Source: Hymenobacter nivis (lineage in GTDB: Bacteria > Bacteroidota > Bacteroidia > Cytophagales > Hymenobacteraceae). From it: a DNA stretch of 64,000 bases. A program made the translations under genes and the position numbers. The notes below the pieces were generated by a model. That model made no database searches and was not told the DNA's origin. It saw only the letters and a program-made list of their open reading frames with translations. The stretch spans positions 124,001 through 188,000 of the forward strand of contig NZ_RCYZ01000006.1 of assembly GCF_006439025.1 (NCBI RefSeq), in the 5' to 3' direction. Below, piece by piece: positions 1 through 64,000 of the stretch (positions are counted from its first letter, which is position 1; each line of letters opens with the position of its first letter).

Positions 1-1
1 C

Positions 2-556
2 GGGGCCTACCTTTTTTTCTCCGATGGCTGGTGGCACTACCTGCCGCTACTGGTGCCGCTGGCGGCCCTGGCGCTGCTCTACTCGTGGCCGCTAGGGCGC
101 TGGCGCGGGCGCCCCGTGGCCCTGCGCGACGTGCCGCTGCTGAAGGTGTTCCTCATTGCCGGGGTGTGGTCGCTCATCACGGTGGGGCTGCCGGTGCTGG
201 CCCTGCACCGCCCCTGGGCCGAGGCCCAGGGCCTGCTCGACCAGCGGTTTCTGTTGGTGCTGGCCCTGGCCATCGTGTTCGACATCCGCGACTACGGGCG
301 CGACCGGGCGGCGGGCACCCGCACGTTTCCGGGGGTGCTGGGGGTGCCGGGGGCCCGGTGGCTATCCTTGGCGCTGCTGGCCGGGGCCGTGGCCTTGGGC
401 CTGTGGCGCGGGGCCGCCCCGCTGGCCGTGCTGCTGCCGGGCGTGCTGGCCGCTGCCGTCATCGCCGCGGCCGAAGAGTCGCGCGGCGACTATTTCTTCG
501 CCCTCATCACCGACGGCGTGCTGCTGGTGCAAGCCGCGGCGTACTTCATCTTTTGA
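2..556 (+). CDS. UbiA-like prenyltransferase, C-terminal part (5' truncated by window edge)
   Basis: The frame is already open at the window edge, so the true start lies upstream; about 184 residues are visible. The protein is strongly hydrophobic with several membrane spans. The segment DIRDYGRDRAAG matches the second Asp-rich (DxxxD-type) motif of the UbiA family, which transfers prenyl groups to aromatic or related acceptors in the inner membrane. The first Asp motif would be upstream of the window. The acceptor substrate cannot be told from this part; quinone, heme or carotenoid-like roles are all possible. Codon use matches the neighbouring genes. Confidence 0.7.
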   Translation, partial: GAYLFFSDGWWHYLPLLVPLAALALLYSWPLGRWRGRPVALRDVPLLKVFLIAGVWSLITVGLPVLALHRPWAEAQGLLDQRFLLVLALAIVFDIRDYGRDRAAGTRTFPGVLGVPGARWLSLALLAGAVALGLWRGAAPLAVLLPGVLAAAVIAAAEESRGDYFFALITDGVLLVQAAAYFIF

Positions 557-650
557 ACGGGGGCCATGCCCCGCAGTAAAAGGCGCGCCCAGCTGTGCAC
601 AATGGCTCGCTGGGCGGCCCGGTGAAGTTGACGGATGGCTGGTGGTGGCA

Positions 651-753
651 ACGGCTGGGAGTTAGGGCCCCAGCCGTACGGGCCTAGGGCAGGCTGCTGC
701 CCCACCAACCCTCAAACCCACGAAACGTACTGGTCGGGAAACGGTGGTTTCCC
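651..753. promoter_or_regulatory. two short dyads in the gap before the DUF4239-like gene
   Basis: Positions 651-659 and 669-677 form a 9-bp inverted repeat (ACGGCTGGG / CCCAGCCGT) with a 9-nt loop and no T tract. Positions 736-753 form a second dyad, GGGAAAC-GGTG-GTTTCCC, about 55 bp ahead of the next start codon. The second could be an operator or a leader hairpin. No clear TAnnTTTG box is visible here. Confidence 0.3.
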
Positions 754-806
754 ACGGTGCTGCTTGCGCAGCAGGCGCGGCTGCTGGTCAATAACTTACC
801 TCTTCC

Positions 807-1592
807 GTGGACTGGATTTACTCCCTACCCAACTGGTTGTTCTTCATCTTTTGCTGCGGTACCACCCTGGTTGTTTCCCTGGTGGGCATGGTGCTGCTGC
901 GGCCGTGGGTGCGGGCCCATGCCGGCCCCTCGGCCGAGCACAACGATTTGGTGAGCTATTTCCTGGGCACTTCGGGCGTGATTTACGGCATCTTGCTGGG
1001 CCTGGTCGCCGCCGGGGTGTGGAGCAATTTCCAAACCTTATCAGCCCAAGTGGACAGCGAGGCCACCATTACGGCGGCCCTGTACCAGGACCTGGCCACG
1101 TACCCGCCCGCCTACCGCCGGCCCTACCAGCGCGAGCTGCGGGCGTACGTCTGGTCGGTGATTCACCAAGACTGGCCGGCGCACCACCGGGGCGAGGTGC
1201 CCCAGCAGAGCAGCACGGTGCTGCGTTCGTTCAAGAACCACTTGTTCGATTTTGATCCGCCCACCTCCCGGTTGCGCATCGTGCACGAGCAGGCCATCAA
1301 CCAGCTCAACGAGCTGCTGCTGGCCCACCGCCTGCGGCTGCGCGGCAACCAAACCAACCTGCCCACCCTGCTGTGGTGGGTCATCGTCCTGGGCGCGCTG
1401 ATTACCGTGGTGATTTCCTGGTTTTTCGTGTCCGATGACAAGCCGAAGCAGGTCATCCTCACCTCCCTCATTGCGCTGCTGCTAGGGTCGCTGCTGTTCC
1501 TGACGGCTGCCATGGACAACCCCTTCCGCGGGGGCTTCAGCGTGAATGCCAGCGCCTTCGAGTCCGTGCTCTACGAGATGGTCAACTACTAG
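807..1592 (+). CDS. DUF4239 / bestrophin-like membrane protein
   Basis: 261 residues starting at GTG 807, giving MDWIYSLPNW. Two hydrophobic segments lie near the N-terminus (about residues 8-30 and 48-70) and two near the C-terminus (about 192-212 and 217-237). Between them is a soluble helical part. The layout and the segment SGVIYGILLGLVAAGVW resemble the DUF4239 family, annotated as bestrophin-like and of unknown function; the known bestrophins are anion channels. No catalytic motif is seen. The GTG start is chosen because it directly precedes the first membrane span. Family assignment is by overall look only. Confidence 0.6.
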   Translation: MDWIYSLPNWLFFIFCCGTTLVVSLVGMVLLRPWVRAHAGPSAEHNDLVSYFLGTSGVIYGILLGLVAAGVWSNFQTLSAQVDSEATITAALYQDLATYPPAYRRPYQRELRAYVWSVIHQDWPAHHRGEVPQQSSTVLRSFKNHLFDFDPPTSRLRIVHEQAINQLNELLLAHRLRLRGNQTNLPTLLWWVIVLGALITVVISWFFVSDDKPKQVILTSLIALLLGSLLFLTAAMDNPFRGGFSVNASAFESVLYEMVNY

Positions 1593-1625
1593 CCGCGCCG
1601 TTGCGGCGAGCGAGCACCGCAGGGT

Positions 1626-3131
1626 TTATTCCGTCAGCGCCTGCAAGGCCGGGCCAATGTGCGCCACCAAATCGCTGGCGATGAGACCGGCCTCGCCGGT
1701 GGCGGCGGCGGCTAGGTCGCCGGCGTGGCCGTGGGCCAGCACGGCGAGGCGGGCGGCGTGCAGGGGCCCCAGGCGCTGGTCGGCACGCAAGGCCAGCACG
1801 AGGCCGGTTAGCACGTCGCCGCTGCCGCCGGTGCCCATGCCGGGGTTGCCGGTGCTGTTGAAGTACACCTGCCCGTCGGGGGCCCCCACGGCGGTGTAGG
1901 CCCCCTTCAGCACCACCACGCAGCGGTATTTCTGGGCAAATTCGCGGAGTAAATCAAGGCGGTGGTAATCGTCGTGGGCCTTTTCGGTGAGGCGCGTGAA
2001 CTCGCCGATGTGGGGCGTGAGCACCGTGTTTGGGGGTAGCAGCGCTAGCAGCTCGCGGTGCGCGCCCAGTAGGTTCAGGGCATCGGCGTCGATGACGAGC
2101 GGCACCGTGGCCGTGCGCAGCAGCTGCGCCAGCACGGCACGGGTGGCATCTTCTTGCCCCAGCCCGGGGCCGATGCCCACGGCCTGGTAGGGCCCCAGGT
2201 CGGGCAATTCGCTAATGAAATTGGCCTGCGCATCGGTCAGGCACATGGCCTCGGGGCGGGTGGTTTGAAAAATGTCGTAGCCCCCGCCGGGAATGTGCGC
2301 CGTGAGCAGGCCCGCGCCGCCGCGCAGGCAGGCCCCGGCGCTCAGCACGGCCGCGCCCATTTTGCCCCGGCTGCCGGCGAGCAGCAGCGCGTGGCCAAAC
2401 GTGTTTTTGTACCCGAACCGGGCGCGGCGGGGCAGGGCCACGCTGGCGTCGTGCAGCGGCGTGAAGTGCCAGGGCGTTGCGGCTTGGTCGATGAAACCCT
2501 GGTCCAGGCCAATGTCCAGCACGTGCCACTCGCCCACGTACTCGGCATTTTGCGGCAGCAAAAACGCTAGCTTGGGCAGCCCGAAGCTGAGCGTGTAGTC
2601 GGCCCGCACTACTGGGGCCCCGGGGTCGGGCTGGGGCCCATCGGCCAACAGGCCGCTGGGTAGGTCCACGGCCACCACGCGGGCCCGGGCCTGGTGCAGG
2701 TGCGCCGCCACGGCCGCCGCCAGCCCGGCCAGCGGGCGCGCCAGGCCGGTGCCAAACAGCGCATCCACCACCAGGGCCCCGGGCGCGAGAGCCGGCAGGG
2801 CATCCGCGGCCAGTTCGGCCACGGGTACGCCGCCGGGCAGGTGCTGGCGGTTGTGCTGCCAGTCGGCCGAAGGGTGCGCGGTGGGCAGCAGGGCCACGCG
2901 CACGGCGTAGCCCGCGTTGTGCAGCAGGCGGGCCAGGGCCAGGCCGTCGCCGCCGTTGTTGCCGGGGCCGCACAGCACCAGGATCTCGCCCCGCTCGTGC
3001 GGAAATGCGCCGTAGAACCACTCGGCCAGGGCTCCGGCGGCGCGCTCCATCAGCTCCACGGAAGTGATGTGCTGGGCCCGCATCGTGGCTTGGTCGAGCT
3101 GGCGGGTTTGGGCGGCGGTGAGGATTTTCAT
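1626..3131 (-). CDS. nnr: bifunctional NAD(P)H-hydrate epimerase / ADP-dependent dehydratase
   Basis: 501 residues from ATG at 3131. The open frame continues upstream, but MKILTAAQTRQLDQ is the conserved N-terminus of the YjeF epimerase domain. The epimerase half (about 1-215) has the loop VLCGPGNNGGDGLALAR. The ADP-dependent dehydratase half (about 225-500) carries GSRGKMGAA, VGIGPGLG, the VLTPHIGEF motif and the catalytic-region motif NPGMGTGGSGDVLTG. Together they repair damaged NAD(P)HX in the cytoplasm. The start codon overlaps a possible upstream ATG of the divergent hydrolase gene (CATG at 3129-3132), so the two promoters must overlap. Confidence 0.93.
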   Translation of the reverse strand: MKILTAAQTRQLDQATMRAQHITSVELMERAAGALAEWFYGAFPHERGEILVLCGPGNNGGDGLALARLLHNAGYAVRVALLPTAHPSADWQHNRQHLPGGVPVAELAADALPALAPGALVVDALFGTGLARPLAGLAAAVAAHLHQARARVVAVDLPSGLLADGPQPDPGAPVVRADYTLSFGLPKLAFLLPQNAEYVGEWHVLDIGLDQGFIDQAATPWHFTPLHDASVALPRRARFGYKNTFGHALLLAGSRGKMGAAVLSAGACLRGGAGLLTAHIPGGGYDIFQTTRPEAMCLTDAQANFISELPDLGPYQAVGIGPGLGQEDATRAVLAQLLRTATVPLVIDADALNLLGAHRELLALLPPNTVLTPHIGEFTRLTEKAHDDYHRLDLLREFAQKYRCVVVLKGAYTAVGAPDGQVYFNSTGNPGMGTGGSGDVLTGLVLALRADQRLGPLHAARLAVLAHGHAGDLAAAATGEAGLIASDLVAHIGPALQALTE

Positions 3132-3163
3132 GGCACTACTAACGCGCAAAACGCCGCCAGGGC

Positions 3164-3171
3164 TACTTTTG
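3164..3171 (+). promoter_or_regulatory. -7 box TACTTTTG
   Basis: A perfect match to the Bacteroidota TAnnTTTG element, ending 3 nt before ATG 3175. If used, the mRNA would be leaderless or nearly so. It also supports 3175 over the upstream ATG at 3130. Confidence 0.55.
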
Positions 3172-3174
3172 GCG

Positions 3175-3714
3175 ATGCAAAAACCCGCCCGCGTCTTCAT
3201 CTTGCCCGGCCTCGGCAGCTCGGGGCCCCAGCACTGGCAAACGTACTTCGAGCGCCTCCGCCCCGAATTCATCCGCATTGAGCAGCGCGACTGGGACACC
3301 CCGGACCGCGCCGAATGGGTGGCCACCGTGGCCCAAGCCCTGGCCAGCGAAGACCTGAGCCGCGTGGTGCTGGTAGCCCATAGCCTGGGCTGCGCCACCG
3401 TAGCGCACTGGGCGGCGCAGCACGGCCAGGCCATCCGCGGGGCCCTGCTGGTAGCCCCCAGCGACGTAGAAACGGCCCACTACGCCGCGCTGCCCACCAC
3501 CGGCTTCGCGCCCATGCCCTTGCAGCGGCTGCCGTTTGCGAGCACGGTGGTGGCCAGCAGCAACGACCAATGGGCCAGCGCGGCGCGGGCCCGGCAGTTT
3601 GCCGCGGCCTGGGGCAGCGAGTTGGTGGGCTTGGGCCCCGCCGGCCACATCAACGCCGAGAGCGGCCACGGCGCGTGGCCCGAGGGCCTGGCACTGCTGG
3701 GCCAATGGCTGTAG
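3175..3714 (+). CDS. RBBP9/YdeN-family alpha/beta hydrolase
   Basis: 179 residues, the usual size for this small serine hydrolase family. The first strand is [15 protein letters not shown], close to the family signature. The nucleophile elbow is VAHSLGC (Ser in GxSxG-like HSLG). A C-terminal NDQW region and the [13 protein letters not shown] segment fit the acid and His positions. Substrate unknown. ATG 3175 is preferred because a -7 box ends 3 nt upstream and the protein then starts directly before strand 1; ATG 3130 would add 15 residues. Its TAG stop is followed at once by GGCCCC, part of a wider pattern in this window. Confidence 0.85.
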
Positions 3715-3805
3715 GGCCCCCGGCGACGCAGAAGTAAACTTACCGGCCAAAAATTGCGTTTTGCCTTCACTACCTACTTCGCTTCAACGCCAAAACCAAT
3801 CCACT

Positions 3806-4279
3806 ATGCAAACCTGGAACGACGTTATCCGCCTGGCCAACCACGGGGCCCCCACGCCCCCCCGCCGCGTCGAAAAAACCGCCGCCGAGTGGCGCGCCCA
3901 GCTCACCGCCGAGCAGTACCACGTCACGCGCGAGCACGGCACTGAGCGCGCCTTCACTGGCGAATACTGCGAGGCCCACGAGGCCGGCCTCTACGCCTGC
4001 GTGTGCTGCGGCACCCCGCTCTACGATTCCCGCACCAAGTTCGAGAGCGGCACGGGCTGGCCGAGCTTCACGCAGCCGGTGGAGGAAAGCGCCATCCGCT
4101 ACCACAAAGACACGAGCTACGGCATGGTGCGCGTGGAGGTGCTCTGCAACGTGTGCGATGCCCACCAGGGCCACGTATTCCCCGACGGGCCCGCGCCCAG
4201 CGGCCTGCGCCTGTGCATCAACTCGGCCAGCATCAAGCTGGTAACGGCCCCCGAGCCGGCGCTGCCCTCGGCCATGTAG
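3806..4279 (+). CDS. msrB: peptide-methionine (R)-S-oxide reductase
   Basis: 157 residues. MsrB reduces methionine-R-sulfoxide in proteins. Zinc-binding pairs are visible as CVCC (Cys65/68) and CNVC (Cys114/117). The core [10 protein letters not shown] and the end motif [11 protein letters not shown] contain the catalytic Cys137; the family usually reads RYCINS. No signal peptide is seen, so the enzyme is cytoplasmic. A start at ATG 3806 gives the normal N-terminus; the frame is open upstream without meaning. A terminator follows. Confidence 0.95.
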
Positions 4280-4305
4280 TTTAGGGCCCCCCGGCCGTAC
4301 TTTTA

Positions 4306-4342
4306 AGCCCCGGCCCGGCCCTGCGCCGGCCGGGGTTTTTTA
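4306..4342 (+). terminator. intrinsic terminator after msrB
   Basis: The stem CCCCGGCC ... GGCCGGGG around a short loop (4308-4335) is followed by TTTTTTATTTT. It lies between msrB and the serine dehydratase gene. Confidence 0.8.
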
Positions 4343-4371
4343 TTTTCATCTGCTTCCCGCTCCCACCCATT

Positions 4372-5280
4372 ATGTCGCTCTTATTCACCGATTTTGCCTC
4401 CTGGCAAGCGCACTGCGCCGCCACGGGCGAGCCCCTGTACCAGCCCGTGCTCGACTACGAGATTGAGCAAAAGGGGCGCACGGAGGAGGAAATCTGGGCG
4501 GGCTTGCAGCGGGCCTACGACGTGATGCGCGACGCCGTGCACGAGGGCCTCACCGGCGACATGACCTCGCGCTCGGGCATGATCAACAACGGCGCGAAGA
4601 AGATTGCCGCCTCGCCCGTTACGGTGCTCTCGCCCGAGTTTAAGCAACTGATAACAAGCGCGCTGGGGGCCAAGGAGGTGAACTCGTGCATGGGCCGCGT
4701 GGTGGCCGCGCCCACGGCCGGGGCCTCGGGCATCTTGCCGGGCGTGCTCACCACCATCCAAAAAATCCACGGCCTGAGCGACCATAAAATCCTGGAAGGG
4801 CTGCTGGTGGCAGCCGGCATTGCCCTCATCATCGAGCAAAACGCTTCGCTGGCCGGGGCCGTGGGCGGCTGCCAGGCCGAAACCGGCTCGGCCGCCGCCA
4901 TGGGCAGCGGGGCCATCGTGCACTGCCTCGGGGGCCCTGTAGACCAAGTGTTTGCGGCGGTGGCCGTCACCATCCAGTGCATGCTGGGGCTGGTGTGCGA
5001 CCCCGTGGCGGGCCTGGTGGAGGTGCCCTGCGTGGTGCGCAACGCCTCGGCGGCGGCCATCGCCTTCTCCTCGGCCCAAATCGCCATCGCCGGCATCGAC
5101 CCCGTTATTCCCGTCGACCAGTGCGTGGCGGCCCTCGGCGAGGTGGGCCAGAGCATGGAAACCCGCTACAAGGAAACCGCCCTCGGGGGCCTGGCCAACA
5201 CCAAGCGCGGCCGCGAAATCGAAAAGCTGGTACTCGTGCAGGACGTTAACATCCTGCCCGATGATAAGCCAATCGATTAG
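4372..5280 (+). CDS. sdaAA: L-serine ammonia-lyase, iron-sulfur-dependent, alpha subunit
   Basis: 302 residues, normal for the alpha chain of the oxygen-sensitive [4Fe-4S] serine dehydratase that turns L-serine into pyruvate and ammonia. Signature stretches are CMGRVVAAPTAGASGILPG, GGCQAETGSAAAMG and CDPVAGLVEVPC; the Cys residues in these are the expected cluster ligands. The beta subunit is not next to it, so it must be elsewhere or be absent. A short dyad (GTTACCA ... TGGTAAC, 5283-5304) follows the stop, before the convergent neighbour. Confidence 0.92.
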   Translation: MSLLFTDFASWQAHCAATGEPLYQPVLDYEIEQKGRTEEEIWAGLQRAYDVMRDAVHEGLTGDMTSRSGMINNGAKKIAASPVTVLSPEFKQLITSALGAKEVNSCMGRVVAAPTAGASGILPGVLTTIQKIHGLSDHKILEGLLVAAGIALIIEQNASLAGAVGGCQAETGSAAAMGSGAIVHCLGGPVDQVFAAVAVTIQCMLGLVCDPVAGLVEVPCVVRNASAAAIAFSSAQIAIAGIDPVIPVDQCVAALGEVGQSMETRYKETALGGLANTKRGREIEKLVLVQDVNILPDDKPID

Positions 5281-5314
5281 CAGTTACCACTGTTCGCTGG
5301 TAACTACTCACCGC

Positions 5315-6379
5315 TCAAAGAGCCCGGGTTTCGGGCGACATGGTGAGCTCTGCTAGAAATTTCAGGGCTGGGGCGTAGCGGATGCGCCGCTCCTGGAAGC
5401 GCGCCCAGGCGGCGGCGCGGTCGGCGCACACGGGCAGGCCCAGGGCGGCTAGGTCGTCGAGGGCCTGGACGAATTCGGGGCTGGTGGGCTCGGTTTTGGG
5501 CTCGGGGCCCGGCATCATTGTTTGGGGCTCGGTCACGGCCTTCACGTCGAAAAAGCGAAACACGCGGTTTAGCGACAGGCAGCCGGCCTTGAAGGTGAGC
5601 TCCATCTGGCGGGTACGGGGCCCGTCGAGGGCCGAAAATTGCAGGTTGGCCGCGTCCAGAATGAGGCCCGCCGCCATCACCCACGAGCGCCCCGGCTGCG
5701 GGGAGCGGAAAAAACCCAGGATCGGCAGCGAGGTGTGGCTTTCCTCAATTTCCACAAACCACTGCTCCCACAGGGCCCACTGCTCGTCGTCGTCGGTGAG
5801 CGAGCCGCTGGTGTTCAGCCAGTCGATGAGGTGGGTGGCCGTGGGCGGCGTGCCGGCCCGTAGTTCCAAGCGCGCCACCGTCACCTCGCGTTTCGAAAAC
5901 GCCTGGTACAGCGTGGGCAGGTACGAGAGCAGCAGCGTGAGCAGCAGCAGCCCCAGCGTGGCCTCGGAGTAGGTGAAGATGTTGATAGCAAAGCCCCGCT
6001 GGCTGGTGGTGCCCAGCGTGAGCAACGAGCTGCCGCTCAGCTCGTAGCACTTCGCCCACGAGTCGAGCCCCAGGGCCCAGTAGATGCCCGTGTAGCCCGC
6101 CCCTACCAGGGCCAGCCAGAAAATGGGCAGCGACACCAGCGCCACCGGCGCGTAGTGCGCCATGATGTGGTCGCGCCGGGCGTAGTTGTTGGCCCGGCGG
6201 GCGGCGAAGTTGAAAATCAGCCGGATACCGGCAAAAATGTGGTTGTTGAGCCGCACCGACTCGTTACGGGGCAGCACAAACGAGCGCACCGCCGCCGAGA
6301 GCGTGGTGATGACCAGCACGACGCCGGCCCCCCCGGCCAGCAGCCGCAGGGCCGGCGTCAGCAAAAATTCTAAATCCAT
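5315..6379 (-). CDS. membrane protein with a pore-loop-like region
   Basis: 354 residues. The N-terminal half is membrane-bound: spans at about 12-34 and 78-100, then a hydrophobic re-entrant-like stretch (about 112-130, SGSSLLTLGTTSQRGF) and a further span (137-157). This order, helix / P-loop / helix, looks like a two-helix potassium-channel pore, but the filter-like position reads TLGTT rather than TVGYG. The C-terminal half is soluble and acidic, with no motif I recognise. It lies 50 bp downstream of lutB on the same strand and may share its transcript. Function unknown; the channel idea is inference. Confidence 0.6.
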   Translation of the reverse strand: MDLEFLLTPALRLLAGGAGVVLVITTLSAAVRSFVLPRNESVRLNNHIFAGIRLIFNFAARRANNYARRDHIMAHYAPVALVSLPIFWLALVGAGYTGIYWALGLDSWAKCYELSGSSLLTLGTTSQRGFAINIFTYSEATLGLLLLTLLLSYLPTLYQAFSKREVTVARLELRAGTPPTATHLIDWLNTSGSLTDDDEQWALWEQWFVEIEESHTSLPILGFFRSPQPGRSWVMAAGLILDAANLQFSALDGPRTRQMELTFKAGCLSLNRVFRFFDVKAVTEPQTMMPGPEPKTEPTSPEFVQALDDLAALGLPVCADRAAAWARFQERRIRYAPALKFLAELTMSPETRAL

Positions 6380-6429
6380 ATGCAGCTTCTAACGCACGCG
6401 CTGGCCAAATCGCCGGCAGGGGCCCCGGG

Positions 6430-7821
6430 CTAAACTTCTTTCCGGTCCTGCCACATCTGCCCAAACGACAGGGGCGCGGCGGCCAGCGCGGCGCGGCGCT
6501 TGCTCCAGCCCACTTGGTCGAGCAGGCGGCCCAGGCTCCAGTCTTTTAGGGCCCCGGGCAGCACGTTCAGGGCCCAGCGGTGCTGCATGCTCCAGCGCCA
6601 CATGCCGATGGCGGCGCGCTCGGCGGCCGGGGCGTGGCCCTCGCGCACGGCCTGCTGGCGGTTGAGCAGCAGCAGGTTGTGCAGCGGAATGCGCACCGGG
6701 CACACGCTGGTGCAGGCCCCGCACAGGCTGCTGGCGTAGCTCAGGTGCATGTGCTCGGGCAGGCCGCTCAGGTGCGGGCTGATGACCGAGCCGATGGGGC
6801 CCGAGTACGTGGTTTCGTAGGTGTGGCCGCCGATGTTTTTGTACACCGGGCACACGTTCAGGCAGGCCCCGCAGCGGATGCAGCGCAGCGCGGCCCGCTT
6901 GTCGGGCTGGGCTAGCAGGTTGGTGCGGCCGTTGTCGAGCAGGATGACGACCATTTCCTCGGGGCCGTCGGGCTCGCCGGGCTGCCGGGGCCCAAAGTAC
7001 ACGGTGTTGTACACCGTCACCTGCTGGCCGGTGCCGCTGGTGCTCAGCAGGGGCCAAAACAGGTCGAGGTCGGTGAGCTGCGGAATGACTTTTTCGATGC
7101 CCACCACCGCAATGTGCAGCTTCGGAAACGTGGCCGAGAGGCGGGCGTTGCCCTCGTTCTCGGTCACGGCGATGCCGCCCTCTTTGGCCACCAGGAAGTT
7201 GCCACCCGTGATGCCCACTTCGGCCGCCGTGTACTTGTCGCGCAGCAAGTGGCGGGCCGTGAGCACGAGCTGCTGGGCGTCGTCGGTGCTTTCGGTGCCC
7301 AGGTGCTTCACGAAAATGTCGTTGATGTCGGCCTTGCTCAAGTGCATGGCCGGCGTCACGATGTGGTAGGGCCGCTCGCCGTTGAGCTGCACGATGTACT
7401 CGCCCAAGTCGGTTTCGACCGATTCGATGCCCTTGCTGGCCAGGTACTGGTTGACGTGGATTTCCTCGGTGGTCATGCTCTTGGCTTTCACCACGGTACG
7501 GGCCCCGCGCTCGTCGGCCAACCGGCCAATCTCGGCCAGGGCCTCGGCCGCGTCGCGGGCCCAGACCACGCGGCCCCCGCGCGCCGTGAAGGCGGCCTCG
7601 AAGGCCAGCAGGTACTCGTCGAGCTTTTCCAGCACCTGCGCCTTGAGGTAGGCGCCCCGGTCGCGGGCCAGCTCGTGGTTGTGGAAGTAGCCCATGCCCG
7701 TGGCCACGGCCGCGTCGTACTTGCCGATGTTGAACCGGATTTTGCGGCGGTGCTCGCGGTCGAAGGCCTTGTTCTCGGCGTCGGTTTGGAAGGCGGCCGA
7801 CTTGGAAATTTTTGCTTGCAC
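6430..7821 (-). CDS. lutB: LutB-type lactate utilization iron-sulfur protein
   Basis: 463 residues from GTG at 7821 (VQAKISKSAAF...), which matches the family N-terminus; the open frame further upstream runs through a promoter and is not coding. An N-terminal LUD domain is followed by two ferredoxin-type clusters, CIRCGACLNVCP and CGACTSVCP, and a C-terminal DUF3390-like tail. LutB works with LutA and LutC to oxidise L-lactate to pyruvate. Neither partner is adjacent here, which is unusual. The gene after it on the same strand is the channel-like membrane protein. Confidence 0.9.
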   Translation of the reverse strand: MQAKISKSAAFQTDAENKAFDREHRRKIRFNIGKYDAAVATGMGYFHNHELARDRGAYLKAQVLEKLDEYLLAFEAAFTARGGRVVWARDAAEALAEIGRLADERGARTVVKAKSMTTEEIHVNQYLASKGIESVETDLGEYIVQLNGERPYHIVTPAMHLSKADINDIFVKHLGTESTDDAQQLVLTARHLLRDKYTAAEVGITGGNFLVAKEGGIAVTENEGNARLSATFPKLHIAVVGIEKVIPQLTDLDLFWPLLSTSGTGQQVTVYNTVYFGPRQPGEPDGPEEMVVILLDNGRTNLLAQPDKRAALRCIRCGACLNVCPVYKNIGGHTYETTYSGPIGSVISPHLSGLPEHMHLSYASSLCGACTSVCPVRIPLHNLLLLNRQQAVREGHAPAAERAAIGMWRWSMQHRWALNVLPGALKDWSLGRLLDQVGWSKRRAALAAAPLSFGQMWQDRKEV

Positions 7822-7906
7822 GGAGGTTCGGAGTTTAAGTGGCCCGGCCCCACCGGGCCACGGAGCTAAAGTTAAGCACCGAGTGGTGGGCTTACCGCTC
7901 GGGCAC

Positions 7907-7946
7907 AAAAAAAGTGCGCCGTCCGGGGCCCCGGGCGGCGCACTCT
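7907..7946 (-). terminator. intrinsic terminator after the M28 pair
   Basis: On the minus strand the stem AGTGCGCCG ... CGGCGCACT is followed by a run of seven T. It lies between the second M28 peptidase and lutB. Confidence 0.85.
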
Positions 7947-7977
7947 GCATTCGGGGCCGGCGGATGCCGGCCCCGGC

Positions 7978-9648
7978 TCAGGGTTTGTTAGAATCCACCA
8001 CCGGGCGGTTGTCGCGGTTGGCCAGCTCCCAGGCGGTGTGGAAGATGAGCTGGTCGCGGCGGGCCATGGCCGGGAAATTAATCTTGTCCACCTCGTCGGT
8101 TTCCTTGTGGTAGTCGGCGTGCAAGCCGCTGGTGTAGAAGGCCACCGGGATTTTGTGCTTGGCGAAGTTGTAGTGGTCCGAGCGGTAGTAGATGCGCTCG
8201 GGGTCTTTAGGATCGTTGTACTTGTAGTCCAGCGCGATGGGGTTGTACTTCTGGTTCGTGGCCTCGCTCACGGCGTTCAACTCCGACGAGAGTTTGTCGG
8301 CCCCCACGATGTACACGTAGTCGCCCTTGCCTTCGTGCTCGGGGTCCACGCGGCCCACCATGTCGATGTTTACGTCGGCCACGGTGCTTTCGAGCGGGAA
8401 CACGGGGTGGTCGGTGTAGTACTGCGAGCCGAGCAGGCCTTCTTCCTCGCCCGTGTTGGCCAGGAACAGGATGCTGCGCCGGGGCCCGTGCCCGTCCTTC
8501 TTGGCCTGGGCAAAGGCGTCGGCAAACGAGAGCACGCTCACCGTGCCCGAGCCGTCGTCGTCGGCGCCGTTGAACACCTTGCCGTCCTTCAGGCCCAGGT
8601 GGTCGTAGTGGGCCGACATCACCACCAGCTCGTCCTTCTTGTCGGTGCCTTCGAGGTAGCCCAGCACGTTTTCGGTCGCCATCGGCTCTATTTTGCGCGG
8701 GGCGGCGAGGGTAGTTTTGGCAGGCTTAAAGGCCGCCTTCACCGGCTTACCAGCCGCGGTGGTGGCGGCTTCGTATTTCTTCAGCGCGGCTTCGTTGGTG
8801 TGCAGCAGGGCGTAGGACGCGGCAGGCCCTAGCACGAAAGCCGCCGCCCGCTTCGGGGCGGTTTGGCCCGCCGCTGCCAAGCGCGGTTGCTTCATGTACG
8901 ATGCCATGCGCCCGGCGGTAGTGGTGAATTCGGGGGCGTTTGTGTTCAAAATCAGCACACTGCGGGCCCCGCGCTTGGTGGCGGTCGTCACCATGTTGCC
9001 GGGGCCCGTCAGCTTCACTGGCTTGCCGTCCGTGCCGAGCAAGGGCTTGCCCTGGGCGTCCAGGGGCTCGCCGACCAGCACGATAACGTCCTTGCCGGTC
9101 ACGTCGAGGTCGGTGTAATCGGAGTAGTTCGGCAGGTCGAGGCCGTAGCCCGCGAACACGAGTTGCAGCTCGGTGGCGGTTGGGAAGGGCGAGTCGCTGG
9201 AGGCCGAATAAAAATCCTTGCCCCACTCAAACGCTTGCTTGCCTATTTTTAGGCTGACGCCATCGCCCCAGCTCCGGCTTTCCAGCATGAAGTGCTGGAT
9301 GTAGGTGTTATCCGAGCCCTGTACGGGGCCCGTCAGGCCCAGGGCGGCGAAGCGCTTGCTGATGTAGTCGGCGGCCATGCGCTGGCCCTTGGTGCCGGTT
9401 TCGCGGCCCTCGTACTCGTCCGAAGCCAGCACGCTCAGGTCTTTGCGCAGGCCGTCGGGGGTGATGCTGGCGGCGTAGGGCACTGACCAATCGGTGGGCG
9501 GCGCTGGTGCGGCGGCAGCGGCGGGTGCCGCGGCGGCGGTGCGCCCGGGCTTCGTCTTGGTTTTTACCTTGCCGTGGGGGCCCTGCTGGGCCAGCGCCGC
9601 CGTGCCCAGGAGGGCCCCGGCCAGCGTTAGGACGAGAGATTTACGCAT
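7978..9648 (-). CDS. secreted M28-family metallopeptidase (second of a tandem pair)
   Basis: 556 residues from ATG 9648. The signal peptide is MRKSLVLTLAGALLGTAALA. After it come the tract GKVKTKTKPG and an Ala-rich linker. A PA-type insert precedes the M28 zinc peptidase domain: SAHYDHLG, NGADDDGSGT, NTGEEEGLLGS, DMVGR and the final His region SDHYNFAKHKIPVAFY provide the expected two-zinc ligands. The enzyme is likely an exported aminopeptidase. It is a close paralog of the gene just upstream (stop-to-start gap 38 bp), sharing the leader tract and the C-terminal VDSNKP. Confidence 0.9.
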   Translation of the reverse strand: MRKSLVLTLAGALLGTAALAQQGPHGKVKTKTKPGRTAAAAPAAAAAPAPPTDWSVPYAASITPDGLRKDLSVLASDEYEGRETGTKGQRMAADYISKRFAALGLTGPVQGSDNTYIQHFMLESRSWGDGVSLKIGKQAFEWGKDFYSASSDSPFPTATELQLVFAGYGLDLPNYSDYTDLDVTGKDVIVLVGEPLDAQGKPLLGTDGKPVKLTGPGNMVTTATKRGARSVLILNTNAPEFTTTAGRMASYMKQPRLAAAGQTAPKRAAAFVLGPAASYALLHTNEAALKKYEAATTAAGKPVKAAFKPAKTTLAAPRKIEPMATENVLGYLEGTDKKDELVVMSAHYDHLGLKDGKVFNGADDDGSGTVSVLSFADAFAQAKKDGHGPRRSILFLANTGEEEGLLGSQYYTDHPVFPLESTVADVNIDMVGRVDPEHEGKGDYVYIVGADKLSSELNAVSEATNQKYNPIALDYKYNDPKDPERIYYRSDHYNFAKHKIPVAFYTSGLHADYHKETDEVDKINFPAMARRDQLIFHTAWELANRDNRPVVDSNKP

Positions 9649-9686
9649 AGTTTGGGAAAAGGGGGGAATGACTGCGAAGCGGCAAG

Positions 9687-11339
9687 TTACGGTTTGTTGG
9701 AATCCACGGCGGGCCGGGCGTCGCGGTTGGCCAGGGCCCAAGCGGTGTGGAACACGAGGCGGGCCCGGGCTTCCATTTTGTCGAACTGAATCTTGGCGAT
9801 TTCGTCCGTTTCCTGGTGGTAATCGGCGTGCACGCCGTTGAAGAAAAACGCCACCGGCACCTGCTTCACCGCGAAGTTGTAGTGGTCGGAGCGGTAGTAG
9901 AAGCGGTTAGGGTCGGCCGGGTCGTCGTACCTATAGTCGAGGTCGAGGCGCGTGTACTGCTGGTTTTCGGCCTCCACCACCACCTTCAGCTGCGAGGCCA
10001 GCTTGTCGGAGCCGATGACGTACACGTAGTCGGGCTTGCCCTCGTGGGCGGGGTCGGTGCGGCCAATCATGTCCACGTTCAGGTCGGCCACGGTGCTGGC
10101 GAGCGGAAATACCGGGTGCGCCGCGTAGTACTCCGAGCCAAACAGGCCTTTTTCCTCGCCCGTTACGCTCAGGAACAGGATGCTGCGCCGGGGCCCGTGC
10201 CCGTCCTTCTTGGCCTGGGCAAAGGCCTCGGCCAGGTTGAGCAGGGCCGACGTGCCCGAGCCGTCGTCGTCGGCCCCGTTAAACACCTTGCCATCAACGA
10301 TGCCCAGGTGGTCGTGGTGGGCCGACACGACCACGATTTCGTCCTTCTTGTCGGTGCCTTCCACCAGGCCCAGCGCGTTTTCGGTGCCCAGGGGCGTGCG
10401 CGTCTTGGGGGCCCTAATTTTTAGGGCCCCGGCCTTGAACGGCGAGGGCAGCGGCTGGCCCTTGGCGCCGGTTTGGGCCAGGTACTTGGCCGCGGTGGCG
10501 GCGTTGGTATTCAGTAGTTTGTAGCCCACGGCCGGCGCCAGGTAGAACACCGGCGGGCGCTGGGGCCCCGCGCTGGCCAGCGCCAGGCTGGGCTGGGCCA
10601 GGGCCGGGGCAATGCGGGCGGCCGTTTTCTCGAAGTTGCCGTTGGGGCGGAAATCGACGAAGAAAATGCTGCGCACGCCCTTGGCCAGGGCGGTGGCCAG
10701 CTTGGCGCGCTCGTCGCGGCCCCAGCGGGTGGCGCTGCCGTCGGGCGGGGCGAGCAGGGGCTTGCCGCTGGCGGTGGTGGGCTCGCCCTGCAACATCAGC
10801 ACGTCCTTGCCGGCCACGTCCAGTCCGGCGTAGTCGGAGTAGCCGGCCTGCTCGATGCCGAAGCCCACGAACACGGGCTGCACCGTCGTTTCCTGGTCGA
10901 AGCCCGCCGAGCCGCGGCCGTAGAAATCGTTCGGCCACTGGTAGCGGGCGCTGCCCACTTGCAGGGTGGCCCCGGGGGCCCAGGCCACGCTTTCGAGCTG
11001 AAACTTCTGGAGGTACGGGGCCCCCGCGTCGGGCCCCGGGCCGGCCAGGCCGGCGGCTTGGAGCTGTGCGGCCACGTAGGCGGCGGCCATGTGCTGGCCT
11101 TTCTGGCCCGTTTCGCGGCCCTCGTACTCGTCCGAGGCCAGTACGCTCAGGTGGGTGCGCAGGCGGTCGGCCGTCACCAGGTCGGCGTAGCGCAGGCTCC
11201 AGTCCACCAGGTTGGCGGGCGGGGCCCCCAGGGTGGGCATCACGCCGGGCTTGGTTTTGGTTTTAACCTTGCCCTGGGCCCCCGCCGGTGCGGCCGCCGC
11301 CAGGGCCAGCAGCGCCGGCAGCACGAATTTTTTCAGCAT
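9687..11339 (-). CDS. secreted M28-family metallopeptidase (first of a tandem pair)
   Basis: 550 residues. The signal peptide is MLKKFVLPALLALAAAAPAGA, followed by the same GKVKTKTKPG tract as its paralog. Zinc-site motifs are SAHHDHLG, NGADDDGSGT, VTGEEKGLFGSEYY, DMIGR and SDHYNFAVKQVPVAFF. It is predicted to be an exported aminopeptidase. Its leader holds a 30-bp-arm inverted repeat that ends 10 nt before the start codon. It likely forms an operon with the downstream paralog, which points to a recent tandem duplication with moderate divergence. Confidence 0.9.
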   Translation of the reverse strand: MLKKFVLPALLALAAAAPAGAQGKVKTKTKPGVMPTLGAPPANLVDWSLRYADLVTADRLRTHLSVLASDEYEGRETGQKGQHMAAAYVAAQLQAAGLAGPGPDAGAPYLQKFQLESVAWAPGATLQVGSARYQWPNDFYGRGSAGFDQETTVQPVFVGFGIEQAGYSDYAGLDVAGKDVLMLQGEPTTASGKPLLAPPDGSATRWGRDERAKLATALAKGVRSIFFVDFRPNGNFEKTAARIAPALAQPSLALASAGPQRPPVFYLAPAVGYKLLNTNAATAAKYLAQTGAKGQPLPSPFKAGALKIRAPKTRTPLGTENALGLVEGTDKKDEIVVVSAHHDHLGIVDGKVFNGADDDGSGTSALLNLAEAFAQAKKDGHGPRRSILFLSVTGEEKGLFGSEYYAAHPVFPLASTVADLNVDMIGRTDPAHEGKPDYVYVIGSDKLASQLKVVVEAENQQYTRLDLDYRYDDPADPNRFYYRSDHYNFAVKQVPVAFFFNGVHADYHQETDEIAKIQFDKMEARARLVFHTAWALANRDARPAVDSNKP

Positions 11340-11349
11340 AGAAAATGGG

Positions 11350-11430
11350 CTGTGCCGCCAAGCTGCGCTTGGCCTTGCCTACGCTGCCTTGGGGCCCCAG
11401 GGCAAGGCCAAGCGCAGCTTAGCGGCACAG
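11350..11430. repeat. large imperfect inverted repeat, 30-bp arms
   Basis: Positions 11350-11379 and 11401-11430 are reverse complements with one mismatch; the 21-nt spacer contains GGGGCCCC. It lies between the ispF stop and the M28 start on the minus strand. It could terminate ispF transcription or control the M28 leader. No T tract follows on the minus strand. Confidence 0.8.
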
Positions 11431-11449
11431 ACTAACGGGTATGGCTGCC

Positions 11450-11932
11450 TTAGATAAACTTGTAAATCAGCACCGTGGCGTAGGCGGCCACGCCCTCTTG
11501 CCGGCCCACGAAGCCGAGCTTTTCGGTGGTGGTGGCCTTGATGGACACGTCGTCTTCGGCGATGCCCATGACGGCGGCCAGCACGCGGCGCATCTCCGGG
11601 ATGTGTGGGTTCACCTTGGGCTGCTCCAGGCACACGGTCGAGTCGATGTTGCCCACTTCGTAGCCTTTTTCGCGCAGCAGGCGCAGCACCTCGCTCAGCA
11701 GGCGCTTGCTGTCGATGCCCTTGTACTGCGGGTCGGTGTCGGGGAAGTGGAAGCCAATGTCGCGCAGATTGGCGGCCCCCAGCAGGGCGTCGCAGATGAC
11801 GTGGATGAGCACGTCGGCGTCGGAGTGGCCCAGGGCCCCGTGGGTGTGGGGCACCTGGATGCCGCCGAGCCAGAAGGGCAGCCCCTCGCGCAACTGGTGA
11901 ACGTCGTAGCCGAAGCCGGTGCGGATTTTCAT
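11450..11932 (-). CDS. ispF: 2-C-methyl-D-erythritol 2,4-cyclodiphosphate synthase
   Basis: 160 residues, the standard size. IspF makes MEcPP in the non-mevalonate isoprenoid pathway. The N-terminus RTGFGYDVHQL holds the zinc ligands Asp and His of the DVH motif; HTHGALGHSDADVLIHVICDA is the second signature, and the C-terminus has ATTTEKLGFVGRQEGVAAYA. ATG 11932 is chosen because the family begins MKIRTGFGYD. A TACCTTTG box lies 30 nt upstream on the minus strand. Confidence 0.96.
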   Translation of the reverse strand: MKIRTGFGYDVHQLREGLPFWLGGIQVPHTHGALGHSDADVLIHVICDALLGAANLRDIGFHFPDTDPQYKGIDSKRLLSEVLRLLREKGYEVGNIDSTVCLEQPKVNPHIPEMRRVLAAVMGIAEDDVSIKATTTEKLGFVGRQEGVAAYATVLIYKFI

Positions 11933-11961
11933 AACGCAGCAAAGAGAAAGTAGGAGAGGGG

Positions 11962-11969
11962 CAAAGGTA
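11962..11969 (-). promoter_or_regulatory. -7 box TACCTTTG for ispF
   Basis: Read on the minus strand the bases are TACCTTTG, matching TAnnTTTG, with 29 nt between the box and the start codon. Confidence 0.55.
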
Positions 11970-12069
11970 TTGGTTGCCGGGGCCCGCAACCGTTGAGCGC
12001 TGCAACGAATCAACGTACTTTGGGACGGGCTTGCGCCTAGTTTCCGCTCACTCGGTTTTTTGCTTGTTT

Positions 12070-14709
12070 ATGAGGTTGGTTTTTGCGCGCAGTTGGTGGT
12101 GGGGGTGGTTGCTGCTGGGGGCCCTGGGGGCCCGGGCGGGCACCGTGAAGGGCGTCATTAGCGGGGCCGACGGCGCCGGCCTGGCCTTCGCCAACGTGTC
12201 GGTGCGCGGCGACGCCACCAGCACCGGCGCCAACGACCAGGGCCAGTACGCCCTGCGCCTGCCCGCCGGGCGCTACGAGCTGGTGTTCCAGTACGTGGGC
12301 TTCCGGCCGCGCATCGAGGCCGTGCGCGTGCTCGGCGGCGACTCCATCACCACGCTCAACGTGCAGCTGGCCCCCGAGGCCTACAGCCTGGGCGAGGTCA
12401 CGGTGCGCTCCTCCGACCGCGACCCGGCCTACGCCATCATTCAGCAGGCGCAGCAGTGGCGGCCCTACCACCGGCGCGAGGTGGCCGCGTTCCGGGCCCG
12501 GCTCTACAGCAAAAGCCTGGGCCGCATCCTCGAAACGCCGGGCAAAATCATGGGCGTCTTTAAGCTGGGGCCCGATATCAAGCCCGGCATTTTTTACCTG
12601 TCCGAAAGCCTGTCCGACATCGCCTTCACGCAGCCTAATATTGTGAAGGAGCGGATGCTGTCGAGCCGCGTCAGCGGCGACTCGCGCGGCATCAGCTTCA
12701 ACCGGGCCAGCGCGGGCCGGGGCCTCAATTTCTACGACAACCTCATCAAGTCGGGCTTTTCGGAGCGCGGGTTCGTGTCGCCGATTTCGGCCAGCGCCAT
12801 GCTGTTCTACCAGTACGAGCTGGTGGGCAGCACCCGGCAGGCCGACGGGGCCCTGGTGCACAAAATCCGCGTCACGCCCCGCCGCCGCTCCGACCCCGTG
12901 TTCAGCGGCTTCGTGTACGTGGTGGACGGCTCGTGGCGCCTGCACTCCGTGGACCTGAACCTGGGCAAGGAGGCCCAGCTCGACTACGTGGACGGCCTGC
13001 ACATCGGGCAAATTTTCGCGCCCGCCCCCGGCAACCCCAACGTGTGGGTGATGCAGTCGCAGGAGCTGCGGGCCAACCTCTCGGGCCTGGGCTTCAAGGG
13101 CTCGGCCTACATCACGTCGGTGCTCTCGAACTACGCCGCCGTGGTGCCCACCTACCCCACGCCGCCCGTGGCCACGGCCCCCGCGCCGGCCGTGCCCGAC
13201 GCCCCCGCCCGCCGCGAAACCGCCGCCGACATTCGCAAGCTCAAGCCCGACCTGCGCGGCCTGGGGGCCCAGGTGCGCCGCCAGGTGAAGCGCGCCCAGC
13301 GCGACTCGCTGCGCGCCGACCCGCTGGCCCGCATGCCCCGCGGCGAGGTGCAGCTGGTGGAGAAGGGCGTGAACGAGCGCGACACCGCCTACTGGGCCCA
13401 AATCCGCCCGGTGCCGCTCTCGGCCGAAGAGCAGAAGGACTACCGCACCAAGGACAGCACCGAGGTCATCCGCCGCTCGCGTCCCTACCAGGACTCGATG
13501 GACCGTAAGCGCAACAAGTTCGAGCCCATCAGCTTGGTGGTGGGCGGCTACACCTACCGCAACTCGTTCAAGCAGACCAGCTTCACAGTGGAGCCGGTGG
13601 CCAACATCTTGCAGTACAACACCGTGGAAGGCGTGGTGGCCAACGCCCGCGTGGCGTTTGCCAAGCGCACCGACGATAAGCGCTTCGTGTCGCTGGCGCC
13701 GGTGCTGCGCTACGGCTTCAGCAGCCGGCAGCTCAACCCCAGCCTGGCCCTCACCTGGCAGCTCGACCCGGTGGTGACGCGCCAAATCGGGCTGGTGGCG
13801 GGCCGCACGGTGGAAAATTTCGACCGCAACTCGCAGCTCACGCCGGCCATCAACTCCGTGTACACGCTGCTGGCCAACCGCAACTACGCCAAGCTCTACC
13901 GCCGCGACGGGGCTGAAATCAGCTTCCTCACCGAGGCCGTGAACGGCCTCACGCTGCGCACCACGGCCAGCTACTTCGACCGCCGCGAGCTGTTCAACAC
14001 CACCGACCGGCTGCTGCACGACGTGCCGGGCCGCGCCTTCACGCCCAACCAGCCCGTGGCCGAGGAGGCCCCCGGCGGCACTGGCTTCGGCCAAAGCAAA
14101 GCCCTGACCGTGGGCCTGAGCGTGGACTTCAAGCCCGGCCAGCGCTACATCAACCGGCCCGACGGCAAGTTCAACCTGGGCTCGAAGTGGCCCACCTTCA
14201 ACGCCCAGGGCCGCCTGGCCGTGCCCCACGTGCTGGGGGCCGACGTGCGCTACCTGCTGCTGCAAGCCGGCGCGGCCCAGCGCATCGACCTGGGCCTGCT
14301 CGGCACCAGTACCTACCGGGTGGCGGTGGGCGGCTTCGTGGGCAAGCAGGAGGGCCTCACCTTCGCCGATTTCCGCCACTTCTCCGGCAACCGCACCCTG
14401 CTCACGGGCAACTTCACCGATTTCCAGCTGCTTGACTACTACCAGTACAGCACCCGCAGCGCCTACCAGGAGGCGCACTACAGCCACCACTTCAACGGCT
14501 TCATCTTCAACAAAGTCCCGCTGCTGCGCCGGTTCAAGTGGCAGGAAGTGTTCTCCCTCAACTACTTGCATACCGCCCAGGCCGGCCACTACGTGGAGCT
14601 GGGCGCGGGCATCGAGCACATTCTCAAGGTGCTGCGCGTCGATTTCTACACCGGCTTGCAATCGGGCCAGCGCACCGGCACCGGCTTCCGGTTCGGGTAC
14701 GGCTTTTAG
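12070..14709 (+). CDS. DUF5686 / carboxypeptidase-regulatory-like outer membrane protein
   Basis: 879 residues. The signal peptide is MRLVFARSWWWGWLLLGALGARA. Residues of about 25-110 form a carboxypeptidase-D regulatory-like beta domain (VKGVISGADGAGLAFANVSV, GRYELVFQYVGFRP). The rest matches DUF5686, a large Bacteroidota family thought to sit in the outer membrane as a beta barrel; alternating aromatic strands and the final FRFGYGF fit a barrel end. A Pro/Ala linker lies near residues 360-390. No TonB box or plug domain was recognised. Function unknown. ATG 12070 is chosen over the upstream ATG because it begins the signal peptide. Confidence 0.85.
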   Translation: MRLVFARSWWWGWLLLGALGARAGTVKGVISGADGAGLAFANVSVRGDATSTGANDQGQYALRLPAGRYELVFQYVGFRPRIEAVRVLGGDSITTLNVQLAPEAYSLGEVTVRSSDRDPAYAIIQQAQQWRPYHRREVAAFRARLYSKSLGRILETPGKIMGVFKLGPDIKPGIFYLSESLSDIAFTQPNIVKERMLSSRVSGDSRGISFNRASAGRGLNFYDNLIKSGFSERGFVSPISASAMLFYQYELVGSTRQADGALVHKIRVTPRRRSDPVFSGFVYVVDGSWRLHSVDLNLGKEAQLDYVDGLHIGQIFAPAPGNPNVWVMQSQELRANLSGLGFKGSAYITSVLSNYAAVVPTYPTPPVATAPAPAVPDAPARRETAADIRKLKPDLRGLGAQVRRQVKRAQRDSLRADPLARMPRGEVQLVEKGVNERDTAYWAQIRPVPLSAEEQKDYRTKDSTEVIRRSRPYQDSMDRKRNKFEPISLVVGGYTYRNSFKQTSFTVEPVANILQYNTVEGVVANARVAFAKRTDDKRFVSLAPVLRYGFSSRQLNPSLALTWQLDPVVTRQIGLVAGRTVENFDRNSQLTPAINSVYTLLANRNYAKLYRRDGAEISFLTEAVNGLTLRTTASYFDRRELFNTTDRLLHDVPGRAFTPNQPVAEEAPGGTGFGQSKALTVGLSVDFKPGQRYINRPDGKFNLGSKWPTFNAQGRLAVPHVLGADVRYLLLQAGAAQRIDLGLLGTSTYRVAVGGFVGKQEGLTFADFRHFSGNRTLLTGNFTDFQLLDYYQYSTRSAYQEAHYSHHFNGFIFNKVPLLRRFKWQEVFSLNYLHTAQAGHYVELGAGIEHILKVLRVDFYTGLQSGQRTGTGFRFGYGF

Positions 14710-14815
14710 TCAGGAAGGGGAAGCGGGGGCGGGCAGCCCGCTTTGCGCCGGATGGCCACTAATCGTTGCGCCCGATTGAACGGACAATTTGGGGCCCTGG
14801 GATTCTGAACCGCTG

Positions 14816-15118
14816 CTACTTTATCTCTTCAAAATCAACGTATTCGCCAATGCGGTCGGAGCCTTTATGGGGCGTGCTGGCCGTGGGCGGCACGTAATCG
14901 ACGCGCACCTGGCCGGGGGCGGGCGGCGGGCCAGCGGGCCGCTGGGGGCCCTGGGGCCCAAACGGCCCGCCGTTCATCGGCCCGAAGGGGCCCCCGCCCT
15001 GCTGCTGGGCCTTGTGCACCTGCTGGCGCACAAAGCCGCCCAGTACCGCCCGCATTATGTTGGGCAGGATGTAGCGGATGAAGAAAAACGAGAGCAGCAG
15101 AATCAGCCAGAAAGTCAT
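14816..15118 (-). CDS. DUF4834 family small membrane protein
   Basis: 100 residues. One N-terminal membrane span (MTFWLILLLSFFFIRYILP) precedes a short helix, then a Gly/Pro/Gln-rich low-complexity stretch (about 40-75) and the acidic end IGEYVDFEEIK. This layout and the conserved acidic tail match the DUF4834 family, which is restricted to Bacteroidota and has no known role. It converges with the DUF5686 gene. Confidence 0.8.
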   Translation of the reverse strand: MTFWLILLLSFFFIRYILPNIMRAVLGGFVRQQVHKAQQQGGGPFGPMNGGPFGPQGPQRPAGPPPAPGQVRVDYVPPTASTPHKGSDRIGEYVDFEEIK

Positions 15119-15175
15119 ACGCGAAGGTAGGAAATGGGGCGTTGGAGCCCGTAGGCACTATAACGAAGGTTGGTG

Positions 15176-15183
15176 TATATTTG
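15176..15183 (+). promoter_or_regulatory. -7 box TATATTTG
   Basis: Matches TAnnTTTG, about 60 bp ahead of ATG 15243, so it likely drives the secreted-protein gene. Confidence 0.5.
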
Positions 15184-15242
15184 GTTTAACCCCGCGGGGG
15201 CCGCCCCGGGTAGAGTCGTAATCACCGCTTAAATATTCGGTT

Positions 15243-15869
15243 ATGCGTCGCTTGCTTTGGAGTATGTGGCTGGCCGGCCTGCTGCCAGTCGCCGCGGCGC
15301 GGGCCCAGCGCGTGTGCCCCGGCTACGTGGTGCTGGCCAACGGCGACAGCCTGCGCGGGGCCGTGCGCCTCACCAGCGACTTTGAACAGCAGCAGTTCGT
15401 GAAATTCATTCCGCTGGATGCCCCCACCGCCAAGCCCCTGCGCCTAACCGATGCCGAGGTGCTGGCCTACGGTTATGTGCGGGGCCCCGACACGGTGCGC
15501 TACCGCAATTGCGGCCCCGAACTGTCCTCCGCGCCCGTGGTACTGGCGGCGGGCCAGCGGGCCGCGCTGTTCCCCATTTCGCGGCTGCGGCTGGGGTCGT
15601 TGCTGAAGGTGTTGCAGGCGGGGCGGGTACAAGTTTACGAGCAGTATATGCCGGTGCGGGGCGGCAACTCGTTCTTCCGCGACGTGCTGCTGCGCACCGG
15701 CACCGGCTCGTTTGTCGGTACGTATTGGTGGAACTTCCGGCCCCGTGCTGCCGAGTATTTCGCCGATTGCCCCGCCCTGGCCGACGACCTGCGCGCCGGC
15801 CGCTATCCGCCCCGCGCCCTGCCGCAAGTGGTGCGCCGCTACAACGCCTGGTACGGCCACGGCCGCTAA
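15243..15869 (+). CDS. secreted protein of unknown function
   Basis: 208 residues with a signal peptide (MRRLLWSMWLAGLLPVAAARA). The mature part starts RVCPGYVVLANGDSLRGAV, a beta-rich opening often seen in Bacteroidota proteins that carry a GxVxLxxGDxxxG-type repeat. Cysteines are few (three in the mature part). I recognise no enzyme motif. It is transcribed alone, ahead of the tRNA gene. Codon use is like the neighbours, so it appears to be a real gene. Confidence 0.75.
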   Translation: MRRLLWSMWLAGLLPVAAARAQRVCPGYVVLANGDSLRGAVRLTSDFEQQQFVKFIPLDAPTAKPLRLTDAEVLAYGYVRGPDTVRYRNCGPELSSAPVVLAAGQRAALFPISRLRLGSLLKVLQAGRVQVYEQYMPVRGGNSFFRDVLLRTGTGSFVGTYWWNFRPRAAEYFADCPALADDLRAGRYPPRALPQVVRRYNAWYGHGR

Positions 15870-15928
15870 ACCCGGCCGGCCCCGAAAAAAATGTGGGCCC
15901 CCCGACCTGGTTTTTTCGCCCGGGGCGT

Positions 15929-15936
15929 TATCTTTG
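15929..15936 (+). promoter_or_regulatory. -7 box TATCTTTG for the tRNA gene
   Basis: A perfect TAnnTTTG box 32 bp before the mature tRNA 5' end. The preceding T-rich tract (15911-15916) may belong to the -33 region. Confidence 0.65.
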
Positions 15937-15968
15937 CGCTCCCAAGCGGCAATTGGCCGACGGGAAAT

Positions 15969-16041
15969 GCCTCTTTAGCTCAGTTGGTAGAGCAGCTCAT
16001 TCGTAATGAGCAGGTCGTTGGTTCGAGTCCAATAAGAGGCT
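15969..16041 (+). tRNA. tRNA-Thr (anticodon CGT)
   Basis: 73 nt. The acceptor stem is GCCTCTT / AAGAGGC plus a discriminator T. The D arm is GCTC-AGTTGGTA-GAGC. The anticodon arm is GCTCA-TTCGTAA-TGAGC, giving CGT at positions 34-36. The T arm has TTCGAGT. CCA is not encoded. A promoter box lies upstream and a terminator follows at 16053. Confidence 0.95.
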
Positions 16042-16052
16042 CACTGCCAACT

Positions 16053-16092
16053 AAAAAGCCCCCCGAAACGCACGTTTCGGGGGGCTTTTTTT
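16053..16092. terminator. bidirectional terminator between the tRNA and the LEA-like gene
   Basis: AAAAAGCCCCCCGAAACG and its reverse complement flank a minimal loop, giving T runs on both strands. It serves the tRNA and the convergent gene at 16118. Confidence 0.9.
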
Positions 16093-16117
16093 GATTAGGG
16101 CCCCGGGGGCCAGCGGG

Positions 16118-16642
16118 TTAGTCGAACTTGGCTCGGTAGTGCTTGCCGGCCTTGGCATCGGCGTGGCGGGCCTTGCGGCTGCTGTGCGTGGCCAGCAAGC
16201 CCACGCTGAAGGCCAACAGGGCACCGCCCACAATCTGCTGGGTGGGGCTGAGGCGGCGCACCCGGTCAGCCACTTGGGCCCCCAAGTCCTTCACCGACTG
16301 CGGAATCTGATCCGCTATGCCTTGCAAATCAAGGTTTTGCAGCCATTCCTTGCCCTGGGCCACAGCATCGTCCAGCGTCTTCGAAGCGGCGGCAGTGGCA
16401 TCGTCAAACTTTTTAGAGGTAGCATCGGCGGCATCGCCGAGCTTCTGGGAAGCGGCGGCCTTGGCATCCTGGGCCTTGGCGGCCACGGTGTCGGCGGCAT
16501 CACCGAGCTTCTGGGAGGCGGCATCAGCGGCATCGTGGGCTTTGGCAGCCACGGTATCGGCGGCGGCGGTGGCTTTGGCGGCTACGGTGTCGGCGGCATC
16601 AGCGGCGGCGTCGGTGGGGTCTTGGTGCGGGGTGGAACGCAT
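16118..16642 (-). CDS. LEA-like repeat protein with a C-terminal membrane anchor
   Basis: 174 residues from ATG 16642. Residues 11-95 are built from degenerate 11-residue-type repeats rich in Ala, Asp and Lys; AADTVAAKA and AASQKLGDAAD recur. They should form amphipathic helices as in LEA or apolipoprotein-like proteins. Residues of about 137-152 are a hydrophobic span (IVGGALLAFSVGLLAT), followed by a basic His/Lys/Arg tail. Such proteins are often linked to desiccation or envelope stress, but that role is only inferred here. Confidence 0.75.
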   Translation of the reverse strand: MRSTPHQDPTDAAADAADTVAAKATAAADTVAAKAHDAADAASQKLGDAADTVAAKAQDAKAAASQKLGDAADATSKKFDDATAAASKTLDDAVAQGKEWLQNLDLQGIADQIPQSVKDLGAQVADRVRRLSPTQQIVGGALLAFSVGLLATHSSRKARHADAKAGKHYRAKFD

Positions 16643-16812
16643 AGCAATGGCGAAAAGATGAAAAAAACGGGACAGCTCAGGCGTAGTTATTCGCAAACCG
16701 GCGCTGGGAAGTTGCCCGCCCGCCGAGATATTATGGTCGGGGACTGAACAGTACGCCGGCTCAGCGGTTCTGCTGCCGGCTTTTTGCCGCTTTGCGCTAT
16801 TTTCCAAGTTTT

Positions 16813-16820
16813 TACTTTTG
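16813..16820 (+). promoter_or_regulatory. -7 box TACTTTTG for the SDR gene
   Basis: A perfect TAnnTTTG match ending 2 nt before ATG 16823, so the message would be leaderless or nearly so. Confidence 0.55.
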
Positions 16821-16822
16821 TA

Positions 16823-17554
16823 ATGGGTCGTTTTGATAATAAGGTTTGCTTCGTCACCGGGGCCACTTCGGGCATTGGGCGCGCCACGGCCTTACAGCTG
16901 GCCCGCGAGGGCGGCTGCGTGGCTGCCATCGGCCGCGACGTGGCGGAGGGCAAGTCGCTGACGGATGAGATTGAGAAGGCCGGCGGACAGGCACTTTTCA
17001 TCAAAGCCGACGTGGGCATCGACGCCAACCTAGTGGCCGCCGTGGAGAAAACCCTGGCCAAGTGGAACCGCATCGACGTGCTCATCAACGATGCGGCCGT
17101 GATGACCTTCAAACCCATTCTGCAGATGGACCCCGCCGACTGGGACAACGTGCTGAACGTGAACCTGCGGGCCCTGTTTCGGCTCTGCCAGCTGTGCCTG
17201 CCCCACATGAAAGGCGGGTCCATTGTGGCCATCAGCTCGGTGCACGCCTTCCAGACCACTCCCAACGTGGTGCCCTACGCCGCCAGCAAGGGCGCCACCG
17301 AGGCCTTCGTGCGCGGCCTCAGCCTCGAAATTCCGTTCGGCCACGCCCGCATCAACGCCGTGGCCCCCGGGGCCGTCGATACGCCCATGCTCTGGGACAA
17401 CCCCAACGTTAAGAACGGCGCCGAAAAAATAACCGGGCAAGTGGGTACGCCCAACGAACTGGCCGCCGCCATCTGTTTCCTGGCTTCGCCCGAAGCCAAT
17501 TTCATCAACGGCACCACGCTGGTGGTCGACGGAGGCCGGTTGGCGCAGCTGTAG
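16823..17554 (+). CDS. short-chain dehydrogenase/reductase
   Basis: 243 residues, a classical SDR. The cofactor motif TGATSGIG lies near the N-terminus, NDAA follows, then AISSVHAF with the catalytic Ser and the YAASK motif, and the tail ends GTTLVVDGGRL. It probably reduces or oxidises a small alcohol or ketone with NAD(P); the substrate cannot be predicted. ATG 16823 fits both the -7 box just upstream and the usual SDR N-terminus (MGRFDNKVCFVTGA). Confidence 0.92.
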   Translation: MGRFDNKVCFVTGATSGIGRATALQLAREGGCVAAIGRDVAEGKSLTDEIEKAGGQALFIKADVGIDANLVAAVEKTLAKWNRIDVLINDAAVMTFKPILQMDPADWDNVLNVNLRALFRLCQLCLPHMKGGSIVAISSVHAFQTTPNVVPYAASKGATEAFVRGLSLEIPFGHARINAVAPGAVDTPMLWDNPNVKNGAEKITGQVGTPNELAAAICFLASPEANFINGTTLVVDGGRLAQL

Positions 17555-17576
17555 GCCCGCTCCTTTTACTGAATGC

Positions 17577-17614
17577 AAAAAGCGCCCCGGCCAACTCGGC
17601 CGGGGCGCTTTTTT
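17577..17614. terminator. bidirectional terminator
   Basis: AAAAAGCGCCCCGGCC, loop AACTC, then GGCCGGGGCGCTTTTTT. It lies between the SDR gene and the convergent mini-metalloprotease gene. Confidence 0.9.
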
Positions 17615-17621
17615 ATGCGTG

Positions 17622-17963
17622 CTAGGCCAGGGTAGGGCCCCCGCTGGCGCGCTGGGCCAGCACCACGCGCCGCGCTTCTTCGCGGGCTTCCACCTCGTAC
17701 TTGTTGTTGTAATAGCCCACCCGCGCCGATTCGACCAAGTAGCGGTAGAGGAAGGGGAGCGTGCCCTGCTCGCGGTATTGGCGCAGGTGCACTTGCTCGT
17801 GGGCTACCCACTCGGGGTCGGCCAGGAACTCGGCGCGGGTGGCCCCGCTCAAGTGCACCGTACCCCCGATGACCATGGCCACGCGGGCGTTGCCGCCCAG
17901 CACCAGCCGGGCAATGCGGGCCAGCGGCGAGCGCACCCAAGTGCGGAGCGGAGCGTCGGTCAT
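17622..17963 (-). CDS. small putative zinc metalloprotease-like protein (HEQVH)
   Basis: 113 residues. The centre reads WVAHEQVHLRQYREQG, an HExxH zinc-binding motif, followed about 30 residues later by YEVEAREEA, which could give the third Glu ligand (gluzincin style). A hydrophobic stretch before it (RVAMVIGGTVHL) and LPFLYRYLVE after it are not long enough to be clear membrane spans. It resembles the minimal core seen in DUF4157-like proteins. Whether it is active is unknown. Confidence 0.65.
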   Translation of the reverse strand: MTDAPLRTWVRSPLARIARLVLGGNARVAMVIGGTVHLSGATRAEFLADPEWVAHEQVHLRQYREQGTLPFLYRYLVESARVGYYNNKYEVEAREEARRVVLAQRASGGPTLA

Positions 17964-18291
17964 CGGGGAATAATCAAAAAATTGGGGAGCGCCATATACG
18001 GTGCATAATTATGGCCGGTTGCACTGCACGGTATAACTATTCTACAGTAATGTATAACATTATCGGTAAAAAGCTGGATTTACCGTTTTGAAGAGGTGGC
18101 GGTACCGAAAGTTTGCCTTAGTTTTACCCAGCGGGGTAGTAGTACTATTTCCGAATTAGTCACTGTTCCGCTTCGCTTCACTTCCTGATTTTTGGCCGCC
18201 CGCGGCCTTGCCTATCGCCTAAGAAACGCTACTTGCCGGTCATTTTGCTCCCTTGCAAAACCCGGGCTTACCCCACCCATCCCGACGGATA
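17964..18291. other. 328-bp gene-free, AT-richer region
   Basis: This divergent gap is clearly lower in GC than its surroundings at 17990-18170. It has the repeat GTATAAC at 18031 and 18052, a small dyad GGTAAA ... TTTACC (18065-18084) and a TAGTTTTA sequence at 18119 that could be a degenerate -7 box for the NlpC/P60 gene. I see no open frame of note, no tRNA and no repeat family shared with the rest of the window. Confidence 0.4.
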
Positions 18292-18993
18292 ATGAAAAAC
18301 AGCCTGCTCTATTTCCTCGCCGCCGCCTCCCTGGTTCTTTCGTTTTGCTTTGAGCGCACTCCCGATGCTTCGCTCACGTCCCGCGCCCTCGATGCGCCGG
18401 CCGTGGCCGAAGCATCGCTGCTTTCGGGCCTGATGACGACCCCGGCCGCGCTGCCCGTGCCCCCGACCACCCCCGAGCAGGCCGCCGCCCGCGACTCGCT
18501 TGCCTACGGCTACTACGCCCAGACGCTGGGCCTGACGCTGGCCCACACCGAAAACAAGGGCCTGCTCCAGACCGTGACGGACTGGATCGGGACGCCCTAC
18601 CGCTTCGGGGCCAACTCACGCCGCGGTACCGATTGCTCGGGCTTCGTGACGCGGGTATTCAACGAGGTGTACGGCATTGTGCTGCAGCGCAGCTCGCGCT
18701 CCATGTTCGGGGCCGTGCAACACGTGGCCAAGGCCGACATGCAAACCGGCGACCTGGTGTTCTTCCGCCACGGCAAAGGCGCCATCTACCACGTGGGCAT
18801 CTACCTGAAAGACGGCAAGTTTGCCCACTCGGCCTGCACCGGCGGCGTGCGCGTCAGCTCGCTCGACGAGGCCTACTACCACCGTAACTTCTACGCCGCC
18901 GGCCGTGTGCCCGCCGCTGCTGCCGCCGACGCCGCCGTACTGGCCGAAGCCGTGGCCAGCGCCGCCGACGCCCCGGCCACGGCCCAGCAGTAG
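18292..18993 (+). CDS. secreted NlpC/P60 cell-wall hydrolase
   Basis: 233 residues. The N-terminus is a signal sequence (MKNSLLYFLAAASLVLSFC), possibly a lipoprotein signal, although the lipobox is poor. The catalytic domain (about 88-205) has WIGTPYRFGANSRRGTDCSGFV with Cys115, HVGIYL with His167 and FAHSA with His179, the usual Cys-His-His triad of NlpC/P60 peptidoglycan endopeptidases. The tail is Ala-rich. ATG 18292 starts the signal peptide. The stop TAG runs into GGGCCCC and a terminator follows. Confidence 0.9.
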   Translation: MKNSLLYFLAAASLVLSFCFERTPDASLTSRALDAPAVAEASLLSGLMTTPAALPVPPTTPEQAAARDSLAYGYYAQTLGLTLAHTENKGLLQTVTDWIGTPYRFGANSRRGTDCSGFVTRVFNEVYGIVLQRSSRSMFGAVQHVAKADMQTGDLVFFRHGKGAIYHVGIYLKDGKFAHSACTGGVRVSSLDEAYYHRNFYAAGRVPAAAAADAAVLAEAVASAADAPATAQQ

Positions 18994-19019
18994 GGCCCCC
19001 AGCTTCCGAAAAAATACCA

Positions 19020-19046
19020 GCCCCGCACCCCGTGCGGGGCTTTTTT
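19020..19046 (+). terminator. intrinsic terminator after the NlpC/P60 gene
   Basis: GCCCCGCA-CCCC-GTGCGGGGC followed by TTTTTT. Confidence 0.85.
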
Positions 19047-19146
19047 GGGCCCAGGCGGCCAGGCGGCCAAACCCCGCCCCCGCGCAAGCGGTATAATAAC
19101 CTGGGGGGCCCCCGCTGGGGCCCCAGCTTACCTTTCCCTGACTCTT

Positions 19147-19764
19147 ATGGATGCCCGTACCCCTCCTTCCGGTGCCGACGTGGCCGGCTCGGCCTTCTTC
19201 AAAAAATTCCTCGGCAAGGCCGAAAAGTACATCCAGCAGCCCACGCTGCTGCGCAAGCTGCTGACCGACGCCTACACCAAGGCCCAGCAGAAAAACGAGC
19301 TCGGCAGCCTCGCCCATGAAGCTTGGACAACGCTCCAGACGCTGTTTCGGCTCGTGCGCGCCTCCGTGGCCGGCGACTACTCGGGCGTGCCCTCCAGCAC
19401 GCTGCTAGCGGCGGTGGCCGTGCTGATCTACTTCATCAGCCCCATCGACCTCATCCCCGATTTCATCCCCGTGCTGGGCTTGGTCGACGACGTGGCGCTG
19501 GTGGCCTGGTTCTCGCTCACCATCAAAACCGAGATTGACAAGTTCCACGAGTGGGAGTTGACCCGCCCGCACGACGTGACGGCCGCCGCCGCCGCGCCGG
19601 CTGCCGCTCACGAGGGCCTCGTGCCCGCCCCCGAATCCATTAAGCACGCCGGCACCACGCCCGAGGGCCCCCACGCCCCGCGCCCCGACGTGGCCGCCAC
19701 CACCACCGACAGCAGCCGCGACGCCAGCCACGGCACTGTGAGCACCGGCGGCAACGTGCGCTAG
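19147..19764 (+). CDS. YkvA family (DUF1232) protein
   Basis: 205 residues. The core AAVAVLIYFISPIDLIPDFIP, followed by GLVDDVAL, is the DUF1232 signature: a short hydrophobic hairpin with the conserved SPIDLIPDFIP. The N-terminal part is helical and charged; the C-terminal 60 residues are a disordered Ala/Pro/Thr/His tail. YkvA proteins are membrane-associated and of unknown function. ATG 19147 is chosen because the frame upstream crosses the preceding terminator. Confidence 0.85.
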   Translation: MDARTPPSGADVAGSAFFKKFLGKAEKYIQQPTLLRKLLTDAYTKAQQKNELGSLAHEAWTTLQTLFRLVRASVAGDYSGVPSSTLLAAVAVLIYFISPIDLIPDFIPVLGLVDDVALVAWFSLTIKTEIDKFHEWELTRPHDVTAAAAAPAAAHEGLVPAPESIKHAGTTPEGPHAPRPDVAATTTDSSRDASHGTVSTGGNVR

Positions 19765-19840
19765 GGCCCCAGTGGCCCGCAAAAAAGCCCCCCGAAACGC
19801 ACGGTTTCGGGGGGCTTTTTTGCGGGCCACTGGGGCCCTA
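19762..19840. terminator. perfect 37-bp-arm palindrome, shared bidirectional terminator
   Basis: Arms 19762-19798 and 19804-19840 are exact reverse complements with a 5-nt loop. The outer ends are TAGGGCCCCAGTGGCC and its mirror, so the palindrome includes the TAG stop codons of both convergent genes. The inner part is a standard A-run/GC-stem/T-run terminator. Confidence 0.92.
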
Positions 19841-20101
19841 TGCGGCGGCGTGCTCGCGCACGAAGCGCACAAAGTCGCCCACCGTATAGAGCGGGACTTC
19901 GTCGGGGATGACGATGTGGAAGTTGCGTTCCAGCTCGAGGATGATGTCCACCACGTCCACCGTGTCGAAGCGCAAGTCGCGGGCCAAGCTGGCGGTTTTG
20001 CGCACGCGCGACGCCCGGATGGCCTTGCGCTTGCTGATGATGCGGAAGACTTGCTGCTCAATGGAGGCAGCGGGGTGAGCGGCGGCGGTGGACAAGTACA
20101 T
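19838..20101 (-). CDS. acyl-carrier-protein-like protein lacking the phosphopantetheine Ser
   Basis: 87 residues. The four-helix ACP pattern is visible: the helix start region LARDLRFDTVDVVDIILELERNF aligns with the DSLD motif, and HIVIPDEVPLYTVGDFVRFV with helix III and the end of the fold. The attachment Ser is replaced by Thr47 (DTVD), and the following Leu by Val. The protein may therefore not carry a 4'-phosphopantetheine arm. No fatty-acid or polyketide genes are near. It may be a regulatory or vestigial ACP-like protein. Confidence 0.75.
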   Translation of the reverse strand: MYLSTAAAHPAASIEQQVFRIISKRKAIRASRVRKTASLARDLRFDTVDVVDIILELERNFHIVIPDEVPLYTVGDFVRFVREHAAA

Positions 20102-20175
20102 GTTGGGGCAGAGCAGGCAGAAATAAAGAAGAAAAAAGGCGGTGCCGGGGCCAAGCGCTCAACGGCAAAGCAACC

Positions 20176-20222
20176 GGAAACGCATTCCGCCGGCATAGAG
20201 AATCGGCGGAATGCGTTTTTTT
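20176..20222. terminator. hairpin downstream of the RND operon
   Basis: AAACGCATTCCGCCG and CGGCGGAATGCGTTT flank an 11-nt loop (about 20177-20217). The long T run is on the plus strand, with only TTT on the minus strand, so as a terminator for the minus-strand RND operon it looks weaker than others here. Confidence 0.6.
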
Positions 20223-20257
20223 ATCCGGGAAGAGCGGAAAAAAGACTGGTGCAATTT

Positions 20258-23200
20258 TTAGGCCAGTACGGCTGGTGTTGCGGCATTTACCTCCTCTTCA
20301 TCTACCTCGGAGGCGGGCGGCGGGCTGTTCACGTCGCGCCCGGAGAACAGGGCCAGGAACTTTTCGTTGAGCAAATACAGCACCGGTACCACCAGCAGCG
20401 TGATAAAGGTGGCGAACGTGAGGCCGAAGATGATCGTCCAGGCCAGGGGGCCCCAGAACACCACCGACTCGCCGCCCAGATAAAAGTGCGGGTGGCCCGA
20501 GTTGAAGAGCTCGTAGAAGTCGATGTTCAGGCCGATGGCCAGCGGGATGAGGCCCAGCGTGGCGGCCGTGGCCGTGAGCACCACGGGGTTGAGGCGGGTG
20601 CGGCCGGCCAGCACCAAGGCGTCGTGCAGGCCCATGCCCTGGGCCCGCAGCATGTCGGTGAATTCGACCAGCAAAATGCCGTTCTTCACCACGATGCCGG
20701 CCAGGGCAATCACGCCCACGCCCGTCATCACGATGCTGATGTTCATGCCCGAGATGGCCAGGCCCAGCATCACGCCGATGATGGAGAAGATGATTTCGGT
20801 GAGGATGATCAGTGGCTTGCTCACCGAGTTGAACTGCGTAACGAGCACCAGGAAGATGAGGGCGATGGCCCCCACGGCGGCAATGCCGAGGAAGTCACTC
20901 GTTTCCTTCTGGTCTTCCTGAGCGCCGCCCATGCGCACGGTGTAGCCGGGCGGGGTGGGGAAGCTCTTGAGGGCCCGCTCCACCTTGGCCACCACGTCGG
21001 GGCCCGTAAAGCCGTTCAGTACGTTCGAGCTGATGGTGATGAGGCGGTGCGTGTCTTTGCGCTTGATGCCGCCGTAGGTGGTGCCGTAGGTAACGTCGGC
21101 CACGGCCGAGATTGGCACCTGGCGCACCGAGCCAGTGGCGTCGCGGAAGGTGAGCGGGGCGTTCACGATGGCCCCCACGTTGTCGCGGTAGGGCTTGGCG
21201 TAGCGCACCTGGATGGGGTACTCATCGTCCGGGGTTTTGAATTTGCTGGCCTCGAAGCCGTAGATGGCCGTGCGCACCTCCGAGCCAATCTGGGCCGTGC
21301 TGATGCCCTCGCGGTTGGCGCGGGTGCGGTTGATGCTCACCCCGATTTCGGGGTTGCGGTCCTGCAGGTCGGAGCGCAGGTCCTCGATACCGCCAATTTT
21401 CAGCGAGTCCACGTAACGCTCCACTTTCTTGCTCAGCGCGGCTAGTTTGGGGTAGTCGTCGCCGCTCACCTCAATGGCCACGGCCTTGCCCTGGGGCGGC
21501 CCGCTCGACTCCTGGTCCACCGATACGTCGGCCCCGGGAATGCCCTTCACAGCCTCGCGGATGTCGTCCATGTAGATGTGGGTGGCCTGGCCGTGGCGCT
21601 CGCTGAGCTCCTTAAAGGCCACGCCTACCTTGCCTAGGTGCGACTGCGAGGTGCCGGCCGCGGTGGCTTCGCTGGGGTCGCCGGCGCCAATGGCCACGTT
21701 GGTAATCACCGATTCCACGTCGGGGTTGTTGCGGCCGATGACCTTGTACACGCGCTTTTCCAGCTCGCGGGTCACCGAGTCGGTCACTTCCACGCGGGTG
21801 CCCACCGGCATTTGCAGGTAGGTGTAGATGAACTTGGGGTCGCCCTTGGGGAAGAAGTCCACCTTGGGCTTGCGGGCCCCCACAGCCACCACGCTGACGA
21901 CGCCCAGCACCAACAGGCCGGCCAGGATGGCGCCTTGGCGCCACACCGTGCCGCCCACGGCCAGCTCCACCAGGCGGGCGTAGCCGTTTTGGAAGCGGGG
22001 CAGCAAGCTGCGCTGGAAGCCGGCAATCATGTACACAAACACGTACTTATCGAGGAAGCACAGCGCGATGAGGGCCACCATGAGGTTGCCGAAGAACGTG
22101 GAGTGGGCCACGTAGCCGCCCACCGCCAGCAGCGCCAGCACGCCCATGGCAATGAGGAAGTTGCGCGTCAGTTGGGGCTTCTCCACGTGGTCGAGGTGCT
22201 CCTCGCGCTCCATGAAGCTCACGGCAAACACAGGGTTCATGATGAAGGCCACGATGAGCGAGGCCCCCAGCGTGAGGATAAGGGTAACCGGCAGGTAGAA
22301 CATGAACGAGCCCACAATGCCGGGCCAGAACATGAGCGGCACGAACGGCGCCACCGTGGTGAGCGTGCCGGCCAGTACCGGCACAAACACCTCGCCGGCC
22401 GCGTACTTGGCGGCCTGGGCCGTGCTCAGGTTAGGATGCTCGTGCAGCAGGCGGTGGGTGTTTTCAATCACCACGATGGCGTCGTCCACCACAATGCCCA
22501 GCGCCAGCAGGAAGGCGAAGAGCACGATCATGTTCAGCGAGAAGTCCAGCGTGGGCAGCATCACAAAGGCCAGGAACATGCTCAGCGGCACCGACAGGCC
22601 CACGAACAGGGCGTTGGTGGTGCCCATGAAGAACATCAGGATCAAGGTCACCAGCAGGAAGCCGATGATGATAGTGTTGATAAGGTCGTTCAGCGTGTTG
22701 CGGGTTTCGTTCGACGAGTCACCCGTAACCGTGATTTTCAGGCCGTTGGGCAAGCTGGCCTCCGAGTCTTTGATGACTTGGTGGATCTTATCGGAGGCGT
22801 CGAGCAGGTTTTCGCCCTGGCGCTTCACCACGTTCAGCGTCACGGTGGGCTTGCCGTCGAGGCGGGCGTAGCTCTCGCGGTCCTTGAAGCCGTCGGCCAC
22901 CGTGGCAATGTCGCCGAGGCGCACCGGGGCCCCGCGCAGGTTCTTAAGCTGGATGTTGGCAATGTCCGAGGCGTTCACGTACTGGCCAGCCACGCGCACG
23001 GCGCGCTTCTGGGCCCCCACGTCGATGCTGCCGCCCGACACCGTGATGTTCTCGCGGGCAATGGCGCCCTCGATGTCGGTGAAGCTCAGCTGCGAAGCCT
23101 GCATCTTGTACAGGTCCACGTCCACGTTCACCTGCTGCTCCAGGGCCCCCACAATGTCCACGCGGGTGATTTCGGGCAGCGCCTCGATCTTGTCCTGGAA

Positions 23201-23698
23201 GTCGTCGGCCAGCTTTTTAAGCTGGGCGGCGGGCAGGTTGCCGCTCAGGTTGACGTACATAATCGGCTGCTCGGAGATGTTCACCTCCTTCACCAGCGGC
23301 GCCGTGGGCAGGTCGTTGGGCAGCTCGGTGCTGGCCTTGTCCACGGCGTCCTTGATGAGCTGCTTGGCGGCCTGCACGTCCACATTGGAGTTAAACTCCA
23401 CGTCCACAATGCAATAGTCCTGGTTGGAAGTCGAGCTGATCTTCTTCACCCCGTTCACGCTCTTGATTTCCTTCTCGAGCTGGCGCGTCACCAGGTTCTC
23501 GATGTCCGTCGGCGACGTGCCGGGGTACACCGTGGCCACGATGATGCGCGGAATCACGATGTCCGGAAACTTCTCCTTGCCCAGCTTCACGTAGGCAAAC
23601 AGGCCGGCAATCGTCAGCATCAGGGTGATGATGTAGATGCTGGTTTTGTTATTGATGGACCAACTGGTCGGCCCAAACTCCTTTTCAATATCTTGCAT
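20258..23698 (-). CDS. RND-family efflux transporter (inner membrane pump)
   Basis: 1146 residues, the normal length. N-terminal cytoplasmic helix, TM1, then a porter domain with PGTSPTDIENLVTRQLE, the TM bundle containing LALGIVVDDAIVVIENTHR (conserved Asp pair of the proton relay, near residue 410), a second porter domain and a second TM bundle with GIVVKNGILLVEF. It takes substrates from periplasm or membrane and exports them through TolC. It is the last gene of the tetR-tolC-adaptor-pump operon. It looks like the HAE1/CzcA-type pumps; drug versus metal cannot be decided from sequence. Confidence 0.95.
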   Translation of the reverse strand: MQDIEKEFGPTSWSINNKTSIYIITLMLTIAGLFAYVKLGKEKFPDIVIPRIIVATVYPGTSPTDIENLVTRQLEKEIKSVNGVKKISSTSNQDYCIVDVEFNSNVDVQAAKQLIKDAVDKASTELPNDLPTAPLVKEVNISEQPIMYVNLSGNLPAAQLKKLADDFQDKIEALPEITRVDIVGALEQQVNVDVDLYKMQASQLSFTDIEGAIARENITVSGGSIDVGAQKRAVRVAGQYVNASDIANIQLKNLRGAPVRLGDIATVADGFKDRESYARLDGKPTVTLNVVKRQGENLLDASDKIHQVIKDSEASLPNGLKITVTGDSSNETRNTLNDLINTIIIGFLLVTLILMFFMGTTNALFVGLSVPLSMFLAFVMLPTLDFSLNMIVLFAFLLALGIVVDDAIVVIENTHRLLHEHPNLSTAQAAKYAAGEVFVPVLAGTLTTVAPFVPLMFWPGIVGSFMFYLPVTLILTLGASLIVAFIMNPVFAVSFMEREEHLDHVEKPQLTRNFLIAMGVLALLAVGGYVAHSTFFGNLMVALIALCFLDKYVFVYMIAGFQRSLLPRFQNGYARLVELAVGGTVWRQGAILAGLLVLGVVSVVAVGARKPKVDFFPKGDPKFIYTYLQMPVGTRVEVTDSVTRELEKRVYKVIGRNNPDVESVITNVAIGAGDPSEATAAGTSQSHLGKVGVAFKELSERHGQATHIYMDDIREAVKGIPGADVSVDQESSGPPQGKAVAIEVSGDDYPKLAALSKKVERYVDSLKIGGIEDLRSDLQDRNPEIGVSINRTRANREGISTAQIGSEVRTAIYGFEASKFKTPDDEYPIQVRYAKPYRDNVGAIVNAPLTFRDATGSVRQVPISAVADVTYGTTYGGIKRKDTHRLITISSNVLNGFTGPDVVAKVERALKSFPTPPGYTVRMGGAQEDQKETSDFLGIAAVGAIALIFLVLVTQFNSVSKPLIILTEIIFSIIGVMLGLAISGMNISIVMTGVGVIALAGIVVKNGILLVEFTDMLRAQGMGLHDALVLAGRTRLNPVVLTATAATLGLIPLAIGLNIDFYELFNSGHPHFYLGGESVVFWGPLAWTIIFGLTFATFITLLVVPVLYLLNEKFLALFSGRDVNSPPPASEVDEEEVNAATPAVLA

Positions 23699-23729
23699 AA
23701 CAGGTAGTTGCTAAGTTGAGGGAGTGGAT

Positions 23730-24872
23730 TTAGCTGATTTTCAGCGATTGGCCATCGTTCAGGTTCTGGTAGCCGGCCGAGATGACCTCGTCGCCGGCCT
23801 TCAGGCCGCTGGTTACTTCCTGCTTGCCGTTGTAGGTCTGGCCGGTTTTGATGATGCGCTTCTGGGCCACGGGCTTGCCGCCGGTGCGGCTCACCACCAG
23901 CACGTAGGCGTTTTCTTCGTCGTGCTGGATGAGGTCGACGGGCAGTACCGTGGCGTTGGCCTGGCCGTAGTTTTGGATGCGCACCGTGGCCACCATGTTG
24001 GGACGCAGGCGATTGGCTTTGTCGGTTGGTAGGCGCAGCTCCACGGTGAACGTGCGGCTGGTGGCCGAAATGGTGCGGCTCACCGTGCGCACGGTGCTCA
24101 TGATTTCCTCGTTGCCCACGTCGGGCAGCGTCACCAGGGCCTTGTCGCCGGCCTTGATGCTGCCGGCGTAGGCCTCGCTCACGTCGGCCAGCACCTTGCC
24201 GCCCCGGCCGCTGTTGAGCTGCACCACGGGGGCCCCGGGGGCCACAGTTTCGCCCAGCTTCGGAATTACGTTATCCACCACGCCGGCGTAGGGCGCCACC
24301 ACGTTGTAGAGGGCTTTCTGCTGGTTCAGCGAGGACAGGTTGCGCTGCAGGGCCTGGTAGTTGTTCTTGGCCTGCAGGTACTGCACCTCGGTGCCAATCT
24401 GCTGCTTCCAGAGGCCGGCTTGCTTCTCGTAAATCACGCGGGCCAAGTCGAGGCGCGTGCGCAGCTCGGCAATGTTGGCGTCCAGAATGCTGGCGTCCAC
24501 GGTGGCCAGTACCTGGCCCTTGCTCACCCGGTCGCCGCGCACCACGCGCACGCTGGTGAGGGTGCCGGCGGCCCGGGCCCCCACCGTGGCGTTCTGGTCA
24601 AAGTCCACGCGGCCCTGCACTTCGAGGTAGCCGGCGAAGTTCTCGGGGGCCACCTTCAGCACCGATACCGGCGTGGCGGCGTTGGCGGCGGCTTTGGCCC
24701 CGGCGCCAGTTTTGGCTTCGAGGTCGGCAATTCTGGCTTGGGTGGCGGCCTGCTCGGCTTTTAGCTTGGTGAGCTCGGCGTTGGGGTCTTTGCTGCCGCC
24801 GCACGAGGCGAGGGCAACGGCAAAGGTGGCGGAGAGCAGAAAGGTAGTGGGGCGCATATAAATAGAAGTCAT
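23730..24872 (-). CDS. periplasmic adaptor (membrane fusion) lipoprotein of the RND pump
   Basis: 380 residues. The signal peptide ends in the lipobox LASCGG, so the protein is a lipoprotein. A coiled-coil follows ([23 protein letters not shown]), then the lipoyl/beta-barrel layout with [25 protein letters not shown] split around an alpha hairpin, and a C-terminal domain ending in DGQSLKIS. It bridges the pump and TolC. ATG 24872 or ATG 24857 could be the start; both leave the lipobox intact. Gaps of 17 and 31 bp to its neighbours support one operon. Confidence 0.93.
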
Positions 24873-24889
24873 GGCAGTTCGAAGGGTGC

Positions 24890-26581
24890 TTACTTGGCTT
24901 GCTGGTAGAGCTCGCCGGTGGCCTTGTCGCGGTCCACCTTGGCCACCAGCACGTCGTAGATGGCGGCGTAGTAGTTGGTTTGGGCCTCGCGGAGCGAGGT
25001 TTCGGCCGTGATGACTTCGATGTTCGAGCCCACGCCGGCGTTGAACTTGATGCGCGTCACGCGGGCCACGTCGGCCGCCAACGTCAGGTTGTCCTTCTGG
25101 TTGTCGAGCACATCCAGGGCGTTGATGAGCGTGGTGCGGCTTTGGGCATCTTGTAAGTCAATGCTTTGGCGTAAAGTTTCGAGGCCGCGCTCGATGGTTT
25201 GTTGCGCGATGCGCGCCTGCTGTACCTGGTAGTGGCGGCGGAAGCCGTCGAACACCGGCACGGTCAGCGCCAGGCCCACGTTGCCAAAGCCAAACCAGTT
25301 CTGGTTTATGAAACCATTCGGGGCGAGCGGAGTCGGCGCGGTGCGCGAGTCGGGGCCCCGGAAGGCAAACAAGTCCTTCACCGCGTTGGCCGAGCCGGTG
25401 AAGCCGTAGGCCGCCGTCAGGCTCAGGCGCGGGTAGGCCCCGGCGGTGCGGTTGCGCAGGTCGAGGCCGGCCAGGGCCTGCTGGGTTTGCAGCGTCGAGA
25501 ACTCGATGCGGTTGTTGTAGTTAAAGGCTGCGTCGGCCTGCACCGGCTGGCCGTTGTTGTTGGCCGGGGCGGCGGCCGTAGGGGCGGCCTGGCCGAGGCC
25601 CAGCGGCTGGTCGGGCAAGGTGCGCACACCGTCCACGCCGCCGCCAGAGTTGAAGTTGGCCGCGCCCAGGCGCTGGCGCAGGGCCCCGGCGTCCACCACC
25701 GCCGCGTTCAGCGAGTCGGTCAGCACCACGGGCTGGGCCTGGGGCAGGCCCATCTGAAACTTGAGCAAGGCGATGCTCAACTCGGTGAGACGCTGGGCCT
25801 TCTGCTGCTCCACCACCAGGTTGTTGCGCTGCACGCGCAGGCGGTCCACGTCGAGCTTCTCGGCAAAGCCGGCCTTGAACGTCTGGTTGGTTTGGTAGAG
25901 CACCGTGTCGAGGCGCTGCACGTTGCGGGCCAGCAGCGCGAGGCGCGAGCGGGCCACCAGCGTGCTGTAGTAGGCTTTGCTCACCTGCTCCACCACGTCA
26001 ATTTCGGCCTGTTGGGTTTGCTTTTTCGAAAGCTCCTGGTACACCTTGGCCGCCTTGAGGCCGATGAGGTACGAGCCGTCGAAGATCTGCTGCGAAAAGT
26101 TGGCCGACGTGTTGCCCGCGTATTGCAGGCCGAAGGCAATGGCTGAAGGCGGCGAGGCCACCATCTGCCCGTAGGCCGGCGTCAGCGTCACGGCCTGGCC
26201 GGCCTGGGCGGCGGCAATGTCGCTTTGCGTGAGGGTGGTGCCGCTCAGCGGGGCCCCGCCAAACGCGCCAAAGTCCACCAGGCTCTTTTGCAGCTTGAAG
26301 TTGTCGGCCAGGTTGGCCGCCACGTTCAGCTGGGGCAGGCCCTGGGCCTTGATCTCGCCCACCTTGGCGGCGGCCGTTTGCTCGGCTAGGCGCGTGCTCA
26401 GCAGGCTCGACTTGGTTTGCACAGCGTAGCGGATGGCCTGGGGCAGGCTCAGCGCCATGGGGCCGCCGGTGCCCAGCACGGGCGGGGGCCCCTGGGGCGT
26501 TTGGGCCGACAACGCCAGCGGGGCCAGGCCCAGCAGGGCGGCCCCCAGCCAGCGCCGGGGTCGTTGCAACGTCTTGTTCAT
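24890..26581 (-). CDS. TolC-family outer membrane efflux channel (RND operon)
   Basis: 563 residues from ATG 26581. The signal peptide is [26 protein letters not shown]. Two OEP repeats are seen, each of long helices and beta strands; typical stretches are [36 protein letters not shown] and, near the end, [33 protein letters not shown] Gln/Ala/Asn-rich insert lies in the middle. It forms the outer membrane exit of the pump. The start is chosen at the signal peptide; the frame upstream overlaps tetR. Confidence 0.92.
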
Positions 26582-26621
26582 CGGTGAAAAAAGGGTAGGG
26601 TTTGGCACGGAAAGGAGCAGC

Positions 26622-27236
26622 TTATTCGGCTTCTGTGATGTGTTGGTAGTGGTTGAAAAGCCGGTGGCCCTTAAGCGTGGCCACGCCCAGCAGGAAGTGC
26701 TCGTCGAGCACGCGGTTGACCCGGACGGGCCCGAACTGCGTGAGCGGGTACCGGTCGAGGTCGAAGGACAGCTCAATCTGGGCCAGGTTCAGGCGGGCCA
26801 GCACTTCCACGTCGAGGTTGGCGCGGAACAGGCCCTCGGCCATGCCGCGGCGCAGGTTGCGGGTGATCTGGTCGAGAATAAACGTGTTTTTGTGTTCCGA
26901 AAAAAGGCGCCACGCCGCGGGGTGGTACTTGCGCAAGTCGTGGAAAATGCTGGGGTGGATGCCGCTGAACTGTTCCTCGGCCCAGCGCGAAATCGTGAGC
27001 ATTTCCTCCATGGCGTCGGTGGCGCTGCCGGCCACCCTCACGCAGTCGTGCTGCGATTTGTCGAGGTGCTGGGAGATGACGGCCAGCACGATTTCGTCTT
27101 TGTTGTCGAAGGTTTTGTAAAGCGTCTTTTTCGACATGGCCAGGTCGGCGGCGATGTCGTCCATGCTCACGCTTTTGATGCCGTTGCGGAGAAATAGGGC
27201 CCCGGCGTTCTGTAAAATTCGGTCTTTGATTTCCAT
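26622..27236 (-). CDS. TetR-family transcriptional regulator of the efflux operon
   Basis: 204 residues. The N-terminal HTH domain reads IKDRILQNAGALFLRNGIKSVSMDDIAADLAMSKKTLYKTFDNKDEIV, typical of TetR. The C-terminal part is a helical ligand and dimer domain without a family I can name. It is the first gene of the operon (40 bp ahead of tolC), so it probably regulates itself and the pump. No operator dyad stands out in the short leader. Confidence 0.92.
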   Translation of the reverse strand: MEIKDRILQNAGALFLRNGIKSVSMDDIAADLAMSKKTLYKTFDNKDEIVLAVISQHLDKSQHDCVRVAGSATDAMEEMLTISRWAEEQFSGIHPSIFHDLRKYHPAAWRLFSEHKNTFILDQITRNLRRGMAEGLFRANLDVEVLARLNLAQIELSFDLDRYPLTQFGPVRVNRVLDEHFLLGVATLKGHRLFNHYQHITEAE

Positions 27237-27247
27237 AAGCGACGCGG

Positions 27248-27255
27248 CAAAGATA
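27248..27255 (-). promoter_or_regulatory. -7 box TATCTTTG of the tetR-tolC-adaptor-pump operon
   Basis: On the minus strand the box is TATCTTTG, 11 nt ahead of the tetR start codon. It is the only clear promoter box before the four-gene operon. Confidence 0.6.
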
Positions 27256-27431
27256 CAGCGGAAACTTCCAATGGGTTCAAAGTTTCCAACAACTTTTTTT
27301 GCGGCGCTGCGTCGGCCTGGGCGGGGCCCTGTACCCGGGCTTGACGCACCCGGACGGAAAATATTTTACCCCTTTGCCAATTATCCCGCGCCGCCGGGTG
27401 TTCTGGGCTGCCCACTTCCTTACCCTTTCCG

Positions 27432-27938
27432 ATGTTCAAAACCGACAAAACGCCCAAAACCTACACGCCCGGCGAAGCCCTGCAAAAAATTGCCGCGTTC
27501 TGCGCCTACCAGGAGCGTACCCAAAAAGAAGTGGAGCAAAAGCTGCGTTCCTACGGCCTCGACGAGGACGAGGCCGGTGAAATCATCATCCGCCTGAGCC
27601 GCGAAAAATTATTGGACGAGGAGCGCTTTGCCCAGGCCTTCGTGCGCGGCCACTACCGCAACAAGCAGTGGGGCCGCCGCCGCATCGTGCAAGAGCTCAA
27701 GCAGAAGGGCATCAGCGAGTACTGCATCAAGTCCGGAATGAAGGAAATTGACGGCGAGGAATACTACCAAAACCTGCTGGCCGTGCTCGAGAAAAAAGCG
27801 CGCCAGGAGAAGGAGAAAAACCCGCGCGTGCGCCGCCAGAAAATCAGCGTTTACCTCACCGGCAAAGGCTACGAGCAGGACCTGATCAAGATGGCCCTCG
27901 ACGAGCACGCCGCCGCCGAAGCCGCCGAGGACGAGTAA
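27432..27938 (+). CDS. recX: recombination regulator RecX
   Basis: 168 residues made of the three-helix repeats typical of RecX: YQERTQKEVEQKLRSYGL, LLDEERFAQAFVRGHYRNKQWGRRRIVQELKQKGI and the C-terminal ARQEKEKNPRVRRQKISVYLTGKGY. RecX binds RecA filaments and modulates their activity. recA is not adjacent. The start at ATG 27432 gives a normal N-terminus. The tail is Ala/Glu-rich. The next gene converges after 6 bp. Confidence 0.92.
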   Translation: MFKTDKTPKTYTPGEALQKIAAFCAYQERTQKEVEQKLRSYGLDEDEAGEIIIRLSREKLLDEERFAQAFVRGHYRNKQWGRRRIVQELKQKGISEYCIKSGMKEIDGEEYYQNLLAVLEKKARQEKEKNPRVRRQKISVYLTGKGYEQDLIKMALDEHAAAEAAEDE

Positions 27939-27944
27939 CTGCCG

Positions 27945-28352
27945 CTACGCCACGATGCGGACCCAGTACGGCGGCCGGCGGTCTGAGAAGCACACGGCCC
28001 CGTCCAGCACCACCATGTTGGGATTATGCAAATACGCAACCGCGTCGGCCACCAGGGGAATTTCTGCGCGGCAGTGCTGGCATTTGGGGCCGGCGCCCGG
28101 CGTGAAGCGTCCACCACATGGGCACACTGGCAGCGTAGCCGCTATTTGGGCCAACAGCTCAGGCGTGGCGGCCTCGTAAACGAGTTCCTTGTCGGCTTCG
28201 CGGTGGATGACATTCGAGCAATCCGAGCAGAAGAAATGGGGGAAGCACTCGCTCATGCCGCTGGAGCGCCAGCCGGGCGTTAGCCGCGCGCAGGCCGGGC
28301 AGCGCAGGTTGCCAACCCATTGCAGACTGCGGCTATACTCGACGGTTTCCAT
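27945..28352 (-). CDS. small zinc-ribbon-like protein
   Basis: 135 residues from ATG 28352 (a TTG start 12 nt upstream is possible). Four Cys pairs are visible: CPAC, CSDC, CPCGG and CQHC. They suggest two zinc ribbons, one N-terminal and one central, followed by a C-terminal beta-like segment without cysteines. No DNA-binding or enzyme motif is recognised. It follows the DUF4230 gene by 16 bp on the same strand and is probably co-transcribed. Function unknown. Confidence 0.7.
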   Translation of the reverse strand: METVEYSRSLQWVGNLRCPACARLTPGWRSSGMSECFPHFFCSDCSNVIHREADKELVYEAATPELLAQIAATLPVCPCGGRFTPGAGPKCQHCRAEIPLVADAVAYLHNPNMVVLDGAVCFSDRRPPYWVRIVA

Positions 28353-28368
28353 GTTGGCTAACAAACTG

Positions 28369-29004
28369 TTAGCCCTTGCGGCCGAACGTGGGCAGCTCCA
28401 GGCGCTGGGCCAGCACTACGCGCCGCCCGGTGAGGGTGTGGAGCATGGGCACCAGAATTTGCTGGGCATTGCGCTCGGTGGCGGCCAAGATGCCCGATTG
28501 CAGCGCCGCGGTGCGCACCTGGGCCTCGGCATACTTGTAGCCCTGGTCCACGAGGTCGGCGTCCTGGAAAAAGCCATTTTCGGTGCTGAACACCCGGCTC
28601 TGGTCGTGCCGCACCTGGAAGTTGCACAGCTCGGGCGCGGGCAGGAACACGCGCACCACCGAGTCGCCCTCCAGCACCACGTCCTGGGGCCGGATTTTGC
28701 GCAGGTCGAGGCAGCCGGTGGCTTCGCCGGCCACGATCAGGGCCACCTTGGCGTCGGGCAGGATGGTGAGGCGGTTGGCGCGCTTGTACTCCACCACGTC
28801 TTTGAAGCGGTAGCGCACCAGCTCCAGCTTGCCCATGGCCTCCACCTGGGTGAGGACGGTGTTGTGGGTCACGGTCACGCGCGGCTCCTGCACCAGCGGG
28901 TTGAGGCCATCGAGCGCGGGCCCCACTTTTTTCCAGAGAAACCAGCCGAGGGCCACTAAAAAGAGGAGGGGGACGAGGCGGCGCAGCAGACGGACGAGGT
29001 TCAT
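28369..29004 (-). CDS. DUF4230 family membrane-anchored protein
   Basis: 211 residues. A single N-terminal membrane span (about 8-28, LVPLLFLVALGWFLWKKVGPAL) is followed by a soluble domain. LTQVEAMGKLELVRYRFKDVVEYK, then ALIVAGEATGCLDLRKI and the helical QGYKYAEAQVRTAALQSGIL, are typical of DUF4230, whose function is unknown. The gene is divergent from the GT-C gene, sharing a 54-bp gap. Confidence 0.85.
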   Translation of the reverse strand: MNLVRLLRRLVPLLFLVALGWFLWKKVGPALDGLNPLVQEPRVTVTHNTVLTQVEAMGKLELVRYRFKDVVEYKRANRLTILPDAKVALIVAGEATGCLDLRKIRPQDVVLEGDSVVRVFLPAPELCNFQVRHDQSRVFSTENGFFQDADLVDQGYKYAEAQVRTAALQSGILAATERNAQQILVPMLHTLTGRRVVLAQRLELPTFGRKG

Positions 29005-29044
29005 AGGAGCTTGAATACGGCGGCGGGGCCGCGCCGTTGGGGCC

Positions 29045-29052
29045 TAGTTTTG
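29045..29052 (+). promoter_or_regulatory. -7 box TAGTTTTG
   Basis: A TAnnTTTG match ending 6 nt before ATG 29059. Confidence 0.5.
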
Positions 29053-29058
29053 CAAGGC

Positions 29059-30243
29059 ATGCAATTTTCCTCGGTTGTTCAGCGGCTGGCCCGGCGCCTG
29101 GGGCCCCACCACCGGGCCCTGCTGGGCGCCCTGTGGGCGCTGGTGCAGGCTGGCTGGCTGTGGAAATTCCGCGGCCCGCACCTCGCCAACGACAGCTACA
29201 ACTACCTCGATTACGCCGCCGCCATTGCCGAGCGCGGCTACTTCGGCCCCGGCCACTACCGGCGCTACGTGCTGTACCCACTGTTCGAAAGCGCGTGGCT
29301 GTGGCTGGGGGCGGGGCCGTGGGGCATTGTGGCGGGGCAAGTGGTGCTGTCGGGCCTGGCCGCCGGGGCCCTGTACGGGGCCGTGCGGCGGCTGGCCGGC
29401 GGGGCCTGGGGCCCCGCGGCGCTGGCCACTGGGCTGTTCGTGCTCTGGCCCGACGTGCAGCAGTTCAACGCCTACCTGCTCACCGAGTCGTTGTTTATCA
29501 GCCTCTCGGTGCTCGCGCTGGCGGCGCTGGTGCGGGTGCGCGGCGGGGGTTGGGGGCCCTGGGCGGCGCTGCTGTCCCTGCTGGCCCTCACGGCGCTGGC
29601 CCGGCCCAACGGCTTCGTAGTGGCGCTGGCGGCGGCCCTGGCTGGCCTGGAAGCGCTGCGCCGCCGCCCGGGCCGGCGCGCCTTTTGGGCGGTGCTGGGG
29701 GGCTTGGCGCTGGCCGCACCGCTGCTCTGGCACGTGCTCAACTACCAGCTGGCCACCTTCGGGCTGCTCGACACCTACCGGCGCGGCGAGCTGATGTACC
29801 TGGTGCCGCAGTGGGCCGTGCACCCGGCCGCGCCGTTGCACTTGCCCCCGCCCGGCCTGGGCCCGGCGCTACGGGTGGCGCACTTCGCCGCGCACAACCC
29901 CGGCTTTTTTGGGCGGCTGGTGCTGGGCAAGCTGTTCGTGTTTGCCAGCGGACTGAAGCCGCATTACTCGCTGGACCACCGCTTAATGAGCGTGCTGCTG
30001 CTGTGGCCGCTGTACGGCCTGGCGGTGCGCGGGGCCCGGCGGCGGGAAATTTGGGCCCCGGGGCGAATTTTTCTGGCGGCCGTGCCGCTGCTGCAAGCCG
30101 CCGTGGTGGCCCTCACCGTGGACGATTACGACGTGCGTTTCCTGGCGCCGGTGCTGCCGTTTGTGTTCGCCCTGGCCGCGCTGGGCGTGTGGAAAAGCTG
30201 GGGAAATGTGGATAACTCGGTGGGGAAAATGCCTGCTGCTTAG
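29059..30243 (+). CDS. GT-C-like polytopic membrane protein (putative glycosyltransferase)
   Basis: 394 residues with about nine or ten hydrophobic spans. The first extracytoplasmic loop has GPHLANDSYNYLDYAAAIAERGYFG, including an acidic-residue region like the first loop of GT-C glycosyltransferases (ArnT/PMT type). AYLLTESLFISLSVLALAALV resembles a conserved TM motif in this fold. It would use a polyprenyl-phosphate sugar donor; the acceptor is unknown. ATG 29059 agrees with the -7 box just before it. It converges with the next gene across a GGGCCC-rich 10-bp gap. Confidence 0.7.
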   Translation: MQFSSVVQRLARRLGPHHRALLGALWALVQAGWLWKFRGPHLANDSYNYLDYAAAIAERGYFGPGHYRRYVLYPLFESAWLWLGAGPWGIVAGQVVLSGLAAGALYGAVRRLAGGAWGPAALATGLFVLWPDVQQFNAYLLTESLFISLSVLALAALVRVRGGGWGPWAALLSLLALTALARPNGFVVALAAALAGLEALRRRPGRRAFWAVLGGLALAAPLLWHVLNYQLATFGLLDTYRRGELMYLVPQWAVHPAAPLHLPPPGLGPALRVAHFAAHNPGFFGRLVLGKLFVFASGLKPHYSLDHRLMSVLLLWPLYGLAVRGARRREIWAPGRIFLAAVPLLQAAVVALTVDDYDVRFLAPVLPFVFALAALGVWKSWGNVDNSVGKMPAA

Positions 30244-30253
30244 GCCCGGGGCC

Positions 30254-31159
30254 CTAGCGCCGCCCGCCGAATCGTGCCTGCCACCCCGCCCACGCCTGCA
30301 AGCCGCCGGTGTGCACCGCCACCACCGTGCTGCCGGGCGCAAAGTGCCCTTGCCCAATCAAATCGAGCACCCCAAACAGCAGCTTGCCCGTGTAAATGGG
30401 GTCGAGCAGCACGCTGTGCCGGTCCTCAAACTGCTGAATGAAGGCCAGCAAATCGGCCGAATACTTGGCATAGCCGCCGAAATGGTAGCCCGTAGCCAGC
30501 GCGTAGTTACTGAAAACCTGGCCGGTGGCCGCCCGCGTCAGCGCGTCGATGTCGTCCTTCAGGAAGCCGCCGTTTTTCAGCGCCGCCACGCCCACGGCCG
30601 TTTCGGGGCCCCGCAGGCCGGTGAGCAGGCCCGCCAGCGTACCGCCGGTGCCCACCGCCACGGCCAGCGCGTCGAAGGCCACGTGCTGGCGAATTTCGGC
30701 CGCTAGCTCGGCCATGCCCTTCAACGCCAGTGCGTTGGTACCGCCCTCGGGCAGCAGGTAAGCGGGCCCGAACCGGGCTTGCATTTCGGCCAGGAAGGCG
30801 GGTTCGGCGCGGCGGCGGTAGGTGGCGCGGTCGAGGTAGTGCAGGGCCATGCCGTCGGCGGCGCAGCGGGCCAGGGTGGGGTTGGGGGCCCCGGCGGCCT
30901 CGCCCCGCACCAGGCCCACGGTGGTAAAGCCGTGCAGCCGCCCGGCCGCCGCCACGGCCGCCAGGTGGTTGGAGTACGCTCCGCCAAAGGTGAGCAGCCG
31001 GCCGTGGCCCAGGCGCCGCGCTTCCCGCAAGTTGTACTTGAGCTTGCGGGCCTTGTTGCCGGGCAGGTCGGGGCTCATCAGGTCGTCGCGCCAGAGCAGC
31101 AGGCGCACGCCGCGGGCGGCGGCCACTGGCTCGGGCAGGTCCTGGAGGAAAGGGCTCAT
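30254..31159 (-). CDS. PLP-dependent ACC deaminase / D-cysteine desulfhydrase family enzyme
   Basis: 301 residues. The fold-type II PLP signature is GNKARKLKYN, where Lys should bind PLP, followed by TFGGAYSNHLAAVAAAGR, a phosphate- and substrate-binding Ser/Asn motif of this family. Later motifs are LPEGGTNALALKGM, AVGTGGTLAGLL and the end VVAVHTGG. It may act on D-cysteine or 1-aminocyclopropane-1-carboxylate, or on another small amino acid; the sequence alone does not decide. The stop TAG is followed directly by GGCCC. Confidence 0.85.
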   Translation of the reverse strand: MSPFLQDLPEPVAAARGVRLLLWRDDLMSPDLPGNKARKLKYNLREARRLGHGRLLTFGGAYSNHLAAVAAAGRLHGFTTVGLVRGEAAGAPNPTLARCAADGMALHYLDRATYRRRAEPAFLAEMQARFGPAYLLPEGGTNALALKGMAELAAEIRQHVAFDALAVAVGTGGTLAGLLTGLRGPETAVGVAALKNGGFLKDDIDALTRAATGQVFSNYALATGYHFGGYAKYSADLLAFIQQFEDRHSVLLDPIYTGKLLFGVLDLIGQGHFAPGSTVVAVHTGGLQAWAGWQARFGGRR

Positions 31160-31337
31160 GGGAGAGAAAAGGTAAAACCTAGGGCCCTCAAAACGGCCCG
31201 GTCGGCTTGTTGCCGGCTGCCCGAGTCGTGGCTGCGCAAATTCCGGGAGCTTTAACGGGTGCTGGGACCGGTAATTGTGGCACTGCCGGGCCCGGTTCCT
31301 GGGGGCCCTAAGCGGCGCGCCAACGGTGACGAGGCGG

Positions 31338-31345
31338 TAGTTTTG
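31338..31345 (+). promoter_or_regulatory. -7 box TAGTTTTG for the acetyltransferase gene
   Basis: A TAnnTTTG match 76 nt before ATG 31422, leaving a 5' leader of roughly 70 nt. The rest of the 262-bp gap shows no gene. Confidence 0.5.
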
Positions 31346-31421
31346 CGCTGCGCAACCAACCGCTGGCCGTTGTTGGTGCGCTGCTTAATCAGTAAATAAT
31401 CAATGCCTTAATAAGAACGGT

Positions 31422-31997
31422 ATGCCCCAGACCCCAACAGAAGCCGACCTGTTTGCGCGCCTCAAGTCCGGCGTGCCTTTTCGCAAAGATGACCCGGCGT
31501 ATGGCCAGTTCGGCGAAGTGGTGGCCCGCACCATCCGCCTTTGCGTGGCCATGAACGCCACTGCCGCGGATGCAGCGCAAGTTCGCCAAGGCCTGGGCGA
31601 GATTATCGGCGCGGAAATAGACCCTTCTACCACCATATTTCCGCCTTTCTACACCAATTTCGGTCGGTTCATCTCGCTCGGGAAGAACGTATTCATCAAC
31701 CACGCCTGCTCGTTTTTGGATATTGGCGGCATCACCATTGAGGACGACGTGCAGATTGGGCCCCGGGTCAACCTGACATCTGAAAACCATCCCCTCGACC
31801 CGCTTGACCGCAAAACCCTGCTGCTTAGCCCCATTCTGATTAAGCGAAACGCTTGGATTGGGGCCGGGGCCACCATCCTGCCCGGCGTTACGGTTGGGGA
31901 AAACGCGGTGGTCGCCGCCGGGGCCGTCGTCAACCGCGACGTTCCGCCCAACGCGGTGGTAGCGGGCGTCCCGGCCAAGGTAGTCAAAGCGCTGTAG
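31422..31997 (+). CDS. hexapeptide-repeat O-acetyltransferase (maltose/galactoside acetyltransferase type)
   Basis: 191 residues. An N-terminal helical part (about 1-65) is followed by a left-handed beta helix with [LIV]-G-x-x-x-x repeats: [55 protein letters not shown]. The catalytic His lies in TSENHPLD. Similar enzymes transfer acetyl from acetyl-CoA to sugars (LacA, Maa, NodL). The acceptor is not known. Codon use is a little less GC-biased at the 5' end than its neighbours. Confidence 0.9.
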
Positions 31998-32009
31998 CGG
32001 GGCCGAGCC

Positions 32010-32126
32010 GCTTTTAGGGCCCCGACAATCGTTGCGCCTTGGCGGCCGGTTGCCGGGGCCCTAAAAGCAATAGTGGCCGCAACGGGTTGGCGGCGGGCAG
32101 CCAGCTACCCACCGCCAACCCGTTGC
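32010..32126. repeat. two stacked inverted repeats between convergent genes
   Basis: Repeat one: GCTTTTAGGGCCCCG (32010-32024) and its reverse complement (32054-32068). Repeat two: GCAACGGGTTGGCGG (32079-32093) and its reverse complement (32112-32126). Both are perfect 15-bp arms. They probably serve as terminators for the acetyltransferase and YfhO genes, although T tracts are short. Confidence 0.65.
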
Positions 32127-32136
32127 TAACGTGCTG

Positions 32137-34770
32137 CTACACCGCGTCTTCTGGCTTGCGCTTGGCCACGTAGGCTGCGGTGCCCAGCAGCACCAGCACC
32201 AGGCCAATGCTGGAAGCCAGCGACACGGTGTTGCCGGTGGCGTACTCTTTGGGCTCGAACTTGAAGTCGATTTTGTGGGCCCCGGCGGGCACGTTCATGG
32301 CGCGCAGCACGAAATCAGCGCGGAAGTACGGGGCCGGTTTCCCGTCGAGGTAGGCGTTCCAGCCGTCGGCGTAGTACACCTCTGAGAACACCACCGTGCC
32401 CGGCTGGGCGGCGTTGTAGCCGTAGCGCAGGGCGTCGGGGGCGTAGTCGGTGAGGGTGATGGTGGCCGTGGTGTCGGTGTAAGTAGCGGCCTTCACGGCG
32501 GGGAATTTCACGTTGTCAACCACCGCCGTTTGGCCGGGGTTGCTGGTGGCCAGGGCGGCCAGCTCGGCGTCGGGCGTGGCCACGGTTTTCACCTCCCGCA
32601 CGAACCAGGCGTTGCCCAGGGCCCCGGGGTTGCGGATGACCGGCTGCTTCTCATTGCCCGTCACGTAGTAGCGCGTGTTCAGCATGTTGAGGGCCGGCGT
32701 GCGCCGGTAGTCGCCGCCGTTTTGGCTGAACAGCGCCTGCATTTCGGGCGAAATCTCGCGCTCGATCAGGTCCTGGTAGCGGCGCAGCTTGGCGCCGTGG
32801 TAGCCGCCGATGCTCTTGTGGAAGTACGAGGTCTGGGCTTCGTTGAACGGGTTCTGGATGTTCAACACCCGGTAGCTCTGGTCTTTGTCTTGCTTGATCA
32901 GTTGGTCGGCCGCGCTGGGCTCAAAGCTTTGGGCAATGCTGGTGGGCTGGAAGTTCTTCTCGCCGAGGTAGCGCTTGTCCACGCTCCACAAATCCACCAG
33001 CACCAGCAGCGCCACCAGCGCCGCGGCCGAGCCGGCGCCCAGCTTGCCCTTCAAATAAAAGTAGAGCGTGCCCAGCGCCAGGCCCACGAACAGCAACCCG
33101 CGCCACACGTCGTTGCGCAGCAGCTCGGCGCGGTCGGCGCGCAGGGCCCCGATGAGGGTGGCCGGGAAGCCGCCCGGGTTCTGGGCGCTCTGCATCAGGC
33201 TGGCGTCCACGGGCGCGGCAAAGTCGAAGCTGAAGCTGGCCAGCCAGGCCAGCGCCAGCACCCCGGCCGTCACGGCCCCGGCGTAGAGCAGCTGTCGCAG
33301 GCGGGCCTGGGTTTCGGGCGCGCTGGGCAAGGCCGCCGGAGCCCCCGCCGCCGCGCGGGCCGCTTTGGCCAGGGCCGGGTGCATGGGTTCGGCTGGGGCC
33401 CCCAGCGGACTAACGGGTACCGCAGCGGCGCGCGGCCGCAGGATGCGTGCCAGCGCCAGCGCCGCCAGCAGCGGCATGGCCAACTGCGCCATCACCAGGC
33501 CCATGCTCACGGCGCGGAAGCTGCGGTAGCCGGGCAAGTAATGAAATATCAGGCTGTTAATCGACTCAAAGTTCTTGCCCCAGGCCAGCACGAACGACAC
33601 CAGTGTGCCGGCCAGTAGCCAGTAGCGGGTGCGCTTGTCCACCACAAACAGGCCCAGCACGAATAGGAAGCACACCACCACGCCGATGTACACGGGACCC
33701 GCCACGTAGGCCTGGTCGCCCCAGTAGGTTGGCATTTGCTCGGCGGCCTGTGGGTCGGCGCCCAGCGTGCCCAGCGCGCGGGCCGTGTTCGAGTCGGGGC
33801 CCAGGGCCATGCTGCTGCTGCCGCCGTAGAAATTGGGCACGAGCAGCGTCATGGTTTCGCCCACGCCGTAGCTGTAGGCAAAGGCGTAGTCCTGGTCTTG
33901 CTGGGCAGCGCTGGCGGCCGGGGCCTCGCCGGGCGCGGCGGGCTGGGCCTTCAATTCAGACGGGGCCCGGTTGCTGAACTTGCTGTACTCATAAGTAGTG
34001 TAGAGGCGGCCGAAGCTGACGCCCACCGCCAACAGGGCCCCCACGGCCAGCAGCGCCACCCGCTGCCCAAAAGCCGGCAAGCGCCCGGCGCGAGCGGCCG
34101 CCACCAGCTCCACAATGCCGTAAATAACGACCAATAAACCAACGTAGTAGGTGATCTGCGGGTGGTTGGCGCGCAGGTTCAGGGTGAGGCCCACGGCGAA
34201 GAGCGCGGCCCCCAGCCACTTGTCGCGCCGGAACGTGACGAGCAGCCCGCCCAGCACCAGCGGCGCGTAGGCCAGGGCAAACGACTTGGTGTTGTGGCCG
34301 GCCAGCAGAATGGCCAGGTTGTAGCTCGAAAAGCCCAGCGCCACCGCGCCCGCCACCGCCACCAGCGGCGGCAGCCCCAGCGCCACGCCCAGCACGTAGC
34401 CACACAGCAACGCCAGGAACAGGTTCGACACGGCCGAGGGCAGGCCCAGCGTCAGGGCCTTTTGCAAGTACACCGACCAGTCGCCGGGGAAGTGCACCGA
34501 AATCAGGTAGGTCGGCATGCCCGAAAACATGGAGTTCGTCCACAGCGGCTCGTGGCCGCCGTGGGTTTCGGCCCAGTTGCGCACCTCCTGGGCCCCGCCC
34601 TGAAACTGGGCAATGTCGTGTTGAGCCAATGACTTGCCGTCGAACACGATGGGCGCGAAGTAGGCGCAGGCCAGCACGATGAAGAACAGCACCGCCAGCA
34701 GGTGCGGCAGCGCCCGCTGCCACAGCGGCGCGGTGCGAAGGGAAGGAGCAGAAGAAATAGCAGCGGCCAT
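32137..34770 (-). CDS. YfhO-family large membrane protein
   Basis: 877 residues. A GT-C-like membrane part has around a dozen spans in residues 20-560, starting PHLLAVLFFIVLACAYFAPIVFDGKSLAQHDI; the following HDIAQFQGGAQEVRNW with acidic residues and GMPTYLISVHFPGDW are typical of the YfhO family. A C-terminal extracytoplasmic beta-rich part ends near the last TM and the basic tail AKRKPEDAV. In Firmicutes YfhO helps glycosylate lipoteichoic acid; in Bacteroidota the role is unknown but likely surface glycan modification. Part of a loose glycosyltransfer cluster with the GT2 gene, which is divergent from it. Confidence 0.88.
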   Translation of the reverse strand: MAAAISSAPSLRTAPLWQRALPHLLAVLFFIVLACAYFAPIVFDGKSLAQHDIAQFQGGAQEVRNWAETHGGHEPLWTNSMFSGMPTYLISVHFPGDWSVYLQKALTLGLPSAVSNLFLALLCGYVLGVALGLPPLVAVAGAVALGFSSYNLAILLAGHNTKSFALAYAPLVLGGLLVTFRRDKWLGAALFAVGLTLNLRANHPQITYYVGLLVVIYGIVELVAAARAGRLPAFGQRVALLAVGALLAVGVSFGRLYTTYEYSKFSNRAPSELKAQPAAPGEAPAASAAQQDQDYAFAYSYGVGETMTLLVPNFYGGSSSMALGPDSNTARALGTLGADPQAAEQMPTYWGDQAYVAGPVYIGVVVCFLFVLGLFVVDKRTRYWLLAGTLVSFVLAWGKNFESINSLIFHYLPGYRSFRAVSMGLVMAQLAMPLLAALALARILRPRAAAVPVSPLGAPAEPMHPALAKAARAAAGAPAALPSAPETQARLRQLLYAGAVTAGVLALAWLASFSFDFAAPVDASLMQSAQNPGGFPATLIGALRADRAELLRNDVWRGLLFVGLALGTLYFYLKGKLGAGSAAALVALLVLVDLWSVDKRYLGEKNFQPTSIAQSFEPSAADQLIKQDKDQSYRVLNIQNPFNEAQTSYFHKSIGGYHGAKLRRYQDLIEREISPEMQALFSQNGGDYRRTPALNMLNTRYYVTGNEKQPVIRNPGALGNAWFVREVKTVATPDAELAALATSNPGQTAVVDNVKFPAVKAATYTDTTATITLTDYAPDALRYGYNAAQPGTVVFSEVYYADGWNAYLDGKPAPYFRADFVLRAMNVPAGAHKIDFKFEPKEYATGNTVSLASSIGLVLVLLGTAAYVAKRKPEDAV

Positions 34771-34865
34771 CGGGGCGGGGTAGGGGATAGGAAACCGAGC
34801 CCGAAGGTACGGTTCGCGGGTTTAGGGCCCCGGGGGCCCCCGCCGGGGCCTGCCCACCCCGGCCG

Positions 34866-34873
34866 TACCTTTG
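34866..34873 (+). promoter_or_regulatory. -7 box TACCTTTG for the GT2 gene
   Basis: A perfect TAnnTTTG match, 26 nt before ATG 34900. Confidence 0.6.
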
Positions 34874-34899
34874 CCCGCCGTTTCTCCGCCGCCCCGCCC

Positions 34900-35970
34900 A
34901 TGTCCACGCACCTCCCGATGGCCCCCGCCACCCCGCCGCCCTTCGACGCCGACGAGCTGATTTCCATCGTTGTGCCCCTCTACAACGAGGCGCAGAGCGT
35001 GCGCACGCTGGCCAGCCAAATCGTGGAGGTGATGGAAACCCACGGCTTCCGCTACGAGCTGATTTTGGTGAACGACGGCAGCGCCGACCAAACCTGGGGC
35101 CACATCAGCGCCCTGGCCGCGGCCAACCCGCACATCATTGGCCTCGACATGGCCGGCAACTACGGCCAGACGCTGGGTCTGCGCGCGGGCTTCGAGCAGG
35201 CCCAGGGCAGCATCGTGGTGGCCATGGACGGCGACTTGCAGCACGACCCGGCCTACTTGCCCGAGTTCGTGCGCCTCATCCGCGCGGGCTACGACATGGT
35301 GGGCGGCGCCAAGAGCAAGCGCCCCGAGGGCTTCCTCAAAACGCTGATTTCCAACGGGGCCCACAACATCATCAGCCGCCTGTCGGGCGTTAAGCTCGAG
35401 TACTTCGGGGCCACCTACAAGGCCTACCGCCGCTACCTGCTCACCAACGTGGAGATGCTCGGCGACGCCCACCGTTTCCTGGGGGCCCTGGTGGCGCGCA
35501 AGGGCGTGCGCTACATCGAGTTCCCCATTGAAATCCGGGCCCGCGAGTTCGGCACCAGCAACTACGGCCTCAACAAAGTCTTCAAGGTCATCGTCGATTT
35601 GCTGATTTTGCGCTTCACCGTGGTGTACGCCCGCAAGCCGTTCCGGCTGTTTGGCGTGCTCGGCATCCTCAGCCTGCTCATCGGCGGGGCCCTCACCACG
35701 GGCTTCCTCATCGGCTCGGTGTTTTTCGGCGTCAACATTGCCGACCGCTTTCCGATGGAGTTCATTTTCAGCCTGTTCCTTATCATGGGCGGCATCTTTC
35801 TGCTGAGCTTCGGAGTGCTGGCCGAAATCGGGACCTACACCTACTTCGCCCGCCGCAACCGCCGGCCCTACGTGCTGCGGCACCTGGCGCACCACGCCGC
35901 CGGGGCCCCCGCGGCCGCTATGGGGCCCATGCCCGCAGCAATTGCCGCGGCTGCTTCGGCAATTAAATAG
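34900..35970 (+). CDS. GT2-family glycosyltransferase (DPM1/GtrB type)
   Basis: 356 residues. The catalytic domain begins ISIVVPLYNEAQSVRTLAS, with LVNDGSADQTW and the metal-binding stretch VVAMDGDLQHDPAYLPEF (DxD-type). Two C-terminal membrane spans (about residues 245-275 and 285-315) fit the dolichyl/undecaprenyl-phosphate sugar transferases. It probably loads a sugar onto undecaprenyl phosphate to feed the GT-C enzymes encoded nearby. The start at 34900 fits the box 26 nt upstream. The stop TAG is followed by GGCCCC. Confidence 0.92.
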   Translation: MSTHLPMAPATPPPFDADELISIVVPLYNEAQSVRTLASQIVEVMETHGFRYELILVNDGSADQTWGHISALAAANPHIIGLDMAGNYGQTLGLRAGFEQAQGSIVVAMDGDLQHDPAYLPEFVRLIRAGYDMVGGAKSKRPEGFLKTLISNGAHNIISRLSGVKLEYFGATYKAYRRYLLTNVEMLGDAHRFLGALVARKGVRYIEFPIEIRAREFGTSNYGLNKVFKVIVDLLILRFTVVYARKPFRLFGVLGILSLLIGGALTTGFLIGSVFFGVNIADRFPMEFIFSLFLIMGGIFLLSFGVLAEIGTYTYFARRNRRPYVLRHLAHHAAGAPAAAMGPMPAAIAAAASAIK

Positions 35971-36055
35971 GGCCCCGGACTGCTGCGGCCGCAACCTATC
36001 CGGCGCGGCCGCGCTTAAAGGAGCAGCGCGCTACTCCCGCCGCCCCTCCCCTAAA

Positions 36056-36340
36056 ATGGATACTCCCACCCTCACTGCAGAAGACACCAACCGCGTAATC
36101 GAAATGGCCTGGGAAGACCGCACGCCGTTCGAGGCCATCCTGGCGCAGTTCGGCCTGCCCGAGCAAGCCGTTATCGAGCTGATGCGCCGCGAGTTGAAGG
36201 CCTCGTCGTGGCGCCGGTGGCGCGCCCGGGTGCAGGGCCGCCCCACCAAGCACCGCGCCAAGAGCGCCGTCGACGACGCCCGCTTCAAGTCCAAGGCTCA
36301 GCGCAGCATCACGTTCAACAAAATCGCCAAGCGGTCCTGA
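36056..36340 (+). CDS. TIGR03643 family small protein
   Basis: 94 residues. VIEMAWEDRTPFEAILAQFGLPEQAVIELMRRELKASSWRRWRARVQGR matches the TIGR03643 (DUF2805) family: a helix-turn-helix-like core with a strongly basic C-terminal half. The role is unknown; nucleic-acid binding is plausible. The YdjC-type gene follows 22 bp later in the same direction. Confidence 0.85.
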   Translation: MDTPTLTAEDTNRVIEMAWEDRTPFEAILAQFGLPEQAVIELMRRELKASSWRRWRARVQGRPTKHRAKSAVDDARFKSKAQRSITFNKIAKRS

Positions 36341-36362
36341 TTTTCTTCGCCTAATCACCCCA

Positions 36363-37163
36363 ATGCGCCGGCTCATCATCAACTGCGACGACTACGGCTG
36401 GGACGCGCCCGCCACCGCCGCCATCCAGGAGCTGGCCGCGCAGGGCCGCATCAGCAGCACCACCGTGATGGCCAACCTGGCCACCGATGCCGACCTGCGC
36501 GCCCTGGGGCCCCTGCAAGCCCAAATATCCACCGGCCTGCACCTCAACCTGATAGATGGCGTGCCGCTGAGCCGCGCCTCGGCCGTGCGCACGCTCATTG
36601 GCGCCGATGGGCAGTTTTTCAAGGGCCAGCAGCTGCTGGCGCGCTTCCTCAGCGGGCGGGTGCGGGTGAGCGAGCTGGAAACCGAAGTGGTGGCCCAGTT
36701 GGCGCGCTTGGCCCGGTTCGATGTGCCCGTGTCGCACGCCGATAGCCACCAGCACCAGCACCTGTTTCCGGCGCTGGGGCCCGTGCTCACCGGCATCTTG
36801 CGGCGGCACGGCGTCCGCCGCCTGCGCCGCTGGAGCAGCCAGCCCGGCTACGCCCTGCGCGGCCAGCTGCTGAACGCCTTCGGCGTGGCCTCGCGCTATG
36901 GCCTGCGCGGGTTCCAGTCGCCCAACGCGCTGGTGGCCGATTTCTCGGCCGCGCAAGACGCCACGCTGCCGCTCTTTATCCAAGGCTTGGCCCGCGCCTT
37001 TCGCCGGGGCCCCGTGGTGGAATTCATGACCCACCCTGGCCTGACGAACCGCGAAACCTCGTACCTGAACCGCGTGGCCGAATACGAGTTCTGGCGCGAC
37101 GAAACCTGGCCCGAATGGCTGGCAGCAAACGACATACAGCTGGTGCGCTACGACGACCTGTAG
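36363..37163 (+). CDS. ChbG/HpnK (YdjC) family carbohydrate deacetylase
   Basis: 266 residues. The N-terminus RRLIINCDDYGWD holds the metal-binding Asp pair; GLHLNLIDGVPLS and VSHADSHQHQHLFP supply the metal-binding His residues; VVEFMTHPG near the C-terminus completes the family pattern. These enzymes remove N-acetyl groups from chitooligosaccharides or from acetylated hopanoid glycolipids. The actual substrate is open. It is in line with the other glycan genes here. Confidence 0.9.
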   Translation: MRRLIINCDDYGWDAPATAAIQELAAQGRISSTTVMANLATDADLRALGPLQAQISTGLHLNLIDGVPLSRASAVRTLIGADGQFFKGQQLLARFLSGRVRVSELETEVVAQLARLARFDVPVSHADSHQHQHLFPALGPVLTGILRRHGVRRLRRWSSQPGYALRGQLLNAFGVASRYGLRGFQSPNALVADFSAAQDATLPLFIQGLARAFRRGPVVEFMTHPGLTNRETSYLNRVAEYEFWRDETWPEWLAANDIQLVRYDDL

Positions 37164-37189
37164 CGTAGACGCTGCGCGCCCGCGCCTTT

Positions 37190-37206
37190 CGCTTCGTCCT
37201 GCCGAT
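37190..37206 (+). repeat. fragment of the TGTAGCGC palindromic repeat family
   Basis: CGCTTCGTCCTGCCGAT is the reverse complement of the core of copies at 41364 and 43183. The flanking ends are degenerate. Confidence 0.55.
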
Positions 37207-37219
37207 AATCCCCAGGCTT

Positions 37220-37261
37220 AAAAAAGGCCGTCATGCTTCGCTGCGCTCTGCATGACGGCCT
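37220..37261 (-). terminator. terminator of the kinase/flavoprotein operon
   Basis: On the minus strand a perfect 12-bp stem (AGGCCGTCATGC and its complement, 13-nt loop) is followed by TTTTT. The stem sequence CGTCATGC also occurs in the repeat near 53518. Confidence 0.85.
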
Positions 37262-37287
37262 GATTGAATTGCCGTTTAACTAGTTTA

Positions 37288-38937
37288 CTACTCGTCCAAG
37301 TACTGGTGCACGAACTTGATGGCGGTGGAACCGTCGCCCACGGCGGCGGCCACCCGGGCCATGGCGCCGGCGCGGCCGTCGCCGGCGGCAAACACGCCGG
37401 GCACGCAGGTTTCGAGGGCGAAGGGCTCGCGCGGGCGCTTCCAGTTGGCAGCGTAGCGCGGGTCGGCCACCAGGTCGCGGCCGGTGAGCACAAAGCCTTT
37501 GGCGTCGCAGAGCACGGTGCCGCACACCCACTCGGTGCTGGGCTTGGCCCCGATGAACACGAACAGGGCCCGGGCGGGCCGCTCCTCGGTTTGCTCGCCC
37601 ACTTGCAGCACCACGGTTTCGAGGTGGCCGTCGCCGCGCACTTCCTTCACCTGGGCAAAGGGCAGGATTTCGATGTTTTCGGTGCCCGCAATCTGCTCGA
37701 TCAGGTACGCCGACATGCTGCTGGCCAGCGACTTGCTTCGGATGACGATGAATACCCGGCGGGCGTAGGTGGCCAGGTACATGGCCGCCTGCCCGGCCGA
37801 GTTGCCGCCGCCCACGATGTACACGTCCTGCTGGTCGCAGGAGCGGGCCTCGGTGCGGGCGGCCCCGTAGTACACGCCCGCCCCGCTGAGCGCGTCGATG
37901 CCCGGCACCTCCAGCTTGCGGTAGCTGACGCCGGTGGTGAGCACCACGGCGCGGGTGCGCACCTCGCTGCCACTGCTGAGGGTGAGCACTTTGTAGCCGT
38001 CCTGCACGCACAGGTTGGTCACTTCCTCGGCCAGGAACTCGGCGCCCAGGCGCACGGCCTGCGTCCAGGCGCGGTGGGCCAGCTCGGTGCCGCTCAGGCC
38101 GGTGGGAAAGCCCAGGTAGTTTTCGATGCGCGAGCTGGTGCCGGCCTGCCCGCCGGGGGCCTCGCGCTCAATCAGCAGCGTTTTTAGGCCCTCCGAGGCG
38201 CCGTACACGGCCGCGCCCAGGCCCGAGGGCCCCGCTCCGATGACGACCACGTCGTACAAATCGCCCGAGGGCTGCGTGGGCAGGCCCAGGTACTGGGTGA
38301 GTTCGGCGCGGGCGGGGCGGGCCACGGCGTGGCCGTCGGCGTACACCACCACGGGCAGGTCGGGGGCCCCAAACGCGGTGCTGGCCAGCAGCTGGGCCGC
38401 GGCGGGGTTGGTTTCAAAATCGAGCCACTCGAACGGCACCATGTAGCCGGCCAGGGCGCTCTTGACGGCGTGCGAGAGCGGCGACCACTGGAACCCGATG
38501 AGCCGCAAGCCCTGGAACACGGGCTTATGCTGGGCCTGCCAGGCCGCCAGCAGGTCGTGGAGCGTGGGGTAGAGCAGCTCCTGGGGCGGGTCCCAGGGCT
38601 TCATCAGGTAGTAGTCGATGCGGGCCCCGTTGATGGCCCGGATGGCGGCCTCGGTATCGGCGTAGGCGGTGAGCAGCACGCGCTTGGCGTCGGGGAACAG
38701 GGCCCGGGACTGCTCCAGCAGTTCCACGCCCTCCATGCCGGGCATGCGCTGGTCGGCCAGCAGCAGGGCCAAGGGCTCGGCGCGGGTTTGCAGCTGGCGC
38801 AGGATGTCCAGGGCCCCGGCGCCCGAGTCGGCCCGCAGCACGCGGTAGTCGCGGCGGAACTCGGCGCGCAGGTCGCGCTCAATGGCGTTGAGCACCTGCG
38901 GGTCGTCGTCGACGGCGAGGATAACAGGTTTTTTCAT
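37288..38937 (-). CDS. response regulator fused to a thioredoxin-reductase-like flavoprotein
   Basis: 549 residues. The REC domain (1-125) has Asp10-12, phospho-acceptor Asp62 (LADQRMPG), Thr90 and Lys113. Residues of about 140-230 look like a glutaredoxin/thioredoxin fold (LRLIGFQWSPLSHAVKSAL ... LPVVVYADGHAVARP), with WSPLSH where CPYC would be expected. From about 235 a thioredoxin-reductase-like part has VVVIGAGPSGLGAA, GGGNSAGQAAMYLA and the final FAAGDGR. The usual CxxC of thioredoxin reductase is missing; that region reads GVYYGAARTEARSCDQQ. It follows the kinase gene by 55 bp and is its probable partner. Classical disulfide reduction is unlikely; flavin signalling or NAD(P)H sensing is an inference. 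Confidence 0.88.
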   Translation of the reverse strand: MKKPVILAVDDDPQVLNAIERDLRAEFRRDYRVLRADSGAGALDILRQLQTRAEPLALLLADQRMPGMEGVELLEQSRALFPDAKRVLLTAYADTEAAIRAINGARIDYYLMKPWDPPQELLYPTLHDLLAAWQAQHKPVFQGLRLIGFQWSPLSHAVKSALAGYMVPFEWLDFETNPAAAQLLASTAFGAPDLPVVVYADGHAVARPARAELTQYLGLPTQPSGDLYDVVVIGAGPSGLGAAVYGASEGLKTLLIEREAPGGQAGTSSRIENYLGFPTGLSGTELAHRAWTQAVRLGAEFLAEEVTNLCVQDGYKVLTLSSGSEVRTRAVVLTTGVSYRKLEVPGIDALSGAGVYYGAARTEARSCDQQDVYIVGGGNSAGQAAMYLATYARRVFIVIRSKSLASSMSAYLIEQIAGTENIEILPFAQVKEVRGDGHLETVVLQVGEQTEERPARALFVFIGAKPSTEWVCGTVLCDAKGFVLTGRDLVADPRYAANWKRPREPFALETCVPGVFAAGDGRAGAMARVAAAVGDGSTAIKFVHQYLDE

Positions 38938-38992
38938 GCAGAAAGGCCGCGCATTGCCGGCCGGAAAGAATAAGGCAATAGAAGAGAAACGG

Positions 38993-40387
38993 CTACGCCA
39001 CCGGCAACCAGGCGCAAAATTCGGTGCCCTGGGGCCCCGACGTGACTTCGAGCCGGCCGCCGTGGTTTTGCACGATGCGCTGGGCAATGTCGAGGCCCAG
39101 GCCGGTGCCTTCGCCGGCCTGCTTGGTGGTGTAGAAGGGCTCGAAGATGTGAGGCAGCACGTCAGCCGGAATGCCGGGTCCGTCGTCGGCCACGCAAACT
39201 TGCACGAAGCCCGGCGCCAGGCGGGTGCGCAAGGTAAGGCCGCCGCCGGGGGGCAGCGCGTCCACGGCGTTGTCGATGAGGTTGGTCCACACCTGGTTGA
39301 GGCTGCTGACTTGGCCGCGCACCTGGGGCAGGCCGGGGGCGTACTCGCGGGTGAGGCGGATGTTTTTGGCCCGCAGCTGGTAGCCAAAAATGTTGAGCGT
39401 GCTCTCGAGCCCGGCCGCCACGTCGAGGGGCGCGAAGTCGCCGCCGCGGTCCATGTGCGAGTACGTTTTCACGTTGTCCACCAGCGTGCTGATGCGGCTG
39501 CTGGCCTCCTGCACGTCGCGCAGTAGCCCTTGGGTGCTCAGCTGCCCTTCGAGCCAGGCGAAGGCGGCGGGGCGGGCGGCGGGTGGCAGCAGCGCCGCCA
39601 CTTCTGCGAGGGCGGGGGCCCCCAGGCCGGCGGCGAGCAGGGTGCTGGCCAGCGCCGAGCCGTCGGGCACGGCCTGCGTCTCGAGCCAATCGGCCAGCTC
39701 GTCTTCCTGGTCGGCCCGGTCCAGCGCCGACGTGGCCGGGGCCCCGGCGGCCGCGGGCTGCGGGTGGGCCAGCAGCGTGAGGGCGTGCAGGGCCTCGGGG
39801 GCGGGGCAGTGGCTGGCCAGGGCCGAGAGCAGCTCGGGCTGGGCCGTGAGCCGGGCCCCCAGCGTGGCGGCGGCCCGGCTGATGGCGGCGGCGGGGTTGT
39901 TGAGCTCATGGGCCAGGCCAGCCGAGAGCTTGCCCAGGGCGCGCAGCTTCTCGTCGCGCTCCTGGCTGCGGGTTTGGTCGCGCACCCGGTCGCTCATCAG
40001 GCCCACCAGGCGCTGAATTAGGTCGGGGCTGGTGCGCTCCAGTTCGGGGAATAAGTCGCGGTGCAGCAGCAAGATGCGCGTTTCGCCCACGGCCACGCCC
40101 CGGCCGTTGATGGTGCGCAGCCGCGAGTAGGGCAGCACCCCGCTCACCTGCCCCGCCTCGATGCGAAACACGGGCTCGGCGTGGCCGCTGCGCTCGAAGT
40201 AGAACTGGATGCCGCCCGCCACCACCGCCATCATGTACTGGGCCGCGTCGCCGGCCTGCACCACGGTTTCGTCGGGGCCGTAGTGGCGGTCTTCGCCGTG
40301 GGCCAGCAGCCAGGCCAGGGTGTCGTCGGGCAGCCCGGCAAAGGCCGTGACGGTGGACAGTTCGGCGGCGGTGAGGGGCGTGGGCAT
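38993..40387 (-). CDS. cytoplasmic histidine kinase with a cyclic-nucleotide-binding-like domain
   Basis: 464 residues from ATG 40387. Residues 1-130 are a Crp/cNMP-binding-like beta barrel (DETVVQAGDAAQYMMAVVAGGIQFYF). HisKA follows with the phospho-acceptor in GLAHELNNPAAAI. An Ala/Pro-rich helical insert of about 120 residues separates this from the ATPase domain, which has NQVWTNLIDNAVDALPPGG (N box), ADDGPGIP (G1) and GEGTGLGLDIA (G2). No membrane span is seen, so the signal is internal. The cognate output is almost surely the REC-flavoprotein gene just downstream. Confidence 0.9.
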   Translation of the reverse strand: MPTPLTAAELSTVTAFAGLPDDTLAWLLAHGEDRHYGPDETVVQAGDAAQYMMAVVAGGIQFYFERSGHAEPVFRIEAGQVSGVLPYSRLRTINGRGVAVGETRILLLHRDLFPELERTSPDLIQRLVGLMSDRVRDQTRSQERDEKLRALGKLSAGLAHELNNPAAAISRAAATLGARLTAQPELLSALASHCPAPEALHALTLLAHPQPAAAGAPATSALDRADQEDELADWLETQAVPDGSALASTLLAAGLGAPALAEVAALLPPAARPAAFAWLEGQLSTQGLLRDVQEASSRISTLVDNVKTYSHMDRGGDFAPLDVAAGLESTLNIFGYQLRAKNIRLTREYAPGLPQVRGQVSSLNQVWTNLIDNAVDALPPGGGLTLRTRLAPGFVQVCVADDGPGIPADVLPHIFEPFYTTKQAGEGTGLGLDIAQRIVQNHGGRLEVTSGPQGTEFCAWLPVA

Positions 40388-40464
40388 GGCAGGAAAGGTT
40401 AAAGGCGGGGCATCACCACTCAACAAGAAAGAGGGCCCCCGGGTTGAAGCTGGGCCCTAACTCG

Positions 40465-41346
40465 CTACGGCGCCGGGGCAGCGGCGCCTTTGAAGCTGAA
40501 CACCGCCCCGGGCAGCGCCACGGCCGCCGTGATGAGGTAGAACGTGAGGCTGACCGTGACCGACACGGCCGCGTCGAGGTGCAGCACCTGGGCCCCCAGC
40601 ACGAAGGTAACCTCCCGGGCCCCGATGCCGCCCACCGTGAGCGGCAGCACCGCCACCACCGACGACACGAGGAATACCACCAGGTAGTCAATTACTTGGG
40701 TGCTGGTGCCGGTGCCCGCCAGAATGGCCCACGCGCACAGCACCTGGGCCCCCTGCACGCCCAGGCCCAGCCACCCCGCCCGCCCAAACAGCGGCTGGAA
40801 CTCGGGGAAAAACCGGCCGCTGGCCCAGTAGCTGGCCGCCACGCCCACCGGCACGCCCGCCAGCACCGCCAGCCGCCAGGGCAGCGGTACGGCCGGCACG
40901 AAGGCAAAGAGCACGCCCGCCAGCACGCCCAGGGCCAGCACGCCGCTCACCCGGTCGAGGAGCAGGGCGCGCACCAGGGCCGTGGTTTTGCCGGGGAAGC
41001 GCTGGCGTAGCAGGTACACCTTGTAGCCGTCGCCGCCGATGCCGCCGGGCAAAAACAGGTTGTAGTACATGCCCAGCCAGTACAGGCGCAGGTTTTCGCC
41101 TTCCGTCAGCGGCACGCCGATGGCCCGAAAAAAGTAGTTCAGCCGCCGCGCCGACAGCCACTTCGACAGCGCAAACAGCCCCGCCGCCAGTGCCAGCCAC
41201 CCCGGCCGCGCCGTGGCCAGCACCCGCCGCACATCGGCCAGGCTAATGTGCTGGAAAACGAAGTAAAACGCCCCCACCACAAATGCCAGCTTGGCAAGCA
41301 GCACCAGGGCGCTGCGCAGCTTCGGACGGTGGGCGAGGAGGGGCAT
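40465..41346 (-). CDS. lysylphosphatidylglycerol synthase TM / UPF0104 family membrane protein
   Basis: 293 residues with about eight membrane spans. Family motifs are seen: LALAAGLFALSKWLSARRLNYFF, YYNLFLPGGIGGDGYKVYLL and, in the second half, VVAVLPLTVGGIGAREV. These belong to the UPF0104 group, whose relatives act as lipid flippases or as the membrane part of MprF. There is no LPG synthase domain here. The substrate is unknown. It lies downstream of the GT39-type gene across a palindromic repeat. Confidence 0.85.
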   Translation of the reverse strand: MPLLAHRPKLRSALVLLAKLAFVVGAFYFVFQHISLADVRRVLATARPGWLALAAGLFALSKWLSARRLNYFFRAIGVPLTEGENLRLYWLGMYYNLFLPGGIGGDGYKVYLLRQRFPGKTTALVRALLLDRVSGVLALGVLAGVLFAFVPAVPLPWRLAVLAGVPVGVAASYWASGRFFPEFQPLFGRAGWLGLGVQGAQVLCAWAILAGTGTSTQVIDYLVVFLVSSVVAVLPLTVGGIGAREVTFVLGAQVLHLDAAVSVTVSLTFYLITAAVALPGAVFSFKGAAAPAP

Positions 41347-41363
41347 TTGGAACGGTTTGAGGG

Positions 41364-41459
41364 TGTAGCGCGGACTTTGTAGTCCGCGTCGCTACCCGGT
41401 CGCTACACGGCAATCGGCAGGACGAAGCGAGGGCCCCGGACTACAAAGCCCGTGCTACA
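41364..41459. repeat. palindromic intergenic repeat, copy A
   Basis: 96 bp. The left end TGTAGCGCGGACTTTGTAG mirrors the right end (GGACTACAAAGCCCGTGCTACA region, 41438-41459). The core CAATCGGCAGGACGAAGCGA is shared with copy B and, reversed, with copy C. Confidence 0.8.
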
Positions 41460-41464
41460 GCATC

Positions 41465-43129
41465 CTAGCGGTGGTAGGTTGGGTCGAGGTAATCAGCGGG
41501 CGGGCAGTTCTGGGGCCCCTGGCCGGGGGCGGGCTCGGCGTCGTCGAACTTGACGAGGTTGAGGTGGATCTGGCGGTCAATTACGAAGTCGAAAAACTGG
41601 CGGTAGCGGCGGCCTTCTAGGTAGCAATCCTCGGCCAGATAGTAGGCTCCCATATCGGTGGGCGCGGGCAGGGCGCGGGTGATGGCGCCCCGTTCGCGGG
41701 TGATGTAGAAAGCTTCGTCGTTGTCGAGGCGCGAATCCTTGTACACATACAGGGGCTGACCCTTCGTGATTTGGCCCACCCGGATGCTGGCCGCGCGGTA
41801 GGGCACGATGTCGTTGGTTTTGTAGCGCGCCGGCAGCACAAATAAGTTGAAGCCCACCCGCAGGCACAGCAGGTAGGCGCACAGCACCACCAGCCGCTGC
41901 GCCGGCAGCGTGTAGTAGAGGTACGCTAGCGCTACCAGGGCCCCAAACACGAGCGCCGTTTTCGGCAACAGGCCCGGCACGTCGGCGATGTGCGGGATGA
42001 ACGGCGGCGCGAGCAGCGCCAGCGCCACCACCGAGAGCACGAACAGCAGCACGCCGTCCACCACCCGGTTTTGCCAGGGGCCCTGGGCTTGGTAGTGGTC
42101 GTAGAAGTAGATCATCACCGTGATGAGCAGCGGGATGAGCGGGAACAAGTAGCGCGGAATGGTGGCCGGCGAGAGCCAGAAAATCGGCGTCAGGGCCAGG
42201 AAAATGAAGGCGTTGAACTTCAGAAACGGGTGGGCCTGAATGGTTTGCCACCAGCCGCGGCGCACCAGGCACACCACCAGCAGGGTCCAGGGCGCAAACC
42301 AGCCCAGGAAATCGAACGGGTAGGTGAGCACGTGCTTGATGGACTTGAAGAGCGGCTGCTCGGCCACCGTGCGCTGGCTCGACTGGTCCCAGAGGGTGTA
42401 GAAGTAGTCGTGCAGCGAGTTGTAGCGGCTGTACACCAGAAAGTAGCTGCCCACGATGGCCACGAACACCCCGATGCCCAGGAAATGGGCCCCCGAAAAC
42501 AGCCGCTTGAAGTTCTTCGAATACCAGCAAAACACCACCAGCGTAATGCCCTGAAACGCAATGGACGGCAGCCCTTTCAGCATGAAGCCCACCGCCGTGA
42601 GGGCGTAGGTAATGGCAAACAGCCGCCGCCATTGCCCCTTTTCGGCGAAGTAGAACACGGCCGCAAAGCCCAGGTAGGTGATCCAGGCGTGCAGCGTGTC
42701 GATGAGGCCCTGGAAAGAATCCCAAAACAGCATCCGCCCGCAGGTGATGAACGCAAACGCCGCCACAAACCCCAGCCGGGGCCCCAAATACCGCCGCACC
42801 ACCACAAACAAGGTGGCCGCGTAGCCCAGCAGCGAGAGCACCGTGGGCAGCCGCACCACCAGCTCCGACTGGCTCCCGGTGATATTGAACAGCCCCAGCA
42901 GCAGCCAGTTATACAGCGGCGGCTTATTGTAATAGTACACGCCTTGCAGCGTGGACACGAAGTAGTTGCCCGAGTCCTTCAGCTCCAGCGTTACCAGGGC
43001 CCTAATGGGCTCGTCCACTTGCAGCGGCAGCAGCCCCAGGTGGATGAATAGCGCCGGGCCCAGCGCCAGCAGGCACAGCACCATCAGCGCCCACGGGCGC
43101 TGCTGAAACCACAGGGTAAACGACGACAT
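41465..43129 (-). CDS. GT39/ArnT-like glycosyltransferase
   Basis: 554 residues with about eleven spans. The first loop has GLLPLQVDEPIRALVTLELKDSGNYF, a GT-C acidic motif (DEP), followed by GVYYYNKPPLYNWLLLGLF, the conserved KPP(L/F)YxW segment of ArnT-type enzymes. The extracytoplasmic C-terminal part (about 440-554) has no motif I recognise. It should use a polyprenyl-phosphate-linked sugar to modify a lipid or protein on the outer face of the inner membrane. A TAGTTTTG box lies about 24 nt upstream of the start. Confidence 0.88.
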   Translation of the reverse strand: MSSFTLWFQQRPWALMVLCLLALGPALFIHLGLLPLQVDEPIRALVTLELKDSGNYFVSTLQGVYYYNKPPLYNWLLLGLFNITGSQSELVVRLPTVLSLLGYAATLFVVVRRYLGPRLGFVAAFAFITCGRMLFWDSFQGLIDTLHAWITYLGFAAVFYFAEKGQWRRLFAITYALTAVGFMLKGLPSIAFQGITLVVFCWYSKNFKRLFSGAHFLGIGVFVAIVGSYFLVYSRYNSLHDYFYTLWDQSSQRTVAEQPLFKSIKHVLTYPFDFLGWFAPWTLLVVCLVRRGWWQTIQAHPFLKFNAFIFLALTPIFWLSPATIPRYLFPLIPLLITVMIYFYDHYQAQGPWQNRVVDGVLLFVLSVVALALLAPPFIPHIADVPGLLPKTALVFGALVALAYLYYTLPAQRLVVLCAYLLCLRVGFNLFVLPARYKTNDIVPYRAASIRVGQITKGQPLYVYKDSRLDNDEAFYITRERGAITRALPAPTDMGAYYLAEDCYLEGRRYRQFFDFVIDRQIHLNLVKFDDAEPAPGQGPQNCPPADYLDPTYHR

Positions 43130-43152
43130 GCGGGCAGGGGAACGGTAAACCG

Positions 43153-43160
43153 CAAAACTA
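43153..43160 (-). promoter_or_regulatory. -7 box TAGTTTTG for the GT39-type gene
   Basis: Read on the minus strand; 23 nt lie between it and the start codon at 43129. Confidence 0.5.
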
Positions 43161-43182
43161 CGGCGCCGGGCAGTAGCGCTGT

Positions 43183-43298
43183 TGTAGCGCGGACTTTAGC
43201 TACGCTGACCTTCGGTTGTAGTCCGCGGCGCTGCCCGGTCGCTGCCCGATCGTCGGCAGGACGAAGCGAGCGCCGCGAACTACAAAGTCCGCGCTACA
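43183..43298. repeat. palindromic intergenic repeat, copy B
   Basis: 116 bp. The left end TGTAGCGCGGACTTTAG and right end ACTACAAAGTCCGCGCTACA mirror each other. The core GTCGGCAGGACGAAGCGAG is the same as in copy A. Confidence 0.8.
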
Positions 43299-43308
43299 GC
43301 CTGGGGCC

Positions 43309-44160
43309 CTAGTGCTTGGCGGCCGGCGGCTTAAACACCAGGCGGAACCCTTTGAGGGCCGCGGGGTGGTAGATGGTGCCGTGGGTTTCGAGCGGCATGG
43401 GGTCGTAGTGCCAAATGAGGGCGCGGCCGTCGGGGGCCCCCAAGGCTTTGGTGAGGCGCTCGGTGTCGGCCACAATCTCCTTCTCGTTGCTGGTGGCCAG
43501 GTACAGGGTTTTGGGCGGGCCAGGGTGGGCGCGGCGCAGGGCCCCGGCCTGGGCCACCAGCTGCGCGTTGTTCCACCACAGGCTGGGGTCGAAGGCGAGG
43601 TAGGTGCTGAACAAGTCGGGCTCCAGCAGCAGGGTTTCGACCACGAACAGCCCGGCCAGCGACTCGCCCACGATGGCCGTTTCGGCCGTGGTGCGGTAGC
43701 GCTGCTTGATGGCCGGCATCAGCTCGGTGCGGATGAACTGCCGGAATGCGGCCGAGCCGCCCACGCGGGGCGCAATCTTTTTGTCGTCGGGGTTGGTGGT
43801 GGGGCCCGTCAGGTCGCGGCGGCGCGCCGTGTTCTCGATGCCCACCAAAATGAACGGCCGCATGGTGCCGTTGCCCACCGACACCTGCACCAGGCCCGCC
43901 ACGTGCAGGAAATCTTCCTGCACGCCGCCGTCGGGCATGTACAGCACGGGCAGGCGCAGGGCGGCCGAATCGGCGTAGCCCGGCGGCAAGTACACGTTGA
44001 TGCGGCGGGTTTCGCCCAGCACCTTGGAGGGCAGGGTGAACGTTTGGCCGATGGCCAACGGCTCTGCTAGGGCCCCCAGGGTTTGGGCCCGCAGGGCGTG
44101 CGCGGCCAATAAAAACAAGCCCGGCAGGAGCGCGCGGAGCACAGTACGGAAAGTAATCAT
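43309..44160 (-). CDS. secreted esterase of the enterochelin-esterase-like alpha/beta hydrolase family
   Basis: 283 residues. The signal peptide is MITFRTVLRALLPGLFLLAAHALRA. The esterase domain has RINVYLPPGY, LPVLYMPDGG and the nucleophile elbow IVGESLAGLFVVE with Ser167. WWNN and, near the end, ETHGTIYHPA with His fit the family, called putative esterase or IroE/Fes-like. It is predicted to be periplasmic or secreted. The stop TAG continues into GGCCCCAG. Confidence 0.85.
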   Translation of the reverse strand: MITFRTVLRALLPGLFLLAAHALRAQTLGALAEPLAIGQTFTLPSKVLGETRRINVYLPPGYADSAALRLPVLYMPDGGVQEDFLHVAGLVQVSVGNGTMRPFILVGIENTARRRDLTGPTTNPDDKKIAPRVGGSAAFRQFIRTELMPAIKQRYRTTAETAIVGESLAGLFVVETLLLEPDLFSTYLAFDPSLWWNNAQLVAQAGALRRAHPGPPKTLYLATSNEKEIVADTERLTKALGAPDGRALIWHYDPMPLETHGTIYHPAALKGFRLVFKPPAAKH

Positions 44161-44204
44161 GCCCCAAGATTAAGGGAGATAGTGCCTGCCCACGCTACGG
44201 GCCC

Positions 44205-45134
44205 CTAGCGCCAGCGCACTTTGGCGCCCGATTGGCCGGCCCACAAGCGTTCGGGCACGCTCTCGAGGATAAGCTGGCGCAGGGCCGTGAGCAGGGGTAC
44301 GCGCACGAAGCCGTGGTGCACCACCAGGCTCACCTCGCGCACGGGCTGCGGGTCGACGAAGCGCTTCACCAGCGGGTTTGTGTCTACTTCTTCGAGCACG
44401 GCCAGCTCGGGCACCAGCGTGTAGCCCTGGTGGCGGCGCACCAGCTCCATCAGCGTTTCAATGGAGCCGCTCTCGTAGGTCACGTGGGCGGCGGGGTCGG
44501 TGGTGGCGGCGCACAGGTTCAGCACCTGGTGGCGGAAGCAGTGGCCCTGCTGCATCAGCCACATGCCGGGGGCCTTGAGGTCGGCGGCTTCGATTTGGGC
44601 CTTGCCGGCCAATTGGTGGTTGGCCGAAACGTAGGTCAGGAACGGCTCCTCCAGCACGGGCAGCTCGCGCAGCTGGCGGTCGTCGAGGGGCGTCACGAGC
44701 AGGCCCACGTCGAGGCGGTGGTCCTTGAGCTGCACCATAATTTCCTCCGAACGCAGCTCCTCCACCCGCACCTGCAGCTGCGGGTAGGCCGTGGTGAGGC
44801 CCACCAAAAAGCGCGGCACCAGGTACGGCGCCAGCGTGGGGATGACGCCCAGCCGCAGCTCGCCCACCATTTCGCCCTTCTCCACCTGCACCAGTTCGCG
44901 CAGCTGCTGGGCCTCGCGCAGCACCTGCCGGGCCTGGGCTATCACCTTCATGCCCACCGCGGTGGGCTCGGCGCCCTTCTTGTTGCGGTCGAACAGCAGC
45001 ACGCCCAACTCGTCCTCCAGCTTCTGCACTTGCACGCTGAGGGCGGGCTGGGTCACGAAGCTTTTTTCAGCCGCCAGCCCGAAGCTGCGGTGCGTATCGA
45101 GGGCCACGAGGTAGGTGAGCTGTTGCAGGTTCAT
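44205..45134 (-). CDS. oxyR: hydrogen peroxide sensor OxyR (LysR family)
   Basis: 309 residues from ATG 45134. The N-terminal HTH is MNLQQLTYLVALDTHRSFGLAAEKSFVTQPALS. The effector domain carries GHCFRHQVLNLC, giving Cys199 and Cys208 at the same numbers and spacing as E. coli OxyR, which oxidises these to a disulfide. It should activate peroxide defence genes. No catalase or Ahp gene is in the window; the divergent region upstream leads to other genes. The start is supported by a -7 box 4 nt away. Confidence 0.93.
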   Translation of the reverse strand: MNLQQLTYLVALDTHRSFGLAAEKSFVTQPALSVQVQKLEDELGVLLFDRNKKGAEPTAVGMKVIAQARQVLREAQQLRELVQVEKGEMVGELRLGVIPTLAPYLVPRFLVGLTTAYPQLQVRVEELRSEEIMVQLKDHRLDVGLLVTPLDDRQLRELPVLEEPFLTYVSANHQLAGKAQIEAADLKAPGMWLMQQGHCFRHQVLNLCAATTDPAAHVTYESGSIETLMELVRRHQGYTLVPELAVLEEVDTNPLVKRFVDPQPVREVSLVVHHGFVRVPLLTALRQLILESVPERLWAGQSGAKVRWR

Positions 45135-45138
45135 GGGG

Positions 45139-45146
45139 CAAAGATA
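45139..45146 (-). promoter_or_regulatory. -7 box TATCTTTG of oxyR
   Basis: Minus strand, 4 nt before the start codon; TTTTTTG lies about 21 nt further upstream as a plausible -33 element. The transcript would be leaderless or nearly so. Confidence 0.6.
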
Positions 45147-45259
45147 AGGCTTGCTTATGCTGATGTTCAAAAAAGAAGATTTTGCTTATGTGTGGCAACG
45201 CAAAGGGCCGCCCCAGCAACTGGAACGGCCCTTGCGCAAACGCAGTTGGCCCGGGGGCC

Positions 45260-46765
45260 CTACAGCGGCTTTTTCAGCGAATCCTGAAACTTCTTGATTT
45301 GCGGGGCCACCACTTTCTGGTCGCCCACCACTACGATGGTCATGGCCTCGGGGCGGATATACTGGCGGGCGGTGGCGCTCACCTGCGCGGGCGTCACGGC
45401 GTTGATGTTTTTCACCTGCTCGGTGAGGAAGGTATCGGGCAGGCCCTGCAAGTCCAAGGTGTTCAGCTGGCTGATGATGCCGCCGGGGTTGGAGTTGCGC
45501 AGCACAAACATGCCGCTCTCGAAGTTCTGAATGCCCTTGAGCTCGTCGGCCGAGGGCGGCGTTTTCTGGAGCCGCTCGATTTCGTTCACGATTTCGTGCA
45601 GCGAATTGTACGTGTCCTTGGTCGTCACGTCGGCGCTCTCGCTCCAGTCGCCGGTGTGGTAGTGGGTGGCCACCGAGCTGTAGGGCGAGTACGTGTAGCC
45701 CTTGTCCTCGCGGATGTTGCGGGTGATGCGCGAGCCGAACGAGCCGCCGAGCAGCGAGTTCATCACCCGCAGCCGGATGTAGTCGGGGCTGGTGGGGTCG
45801 GCCGCCGGCAGGCCGACCACAAGCGTCGATTGCGGCGCGCTGGGCCGGTCCTGGGTCAGCACCTGGGCCTTGGTGAGGGGCTTGGCCGCCTCAATGTGCG
45901 GCGCGGGGCCCTTGGCCCAGGGGCCCCAGGCGGCGGTGAGGGCCTGGCGCAGGGCGGGCGCATCAAACTTGCCGGCCACGTACACGCTGGTGCGCTGGGC
46001 CCCAAACTGGTTCTTGTAGAAGTTCTGCACCTGCGCCAGCGTCAGGGCGTCGAGCTGCGCATCGGTGGGGATGGGCCGGCCGTAGGGGTGGTCGCCGTAG
46101 ATGGCGGCCGTGAATTTCTGGTGCGCCTGGGTGCTGGGGTACGAGCGCGAGAGGTTGGCTTGGCGCTTCATGTCGGTTTTGAGGCGCGCCACTTCGCTGG
46201 CCGGCAGGGCGGGGTGCTGCACAATGTCGGCGAGCAGCGCGGCCAGCTGGGGCGCGTACTCCGACAGGCACGAGGCCCAGAGGTAGGTTTGGTCGGAGCC
46301 GGCCGAGATGCTGAGCGAGCCGCCCATGCCGGCCACTTTTTCGGCGAGCTGGGTGGCCGAGAGCGTGGCCGTGCCCTCGTTCAGGAGCTTGGCCAGCAGG
46401 TCGGCGATGTACACTTCGTCGGGGCCCTCGTGCACGTTGCCGGCCTGCACGGCCACCATCATCGTCACCTTGGGCACCTGGCCGTAGGGCACCAGGCGGG
46501 CTTGCAGGCCGTTGTCGAGGGTGAATTCCTCCTTGGCGGGCAGGGCAAAATCGCGCGGGGCGCTGCCCACGGGCGGGGCCTCCTTGGGGGCCGTGGGGGC
46601 CTGGGCGGCCACGGCGTTGGCCACGCCGCCGGTGCGGGTAGTGGCCTTGGCGGTGGTTTTCTTGACGGGGTGAGCCGCGGCTTTTTTGGCCGGCGCCTGG
46701 GCCTGGGCGGGCGCGGCCAGGGCCCCCAGCGCGGTGGCGAGCAGCCCAATGGTTAGCTTGTTCAT
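45260..46765 (-). CDS. M16-family peptidase homologue, non-catalytic subunit
   Basis: 501 residues with a signal peptide (MNKLTIGLLATALGALAAPAQA) and an Ala/Lys/Pro linker to about residue 70. Two M16 domains follow. The zinc motif HxxEH is replaced by YIADLL (119-124), so this chain cannot bind zinc there. In the second domain SFGSRITRNIREDKGYTYSPYS is the family Arg/Tyr substrate-binding region. It probably pairs with the catalytic M16 gene just upstream, like the beta/alpha subunits of processing peptidases. Its stop TAG runs into GGCCCCC. Confidence 0.9.
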   Translation of the reverse strand: MNKLTIGLLATALGALAAPAQAQAPAKKAAAHPVKKTTAKATTRTGGVANAVAAQAPTAPKEAPPVGSAPRDFALPAKEEFTLDNGLQARLVPYGQVPKVTMMVAVQAGNVHEGPDEVYIADLLAKLLNEGTATLSATQLAEKVAGMGGSLSISAGSDQTYLWASCLSEYAPQLAALLADIVQHPALPASEVARLKTDMKRQANLSRSYPSTQAHQKFTAAIYGDHPYGRPIPTDAQLDALTLAQVQNFYKNQFGAQRTSVYVAGKFDAPALRQALTAAWGPWAKGPAPHIEAAKPLTKAQVLTQDRPSAPQSTLVVGLPAADPTSPDYIRLRVMNSLLGGSFGSRITRNIREDKGYTYSPYSSVATHYHTGDWSESADVTTKDTYNSLHEIVNEIERLQKTPPSADELKGIQNFESGMFVLRNSNPGGIISQLNTLDLQGLPDTFLTEQVKNINAVTPAQVSATARQYIRPEAMTIVVVGDQKVVAPQIKKFQDSLKKPL

Positions 46766-46788
46766 AATGGTATGGAAAGCAGGATGGG

Positions 46789-48237
46789 CTAGCTCTTGGC
46801 CAGCGGGTTGACGATGAGCAGGGTGCGGTTGGTGGGGCGCAAGTATTCCCGCGCGGTTTTTTGCAGCAGCGCGGGCGTCACCTTGCGGAACTCGCTCTCC
46901 AGCTTGTTGATGCGCGCCGGGTCGTTGTCGAACAAGGCGAAGGCGGCCAGCAAATCGGCCCGCCCGAAGTTGTCGGAGCCGCTCACCTGGTCGTAAAACG
47001 ACGAGCGCATCTTCACCACCGCCAGGTCCAGCGTGGCCTGGTCGATGCCCGTGCTGGTGAGGCGGTTAACTTCGCGGTCGAGCACGCGCACCACCGAGTC
47101 GGCCTGCACGGCGGGGTCGTACACCAGGCTGCCCATCCACAGCATGGGCCCCGCGTAGTTGAACTGGTTGCCCAGGTCGTTGTTGATGCCGCCGCCCACG
47201 CCGTCGGAGTAGCCGCGCTTCTGCACCAGGGCCTGGTAGAGGCGGCTGTCGTTGCCCTGCAGCAGGATTTGGTCCAGCAAAATCATGGCGTAGTACTCGG
47301 GCGTGTTGCGCTCGGGCATGTGGTAGGCGAAGGCCAGCGCCGGCTTGGCGGCCAGCTTGTCGTCCTTCGTGAAGCGCTGCTCGGCTTCCTGGCGCGGCTC
47401 GGCCAGGTCGGGCTTGGGGGGCGGCGTGGCGCTCGGAATGTTGCCGTAGTACTTGGTAATCCAGGCCTTGGCCTCGGCCGGCTCAAAGTCGCCCACCACG
47501 GCCAGCACGGCGTTGTTGGGGGCGTAGTAGGTTTTGAAGAAGTCCTTGGTGTCGGCCAGGTTGGCCGCGTCCAGGTCTTTTAGGTCGCCGTAGAAGTTGT
47601 GGGCGTTGTTCCAGTTCTTGTTGGCCTTCTGGGGCATGTCGAGCCACGGGAAGCCGCCGTAGGGCTGGTTGAGCACGTTCACGCGCACCTCGCTTTTCAC
47701 CACGCCCTGCTGGTTGGTGAGGTTGCTTTGGTTGATGGCCAGGCCCCGCATCCGGTCGGCCTCGGCCCACAGAATCGTTTCGAGCTTATTGCTCGGCACC
47801 ACCTCGAAGTAGTTCGTGAAGTCGAAGCGCGTGGAGCCGTTCATGCTGCCGCCGTTCTTCTGAATGAGCCCGATAAACTCGGCCTTGCCCAGGTTCTGCG
47901 AGCCCTGAAACATCAGGTGCTCAAACAAATGCGCGAAGCCCGTGCGGTTGCGCGGCTCGGTGCGGAAGCCCACCGCGTAGTAGGCGGCCACGGTGGCCGT
48001 GGGCGCCGTGTGGTCGGGCGAGAGCACCACCCGCAGCCCGTTCGGCAAAGTGTAGTACTCCACCGGAATCTGGAACGCCGGGCCGGCCGGCGCCGCGGCG
48101 GCCACCGGCGCGGCGGCTGCGGTGGCCGCAGCCGGAGCGGTCGTCACCACGGCCGCGGTTTTGGGGCTGCACGCGCCCAGGGCCAGGGCCCCCAGGGCGC
48201 AGCCCAGGCCCCGGCGTAACAATAAAGCGTGTTTCAT
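46789..48237 (-). CDS. M16-family zinc metallopeptidase, catalytic subunit (lipoprotein)
   Basis: 482 residues. The lipoprotein signal ends LALGACSPK. The catalytic motif is GFAHLFEHLMFQG with His103, Glu106 and His107; the distal Glu ligand lies in the segment TNQQGVVKSEVR. The domain pair matches pitrilysin/insulinase-type periplasmic proteases. The non-catalytic partner follows after 23 bp, so they form an operon. They likely degrade or process exported peptides. Confidence 0.93.
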   Translation of the reverse strand: MKHALLLRRGLGCALGALALGACSPKTAAVVTTAPAAATAAAAPVAAAAPAGPAFQIPVEYYTLPNGLRVVLSPDHTAPTATVAAYYAVGFRTEPRNRTGFAHLFEHLMFQGSQNLGKAEFIGLIQKNGGSMNGSTRFDFTNYFEVVPSNKLETILWAEADRMRGLAINQSNLTNQQGVVKSEVRVNVLNQPYGGFPWLDMPQKANKNWNNAHNFYGDLKDLDAANLADTKDFFKTYYAPNNAVLAVVGDFEPAEAKAWITKYYGNIPSATPPPKPDLAEPRQEAEQRFTKDDKLAAKPALAFAYHMPERNTPEYYAMILLDQILLQGNDSRLYQALVQKRGYSDGVGGGINNDLGNQFNYAGPMLWMGSLVYDPAVQADSVVRVLDREVNRLTSTGIDQATLDLAVVKMRSSFYDQVSGSDNFGRADLLAAFALFDNDPARINKLESEFRKVTPALLQKTAREYLRPTNRTLLIVNPLAKS

Positions 48238-48343
48238 CTAGCAGAAAAAGAAGGTGAAAGGAAAATGAATCTAGGAAACGCAATATTAAGGCAAATCCTT
48301 ATCCCCTAGATGCTACTGTCCCACAAAAGGTTGCCCTGCCCGG

Positions 48344-48450
48344 TGTAGCGCCGACTCTGCGCGTCCGCGCCGAGCGCCGCGGGTACTGCCCCGCCCGTTC
48401 AATCGTGCTGCTCGCCGCGCTCGCCACGGACTTGCCAAGCCCGCGCTACA
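48344..48450. repeat. palindromic intergenic repeat, copy D (degenerate)
   Basis: 107 bp bounded by TGTAGCGCCGACTCTG and AGCCCGCGCTACA. The ends match the family, but the core is changed and CGGCAGGACGAAGC is absent. Confidence 0.6.
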
Positions 48451-48464
48451 TCCGCCGGGGCCCC

Positions 48465-48472
48465 GACCTTTG
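48465..48472 (+). promoter_or_regulatory. -7-like box GACCTTTG before murF-alr
   Basis: One base off TAnnTTTG, followed by CCCC and then the GTG start. The spacing and the CCCC spacer are the same as at oxyR, which supports the GTG start at 48477. Confidence 0.4.
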
Positions 48473-48476
48473 CCCC

Positions 48477-51071
48477 GTGCTACCTCCCTTGCTCTTCGCT
48501 GATTTGCCGGCCCTGCTGCGCGGCCACTTGCTGCAAGCCCCCGCCGACCCGGCCGCCGCCGTGCGCCACCTGCTGCTCGACAGCCGCCGCGCCGGTCCGC
48601 CCGCGGGGGCCCTGTTCTTCGCCCTGCGGGGCCCCAGCCACGACGGCCACCGCTACCTGCCGCAGGCCTACGCCCAGGGCGTGCGCCTGTTTGTGGTGGC
48701 GGACGGTGCCACGCTGCCCGGCAGCCTGGCCGCCTACCCGGGCGCCGGCATCGTGGCCGTGCCGAGCCCGCTGGGGGCCCTGCAAGCGCTGGCCGCGGCG
48801 CACCGCCAGCAGTTCGGGGGCCCCGTGTGGGCAATCACCGGCTCGAACGGCAAAACCATTGTGAAGGAGTGGCTGGCCCAGCTGCTGGGGCCCGACGAGG
48901 TCATCTGCCGCTCGCCGCGTTCCTACAACTCGCAGGTGGGCGTGCCGCTGAGCGTGTGGGAGTTGAGCCCCGAGCGGCACACGCTGGGCCTGTTCGAAGC
49001 CGGCATTTCGGAGGTGGGCGAAATGGCGAAACTGGCCGCCATCATCCAGCCCACCGAGGGCATTTTCACCACCCTCGGCACGGCCCACGACGCCGGCTTT
49101 GCCTCCGAAGCCGAGAAGCTGCGCGAGAAGCTGCGCCTGTTCGAGGGCCCCGGCTTCCGCCGCCTCTACTACTGCGCCGACCAGGGCCCCGTGCGCGAAG
49201 CCGTGGCCGCCCTGGGCCTGCCCGGCTTCGGCTGGACGCGCCACGACGCGCCCGGTGCGGCCCTGCGCTTCCGGGTGGCGCCGACCGGCGCGGACGGCAC
49301 CGCCGTGAAGGCCCGCGCCGGCGAGCTGGGGCCCCGGGCCGATTTCGTGCTGCCCTTTGCCGACGAGCCCTCCGTCGAGAATGCCCTGCACTGCCTGGCC
49401 GTGCTGCTAGCCCGCGGCGTGGCGCCGGCCGAAATCCAGCGCCGCCTGGCCCGCCTCCAGCCCGTGGCCATGCGCCTGGAAATGAAGCAGGGCCGCCACG
49501 ATAGCTACCTGCTCGACGACACCTATAATAACGACCTCGCCGGCCTGGCCCTGGCCCTGGCCGCGCTCGGCCGCCAGGCCCGCCCCGGCCGCCGCACCCT
49601 CATCCTCAGCGACGTGCTCGAATCGGGCCTCACCGGCCCCGCCCTCTACGCCCGCGTGGGGGCCCTGGCGCAAGCCCACGGCGTCACGCGCCTGGTGGGC
49701 ATTGGGCCGGAGATTTCCGCGGAGATGAACGAGTTAAAGGTTAAAAGGGAAAAGTTAAAACCCAACGAAACCGAGGAGCTACCAACGCTCTTAACTTTTA
49801 ACTCTCAACTTTTAACTGAATTCTACCCCACCACCGAGGCCTTCCTGGCCCAGTTCAACCCGGCCGATTTTGCCCACGAAACGATACTGGTGAAGGGTGC
49901 GCGGCGCTTCGGCTTCGAGCGCATCGTGGCGGCGCTGCAGGCCCAGCAGCACGGCACAGTGCTGGAAGTGAACCTCGACGCGCTGGCCCACAACCTCCAG
50001 CACTTTCGCCAGCAGCTGCGCCCGGGCACCAAGTTGATGGTAATGGTCAAGGCGTTTGCCTACGGCGCGGGCTCCTACGAAGTGGCCAGCCTGCTCGAAT
50101 TTCAGCGGGCCGACTACCTGGCCGTGGCCTACGCCGACGAGGGCATCGCCCTGCGCGAGGCCGGCATCGGCCTGCCCATCATGGTGATGAACCCGGCCCC
50201 CGACGCCTTCGAGCTGCTGCGCCGCCACCGCCTGGAGCCGGAAATCTACTCCTTCGAAATCCTGGAAGCCTACCTGGCCACCTTTCCGGCCGCTGATGCA
50301 CCAACTCACTCCTTCACCAACTCACCGATTCACATCAAGCTCGACACCGGCATGCGCCGCCTGGGTTTCGAGGAGGCCGACGTGCCGGCGCTGGGGGCCC
50401 TGCTGCGCCAGCACCGCGCCCGCCTGCCGGTGGCCGGCATCATGACGCATATGGCCGCCGCCGACGACCCCGCCCACGACGACTTCACCCGCCAGCAGCT
50501 GGCCGCGTTCGGCCGCATGGCCGGGGCCCTGGAAGAAGCCCTGGGCCACCCCGTGCTGAAGCACGCGCTGAACTCGGCTGGCATCCGGCGTTTCCCCGAG
50601 GCGCACTTCGACATGGTGCGGCTGGGCATCGGCCTCTACGGCGTCGATGCCAGTGGAATGGATGCCAGCGCATTGCGCCCGGTGAGCACGCTGCGCACCA
50701 CCATCTCGCAAATAAAAACCCTGCCCGCCGGGGCCACCGTGGGCTACGGCCGCCGGGGCACGGCCACCGGCGCCGACCGGCGCATTGCCACCCTGGCCAT
50801 TGGCTACGCCGACGGCTACGACCGGCGCTTCAGCAACGGGGCGGGCGTGGTGCTGGTGCACGGGCAGCGCGCGCCGGTGGTGGGCTCGGTGGCGATGGAC
50901 ATGTGCATGGTGGACGTGACCGACATCCCCGCGGCGCGGGCCGGCGACGTGGCCGTGGTGTTTGGCGCGGAGCTGCCGCTGCCGCTGCTGGCGGCCCGCA
51001 TCGGCACCATTGCCTACGAGCTCCTCACCAACGTGAGCGAGCGGGTGAAGCGGGTGTTCGTATCGGAATAA
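48477..51071 (+). CDS. murF-alr: fused MurF ligase and alanine racemase
   Basis: 864 residues from GTG 48477. The N-terminal half (about 1-490) is UDP-MurNAc-tripeptide:D-Ala-D-Ala ligase: DSRRAGPPAGALFFALRG, P-loop ITGSNGKTIVKE (near 120) and DDTYNND. The C-terminal half (about 495-864) is alanine racemase: VMVKAFAYGAGS with the PLP Lys near 524 and VGYGRRGTATG with the catalytic Tyr near 755. The fusion is known from Bacteroidota and joins D-Ala supply to its use. Two short low-GC stretches (49731-49822 and 50294-50332) interrupt the usual sequence in frame. Confidence 0.94.
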   Translation: MLPPLLFADLPALLRGHLLQAPADPAAAVRHLLLDSRRAGPPAGALFFALRGPSHDGHRYLPQAYAQGVRLFVVADGATLPGSLAAYPGAGIVAVPSPLGALQALAAAHRQQFGGPVWAITGSNGKTIVKEWLAQLLGPDEVICRSPRSYNSQVGVPLSVWELSPERHTLGLFEAGISEVGEMAKLAAIIQPTEGIFTTLGTAHDAGFASEAEKLREKLRLFEGPGFRRLYYCADQGPVREAVAALGLPGFGWTRHDAPGAALRFRVAPTGADGTAVKARAGELGPRADFVLPFADEPSVENALHCLAVLLARGVAPAEIQRRLARLQPVAMRLEMKQGRHDSYLLDDTYNNDLAGLALALAALGRQARPGRRTLILSDVLESGLTGPALYARVGALAQAHGVTRLVGIGPEISAEMNELKVKREKLKPNETEELPTLLTFNSQLLTEFYPTTEAFLAQFNPADFAHETILVKGARRFGFERIVAALQAQQHGTVLEVNLDALAHNLQHFRQQLRPGTKLMVMVKAFAYGAGSYEVASLLEFQRADYLAVAYADEGIALREAGIGLPIMVMNPAPDAFELLRRHRLEPEIYSFEILEAYLATFPAADAPTHSFTNSPIHIKLDTGMRRLGFEEADVPALGALLRQHRARLPVAGIMTHMAAADDPAHDDFTRQQLAAFGRMAGALEEALGHPVLKHALNSAGIRRFPEAHFDMVRLGIGLYGVDASGMDASALRPVSTLRTTISQIKTLPAGATVGYGRRGTATGADRRIATLAIGYADGYDRRFSNGAGVVLVHGQRAPVVGSVAMDMCMVDVTDIPAARAGDVAVVFGAELPLPLLAARIGTIAYELLTNVSERVKRVFVSE
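49731..49822 (+). repeat. AT-rich in-frame insert in the MurF part
   Basis: A stretch clearly lower in GC than the rest of the gene, with GTTAAA/TTTAAC-type words in both orientations (GGTTAAAAGGGAAAAGTTAA ... TTAACTTTTAACTCTCAACT). It encodes about 31 residues rich in Lys, Glu, Leu, Thr and Asn (NELKVKREKL ... FNSQLLTEF). Confidence 0.7.
50294..50332 (+). repeat. CCAACTCAC-type short tandem insert in the Alr part
   Basis: Octamer-like repeats CCAACTCA, TCACCAACTCACC and ATTCAC encode PTHSFTNSPIH, directly before the conserved IKLDTGMRRLGF strand of alanine racemase. Composition differs from the flanks. Confidence 0.6.
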
Positions 51072-51124
51072 GCCAACGCCAGGGCCCCAAACTGCGTATG
51101 GCAACATTCATTTACTGAAATACC

Positions 51125-51775
51125 ATGTACAAGCCGTTCCTTTCCCTCGTTGCTGCCAGCGTATTGCTTGCCAGCTGCGAAACCAAAACCTCTGAAACCA
51201 AAGAAACCCTCGCCGACGCCACCGCCGACACGGCCGTAGTGGCCCGCACCGGTGAAACTGCCGATACGCTGGGCGCCAAGGCCGTGGACGCGGCCAAGGG
51301 CGCTGTAGCATCGGCTGGCGCGGCCATCAGCAACGCCTGGACGGTGAGCAAGGACAAGCTCAAGGACGTGAAATTTGCCGAAGTGAACCTGCCCGGCATC
51401 ACCGTGCGCGGCGACGGCGACTACGACGTGTACACGGTGGACGAAACCGTGCTTTTCGATACCGACAAGGCCGCCATCAAGCCCAGTGCCGCCAAGGCCC
51501 TGGACCAAATCACGGGTTCCATCGGCCAGCGCTTTCCTAAAAGCGAAGTGCGCATCATGGGTTACGCCGACGCCCGCGGCACCAAGGGCTACAACAAAGC
51601 CCTGAGCGAAGAGCGCGCCGAAGCCGTGAAAACCTACCTCGTTTCGAACGGTAAAATCGCCGCTGCCCGCTTGAGCGTGGAGCCCATGGGCGAAGCGGAG
51701 CCCGCGGCCACCAACGCCACCGCCGCCGGCCGCCAGGAAAACCGCCGCGTGGAAATTGCCGTGCGCACCCGCTAG
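51125..51775 (+). CDS. OmpA-family lipoprotein
   Basis: 216 residues. The lipobox is VLLASCETK. An Ala/Thr/Asp-rich linker (about 22-85) with an amphipathic helix is followed by the OmpA C-terminal domain: VLFDTDKAAIKPSAAKALDQI, VRIMGYADARGTKGYNKALSEERAEAV and QENRRVEIAV, the peptidoglycan-binding pattern with Asp and Arg in place. It anchors the outer membrane to the cell wall or acts in envelope stability. A strong hairpin follows. Confidence 0.92.
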   Translation: MYKPFLSLVAASVLLASCETKTSETKETLADATADTAVVARTGETADTLGAKAVDAAKGAVASAGAAISNAWTVSKDKLKDVKFAEVNLPGITVRGDGDYDVYTVDETVLFDTDKAAIKPSAAKALDQITGSIGQRFPKSEVRIMGYADARGTKGYNKALSEERAEAVKTYLVSNGKIAAARLSVEPMGEAEPAATNATAAGRQENRRVEIAVRTR

Positions 51776-51792
51776 GGTAACCGGCCAAAATG

Positions 51793-51865
51793 CAAAACCG
51801 GGCCCCGGGCCCGCCAGGTTTTTGCCCCGTGGGGCAGGGCTTGGCGGGGCCGGGGCCCGGTTTTG
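51793..51865. terminator. GGGCCC-rich hairpin after the OmpA gene
   Basis: Arms CAAAACCGGGCCCC (51793-51806) and GGGGCCCGGTTTTG (51852-51865), with further pairing inside. Confidence 0.7.
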
Positions 51866-51968
51866 TGCTTTAGGAAATTGGTTAAGTACCAGCGTCTAAA
51901 CATAGTTCAATCGGTCGCTTTCAAAATGCCCGTCGGCATCGTTATTTTGCGGAATGTTTACTCGCAGA

Positions 51969-53399
51969 ATGCAATTAAAGCCATTTGTTTGGGCCTGCTG
52001 GGGCCTGCTCTTGCTGGCCGCCCGCCCGACCAGCGCCCAGGCCCCCGCGCCGGCCGCCGGGGGCCCCGTGCGGCCCGCCGCCGAGCCCGGCCCCCTCGAT
52101 GGCTTCTGGAAAGGCCCCCTGAAAGTGCCCGGTGGCTCGCTGGAGGTCATCTTCCGGTTTCTTAAGCTCACCAGCGGCGATTACTTCGGCACCCTCGACG
52201 TGCCCCTGCAGAAGGTGAGCCACCTGGAGGTGCAGGTGACGCAGCGCAACGACACGGTGCAATTGTATGCGCCAGCCGCGGGCAGCCGCTTTGTGGGCGT
52301 GCTGGCGGCCGGGGGGCAGCAGCTGGTGGGCACCTGGCAGCAGCCCGGCTACAAGGTGGCCATGGCTCTCGCCCACTCGGCCGTGCCGGTGGCGGCCGCC
52401 GCTTCCACGCGCCTCACCCCGCCCTACCGCGAAGAAAACGTGACGTTTGGCGGCGGGGCGGCGTCGGCGCGCCTGGCCGGTACCTTCACGGTGCCGGCCG
52501 GCCCTGGGCCCTTCCCGGCCGTGGTGCTGGTGAGCGACGCTGGCGTGCAGGACCGCAACGGGGCCGTGGACGGCTACGCCCCGCTGGGCCAGCTGGCCGA
52601 CTACCTCACCCGACGCGGCATTGCCGTGCTGCGCTTTGATGACCGCGGCATAGGCCAGGGCGGGGCCCCCGGGCCCGAGCCCACCGCCGCCGAGCTGGTG
52701 AGCGACGCGCAGGCGGGCCTCAGCTTTTTGCGTAACCGGCCCGAGGCCGACTCGGCCCGGCTTGGCCTCATCGGCCACGGCGAGGGCGGCAACGTGGCCC
52801 TGCTGGCCGCTGCCCAGCCGCTGCCGCCCGCCTTTGTGGTGGCGCTGGCCGCTGCCGGGCTGCCCGGCCGCGAGCTGGTGCTCCAGCAGCAAAGCACCAC
52901 GCTGCGCCAGCTCGGCACCGACAATGCCCAGGTGGCCGCCATTGCCAAGCGCCAGCAGGCCGTGTTCGACATCATCGGCCGCACCCCCGACAATGCCCTG
53001 GCCCGGGTGATGGTGACCAACCTGCTGCGCCAGAGCAACAGCCCCACCGACGCGGCCACCGCCCAGCGCCGCGCCGCCGAAATGACTACCCCCCGCTACC
53101 GCTACTTCCTGGAGTTTGACCCCGCCGCCAACCTCAAGTTTGTGGCCTGCCCCGTGCTGCTGCTCAACGGCACCGCCGATGGCTTCGTGAGCGCCGACGC
53201 CAATCTGGCGGCCCTCGAAAAAGGCCTCAAGGCCAACAAGGGCGTCACCGTTAAGAAGCTGCCTGGTGTAAATCACCTCTTTCAGCCCGAGCCCGGGCAG
53301 TGGCCCGTGGTGGCCGGCCAGCCCAAGGCCACGTTCTCGCCCCTGGCCGAAGAAACCATCCGCGCCTGGATTACCGAGCGGGGCCCCGCCAAAAAATAG
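51969..53399 (+). CDS. secreted alpha/beta hydrolase homologue lacking the nucleophile Ser
   Basis: 476 residues from ATG 51969 (an in-frame ATG at 51954 adds five residues). Signal peptide, then an N-terminal beta domain of about 130 residues, then an alpha/beta hydrolase domain like bacterial dipeptidyl-peptidase/acylaminoacyl-type or YhdG-like secreted hydrolases: VVLVSDAGVQDRNG, VLRFDDRGIGQG, and LIGHGEGGNVAL where GHSEGG is usual. Residue 271 is Gly, not Ser (codon GGC at 52779). Asp (NGTADGF) and His (PGVNHLF) positions are kept. It may be inactive or may bind ligands only. Confidence 0.85.
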   Translation: MQLKPFVWACWGLLLLAARPTSAQAPAPAAGGPVRPAAEPGPLDGFWKGPLKVPGGSLEVIFRFLKLTSGDYFGTLDVPLQKVSHLEVQVTQRNDTVQLYAPAAGSRFVGVLAAGGQQLVGTWQQPGYKVAMALAHSAVPVAAAASTRLTPPYREENVTFGGGAASARLAGTFTVPAGPGPFPAVVLVSDAGVQDRNGAVDGYAPLGQLADYLTRRGIAVLRFDDRGIGQGGAPGPEPTAAELVSDAQAGLSFLRNRPEADSARLGLIGHGEGGNVALLAAAQPLPPAFVVALAAAGLPGRELVLQQQSTTLRQLGTDNAQVAAIAKRQQAVFDIIGRTPDNALARVMVTNLLRQSNSPTDAATAQRRAAEMTTPRYRYFLEFDPAANLKFVACPVLLLNGTADGFVSADANLAALEKGLKANKGVTVKKLPGVNHLFQPEPGQWPVVAGQPKATFSPLAEETIRAWITERGPAKK

Positions 53400-53410
53400 G
53401 GCCCCCAGCC

Positions 53411-53460
53411 CCCACCAAAAAGCCCCCGGCGACTCGCGTTGCCGGGGGCTTTTTGGTGGG
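53411..53460. terminator. perfect 20-bp-arm palindromic terminator
   Basis: CCCACCAAAAAGCCCCCGGC (53411-53430) and its exact reverse complement (53441-53460) enclose a 10-nt loop. Confidence 0.9.
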
Positions 53461-53500
53461 CCGATGGTTGGTAGCCAGGTCGTTCGGTTAAAAAGCTGTT

Positions 53501-53555
53501 CAGAAAGCTAGTGGCCCGTCATGCTGCGCTTGTCGAAGCATCTCTCCCGCAGTAG
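53501..53555. repeat. REP-like sequence with CGTCATGC ... GAAGCATCTC
   Basis: The words CGTCATGCTGCG and TCGAAGCATCTC resemble dispersed intergenic repeats of Bacteroidota genomes. CGTCATGC is also in the terminator stem at 37220-37261. Only one copy is complete here, so family membership is tentative. Confidence 0.4.
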
Positions 53556-53597
53556 CAATCAATAGATCAGTCAGCGAGAAAACCCCGAGTAAAAGGT

Positions 53598-53696
53598 AAA
53601 GCCCCAGCGGGGCGGCCCGAACGATTGGGCCGCCCCGCTGGGGCTTTTGTTGTTCTGGTCGAGTGCTTGCTACTGATGGGCCGCCCCGCTGGGGCT
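53598..53696. repeat. 21-bp palindrome plus a third copy of one arm
   Basis: The left arm begins AAAGCCCCAGCGGGGCGG (53598-53618); its reverse complement follows at 53627-53647 after 8 nt. The 19-bp word GGGCCGCCCCGCTGGGGCT recurs at 53678-53696. The gap 53461-53745 holds no gene. Confidence 0.75.
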
Positions 53697-53745
53697 ATCA
53701 GGTACTCGGCTGTGTGAGTCCGCGCTGGCCCGGGGCCCCGGCCGC

Positions 53746-54642
53746 TTACTTACTGGCGTCTACTTCGGCCCGGATCATGGCGTTGTAGCGCGAGGCGCCG
53801 TTGGCCAGCGTGATCAGGCTCCAGCCGCGGCCGATGGCGTAGAGCCAGGTGCGGCTGTCCTTGAACTCGAAGGTGGGGCGCAGGATTTGGCCGTAGGGCG
53901 TGTAGTTGTCCATGAAGTTGGTGGTGTAGAACTTGTCGCCGCTCACGATCCACTCCATCGCCACGTAAAACCCTTCGTCGGGGGCCGGGATGTTGTACGA
54001 GGTCAGGTCCACATCAAACCAGCCGCCGCCGCGGGCCGCCGACACCACCACGTTGTCGAGCAGCAGGTCCGAGTTCGGGGCGTTGTAGTTGCCGTCGGCC
54101 CGGTAGAGGCGCACGCGGAAGGGCTCGCGGGGAAAGCCGTTTTCGCCAATGTAGAACGAGACGGAACGGATGTAGCCGAATTTTTTTTGCTTGTCGTTCT
54201 TCATCAGGGCCGCGTACTGCGAGCCGGGCAGGCCCTGGATCATGCCCATGCCGGGCGACGTGGTGCGGGCCCCCAGCAGGGCGGGCTTCATTTGGGCGGC
54301 CTTCACCGTCACTTCGGCCAGCCGCACGCTCTGCTTGGGCAGCTCGATGATGAGGTCTTCCATGGTGGCCCCGCGCTTGATGCGGATGGCCGTGCGCCGG
54401 AAGCCCAGCGCCACCACCACCACCGAATCGTCGAGGCTGCGCTCGGGCATGGCCAGCTGGAAGTAGCCGTACTCGTTGGTGAGGGCCCCGGTGCCCTCGT
54501 CGCGCAGGCTGATGGAGGCAAACGCCACGGGGTCTTTGGTGGCCTGGTTCACCACGCGGCCGGTGATGCGGCCCTCCTGGGCGTGGGCCAGGCCCGGCAG
54601 CAAGCCGGCGCTTAGTAGGAGAAAAAGGAGTTTCTTCAGCAT
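53746..54642 (-). CDS. secreted carboxypeptidase-regulatory-domain protein, paralog 2
   Basis: 298 residues. The signal peptide is MLKKLLFLLLSAGLLPGLAHA. Residues 24-110 form a CarboxypepD-reg-like domain (ITGRVVNQATKDPVAFASISL, TNEYGYFQLAMP, VVALGFRRTAIRI). The C-terminal half (VSFYIGENGFPREPFRVRLYRADG ... DEGFYVAMEWIVSG ... TFEFKDSRTWLYAIGRGWSL) is a beta-sandwich-like region with no name I know. It is a close paralog of the next gene upstream; both are probably outer-membrane or surface associated. Function unknown. Confidence 0.85.
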   Translation of the reverse strand: MLKKLLFLLLSAGLLPGLAHAQEGRITGRVVNQATKDPVAFASISLRDEGTGALTNEYGYFQLAMPERSLDDSVVVVALGFRRTAIRIKRGATMEDLIIELPKQSVRLAEVTVKAAQMKPALLGARTTSPGMGMIQGLPGSQYAALMKNDKQKKFGYIRSVSFYIGENGFPREPFRVRLYRADGNYNAPNSDLLLDNVVVSAARGGGWFDVDLTSYNIPAPDEGFYVAMEWIVSGDKFYTTNFMDNYTPYGQILRPTFEFKDSRTWLYAIGRGWSLITLANGASRYNAMIRAEVDASK

Positions 54643-54765
54643 GGAAGCGGGAGGTATAACGGTAGCGAATGGAGCGCCCCGCGGCGGCGGAACGCGGGGC
54701 CCACCGCTGAGCGCGGGGCCCCAGAAAATAAAAATGGGCAGCCTAATAAATTGTGCGGCAGTGGG

Positions 54766-55671
54766 TTATTTGATCATGTCCACGTCGGCCTTGATCATGG
54801 CGTTGTAGCGCTGGCCGCTGCCGTTGGCCAGCGTCATCAGGTTCCAGCCCTTGCCGATGCTGTAGGTCCAGGTGCGGCTCTCCTTGAATTCAAACGTGGG
54901 CTTCATGATCTGGCCGTAGGGCGTGTAATCATCCATGAAGTTGGTGGTGAAGAACTTGTCGCCGCTCACCACCCATTCCATGGCCACGTAAAACCCCTCG
55001 TCGGGGGCCACCACGTTGTAGGGCGTCAGGTCCACGGTGTACCACTGGCCGCCCTGGGGGGCCGACACCACCACGTTCTCGGTGAGCAGGTCGGTGTTCG
55101 GGGCGTTGTAGTTGCCGTCGGCCTTGTAGAGGCGCACGCGGAAGGGCTCGCGCGGAAAGCCGTTCTCGCCGATGTAGAACGAAACGGTGCGCACGGCGCC
55201 GAGCTTTTTCTGCTTGTCGTTCTTCACAAAAAAGGCGTACTGCGAACCGGCCTGGCCCTGGATCATGCCTTCGCCGGGGTTGTTGGTTTTGGCGCCGAGG
55301 GCCGCGTTTTTGATCTTGCCCGACTTCACCATCACTTCTTTCAGGGCCACGGCCTGCTTGGGCACCTCAATGGTGATGTTGTCGAGGGCAGCGCCGCGCT
55401 TCACGAGCACGGTTTTGCGCAAGTAGCCCAAGGCCATGATGAGCAGCGTGTCCTGCGCATTTTTGGTGGGCGCGGGCACCACGAACTGGCCGTGCTCGTT
55501 GCTCAGGGCCCCCACTTGCTCCTCCTTCAGCCCGATGGACGTGAAGGGCAGGGGCTCCTTGGTGGTGGCGTCGACGATGGTGCCCTTAAGTAGCACTTGT
55601 CCGGACTGTGCGTAAGTATAGGCGGGTAGCATAACCCCGCATAATGCAATAAAAAGTAAGCGTTTTAACAT
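54766..55671 (-). CDS. secreted carboxypeptidase-regulatory-domain protein, paralog 1
   Basis: 301 residues from ATG 55671 (signal peptide MLKRLLFIALCGVMLPAYTYA). The same two-part build as its paralog: a CarboxypepD-reg-like domain, then VSFYIGENGFPREPFRVRLY ... DEGFYVAMEWVVSGDKF ... TPYGQIMKPTFEFKESRTW. The C-terminal halves are nearly identical in motif order, so the pair arose by tandem duplication. A TATCTTTC sequence upstream is close to a -7 box. It diverges from feoAB. Confidence 0.85.
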   Translation of the reverse strand: MLKRLLFIALCGVMLPAYTYAQSGQVLLKGTIVDATTKEPLPFTSIGLKEEQVGALSNEHGQFVVPAPTKNAQDTLLIMALGYLRKTVLVKRGAALDNITIEVPKQAVALKEVMVKSGKIKNAALGAKTNNPGEGMIQGQAGSQYAFFVKNDKQKKLGAVRTVSFYIGENGFPREPFRVRLYKADGNYNAPNTDLLTENVVVSAPQGGQWYTVDLTPYNVVAPDEGFYVAMEWVVSGDKFFTTNFMDDYTPYGQIMKPTFEFKESRTWTYSIGKGWNLMTLANGSGQRYNAMIKADVDMIK

Positions 55672-55838
55672 GATTAGATAGTTCAGCGGTAAATACTGCA
55701 AATTCAGGTCGAAAGATATTAGAAAAAAAATTGTCTTAAACAATTACGAAGAATTTCCTGCCCGTGGTTTTGGGGGCCCGCGCCCGGGGTCCCGCGCGCG
55801 GGCCCGTTTTTGGGGCCCCGCGATTGGCGCCGGTGGCG

Positions 55839-55846
55839 TACCTTTG
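55839..55846 (+). promoter_or_regulatory. -7 box TACCTTTG of feoAB
   Basis: A perfect TAnnTTTG match, 21 nt before the feoA ATG. No Fur box was recognised. Confidence 0.6.
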
Positions 55847-55867
55847 TTTAAAGCCTTTCTAAATAGA

Positions 55868-56143
55868 ATGCCGTATACTCCTGCTGTGGCTGCTCCTTCC
55901 CCCGTTCCCGCTTCCCGGCGCTCGGCCCGCGACTTGCGCGTGGGCGAAACCGGCACCATTTGCTGCCTCGAAGACCCCGTGATGGCCCTCAAGCTGCTCG
56001 ACATGGGCTGCGTGCCCGGCGTGACGGTGCGCCTGAGCGGCCGCGCCCCCTTCGGCGACCCGCTGATGCTGGTGCTCGGCGACGAGGAGTACACGCTTTC
56101 GCTGCGCGGCAGCGAGGCGGCCACTATTTTGCTTAAGGACTAG
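55868..56143 (+). CDS. feoA: ferrous iron transport protein A
   Basis: 91 residues. SH3-like FeoA fold: LRVGETGTICCLEDPVMALKLLDMGCVPGVTVRLSGRAPFGDPLMLVLGDEEYTLSLRGSEAATI, with the conserved LLDMG and SLR..EA positions. A cytoplasmic helper of FeoB. feoB begins 11 bp after the stop, so they form one operon. Confidence 0.93.
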   Translation: MPYTPAVAAPSPVPASRRSARDLRVGETGTICCLEDPVMALKLLDMGCVPGVTVRLSGRAPFGDPLMLVLGDEEYTLSLRGSEAATILLKD

Positions 56144-56154
56144 TTACCAACGGG

Positions 56155-58320
56155 ATGGCAGAGGCTCGGACACTTGCGGCGGCGCCGGCCGCGGGCCCTG
56201 GGGCCCCGGAAGCGCCGGTGCGCCCCGTGCGCATCGCCCTCATTGGCAACCCCAACTCGGGCAAAACCTCGCTCTTCAACCAGCTCACCGGCCTCAACCA
56301 GAAGGTGGGCAACTTCCCCGGCGTGACCGTGGACCGCAAGAGCGGCTGGGCCCAGCTCACGGCCGCCCGCCGCGCCGAGATTGTGGACCTGCCCGGCACC
56401 TACTCGCTCTACCCCAAAAGCCTCGACGAGCGCGTCATCACCGACCTGCTCTACGACCCGTCGGCCGCCGGCTACCCCGATTTTGTGGTGGTGACGGTGG
56501 ACGCCAGCAACCTGCGCCGCAGCCTGCTGCTGTTCAGCCAATTGGCCGACCTGGGCCTGCCCGCCATCCTGGCCCTGAACATGACCGACGTGGCCGAACG
56601 CCACGGCGTGCACATCGACCTGGGGGCCCTGGAGGCCGAGCTGGGCGTGCCCGTGGTGCCCATGAACGCGCGCAACGGCATCGGGGTGGCGGCCCTCAAA
56701 ATTGTGATGGCCGAACGCCTGGCCGCCCCGCCCGTGCGCTTCTGGCAGCCCGATTCGGCGGTGCACCCGCTGGTGCAGCGGCTGCGCACCCACTTCCACC
56801 TGCACAGCGACTACTTGGCCCTGCACTACGCCCAGCAGGCCGAGTACCTCGCCTTCCTCAGCGACGAAGACCGCGCCTACGTGCAGGGCTTGGTGCAGGA
56901 ATACGCCTTCGATGGCACGGCCCAGCAGGCCAGCGAAACCATCGGGCGCTACGCCCGCATCAACGAGATTCTGCTCGAAACCGTGACGGTGACGCGCACC
57001 GAGCAGCGCGAGCCCGTCAGCAACCGCATCGACCGGGTGCTGACGCACCGCGTGGGCGGCTACCTGATTTTTTTGGCCGTGCTGTTTTTGCTGTTTCAGG
57101 CCATTTTTGCCTGGGCGCAGTACCCCATGGACCTGATTGACCAGGGCATTGGGGCCCTGAGCGGCTGGCTGCAAGACACCCTGCCGCCGGGGCCCCTCAC
57201 CAAGCTGCTCACGGAGGGCGTGCTGGCCGGCCTGGGCGGCGTGCTCATCTTCATCCCGCAAATCGCGCTGCTCTTCGCCTTCCTGGCCGTGCTGGAGGAA
57301 ACCGGCTACATGGCCCGCGTCACCTTCCTCATGGACAAGCTGATGCGGCCCTTTGGCCTGAGCGGCAAGAGCGTGGTGCCGCTGATTTCGGGCCTGGCCT
57401 GCGCCGTGCCGGCCATCATGGGGGCCCGGACGATTGAGAGCTGGAAGGACCGCATGATCACCATTTTCGTGACGCCGCTCATGTCGTGCTCGGCGCGCAT
57501 TCCGGTGTTCACGGTGCTGGTGGCGCTGGTGGTGCCGGCCGAAAGCGTAGGCTTTTTCAACCTGCGCGGCGTGGTGCTGATGGGCCTGTACCTACTCGGG
57601 CTGTTCTCGGCCCTGGGCTCGGCCTGGCTCCTGAAAGTGCTGCTGAAGGCCCGCGAGCGGAGCTACTTCATCATGGAGTTTCCGGTGTACAAATGGCCGC
57701 GCTGGAAGAACGTGGGCCTCACCATCTACCAAAAAGTGCGGGCGTTTGTGTGGCAGGCGGGCCAGGTGATTGTGGCCATCTCGGTGCTGCTGTGGGGCTT
57801 GGCCAGCTACGGCCCCGGCCAGCGCCAGGCCGTGGCTGAAACCCAGGCCCGCCGCGAGGCCGCCATCCACCGCTGGACGCCGGCCGAGCTGAGCCGCCAG
57901 GTGGCCTCGGCCCGCCTCGAAAACTCCTACGCCGGTTCGTTCGGCCACGCCCTGGAGCCGGCCATCCGCCCGCTGGGCTTCGACTGGAAAATTGGCATCG
58001 CGCTGCTCACCTCCTTCGCCGCCCGCGAGGTTTTTGTGGGCACCATGAGCACCATTTACAGCGTGGGCCAGGACGCCGACATGGGCACCGTGCAGCAGAA
58101 GCTGCGGGCCGAAAAAGGGCTCGACGGCCAACCGTTCTTCACGCCGGCGCGGGCGTTTTCGCTGCTCGTGTTCTATGTGTTTGCCATGCAGTGCATGAGC
58201 ACGCTGGCCGTGACCTACCGCGAAACCAAGAGCTGGCGCTGGCCCGCCGCCCAGCTCGTGTACATGACCGGCCTGGCCTACGCTGCCTCGGTGCTGGTGT
58301 GGCAAATCTGGGGCAACTAG
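56155..58320 (+). CDS. feoB: ferrous iron transporter B
   Basis: 721 residues. The N-terminal G domain has G1 GNPNSGKTS, G3 DLPGTYSL and G4 NMTD; a helical GDI-like part follows to about 285. The membrane part has Gate motifs, including GLACAVPAIMGARTI and MSCSARIPVFTVLVALV with the conserved Cys. It imports Fe(II) across the inner membrane. The start is in frame with a slightly long Ala/Pro-rich N-terminus (about 24 residues) before the G domain. The stop TAG runs into GGCCCCTAG of the convergent gene end. Confidence 0.95.
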   Translation: MAEARTLAAAPAAGPGAPEAPVRPVRIALIGNPNSGKTSLFNQLTGLNQKVGNFPGVTVDRKSGWAQLTAARRAEIVDLPGTYSLYPKSLDERVITDLLYDPSAAGYPDFVVVTVDASNLRRSLLLFSQLADLGLPAILALNMTDVAERHGVHIDLGALEAELGVPVVPMNARNGIGVAALKIVMAERLAAPPVRFWQPDSAVHPLVQRLRTHFHLHSDYLALHYAQQAEYLAFLSDEDRAYVQGLVQEYAFDGTAQQASETIGRYARINEILLETVTVTRTEQREPVSNRIDRVLTHRVGGYLIFLAVLFLLFQAIFAWAQYPMDLIDQGIGALSGWLQDTLPPGPLTKLLTEGVLAGLGGVLIFIPQIALLFAFLAVLEETGYMARVTFLMDKLMRPFGLSGKSVVPLISGLACAVPAIMGARTIESWKDRMITIFVTPLMSCSARIPVFTVLVALVVPAESVGFFNLRGVVLMGLYLLGLFSALGSAWLLKVLLKARERSYFIMEFPVYKWPRWKNVGLTIYQKVRAFVWQAGQVIVAISVLLWGLASYGPGQRQAVAETQARREAAIHRWTPAELSRQVASARLENSYAGSFGHALEPAIRPLGFDWKIGIALLTSFAAREVFVGTMSTIYSVGQDADMGTVQQKLRAEKGLDGQPFFTPARAFSLLVFYVFAMQCMSTLAVTYRETKSWRWPAAQLVYMTGLAYAASVLVWQIWGN

Positions 58321-58325
58321 GGCCC

Positions 58326-58904
58326 CTAGCGCGGCTTGGTGCGGTTGTGCAGGTACTGGCCCATGGACACGTAGAACTTCTTCGCCGCCAGCTTGGGCAA
58401 GTGCACAATGACGGCGGTGCACTTGCTATCCAAGGCTTTGCCGTTGGTTTCGAAGGCAATGCCCTTTGCGCCGGCATCGTAGAGGTAGCGCACGCCGCCC
58501 GGCACGCTGTAGGTGGTGGCCAGCGGCAGGGTCCCGTAGGCCGCCCGAATGTTGCGCAGGCGCGAGCCCGCGTGCAAGCCGTTGGCCAGCTGGAAGTAAG
58601 GCGACGTGGCCCGCACCACCTGCACCGAGCGGTGGCTGCCGTCGTCGCCGGGCGGCGGGGCCGTGTACACGTCCAGCTCGGTGGGGGCCCCGTGGGCCGG
58701 CCGCGCCCCGTACCAGCTGGCCCAGGCCTTGCCCATGGCCCCGTCGGTGCTGTTGGGCGGCGTGGTGGGCAGGTGGGCAGCGGCCGGGGCCAGGCCCAAT
58801 TGCACTTGCCCCAGGCTGCGGCCCGGCACTACCAGTTGCTGCGGGGTAGGGGCGGCCCCCAACAGGGCAGCCGTCAAAAGCAAAAAGCTGAGGCGAATTT
58901 TCAT
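58326..58904 (-). CDS. secreted protein of unknown function
   Basis: 192 residues with a signal peptide (MKIRLSFLLLTAALLGAAPTP). The mature protein contains GRSLGQVQLGLAPAAA and LHAGSRLRNIRAAYG. The second resembles the GxxxGxxLxxVxxxYG segment found in many secreted bacterial proteins with a repeated beta-alpha unit. There are no catalytic motifs and only one Cys. Coding is supported by its composition and by the TAG-GGCC stop context shared with other genes here. Confidence 0.65.
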   Translation of the reverse strand: MKIRLSFLLLTAALLGAAPTPQQLVVPGRSLGQVQLGLAPAAAHLPTTPPNSTDGAMGKAWASWYGARPAHGAPTELDVYTAPPPGDDGSHRSVQVVRATSPYFQLANGLHAGSRLRNIRAAYGTLPLATTYSVPGGVRYLYDAGAKGIAFETNGKALDSKCTAVIVHLPKLAAKKFYVSMGQYLHNRTKPR

Positions 58905-59009
58905 AGAATGAATGGGACTGTTTCCCGTTTATACGCGGCGAAAGGTAAGAAGTCAGTTGCGCCGTCACGCGGACGCTGCGAGTCCGCGGGTTGAACGGGC
59001 CGGGCGCGC

Positions 59010-59108
59010 TGTAGCGCGGCCTTTGTAGTCCGCGGCCCTCGCTTCGTCTTGCCGATGATCGCCAAACGGTTGCCGTTCAGCGCTGCGGATTACAAAGCGC
59101 GCGCTACA
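59010..59108. repeat. palindromic intergenic repeat, copy C
   Basis: 99 bp. The left end TGTAGCGCGGCCTTTGTAG mirrors the right end TACAAAGCGCGCGCTACA. The core appears in the opposite orientation (CTCGCTTCGTCTTGCCGAT). Half-copies of the ends flank it at 58967-58988 and 59131-59147. Confidence 0.8.
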
Positions 59109-59146
59109 GGCCGGGCAGCGCCGCCGACACGCAGCGTCCGCGCTAC

Positions 59147-59183
59147 ACCTGTCCAATGCTGGACAGGTGTCCATAAATGGACA
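59147..59183 (+). promoter_or_regulatory. tandem TGTCC/GGACA dyads (candidate activator sites)
   Basis: ACCTGTCC-AATGCT-GGACAGGT (59147-59168) is followed with a 1-nt overlap by TGTCCAT-AA-ATGGACA (59168-59183). Both are perfect dyads sharing the TGTCC/GGACA half-site. They lie about 66-100 bp upstream of the likely sigma-54 -24 element, a normal place for an NtrC-type activator. Confidence 0.65.
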
Positions 59184-59248
59184 ATTTTTTTGACTTACCA
59201 TTTTCCTAAATATGGTATAACAAACTGAAATACAAATAGTTGTAAAAT

Positions 59249-59265
59249 TGGCACACGGCTTGGCA
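59249..59265 (+). promoter_or_regulatory. likely sigma-54 promoter of the ABC efflux operon
   Basis: TGGCAC-ACGGC-TTGGCA matches the -24/-12 pattern (TGGCAC, five bases, TTGC) except for one base in the -12 part. It is 35 nt before ATG 59301. No TAnnTTTG box is evident. Confidence 0.55.
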
Positions 59266-59300
59266 AAGTAGGGTAGAACCAACCCCAACAGTGCCCGAAA

Positions 59301-60548
59301 ATGGACAGAGCCCTTGCCCCATCCGTTCAAACGAACCGCCGCCGCCGCCAGTGGCTGCTGGGCTTAGGGGCCCTGGTGCTGGCCGTGGCCGGCTGGTGGG
59401 GCCTGCGCAAGGCCTTGCAGCCCAGCCTGCGCCGCGCCGACGTGCTGACGGCCCGCGTAGAAACCGGTGACGTGGAAGCCGCCCTCACCGCGGCCGGTAC
59501 CATCATTCCGGCGCACGAAGCCGTGATTTCCAGCCCCATCGCCAGCACCATCCGGCGGGTGGCGGTGGCCGTGGGGGCCCAGGTGGCGCCCGGCCAAACC
59601 ATTTTGGAGCTTGATAAAGAGGCCTCGCAGGGGGCCCTGGCCAAGCTCGACGACGAGCAGCTGCGCAACCAGAACAAGAACGACCAGCTGCGCCTGGCCC
59701 TCGAAGGCCACCTCAACGACCTGGGGGCCCAAGCGGCCTCGCAAGCGGTGAAGGTCAGGAGCTTGCAATCGACGCTGCGCGATGAGCAGCACCTGCTGGA
59801 AATTGGGGGCGGCACGGCCGAGGCCGTGCGCCAGGCCGAGCTGAACCTGGCTGTGGCCCGCCTCGAAGCCGACCGCCTGGCCCGCCAGCTCGCCAACCAG
59901 CGCCGGGCCAGCGCCGCCGACGTGCGCGAACTGGGCTACACCGTGTCGATGCAGCAGCGCAGCATTGCCGAGCTGGCCGGCAAGCTGCGGCAGGCCGACA
60001 TCAGCAGCCCCCAGCCGGGCGTGCTGACGTGGGTGAACGACAACCTGGGGGCCGCTGTGCCCGCCGGCGAGCCCCTGGCCCGGGTGGCCGATCTCAGCCG
60101 GTTCCGGGTGCGGGCCACGCTCTCAGATGCTTACGCGGGCCAGCTGCACCCCGGCGACCCAGTGGTGGTGCGCGCCAACGGCACCGACCTGCGCGGCACC
60201 GTGGCCAGCATCAGCCCGGCCGTGGACAAGGGCGTGGTGACCTTTTATGCCCAGCTGGCCAACGACCACGCCCCGGCCCTGCGCGCCAACCTGCGCGCCG
60301 ACGTGTTCGTCATCACGCGGGCCCACCCGCACGTGCTGCGCATCAAAAACGGCCCCTTCTACCAGGGCGGGCAGGAGCAGGCGGTATTCGTGGTGCGCGG
60401 CGGCAAAGCCCTGCGGAAAGTGGTGCGCTTCGGCGACAGCAACTTCGATTACGTGCAGATAACCAGCGGCCTGCAAGCCGGCGACGAGGTGGTGGTGTCG
60501 GACATGAAGGACCACCAGGAAACGCCCGAGTTGGCACTCCACGACTAA
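59301..60548 (+). CDS. HlyD-family efflux periplasmic adaptor
   Basis: 415 residues. A single N-terminal membrane span (about 17-36) is not cleaved. Then come the lipoyl half VLTARVETGDVEAALTAAGTIIPAHEAVISSP, a long coiled coil (about 105-235, EASQGALAKLDDEQLRNQNKNDQLRLALEGH on), the second lipoyl half ISSPQPGVLTWVNDNLGAAVPAGEPLARV and a C-terminal domain. It links the ABC permease to the TolC channel. It is the first gene of a four-gene operon with 12-24-bp gaps. Confidence 0.9.
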   Translation: MDRALAPSVQTNRRRRQWLLGLGALVLAVAGWWGLRKALQPSLRRADVLTARVETGDVEAALTAAGTIIPAHEAVISSPIASTIRRVAVAVGAQVAPGQTILELDKEASQGALAKLDDEQLRNQNKNDQLRLALEGHLNDLGAQAASQAVKVRSLQSTLRDEQHLLEIGGGTAEAVRQAELNLAVARLEADRLARQLANQRRASAADVRELGYTVSMQQRSIAELAGKLRQADISSPQPGVLTWVNDNLGAAVPAGEPLARVADLSRFRVRATLSDAYAGQLHPGDPVVVRANGTDLRGTVASISPAVDKGVVTFYAQLANDHAPALRANLRADVFVITRAHPHVLRIKNGPFYQGGQEQAVFVVRGGKALRKVVRFGDSNFDYVQITSGLQAGDEVVVSDMKDHQETPELALHD

Positions 60549-60560
60549 CGCGCGCCGCCC

Positions 60561-62075
60561 ATGAAAACGCTCTCCACTTTAGTAGCAAACCTGCGCTGTA
60601 GTGCGGTTGCCGCTTGCGTAATTGGCCTGCTAACCAGTAGCATAACCGCCCGCGCCCAGGGCCCCGCCGCCCCCGACAGCCTGACGCTGGCCGCCGTGGT
60701 GGCCCAGGCCCAGGGCCGCGCCGCCGTGGGCCAGCAGGCGCGCACCAACCGCGAAACCGGCTACTGGGCCTACCGCGCCTATCAGGCCAACTACCGCCCG
60801 CAGCTGGGCCTGACGGGTGTGCTGCCCAACTTCAACCACCAGATTACGCCCGTGGTGCAGCCCGACGGTACCTTGGCCTTCAAATCGGTGCGCAATAACA
60901 ATTCGACCTTGGGCGTGGCCGTGACGCAGAACATCGGCCTGACGGGCGGGCAGGTGGTGCTGGGCTCGCAGGTGCAGCGGGTTGATAACTTTAACGACAG
61001 CACCAAGCAGTATAACAACCAGCCCTTTACGCTGGGATTTACGCAGCCCATCGGCTACTTCAACCCGCTGCGCTGGGCCCGGGCCGTGGAGCCGCTGCGC
61101 TACCGCGAAAGCCAGCGCCAGTACGCCGAAGACCGCGAAACCGTGGCCCAGCGCGCCACCGAGCTGTACTTCGACGTGCTGGTGCAGCAGGTGAACGCCG
61201 CCGTGGCCGCCCAAAACGCCCGCGCCACCGCCGAGCTGCTGCGCGTGGGCCAGGAGCGCTACCGCCTGGGCCGCCTCTCGCAGAGCGACTTAATCCAGCT
61301 GGAGCTGAACTTGCTCAACGCCCAGCAGGCCCAAACCCAGGCCGGCCTCGACGCCGAAAACGCCGCCGTGGCCCTGGCCGCCTACGCCGGGCTGCCGGGG
61401 CCCCAGGCCGGGGCCATTGCCGCACTGGCCGTGCCGGTGCCCGCCCCGGCCCCGCCCGTGGTGCCCACCGACGCCCTGGCCCAGGCCCGCCAGCACCGCG
61501 CCGCGCCCCTGGCCTTCCAGCGCCGGCTGCTGCTGGCGGCCCGCGACGTGGCCTACGCCCGCGGCACCACCGGCTTCCAGGCCACGCTGCTGGCCAACCT
61601 GGGCTACGTGAACCAGGCCGACCGCCTGAGCGCCAGCTACCTGAGTCTGCAAAACCAGCAGCAGGTCAGCTTGGCCTTCAGCCTGCCGCTCGTGGACTGG
61701 GGCCGCCGCCACAGCCTGGTGCGCACCGCCGAGCTGAACCGCGACCAGGAGCAGCGCAACGTGGCCCAGGACGAGGCCACCTTTGCCCAAACCGTGCTGG
61801 CCCAGGCCCGCCAGCTGGGGCCCCTGGGCCAGCAGGTGGGCCTGGCCGCCCGCGCCGATTCGCTGGCCCAGCGCCGCTACGCCATCACCCGCGCCACCTA
61901 CGAAGCCGGCCGCCTCAGCCTCACCGACCTCATCATTGCCCAAGCCGCCAAGGACGGGGCCCGGCGCGGCTACATCCTGGCGCTGCGCGCCGGCTGGGTG
62001 GCCCACTACCGCCTGCGGGCCCTCACGCTCTACGATTTTGACCGCCAAGTTGCCCTCAGCGACGACCCTTCTTAA
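60561..62075 (+). CDS. TolC-family outer membrane efflux channel (ABC operon)
   Basis: 504 residues. The signal peptide is about residues 1-32 (CVIGLLTSSITARA). Two OEP repeats: AQGRAAVGQQARTNRETGYWAYRAYQANYRPQLG, RVGQERYRLGRLSQSDLIQLELNLLNAQQAQTQ, and near the end RYAITRATYEAGRLSLTDLIIAQ. It forms the outer membrane exit of this ABC pump. It is quite distinct from the TolC protein encoded at 24890-26581. Confidence 0.9.
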   Translation: MKTLSTLVANLRCSAVAACVIGLLTSSITARAQGPAAPDSLTLAAVVAQAQGRAAVGQQARTNRETGYWAYRAYQANYRPQLGLTGVLPNFNHQITPVVQPDGTLAFKSVRNNNSTLGVAVTQNIGLTGGQVVLGSQVQRVDNFNDSTKQYNNQPFTLGFTQPIGYFNPLRWARAVEPLRYRESQRQYAEDRETVAQRATELYFDVLVQQVNAAVAAQNARATAELLRVGQERYRLGRLSQSDLIQLELNLLNAQQAQTQAGLDAENAAVALAAYAGLPGPQAGAIAALAVPVPAPAPPVVPTDALAQARQHRAAPLAFQRRLLLAARDVAYARGTTGFQATLLANLGYVNQADRLSASYLSLQNQQQVSLAFSLPLVDWGRRHSLVRTAELNRDQEQRNVAQDEATFAQTVLAQARQLGPLGQQVGLAARADSLAQRRYAITRATYEAGRLSLTDLIIAQAAKDGARRGYILALRAGWVAHYRLRALTLYDFDRQVALSDDPS

Positions 62076-62092
62076 CCTCCTCTTTCTCCCTC

Positions 62093-62782
62093 ATGCAAAC
62101 CTCCGCCGCGCCGGTGCTCCAGCTCACCGACATCGAGAAAATCTACCAGACCAAGACCATCGAAACGGTGGCCTTGCACCGCATCAACCTCACCATCGGG
62201 CGCGGCGAGTTCGTGTCCATCATGGGGCCCAGCGGGTGCGGCAAGTCCACGCTGCTGAGCTTGATGGGCCTGCTCGACGAGCCCACCCACGGCACCGTGG
62301 CCGTGGACGGCCGCCCCGTGCAGTCGTACTCCGACAAGGAACTGGCCGGGCTGCGCAACCTGAAAATCGGTTTCGTTTTTCAGAGCTACCACCTGATCAA
62401 CGACTTGGCGGTGCTCGACAACGTGGAGTTGCCGCTGCTGTACCGGCCCGGCTTGGGCAGCAAGGAGCGCCGCCAGCGGGCCCTGGCCGCGCTGGACAAG
62501 GTGGGGCTGAGCGCGCGCACCAACCACTTCCCCAGCCAGCTTTCGGGCGGGCAGCGGCAGCGGGTGGCCATTGCCCGGGCCCTGGCCGGGGCCCCGGAAA
62601 TTATTCTGGCCGACGAGCCCACCGGCAACCTCGACTCGGTGATGGGCGAGGAAATCATGGACCTGCTGCTGGGCCTGAACCGCGAGCACGGCACCACCAT
62701 CGTGATGGTGACCCACGACGAGCAGCAGGCCCTGAAAACCCAGCGCCTCATCCGCCTTTTCGACGGCAGCCAGGTCGGCTAA
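62093..62782 (+). CDS. ABC transporter ATPase of the MacB/LolD type
   Basis: 229 residues, the whole ATPase. Walker A is GPSGCGKST, the signature LSGGQRQRV, Walker B ILADEP; the Q loop is FQSYHLINDL and the H loop MVTHD. The GNLDS motif after Walker B is typical of the LolD/MacB/FtsE group. It energises the FtsX-type permease that follows after 24 bp. Confidence 0.95.
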   Translation: MQTSAAPVLQLTDIEKIYQTKTIETVALHRINLTIGRGEFVSIMGPSGCGKSTLLSLMGLLDEPTHGTVAVDGRPVQSYSDKELAGLRNLKIGFVFQSYHLINDLAVLDNVELPLLYRPGLGSKERRQRALAALDKVGLSARTNHFPSQLSGGQRQRVAIARALAGAPEIILADEPTGNLDSVMGEEIMDLLLGLNREHGTTIVMVTHDEQQALKTQRLIRLFDGSQVG

Positions 62783-62806
62783 TTCACGCTTTTGCGCGCC
62801 AATACC

Positions 62807-64000
62807 ATGCTCATCAGTTACTTAAAAATCGCTTGGAAGGTCTTGCAGCGGCGCAAGTTCTTCACGTTCATCAGCTTGTTCGGCATCAGCTTCACGCTGA
62901 TGATCCTGCTGGTGGTGTACGCCATGTACGACCACACGGTGGGGCCCCACACGCCCGAAAAGCGCGTGGACCGGCTGCTGTTTGTGACGCACCTGGGGCT
63001 GTGGTCGCCCAACAGCCAGGGCAACTCCAACCCCAGCTATTCCTTTTTGAACCGCTACGTGCGGCCGCTGCGCACGCCCGAAAAGGTGTCGCTGGCCACG
63101 AGCGGCGGCTACGCGGTGGCCTACGTGGGTAATACCAAGCTGAAGCTCAGCCAGAAGGGCACCGACGGCGTGTTCTGGCAAGTGCTGGACTTTGATTTTC
63201 TGGCCGGCCGGCCCTACTCGGTGCAGGAGGTGGGCACCGACGCCCACGTGGCCGTCATCAACGAGAGCACGGCCCGCCGCTACTTCGGCGCGGTGGCCAG
63301 TGCGGTGGGTCGCCCCATCGAAACCGACGGCACCGCCTTCCGGGTGGTGGGCGTGGTGCGCGACGTGCCCGCCGCGCGCACCCTCACCAGCTCCGACGTG
63401 TGGATTCCGCTGGGCCTGACGGTGGACGTGCACGAGCCCAACTACTTCGGCAACTGCATGGCCATCTTGCTGGCGCCCAGCGCCGAAGCCCTGCCGGCCA
63501 TGCGCGAAGAATTCGACCAAGTGATGCGCCACGTGCCGGTGCAGGACCCCAAGCAATACACCGAGCTGCGGGTGTACGCCAACACGCTGCTGGGCTTCAC
63601 GGTGCGCAGCCTCGTGACCGACGACGACGGGCCCGACGACGGCGTGGCCTGGTTTGGGCGCGTGGCGCTGGGTGTGGCCTTGCTGTTCATGCTGCTGCCA
63701 GCCCTGAACCTGGTGAACCTGAACGTGAGCCGGATGCTGGAGCGCTCATCCGAAATCGGGGTGCGCAAGGCCTTCGGGGCCACGGCGGGGCGGCTGGTGG
63801 GGCAGTTCCTGGTCGAGAACATTTTCCTCACGCTGCTGGGCGGCGTGCTGGGCCTGGCGCTGGCCGCCGGGGCCCTGCACCTGCTCAACGGCAGCAGCGT
63901 CATCGAGTACGCGCAGTTCGCCCTGAACGGGCGGGTGTTTGCGGTGGCGCTGGGCGCGGTGCTGTTTTTCGGAATCCTGTCGGGGGTGTACCCTGCTTAT
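62807..64000 (+). CDS. FtsX-like ABC transporter permease, 3' truncated by window edge
   Basis: At least 398 residues from ATG 62807; the frame is still open at the window end. An N-terminal membrane span (about 17-39) is followed by a MacB-type periplasmic core domain (about 40-275) with VINESTARRYFG and DVWIPLGL. Then come membrane spans with LVNLNVSRMLERSSEIGVRKAFGATAGRLVGQFLVENIFLTLLGG, the conserved FtsX-family segment. MacB-like permeases move substrates from the periplasm through TolC by a piston action rather than across the inner membrane. Operon partner of the ATPase. Confidence 0.93.
   Translation, partial: MLISYLKIAWKVLQRRKFFTFISLFGISFTLMILLVVYAMYDHTVGPHTPEKRVDRLLFVTHLGLWSPNSQGNSNPSYSFLNRYVRPLRTPEKVSLATSGGYAVAYVGNTKLKLSQKGTDGVFWQVLDFDFLAGRPYSVQEVGTDAHVAVINESTARRYFGAVASAVGRPIETDGTAFRVVGVVRDVPAARTLTSSDVWIPLGLTVDVHEPNYFGNCMAILLAPSAEALPAMREEFDQVMRHVPVQDPKQYTELRVYANTLLGFTVRSLVTDDDGPDDGVAWFGRVALGVALLFMLLPALNLVNLNVSRMLERSSEIGVRKAFGATAGRLVGQFLVENIFLTLLGGVLGLALAAGALHLLNGSSVIEYAQFALNGRVFAVALGAVLFFGILSGVYPAY

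Follow-up and report, generated by a model that had tools for sequence, protein, structure and literature searches.

A histidine kinase paired with a REC-linked, thioredoxin reductase-like flavoprotein lacking both redox cysteine pairs in Hymenobacter nivis

Response regulators mostly act on DNA, while in Hymenobacter nivis a redox flavoprotein encoded in a stretch of 64,000 nucleotides (contig NZ_RCYZ01000006.1, positions 124,001 to 188,000; hereafter the window) seems to be under the control of a histidine kinase. According to the initial annotation, both redox sites of this flavoprotein appear lost. The flavoprotein is probably a phosphorylation-controlled NAD(P)H/FAD protein that works without thiols and forms the output arm of a two-component pair in a widespread module.

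Both genes of the pair were found where the initial annotation had placed them (Table 1), with the kinase ORF 55 bp upstream of the flavoprotein ORF. The hairpin behind the flavoprotein gene (-26.9 kcal/mol, z -4.8, equalled by 0/200 shuffles) is likely the end of the two-gene unit; its 13-base loop is beyond the 8-base limit of the pattern scan, and thus it was absent from the list of that scan. A promoter scan, which is uninformative for Bacteroidota, returned none.

Table 1. Coordinates of the kinase-flavoprotein pair and its features within the window
Feature	Position	Strand	Basis or remark
REC / Grx-like / TrxR-like flavoprotein gene	37288..38937	-	549 aa + stop; ORF, Pfam, model, fold match
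Linked histidine kinase gene	38993..40387	-	464 aa + stop
REC receiver domain, aa 6-118, phospho-acceptor D62	38584..38922	-	Pfam PF00072 Response_reg, E 3e-16
Grx/Trx-like domain, aa 144-217	38287..38508	-	predicted model
TrxR-like FAD/NAD(P)H module, aa 227-549 + stop	37288..38259	-	GxGPxG and GGGNSA kept
G358-A-A-R-T362-E363, at the CxxCD position of TrxR	37849..37866	-	alignment with canonical TrxBs
Hairpin, 12 bp, then T run	37220..37261	-	26 bp past the flavoprotein stop codon

In the REC domain, D10, D11, D62, T90 and K113 were kept in 77/77 Hymenobacter and 41/41 other REC-bearing sequences of the alignment, so that Asp62, Thr90 and Lys113, the three residues named in the initial annotation, stand in 118/118. 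A Grx-like domain is suggested by the predicted model (mean pLDDT 83.9, cofactor-free, loops 264-269 and 523-530 under pLDDT 50), in which residues 144-217 follow the strand and helix order of a Trx/Grx domain, the fold searches having covered almost only residues 224-549. The Pfam Glutaredoxin match at aa 153-201 was sub-threshold (16.9 bits against a cut-off of 22.9), and W-S-P-L-S-H (aa 151-156) occupies the CPxC position, where neither a CPxC nor a CPxS active site was found. S152 was present in 118/118 and S155 in 113/118 of the REC-bearing sequences. This domain probably serves for docking.

The C-terminal part was matched by Pyr_redox_2 (Pfam, aa 228-536, E 6e-32), and residues 227-549 gave their best superposition on thioredoxin reductase 5mh4 (Z 30.9, 30% identity). 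Both the FAD and the NAD(P)H dinucleotide-binding motifs, reported as kept, are present in TrxR order, whereas the HRR-type NADPH motif has changed both here and in the TrxB of the same genome. The redox-active CxxC of the NAD(P)H domain is absent from the 549-aa protein, with its two positions read as G358 and T362. Membership in known NCBIfam families was rejected for TrxB (TIGR01292, 212.8 bits vs a cut-off of 343.45; CxxC absent), AhpF (TIGR03140, 130.3 vs 502.9 bits; no N-terminal CxxC) and YpdA, the bacillithiol disulfide reductase (TIGR04018, 59.7 vs 339.9 bits).

The loss is not peculiar to Hymenobacter nivis. Among 130 aligned relatives from five phyla (77 Hymenobacter, 41 other REC-bearing and 12 REC-less members), Cys occurred at the two TrxR columns in 0/130, and of the 128 that were readable at the Grx site 0 had a pair of cysteines there. 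Only two CxxC strings were met in the Grx or TrxR parts across the family, both at another place, and a scan of all alignment columns turned up no conserved pair of cysteines at any other site. The loss is clade-wide, which rules out a local mutation or a sequencing error as its cause. The FAD GxGxxG glycines, GGQ and the N-S-A of the pyridine-nucleotide motif were each kept in 130/130, the FAD 'GD' in 129/130 (the remaining sequence ends at a contig edge), and E363 in 128/130. Since CPxC has become SPxS and CxxCD has become GAARTE, the reduced flavin would be unable to transfer electrons through a dithiol. With both Cys pairs absent, the dinucleotide motifs kept and a kinase paired to the regulator, disulfide reduction and transcription are both unlikely outputs, as had been proposed. 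The clade-wide, frozen loss (SPxS, GAxxTE) directs attention to non-thiol acceptors or partner binding.

One residue might still support thiol chemistry. C367 lies five residues after the second lost TrxR Cys position, without a partner, in 77/77 Hymenobacter, 28/41 other REC-bearing and 9/12 REC-less members, so a one-cysteine reaction may occur in part of the family. On this residue, or on cysteines of a partner, the protein could remain a thiol-disulfide reductase, in keeping with its retained TrxR fold and with the DsbA-like or trxA genes that adjoin the flavoprotein gene in some loci; given the lack of any conserved Cys pair, and the replacement of C367 in 13/41 other REC-bearing members (by F, Y, V, T or S) and in 3/12 REC-less ones (by T), this is very unlikely. 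C310, C472, C477 and C511 are common as well, though within Hymenobacter only.

The same alignment bears on whether redox turnover occurs at all. A pseudo-enzyme limited to binding NAD(P)H or FAD, and acting as a scaffold or sensor that responds to phosphorylation, would agree with the loss of both catalytic pairs and with a Grx site fixed as SPxS in most REC-bearing members, and ligand sensing alone would likewise keep the binding sites. It is judged unlikely, for the FAD and pyridine-nucleotide sites and E363 have been kept over five phyla, unlike the outcome of drift.

The kinase consists of a CRP-like beta-roll, a DHp domain with H160, an insert of ~100 residues in the DHp hairpin, and HATPase_c (Pfam, 4.7e-27), with HisKA (24.8 bits vs 26.9) and cNMP_binding (23.5 bits vs 27.5) falling just below their cut-offs. 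H160 was found in 113/113 kinases aligned. The sensor had been described as cNMP-binding-like; a conserved phosphate-binding Glu and Arg are missing from it. When the phosphate-binding cassette was located by eye against that of CAP, Glu was found at the GE position in 0/74 Hymenobacter and 3/39 other kinases, and the kinase alignment held no conserved Arg at 92-99, G-x-LPYSR being present instead. Binding of cyclic nucleotides by this sensor is therefore doubtful.

A kinase gene was located within 5 kb of the flavoprotein gene, in either order, in 117/122 loci, namely 76/77 Hymenobacter (L186 among them repeats the contig of L041), 31/35 other Bacteroidota and 10/10 plasmid loci of four other phyla. 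This confirms the kinase-flavoprotein pair as a recurrent unit and rules out the kinase as a chance neighbour. No kinase was found within the stretch fetched for L080, L157 and L170, the kinase of L181 is cut by the stretch end, that of L040 is in two pieces and that of L069 is degraded. L205, a divergent plasmid relative outside the 122 loci, has no kinase in 11.4 kb. Phosphotransfer from kinase to regulator is suggested, not proved, by this linkage.

The non-thiol flavoprotein reading can be set out as a series of steps. The soluble kinase would sense a cytosolic signal through its CRP-like domain, without the usual cyclic-nucleotide cassette, autophosphorylate on H160 and pass the phosphate to D62 of REC. 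Phosphorylated REC would then gate the TrxR-like module, which is predicted to bind FAD and NAD(P)H. Hydride might go directly from the flavin to a non-thiol acceptor in the former CxxC pocket, with E363 as a possible stand-in for the TrxR catalytic acid. Alternatively, hydride might be held, and the protein would report the NAD(P)H or redox state by switching partners.

The same architecture was identified in Bacteroidota and on plasmids of Cyanobacteriota, Deinococcota, Actinomycetota and Pseudomonadota. L196 (Grx-Grx-TrxR), a relative belonging to the same phylum as Hymenobacter nivis, still has its cysteines, in W-C-P-D-C and C-A-T-C-D. It groups with the family in the tree (support 1.0), the Cys-less family itself having 60 members and a support of 0.855; this is consistent with a joint loss of both Cys pairs. 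The REC-bearing members do not form one clade, with 8 REC-less members among them at a node of support 0.0. In other loci a CRP-like domain is fused directly to the same core, giving a one-component version. Some plasmid annotations name REC-less members 'thioredoxin-disulfide reductase'; no examined member keeps the needed cysteines.

Elsewhere the pair has further neighbours, namely genes for a zinc finger protein, an antiporter and a DsbA-like protein, which lay outside the view of the initial annotation. A UBP-type zinc finger gene was present within 5 kb in 15/35 other Bacteroidota and 3/10 plasmid loci, and in only 4/77 Hymenobacter loci, some of whose stretches are shorter than 5 kb on one side; in all of these four (L069, L070, L071 and L073) the kinase and regulator genes are separated by one for a short-chain dehydrogenase. 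In the host genome the two UBP genes are on contigs C12 and C18 and the pair is on C20. Counting against the wider module, a zf-UBP match over the cut-off was absent from 17/45 flavoprotein-bearing Bacteroidota genomes, and the flavoprotein family from 3/31 zf-UBP genomes (G100, G142 and G342; also G015 in the first survey). The resulting 2x2 table (28/17/3/248, Fisher 3e-24) was assembled by hand from genomes that are not independent, in a survey that scored only four candidates per genome. All 54 distinct bacterial UBP fingers collected carry LRxCxxCGxxxCCDxS, and CGRY/F, the eukaryotic ubiquitin-tail motif of UBP fingers, occurs in 0/54. With relatives in several phyla, often beside a UBP zinc finger, the pair looks like part of a conserved redox-signalling module and not a one-off.

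Concrete candidate partners are supplied by the neighbouring zinc finger and antiporter genes. A full-length Kef-like antiporter match was found in 11/35 loci of other Bacteroidota, unfused in 8 and fused to a UBP finger in 3 (Pfam Na_H_Exchanger and TrkA_N were run on those of L168, L178, L187, L179 and L182), and in L168 and L159 five genes follow one another as antiporter - DsbA-like - UBP - kinase - regulator. With the UBP finger as adaptor, the flavoprotein might control CPA2-like antiporters by way of the KTN (TrkA_N) domains of these transporters, in the manner of the quinone reductase KefF acting on KefC; a fast redox or electrophile response would then come under two-component control. 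KefF and KefG differ in fold from the TrxR-like flavoprotein. A chance rate of ~0.6% is suggested by 27 such genes in 10 genomes, hand-picked, some because of antiporter linkage, and the binomial of 1e-16 at this guessed rate is overstated because 7/8 unfused cases belong to one family (f41). In Tsukamurella, an S-(hydroxymethyl)mycothiol dehydrogenase gene comes next after the module, which would also suit such a role, and an excerpt of PMC10224563 describes KefF as an ancillary oxidoreductase required for full Kef activation. Against it, the same search (~5 kb each side, some less) gave no antiporter in the window, the 77 Hymenobacter or the 10 plasmid loci, and G142 has an ORF sized like the UBP-antiporter fusions without a close RR-TrxR. 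Antiporter control is hence a minority idea and rather unlikely. Its full form, in which a phospho-gated, thiol-free NAD(P)H flavoprotein switches Kef-like antiporters through the UBP adaptor and has a CRP-fused, one-component counterpart elsewhere, is distinctly unlikely; if true, redox signals would reach ion transport through flavin chemistry that is phospho-gated.

The literature search, limited to open-licence papers, found no account of how this family lacks its cysteines. The further claim of a candidate new signalling system could not be upheld, with the architecture present in five phyla and REC-thioredoxin reductase response regulators ('Mycobacterium-like combination') already published according to an excerpt of PMC5847659; these are likened to the present protein by architecture alone, REC being fused to a TrxR-like enzyme in both. 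Low-Mr TrxB shares the FAD and NAD(P)H domains, whereas the present protein has no CxxC, has gained REC and Grx-like domains, and carries ~18 additional residues ahead of the C-terminal FAD motif, where W499, R503 and P505 are conserved. Grx-TrxR fusions (L196) and AhpF likewise have a Trx/Grx-fold domain ahead of the TrxR module, but here both Cys pairs are missing and REC is added. YpdA/Bdr and TrxR-type FNR (7a76, 8c16), which are also without CxxC, have the same TrxR fold and superpose more weakly than true TrxRs (Z ~25). KefF/KefG, comparable as a candidate only, are soluble oxidoreductases encoded beside a KTN antiporter gene (excerpt of PMC10224563) and differ in having no two-component input. 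The pair of Hymenobacter nivis thus belongs to an already known kind of system. Also counting against novelty, Burroughs, Iyer and Aravind reportedly predicted in 2011 a wider bacterial ZF-UBP/TrxR module, a 'cyclic nucleotide-dependent redox signaling system', which the present loci resemble in the TrxR-like flavoprotein, the cNMP-like or REC input, and the kinase and UBP neighbours, and from which the host genome differs in that its UBP genes do not adjoin the pair.

In the window, a histidine kinase was paired with a regulator composed of a REC, a glutaredoxin (Grx)-like and a thioredoxin reductase (TrxR)-like part, in which both cysteine pairs are lost and the cofactor sites conserved, and which has recurrent partners. 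The regulator gene is followed by a 12-bp hairpin and a T run. The nearest relatives were proteins of H. coccineus (96% identity) and H. caeli (95%), which places the host in Hymenobacter.

Genes of the pair and domains of the regulator
Feature	Position	Strand	Length	Basis or remark
Kinase gene	38993-40387	minus	464 aa	first of two genes
Regulator gene	37288-38937	minus	549 aa	begins 55 bp past kinase gene
REC domain	regulator aa 6-118			Pfam
Grx/Trx-like domain	regulator aa 144-217			predicted model
TrxR-like flavoprotein module	regulator aa ~227-549		

A total of 130 relatives were compared, namely 77 from Hymenobacter (among them the protein of the window itself), 41 further sequences with a REC domain and 12 without REC (including a paralogue of the host genome); one genus dominates because a single genome scan gave the best 80. 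L085-L113, identical sequences, and matches covering fewer than 370 query residues or stopping short of residue 500 were excluded before alignment.

The Grx site reads W-S-P-L-S-H. Compared with W-C-P-D-C of a cysteine-bearing fusion (L196), both cysteine positions are serine. In REC-bearing sequences S152 (118/118), S155 (113/118) and H156 (114/118) were conserved, while the site was looser among REC-less members (S152 in 7 of 10 readable, since it lies beyond the aligned region in L152 and L155). The TrxR CxxCD position is occupied by G358-A-A-R-T362-E363, one residue longer by alignment, with E363 kept in 77/77 Hymenobacter, 41/41 other REC-bearing and 10/12 REC-less members. The FAD-motif glycines, GGQ and the N-S-A of GGGNSA were each present in 130/130 relatives, and the FAD 'GD' in 129, the exception ending at a contig edge. 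The initial annotation, that both redox sites appear lost and the dinucleotide-binding motifs remain, agrees with the alignment. The HRR motif of NADPH-type TrxR was altered, and it was also missing from the host genome's TrxB. Phosphorylation would gate a non-thiol flavin reaction of the regulator, or a redox-dependent contact.

The comparator L196 (G100:C1:1072189-1073337), a tandem Grx(CPDC)-Grx(CPDC)-TrxR(CATC) fusion, groups with the Cys-less family. The host's REC-less paralogue (L002 1480-2919; C18:470866-472113) combines Grx-like and Cys-less TrxR-like parts, and adjoins what we take from its sequence to be an old-yellow-enzyme-like reductase.

The kinase was predicted (pLDDT 82.8, pTM 0.45) to contain a beta-roll, a long DHp helix (121-191), a second DHp helix (269-310) and an ATPase domain. 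Within the DHp hairpin lies an insert that is helical and about 100 residues long (aa ~192-268; helices 197-264 in the model), and the columns spanning aa 190-290 held 96-110 residues in 39/39 non-Hymenobacter kinases. No Pfam family matched the insert at E <=1; the unusual regulator may dock there. G-x-L-P-Y-S-R occupies the cyclic-nucleotide cassette position, with P86 in 74/74 Hymenobacter and 33/39 other kinases, and R89 in 74/74 and 29/39.

A kinase gene lay within 5 kb of the regulator at 76/77 Hymenobacter, 31/35 other Bacteroidota and 10/10 plasmid loci (two Nostoc, Gloeothece, Deinococcus, Streptomyces, Tsukamurella, Nonomuraea, Nocardia, Caballeronia and Paraburkholderia), which bears out the matched kinase proposed earlier. 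Eleven plasmid records covered at least 80% of the query; one (H15/L205, 37% identity; Streptomyces sp. NBC_01001 plasmid, 5001-6527) was omitted from the count. This orphan relative is divergent in its N-terminal part and lacks CxxC at the TrxR site, and its 11.4 kb yielded neither a kinase nor a UBP gene.

A small UBP-type zinc finger was encoded within 5 kb at 4/77 Hymenobacter, 15/35 other Bacteroidota and 3/10 plasmid loci. Among 296 Bacteroidota genomes, the flavoprotein family occurred in 45 (E <=1e-70), zf-UBP above cut-off in 31 and both in 28, co-occurrence being assessed by Fisher test. REC-less relatives that carry a CRP-like domain adjoin UBP, trxA, clpB and cbpM on plasmids of Rhodococcus, Streptomyces and Nocardia; at six other REC-less plasmid loci (L151, L152, L154, L155, L207, L208) no UBP or kinase match was found.

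Four Hymenobacter loci (L069, L070, L071, L073) showed the order UBP, kinase, short-chain dehydrogenase, regulator, and in L069 the regulator is intact and the kinase degraded. In four others (L056, L060, L065, L066) an opposite-strand gene similar to REP-associated/Y1-type transposases separates kinase and regulator; L066 additionally carries an integrase-like gene. LtrA-family membrane protein genes recurred near the module on Nostoc and Deinococcus plasmids (L144, L145, L201).

A minority hypothesis is that the regulator module controls Kef-like antiporters. The finger forms the C-terminus of a Na_H_Exchanger-TrkA_N protein in L179 and L182 (by Pfam) and L184 (by sequence), and L168 and L159 share the same-strand order antiporter, DsbA-like, UBP, kinase, regulator. 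Full-length antiporter matches occurred at 11/35 other-Bacteroidota loci, with a further 67-residue match in L194, and none in the window, the 77 Hymenobacter or the 10 plasmid loci. In a genome without a close regulator homologue, zf-UBP (G142:C15:127899-128093) lies in a 719-aa ORF matching the antiporter fusions in size; the finger-antiporter fusion may work without the regulator. PMC10224563 describes KefF, an oxidoreductase with quinone reductase activity, as the ancillary subunit of KefC, a parallel to the flavoprotein-antiporter linkage that is suggestive only.

A 2011 study reportedly proposed bacterial ZF-UBP domains as part of a cyclic nucleotide-dependent redox-signalling system. 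REC-TrxR fusions were also already in print (PMC5847659). The pair, initially annotated as a candidate new signalling system, is therefore of a known kind, uncharacterised as far as the literature searched shows; to this kind the present analysis adds a clade-wide, frozen cysteine loss at both sites and doubt over cyclic nucleotide sensing.
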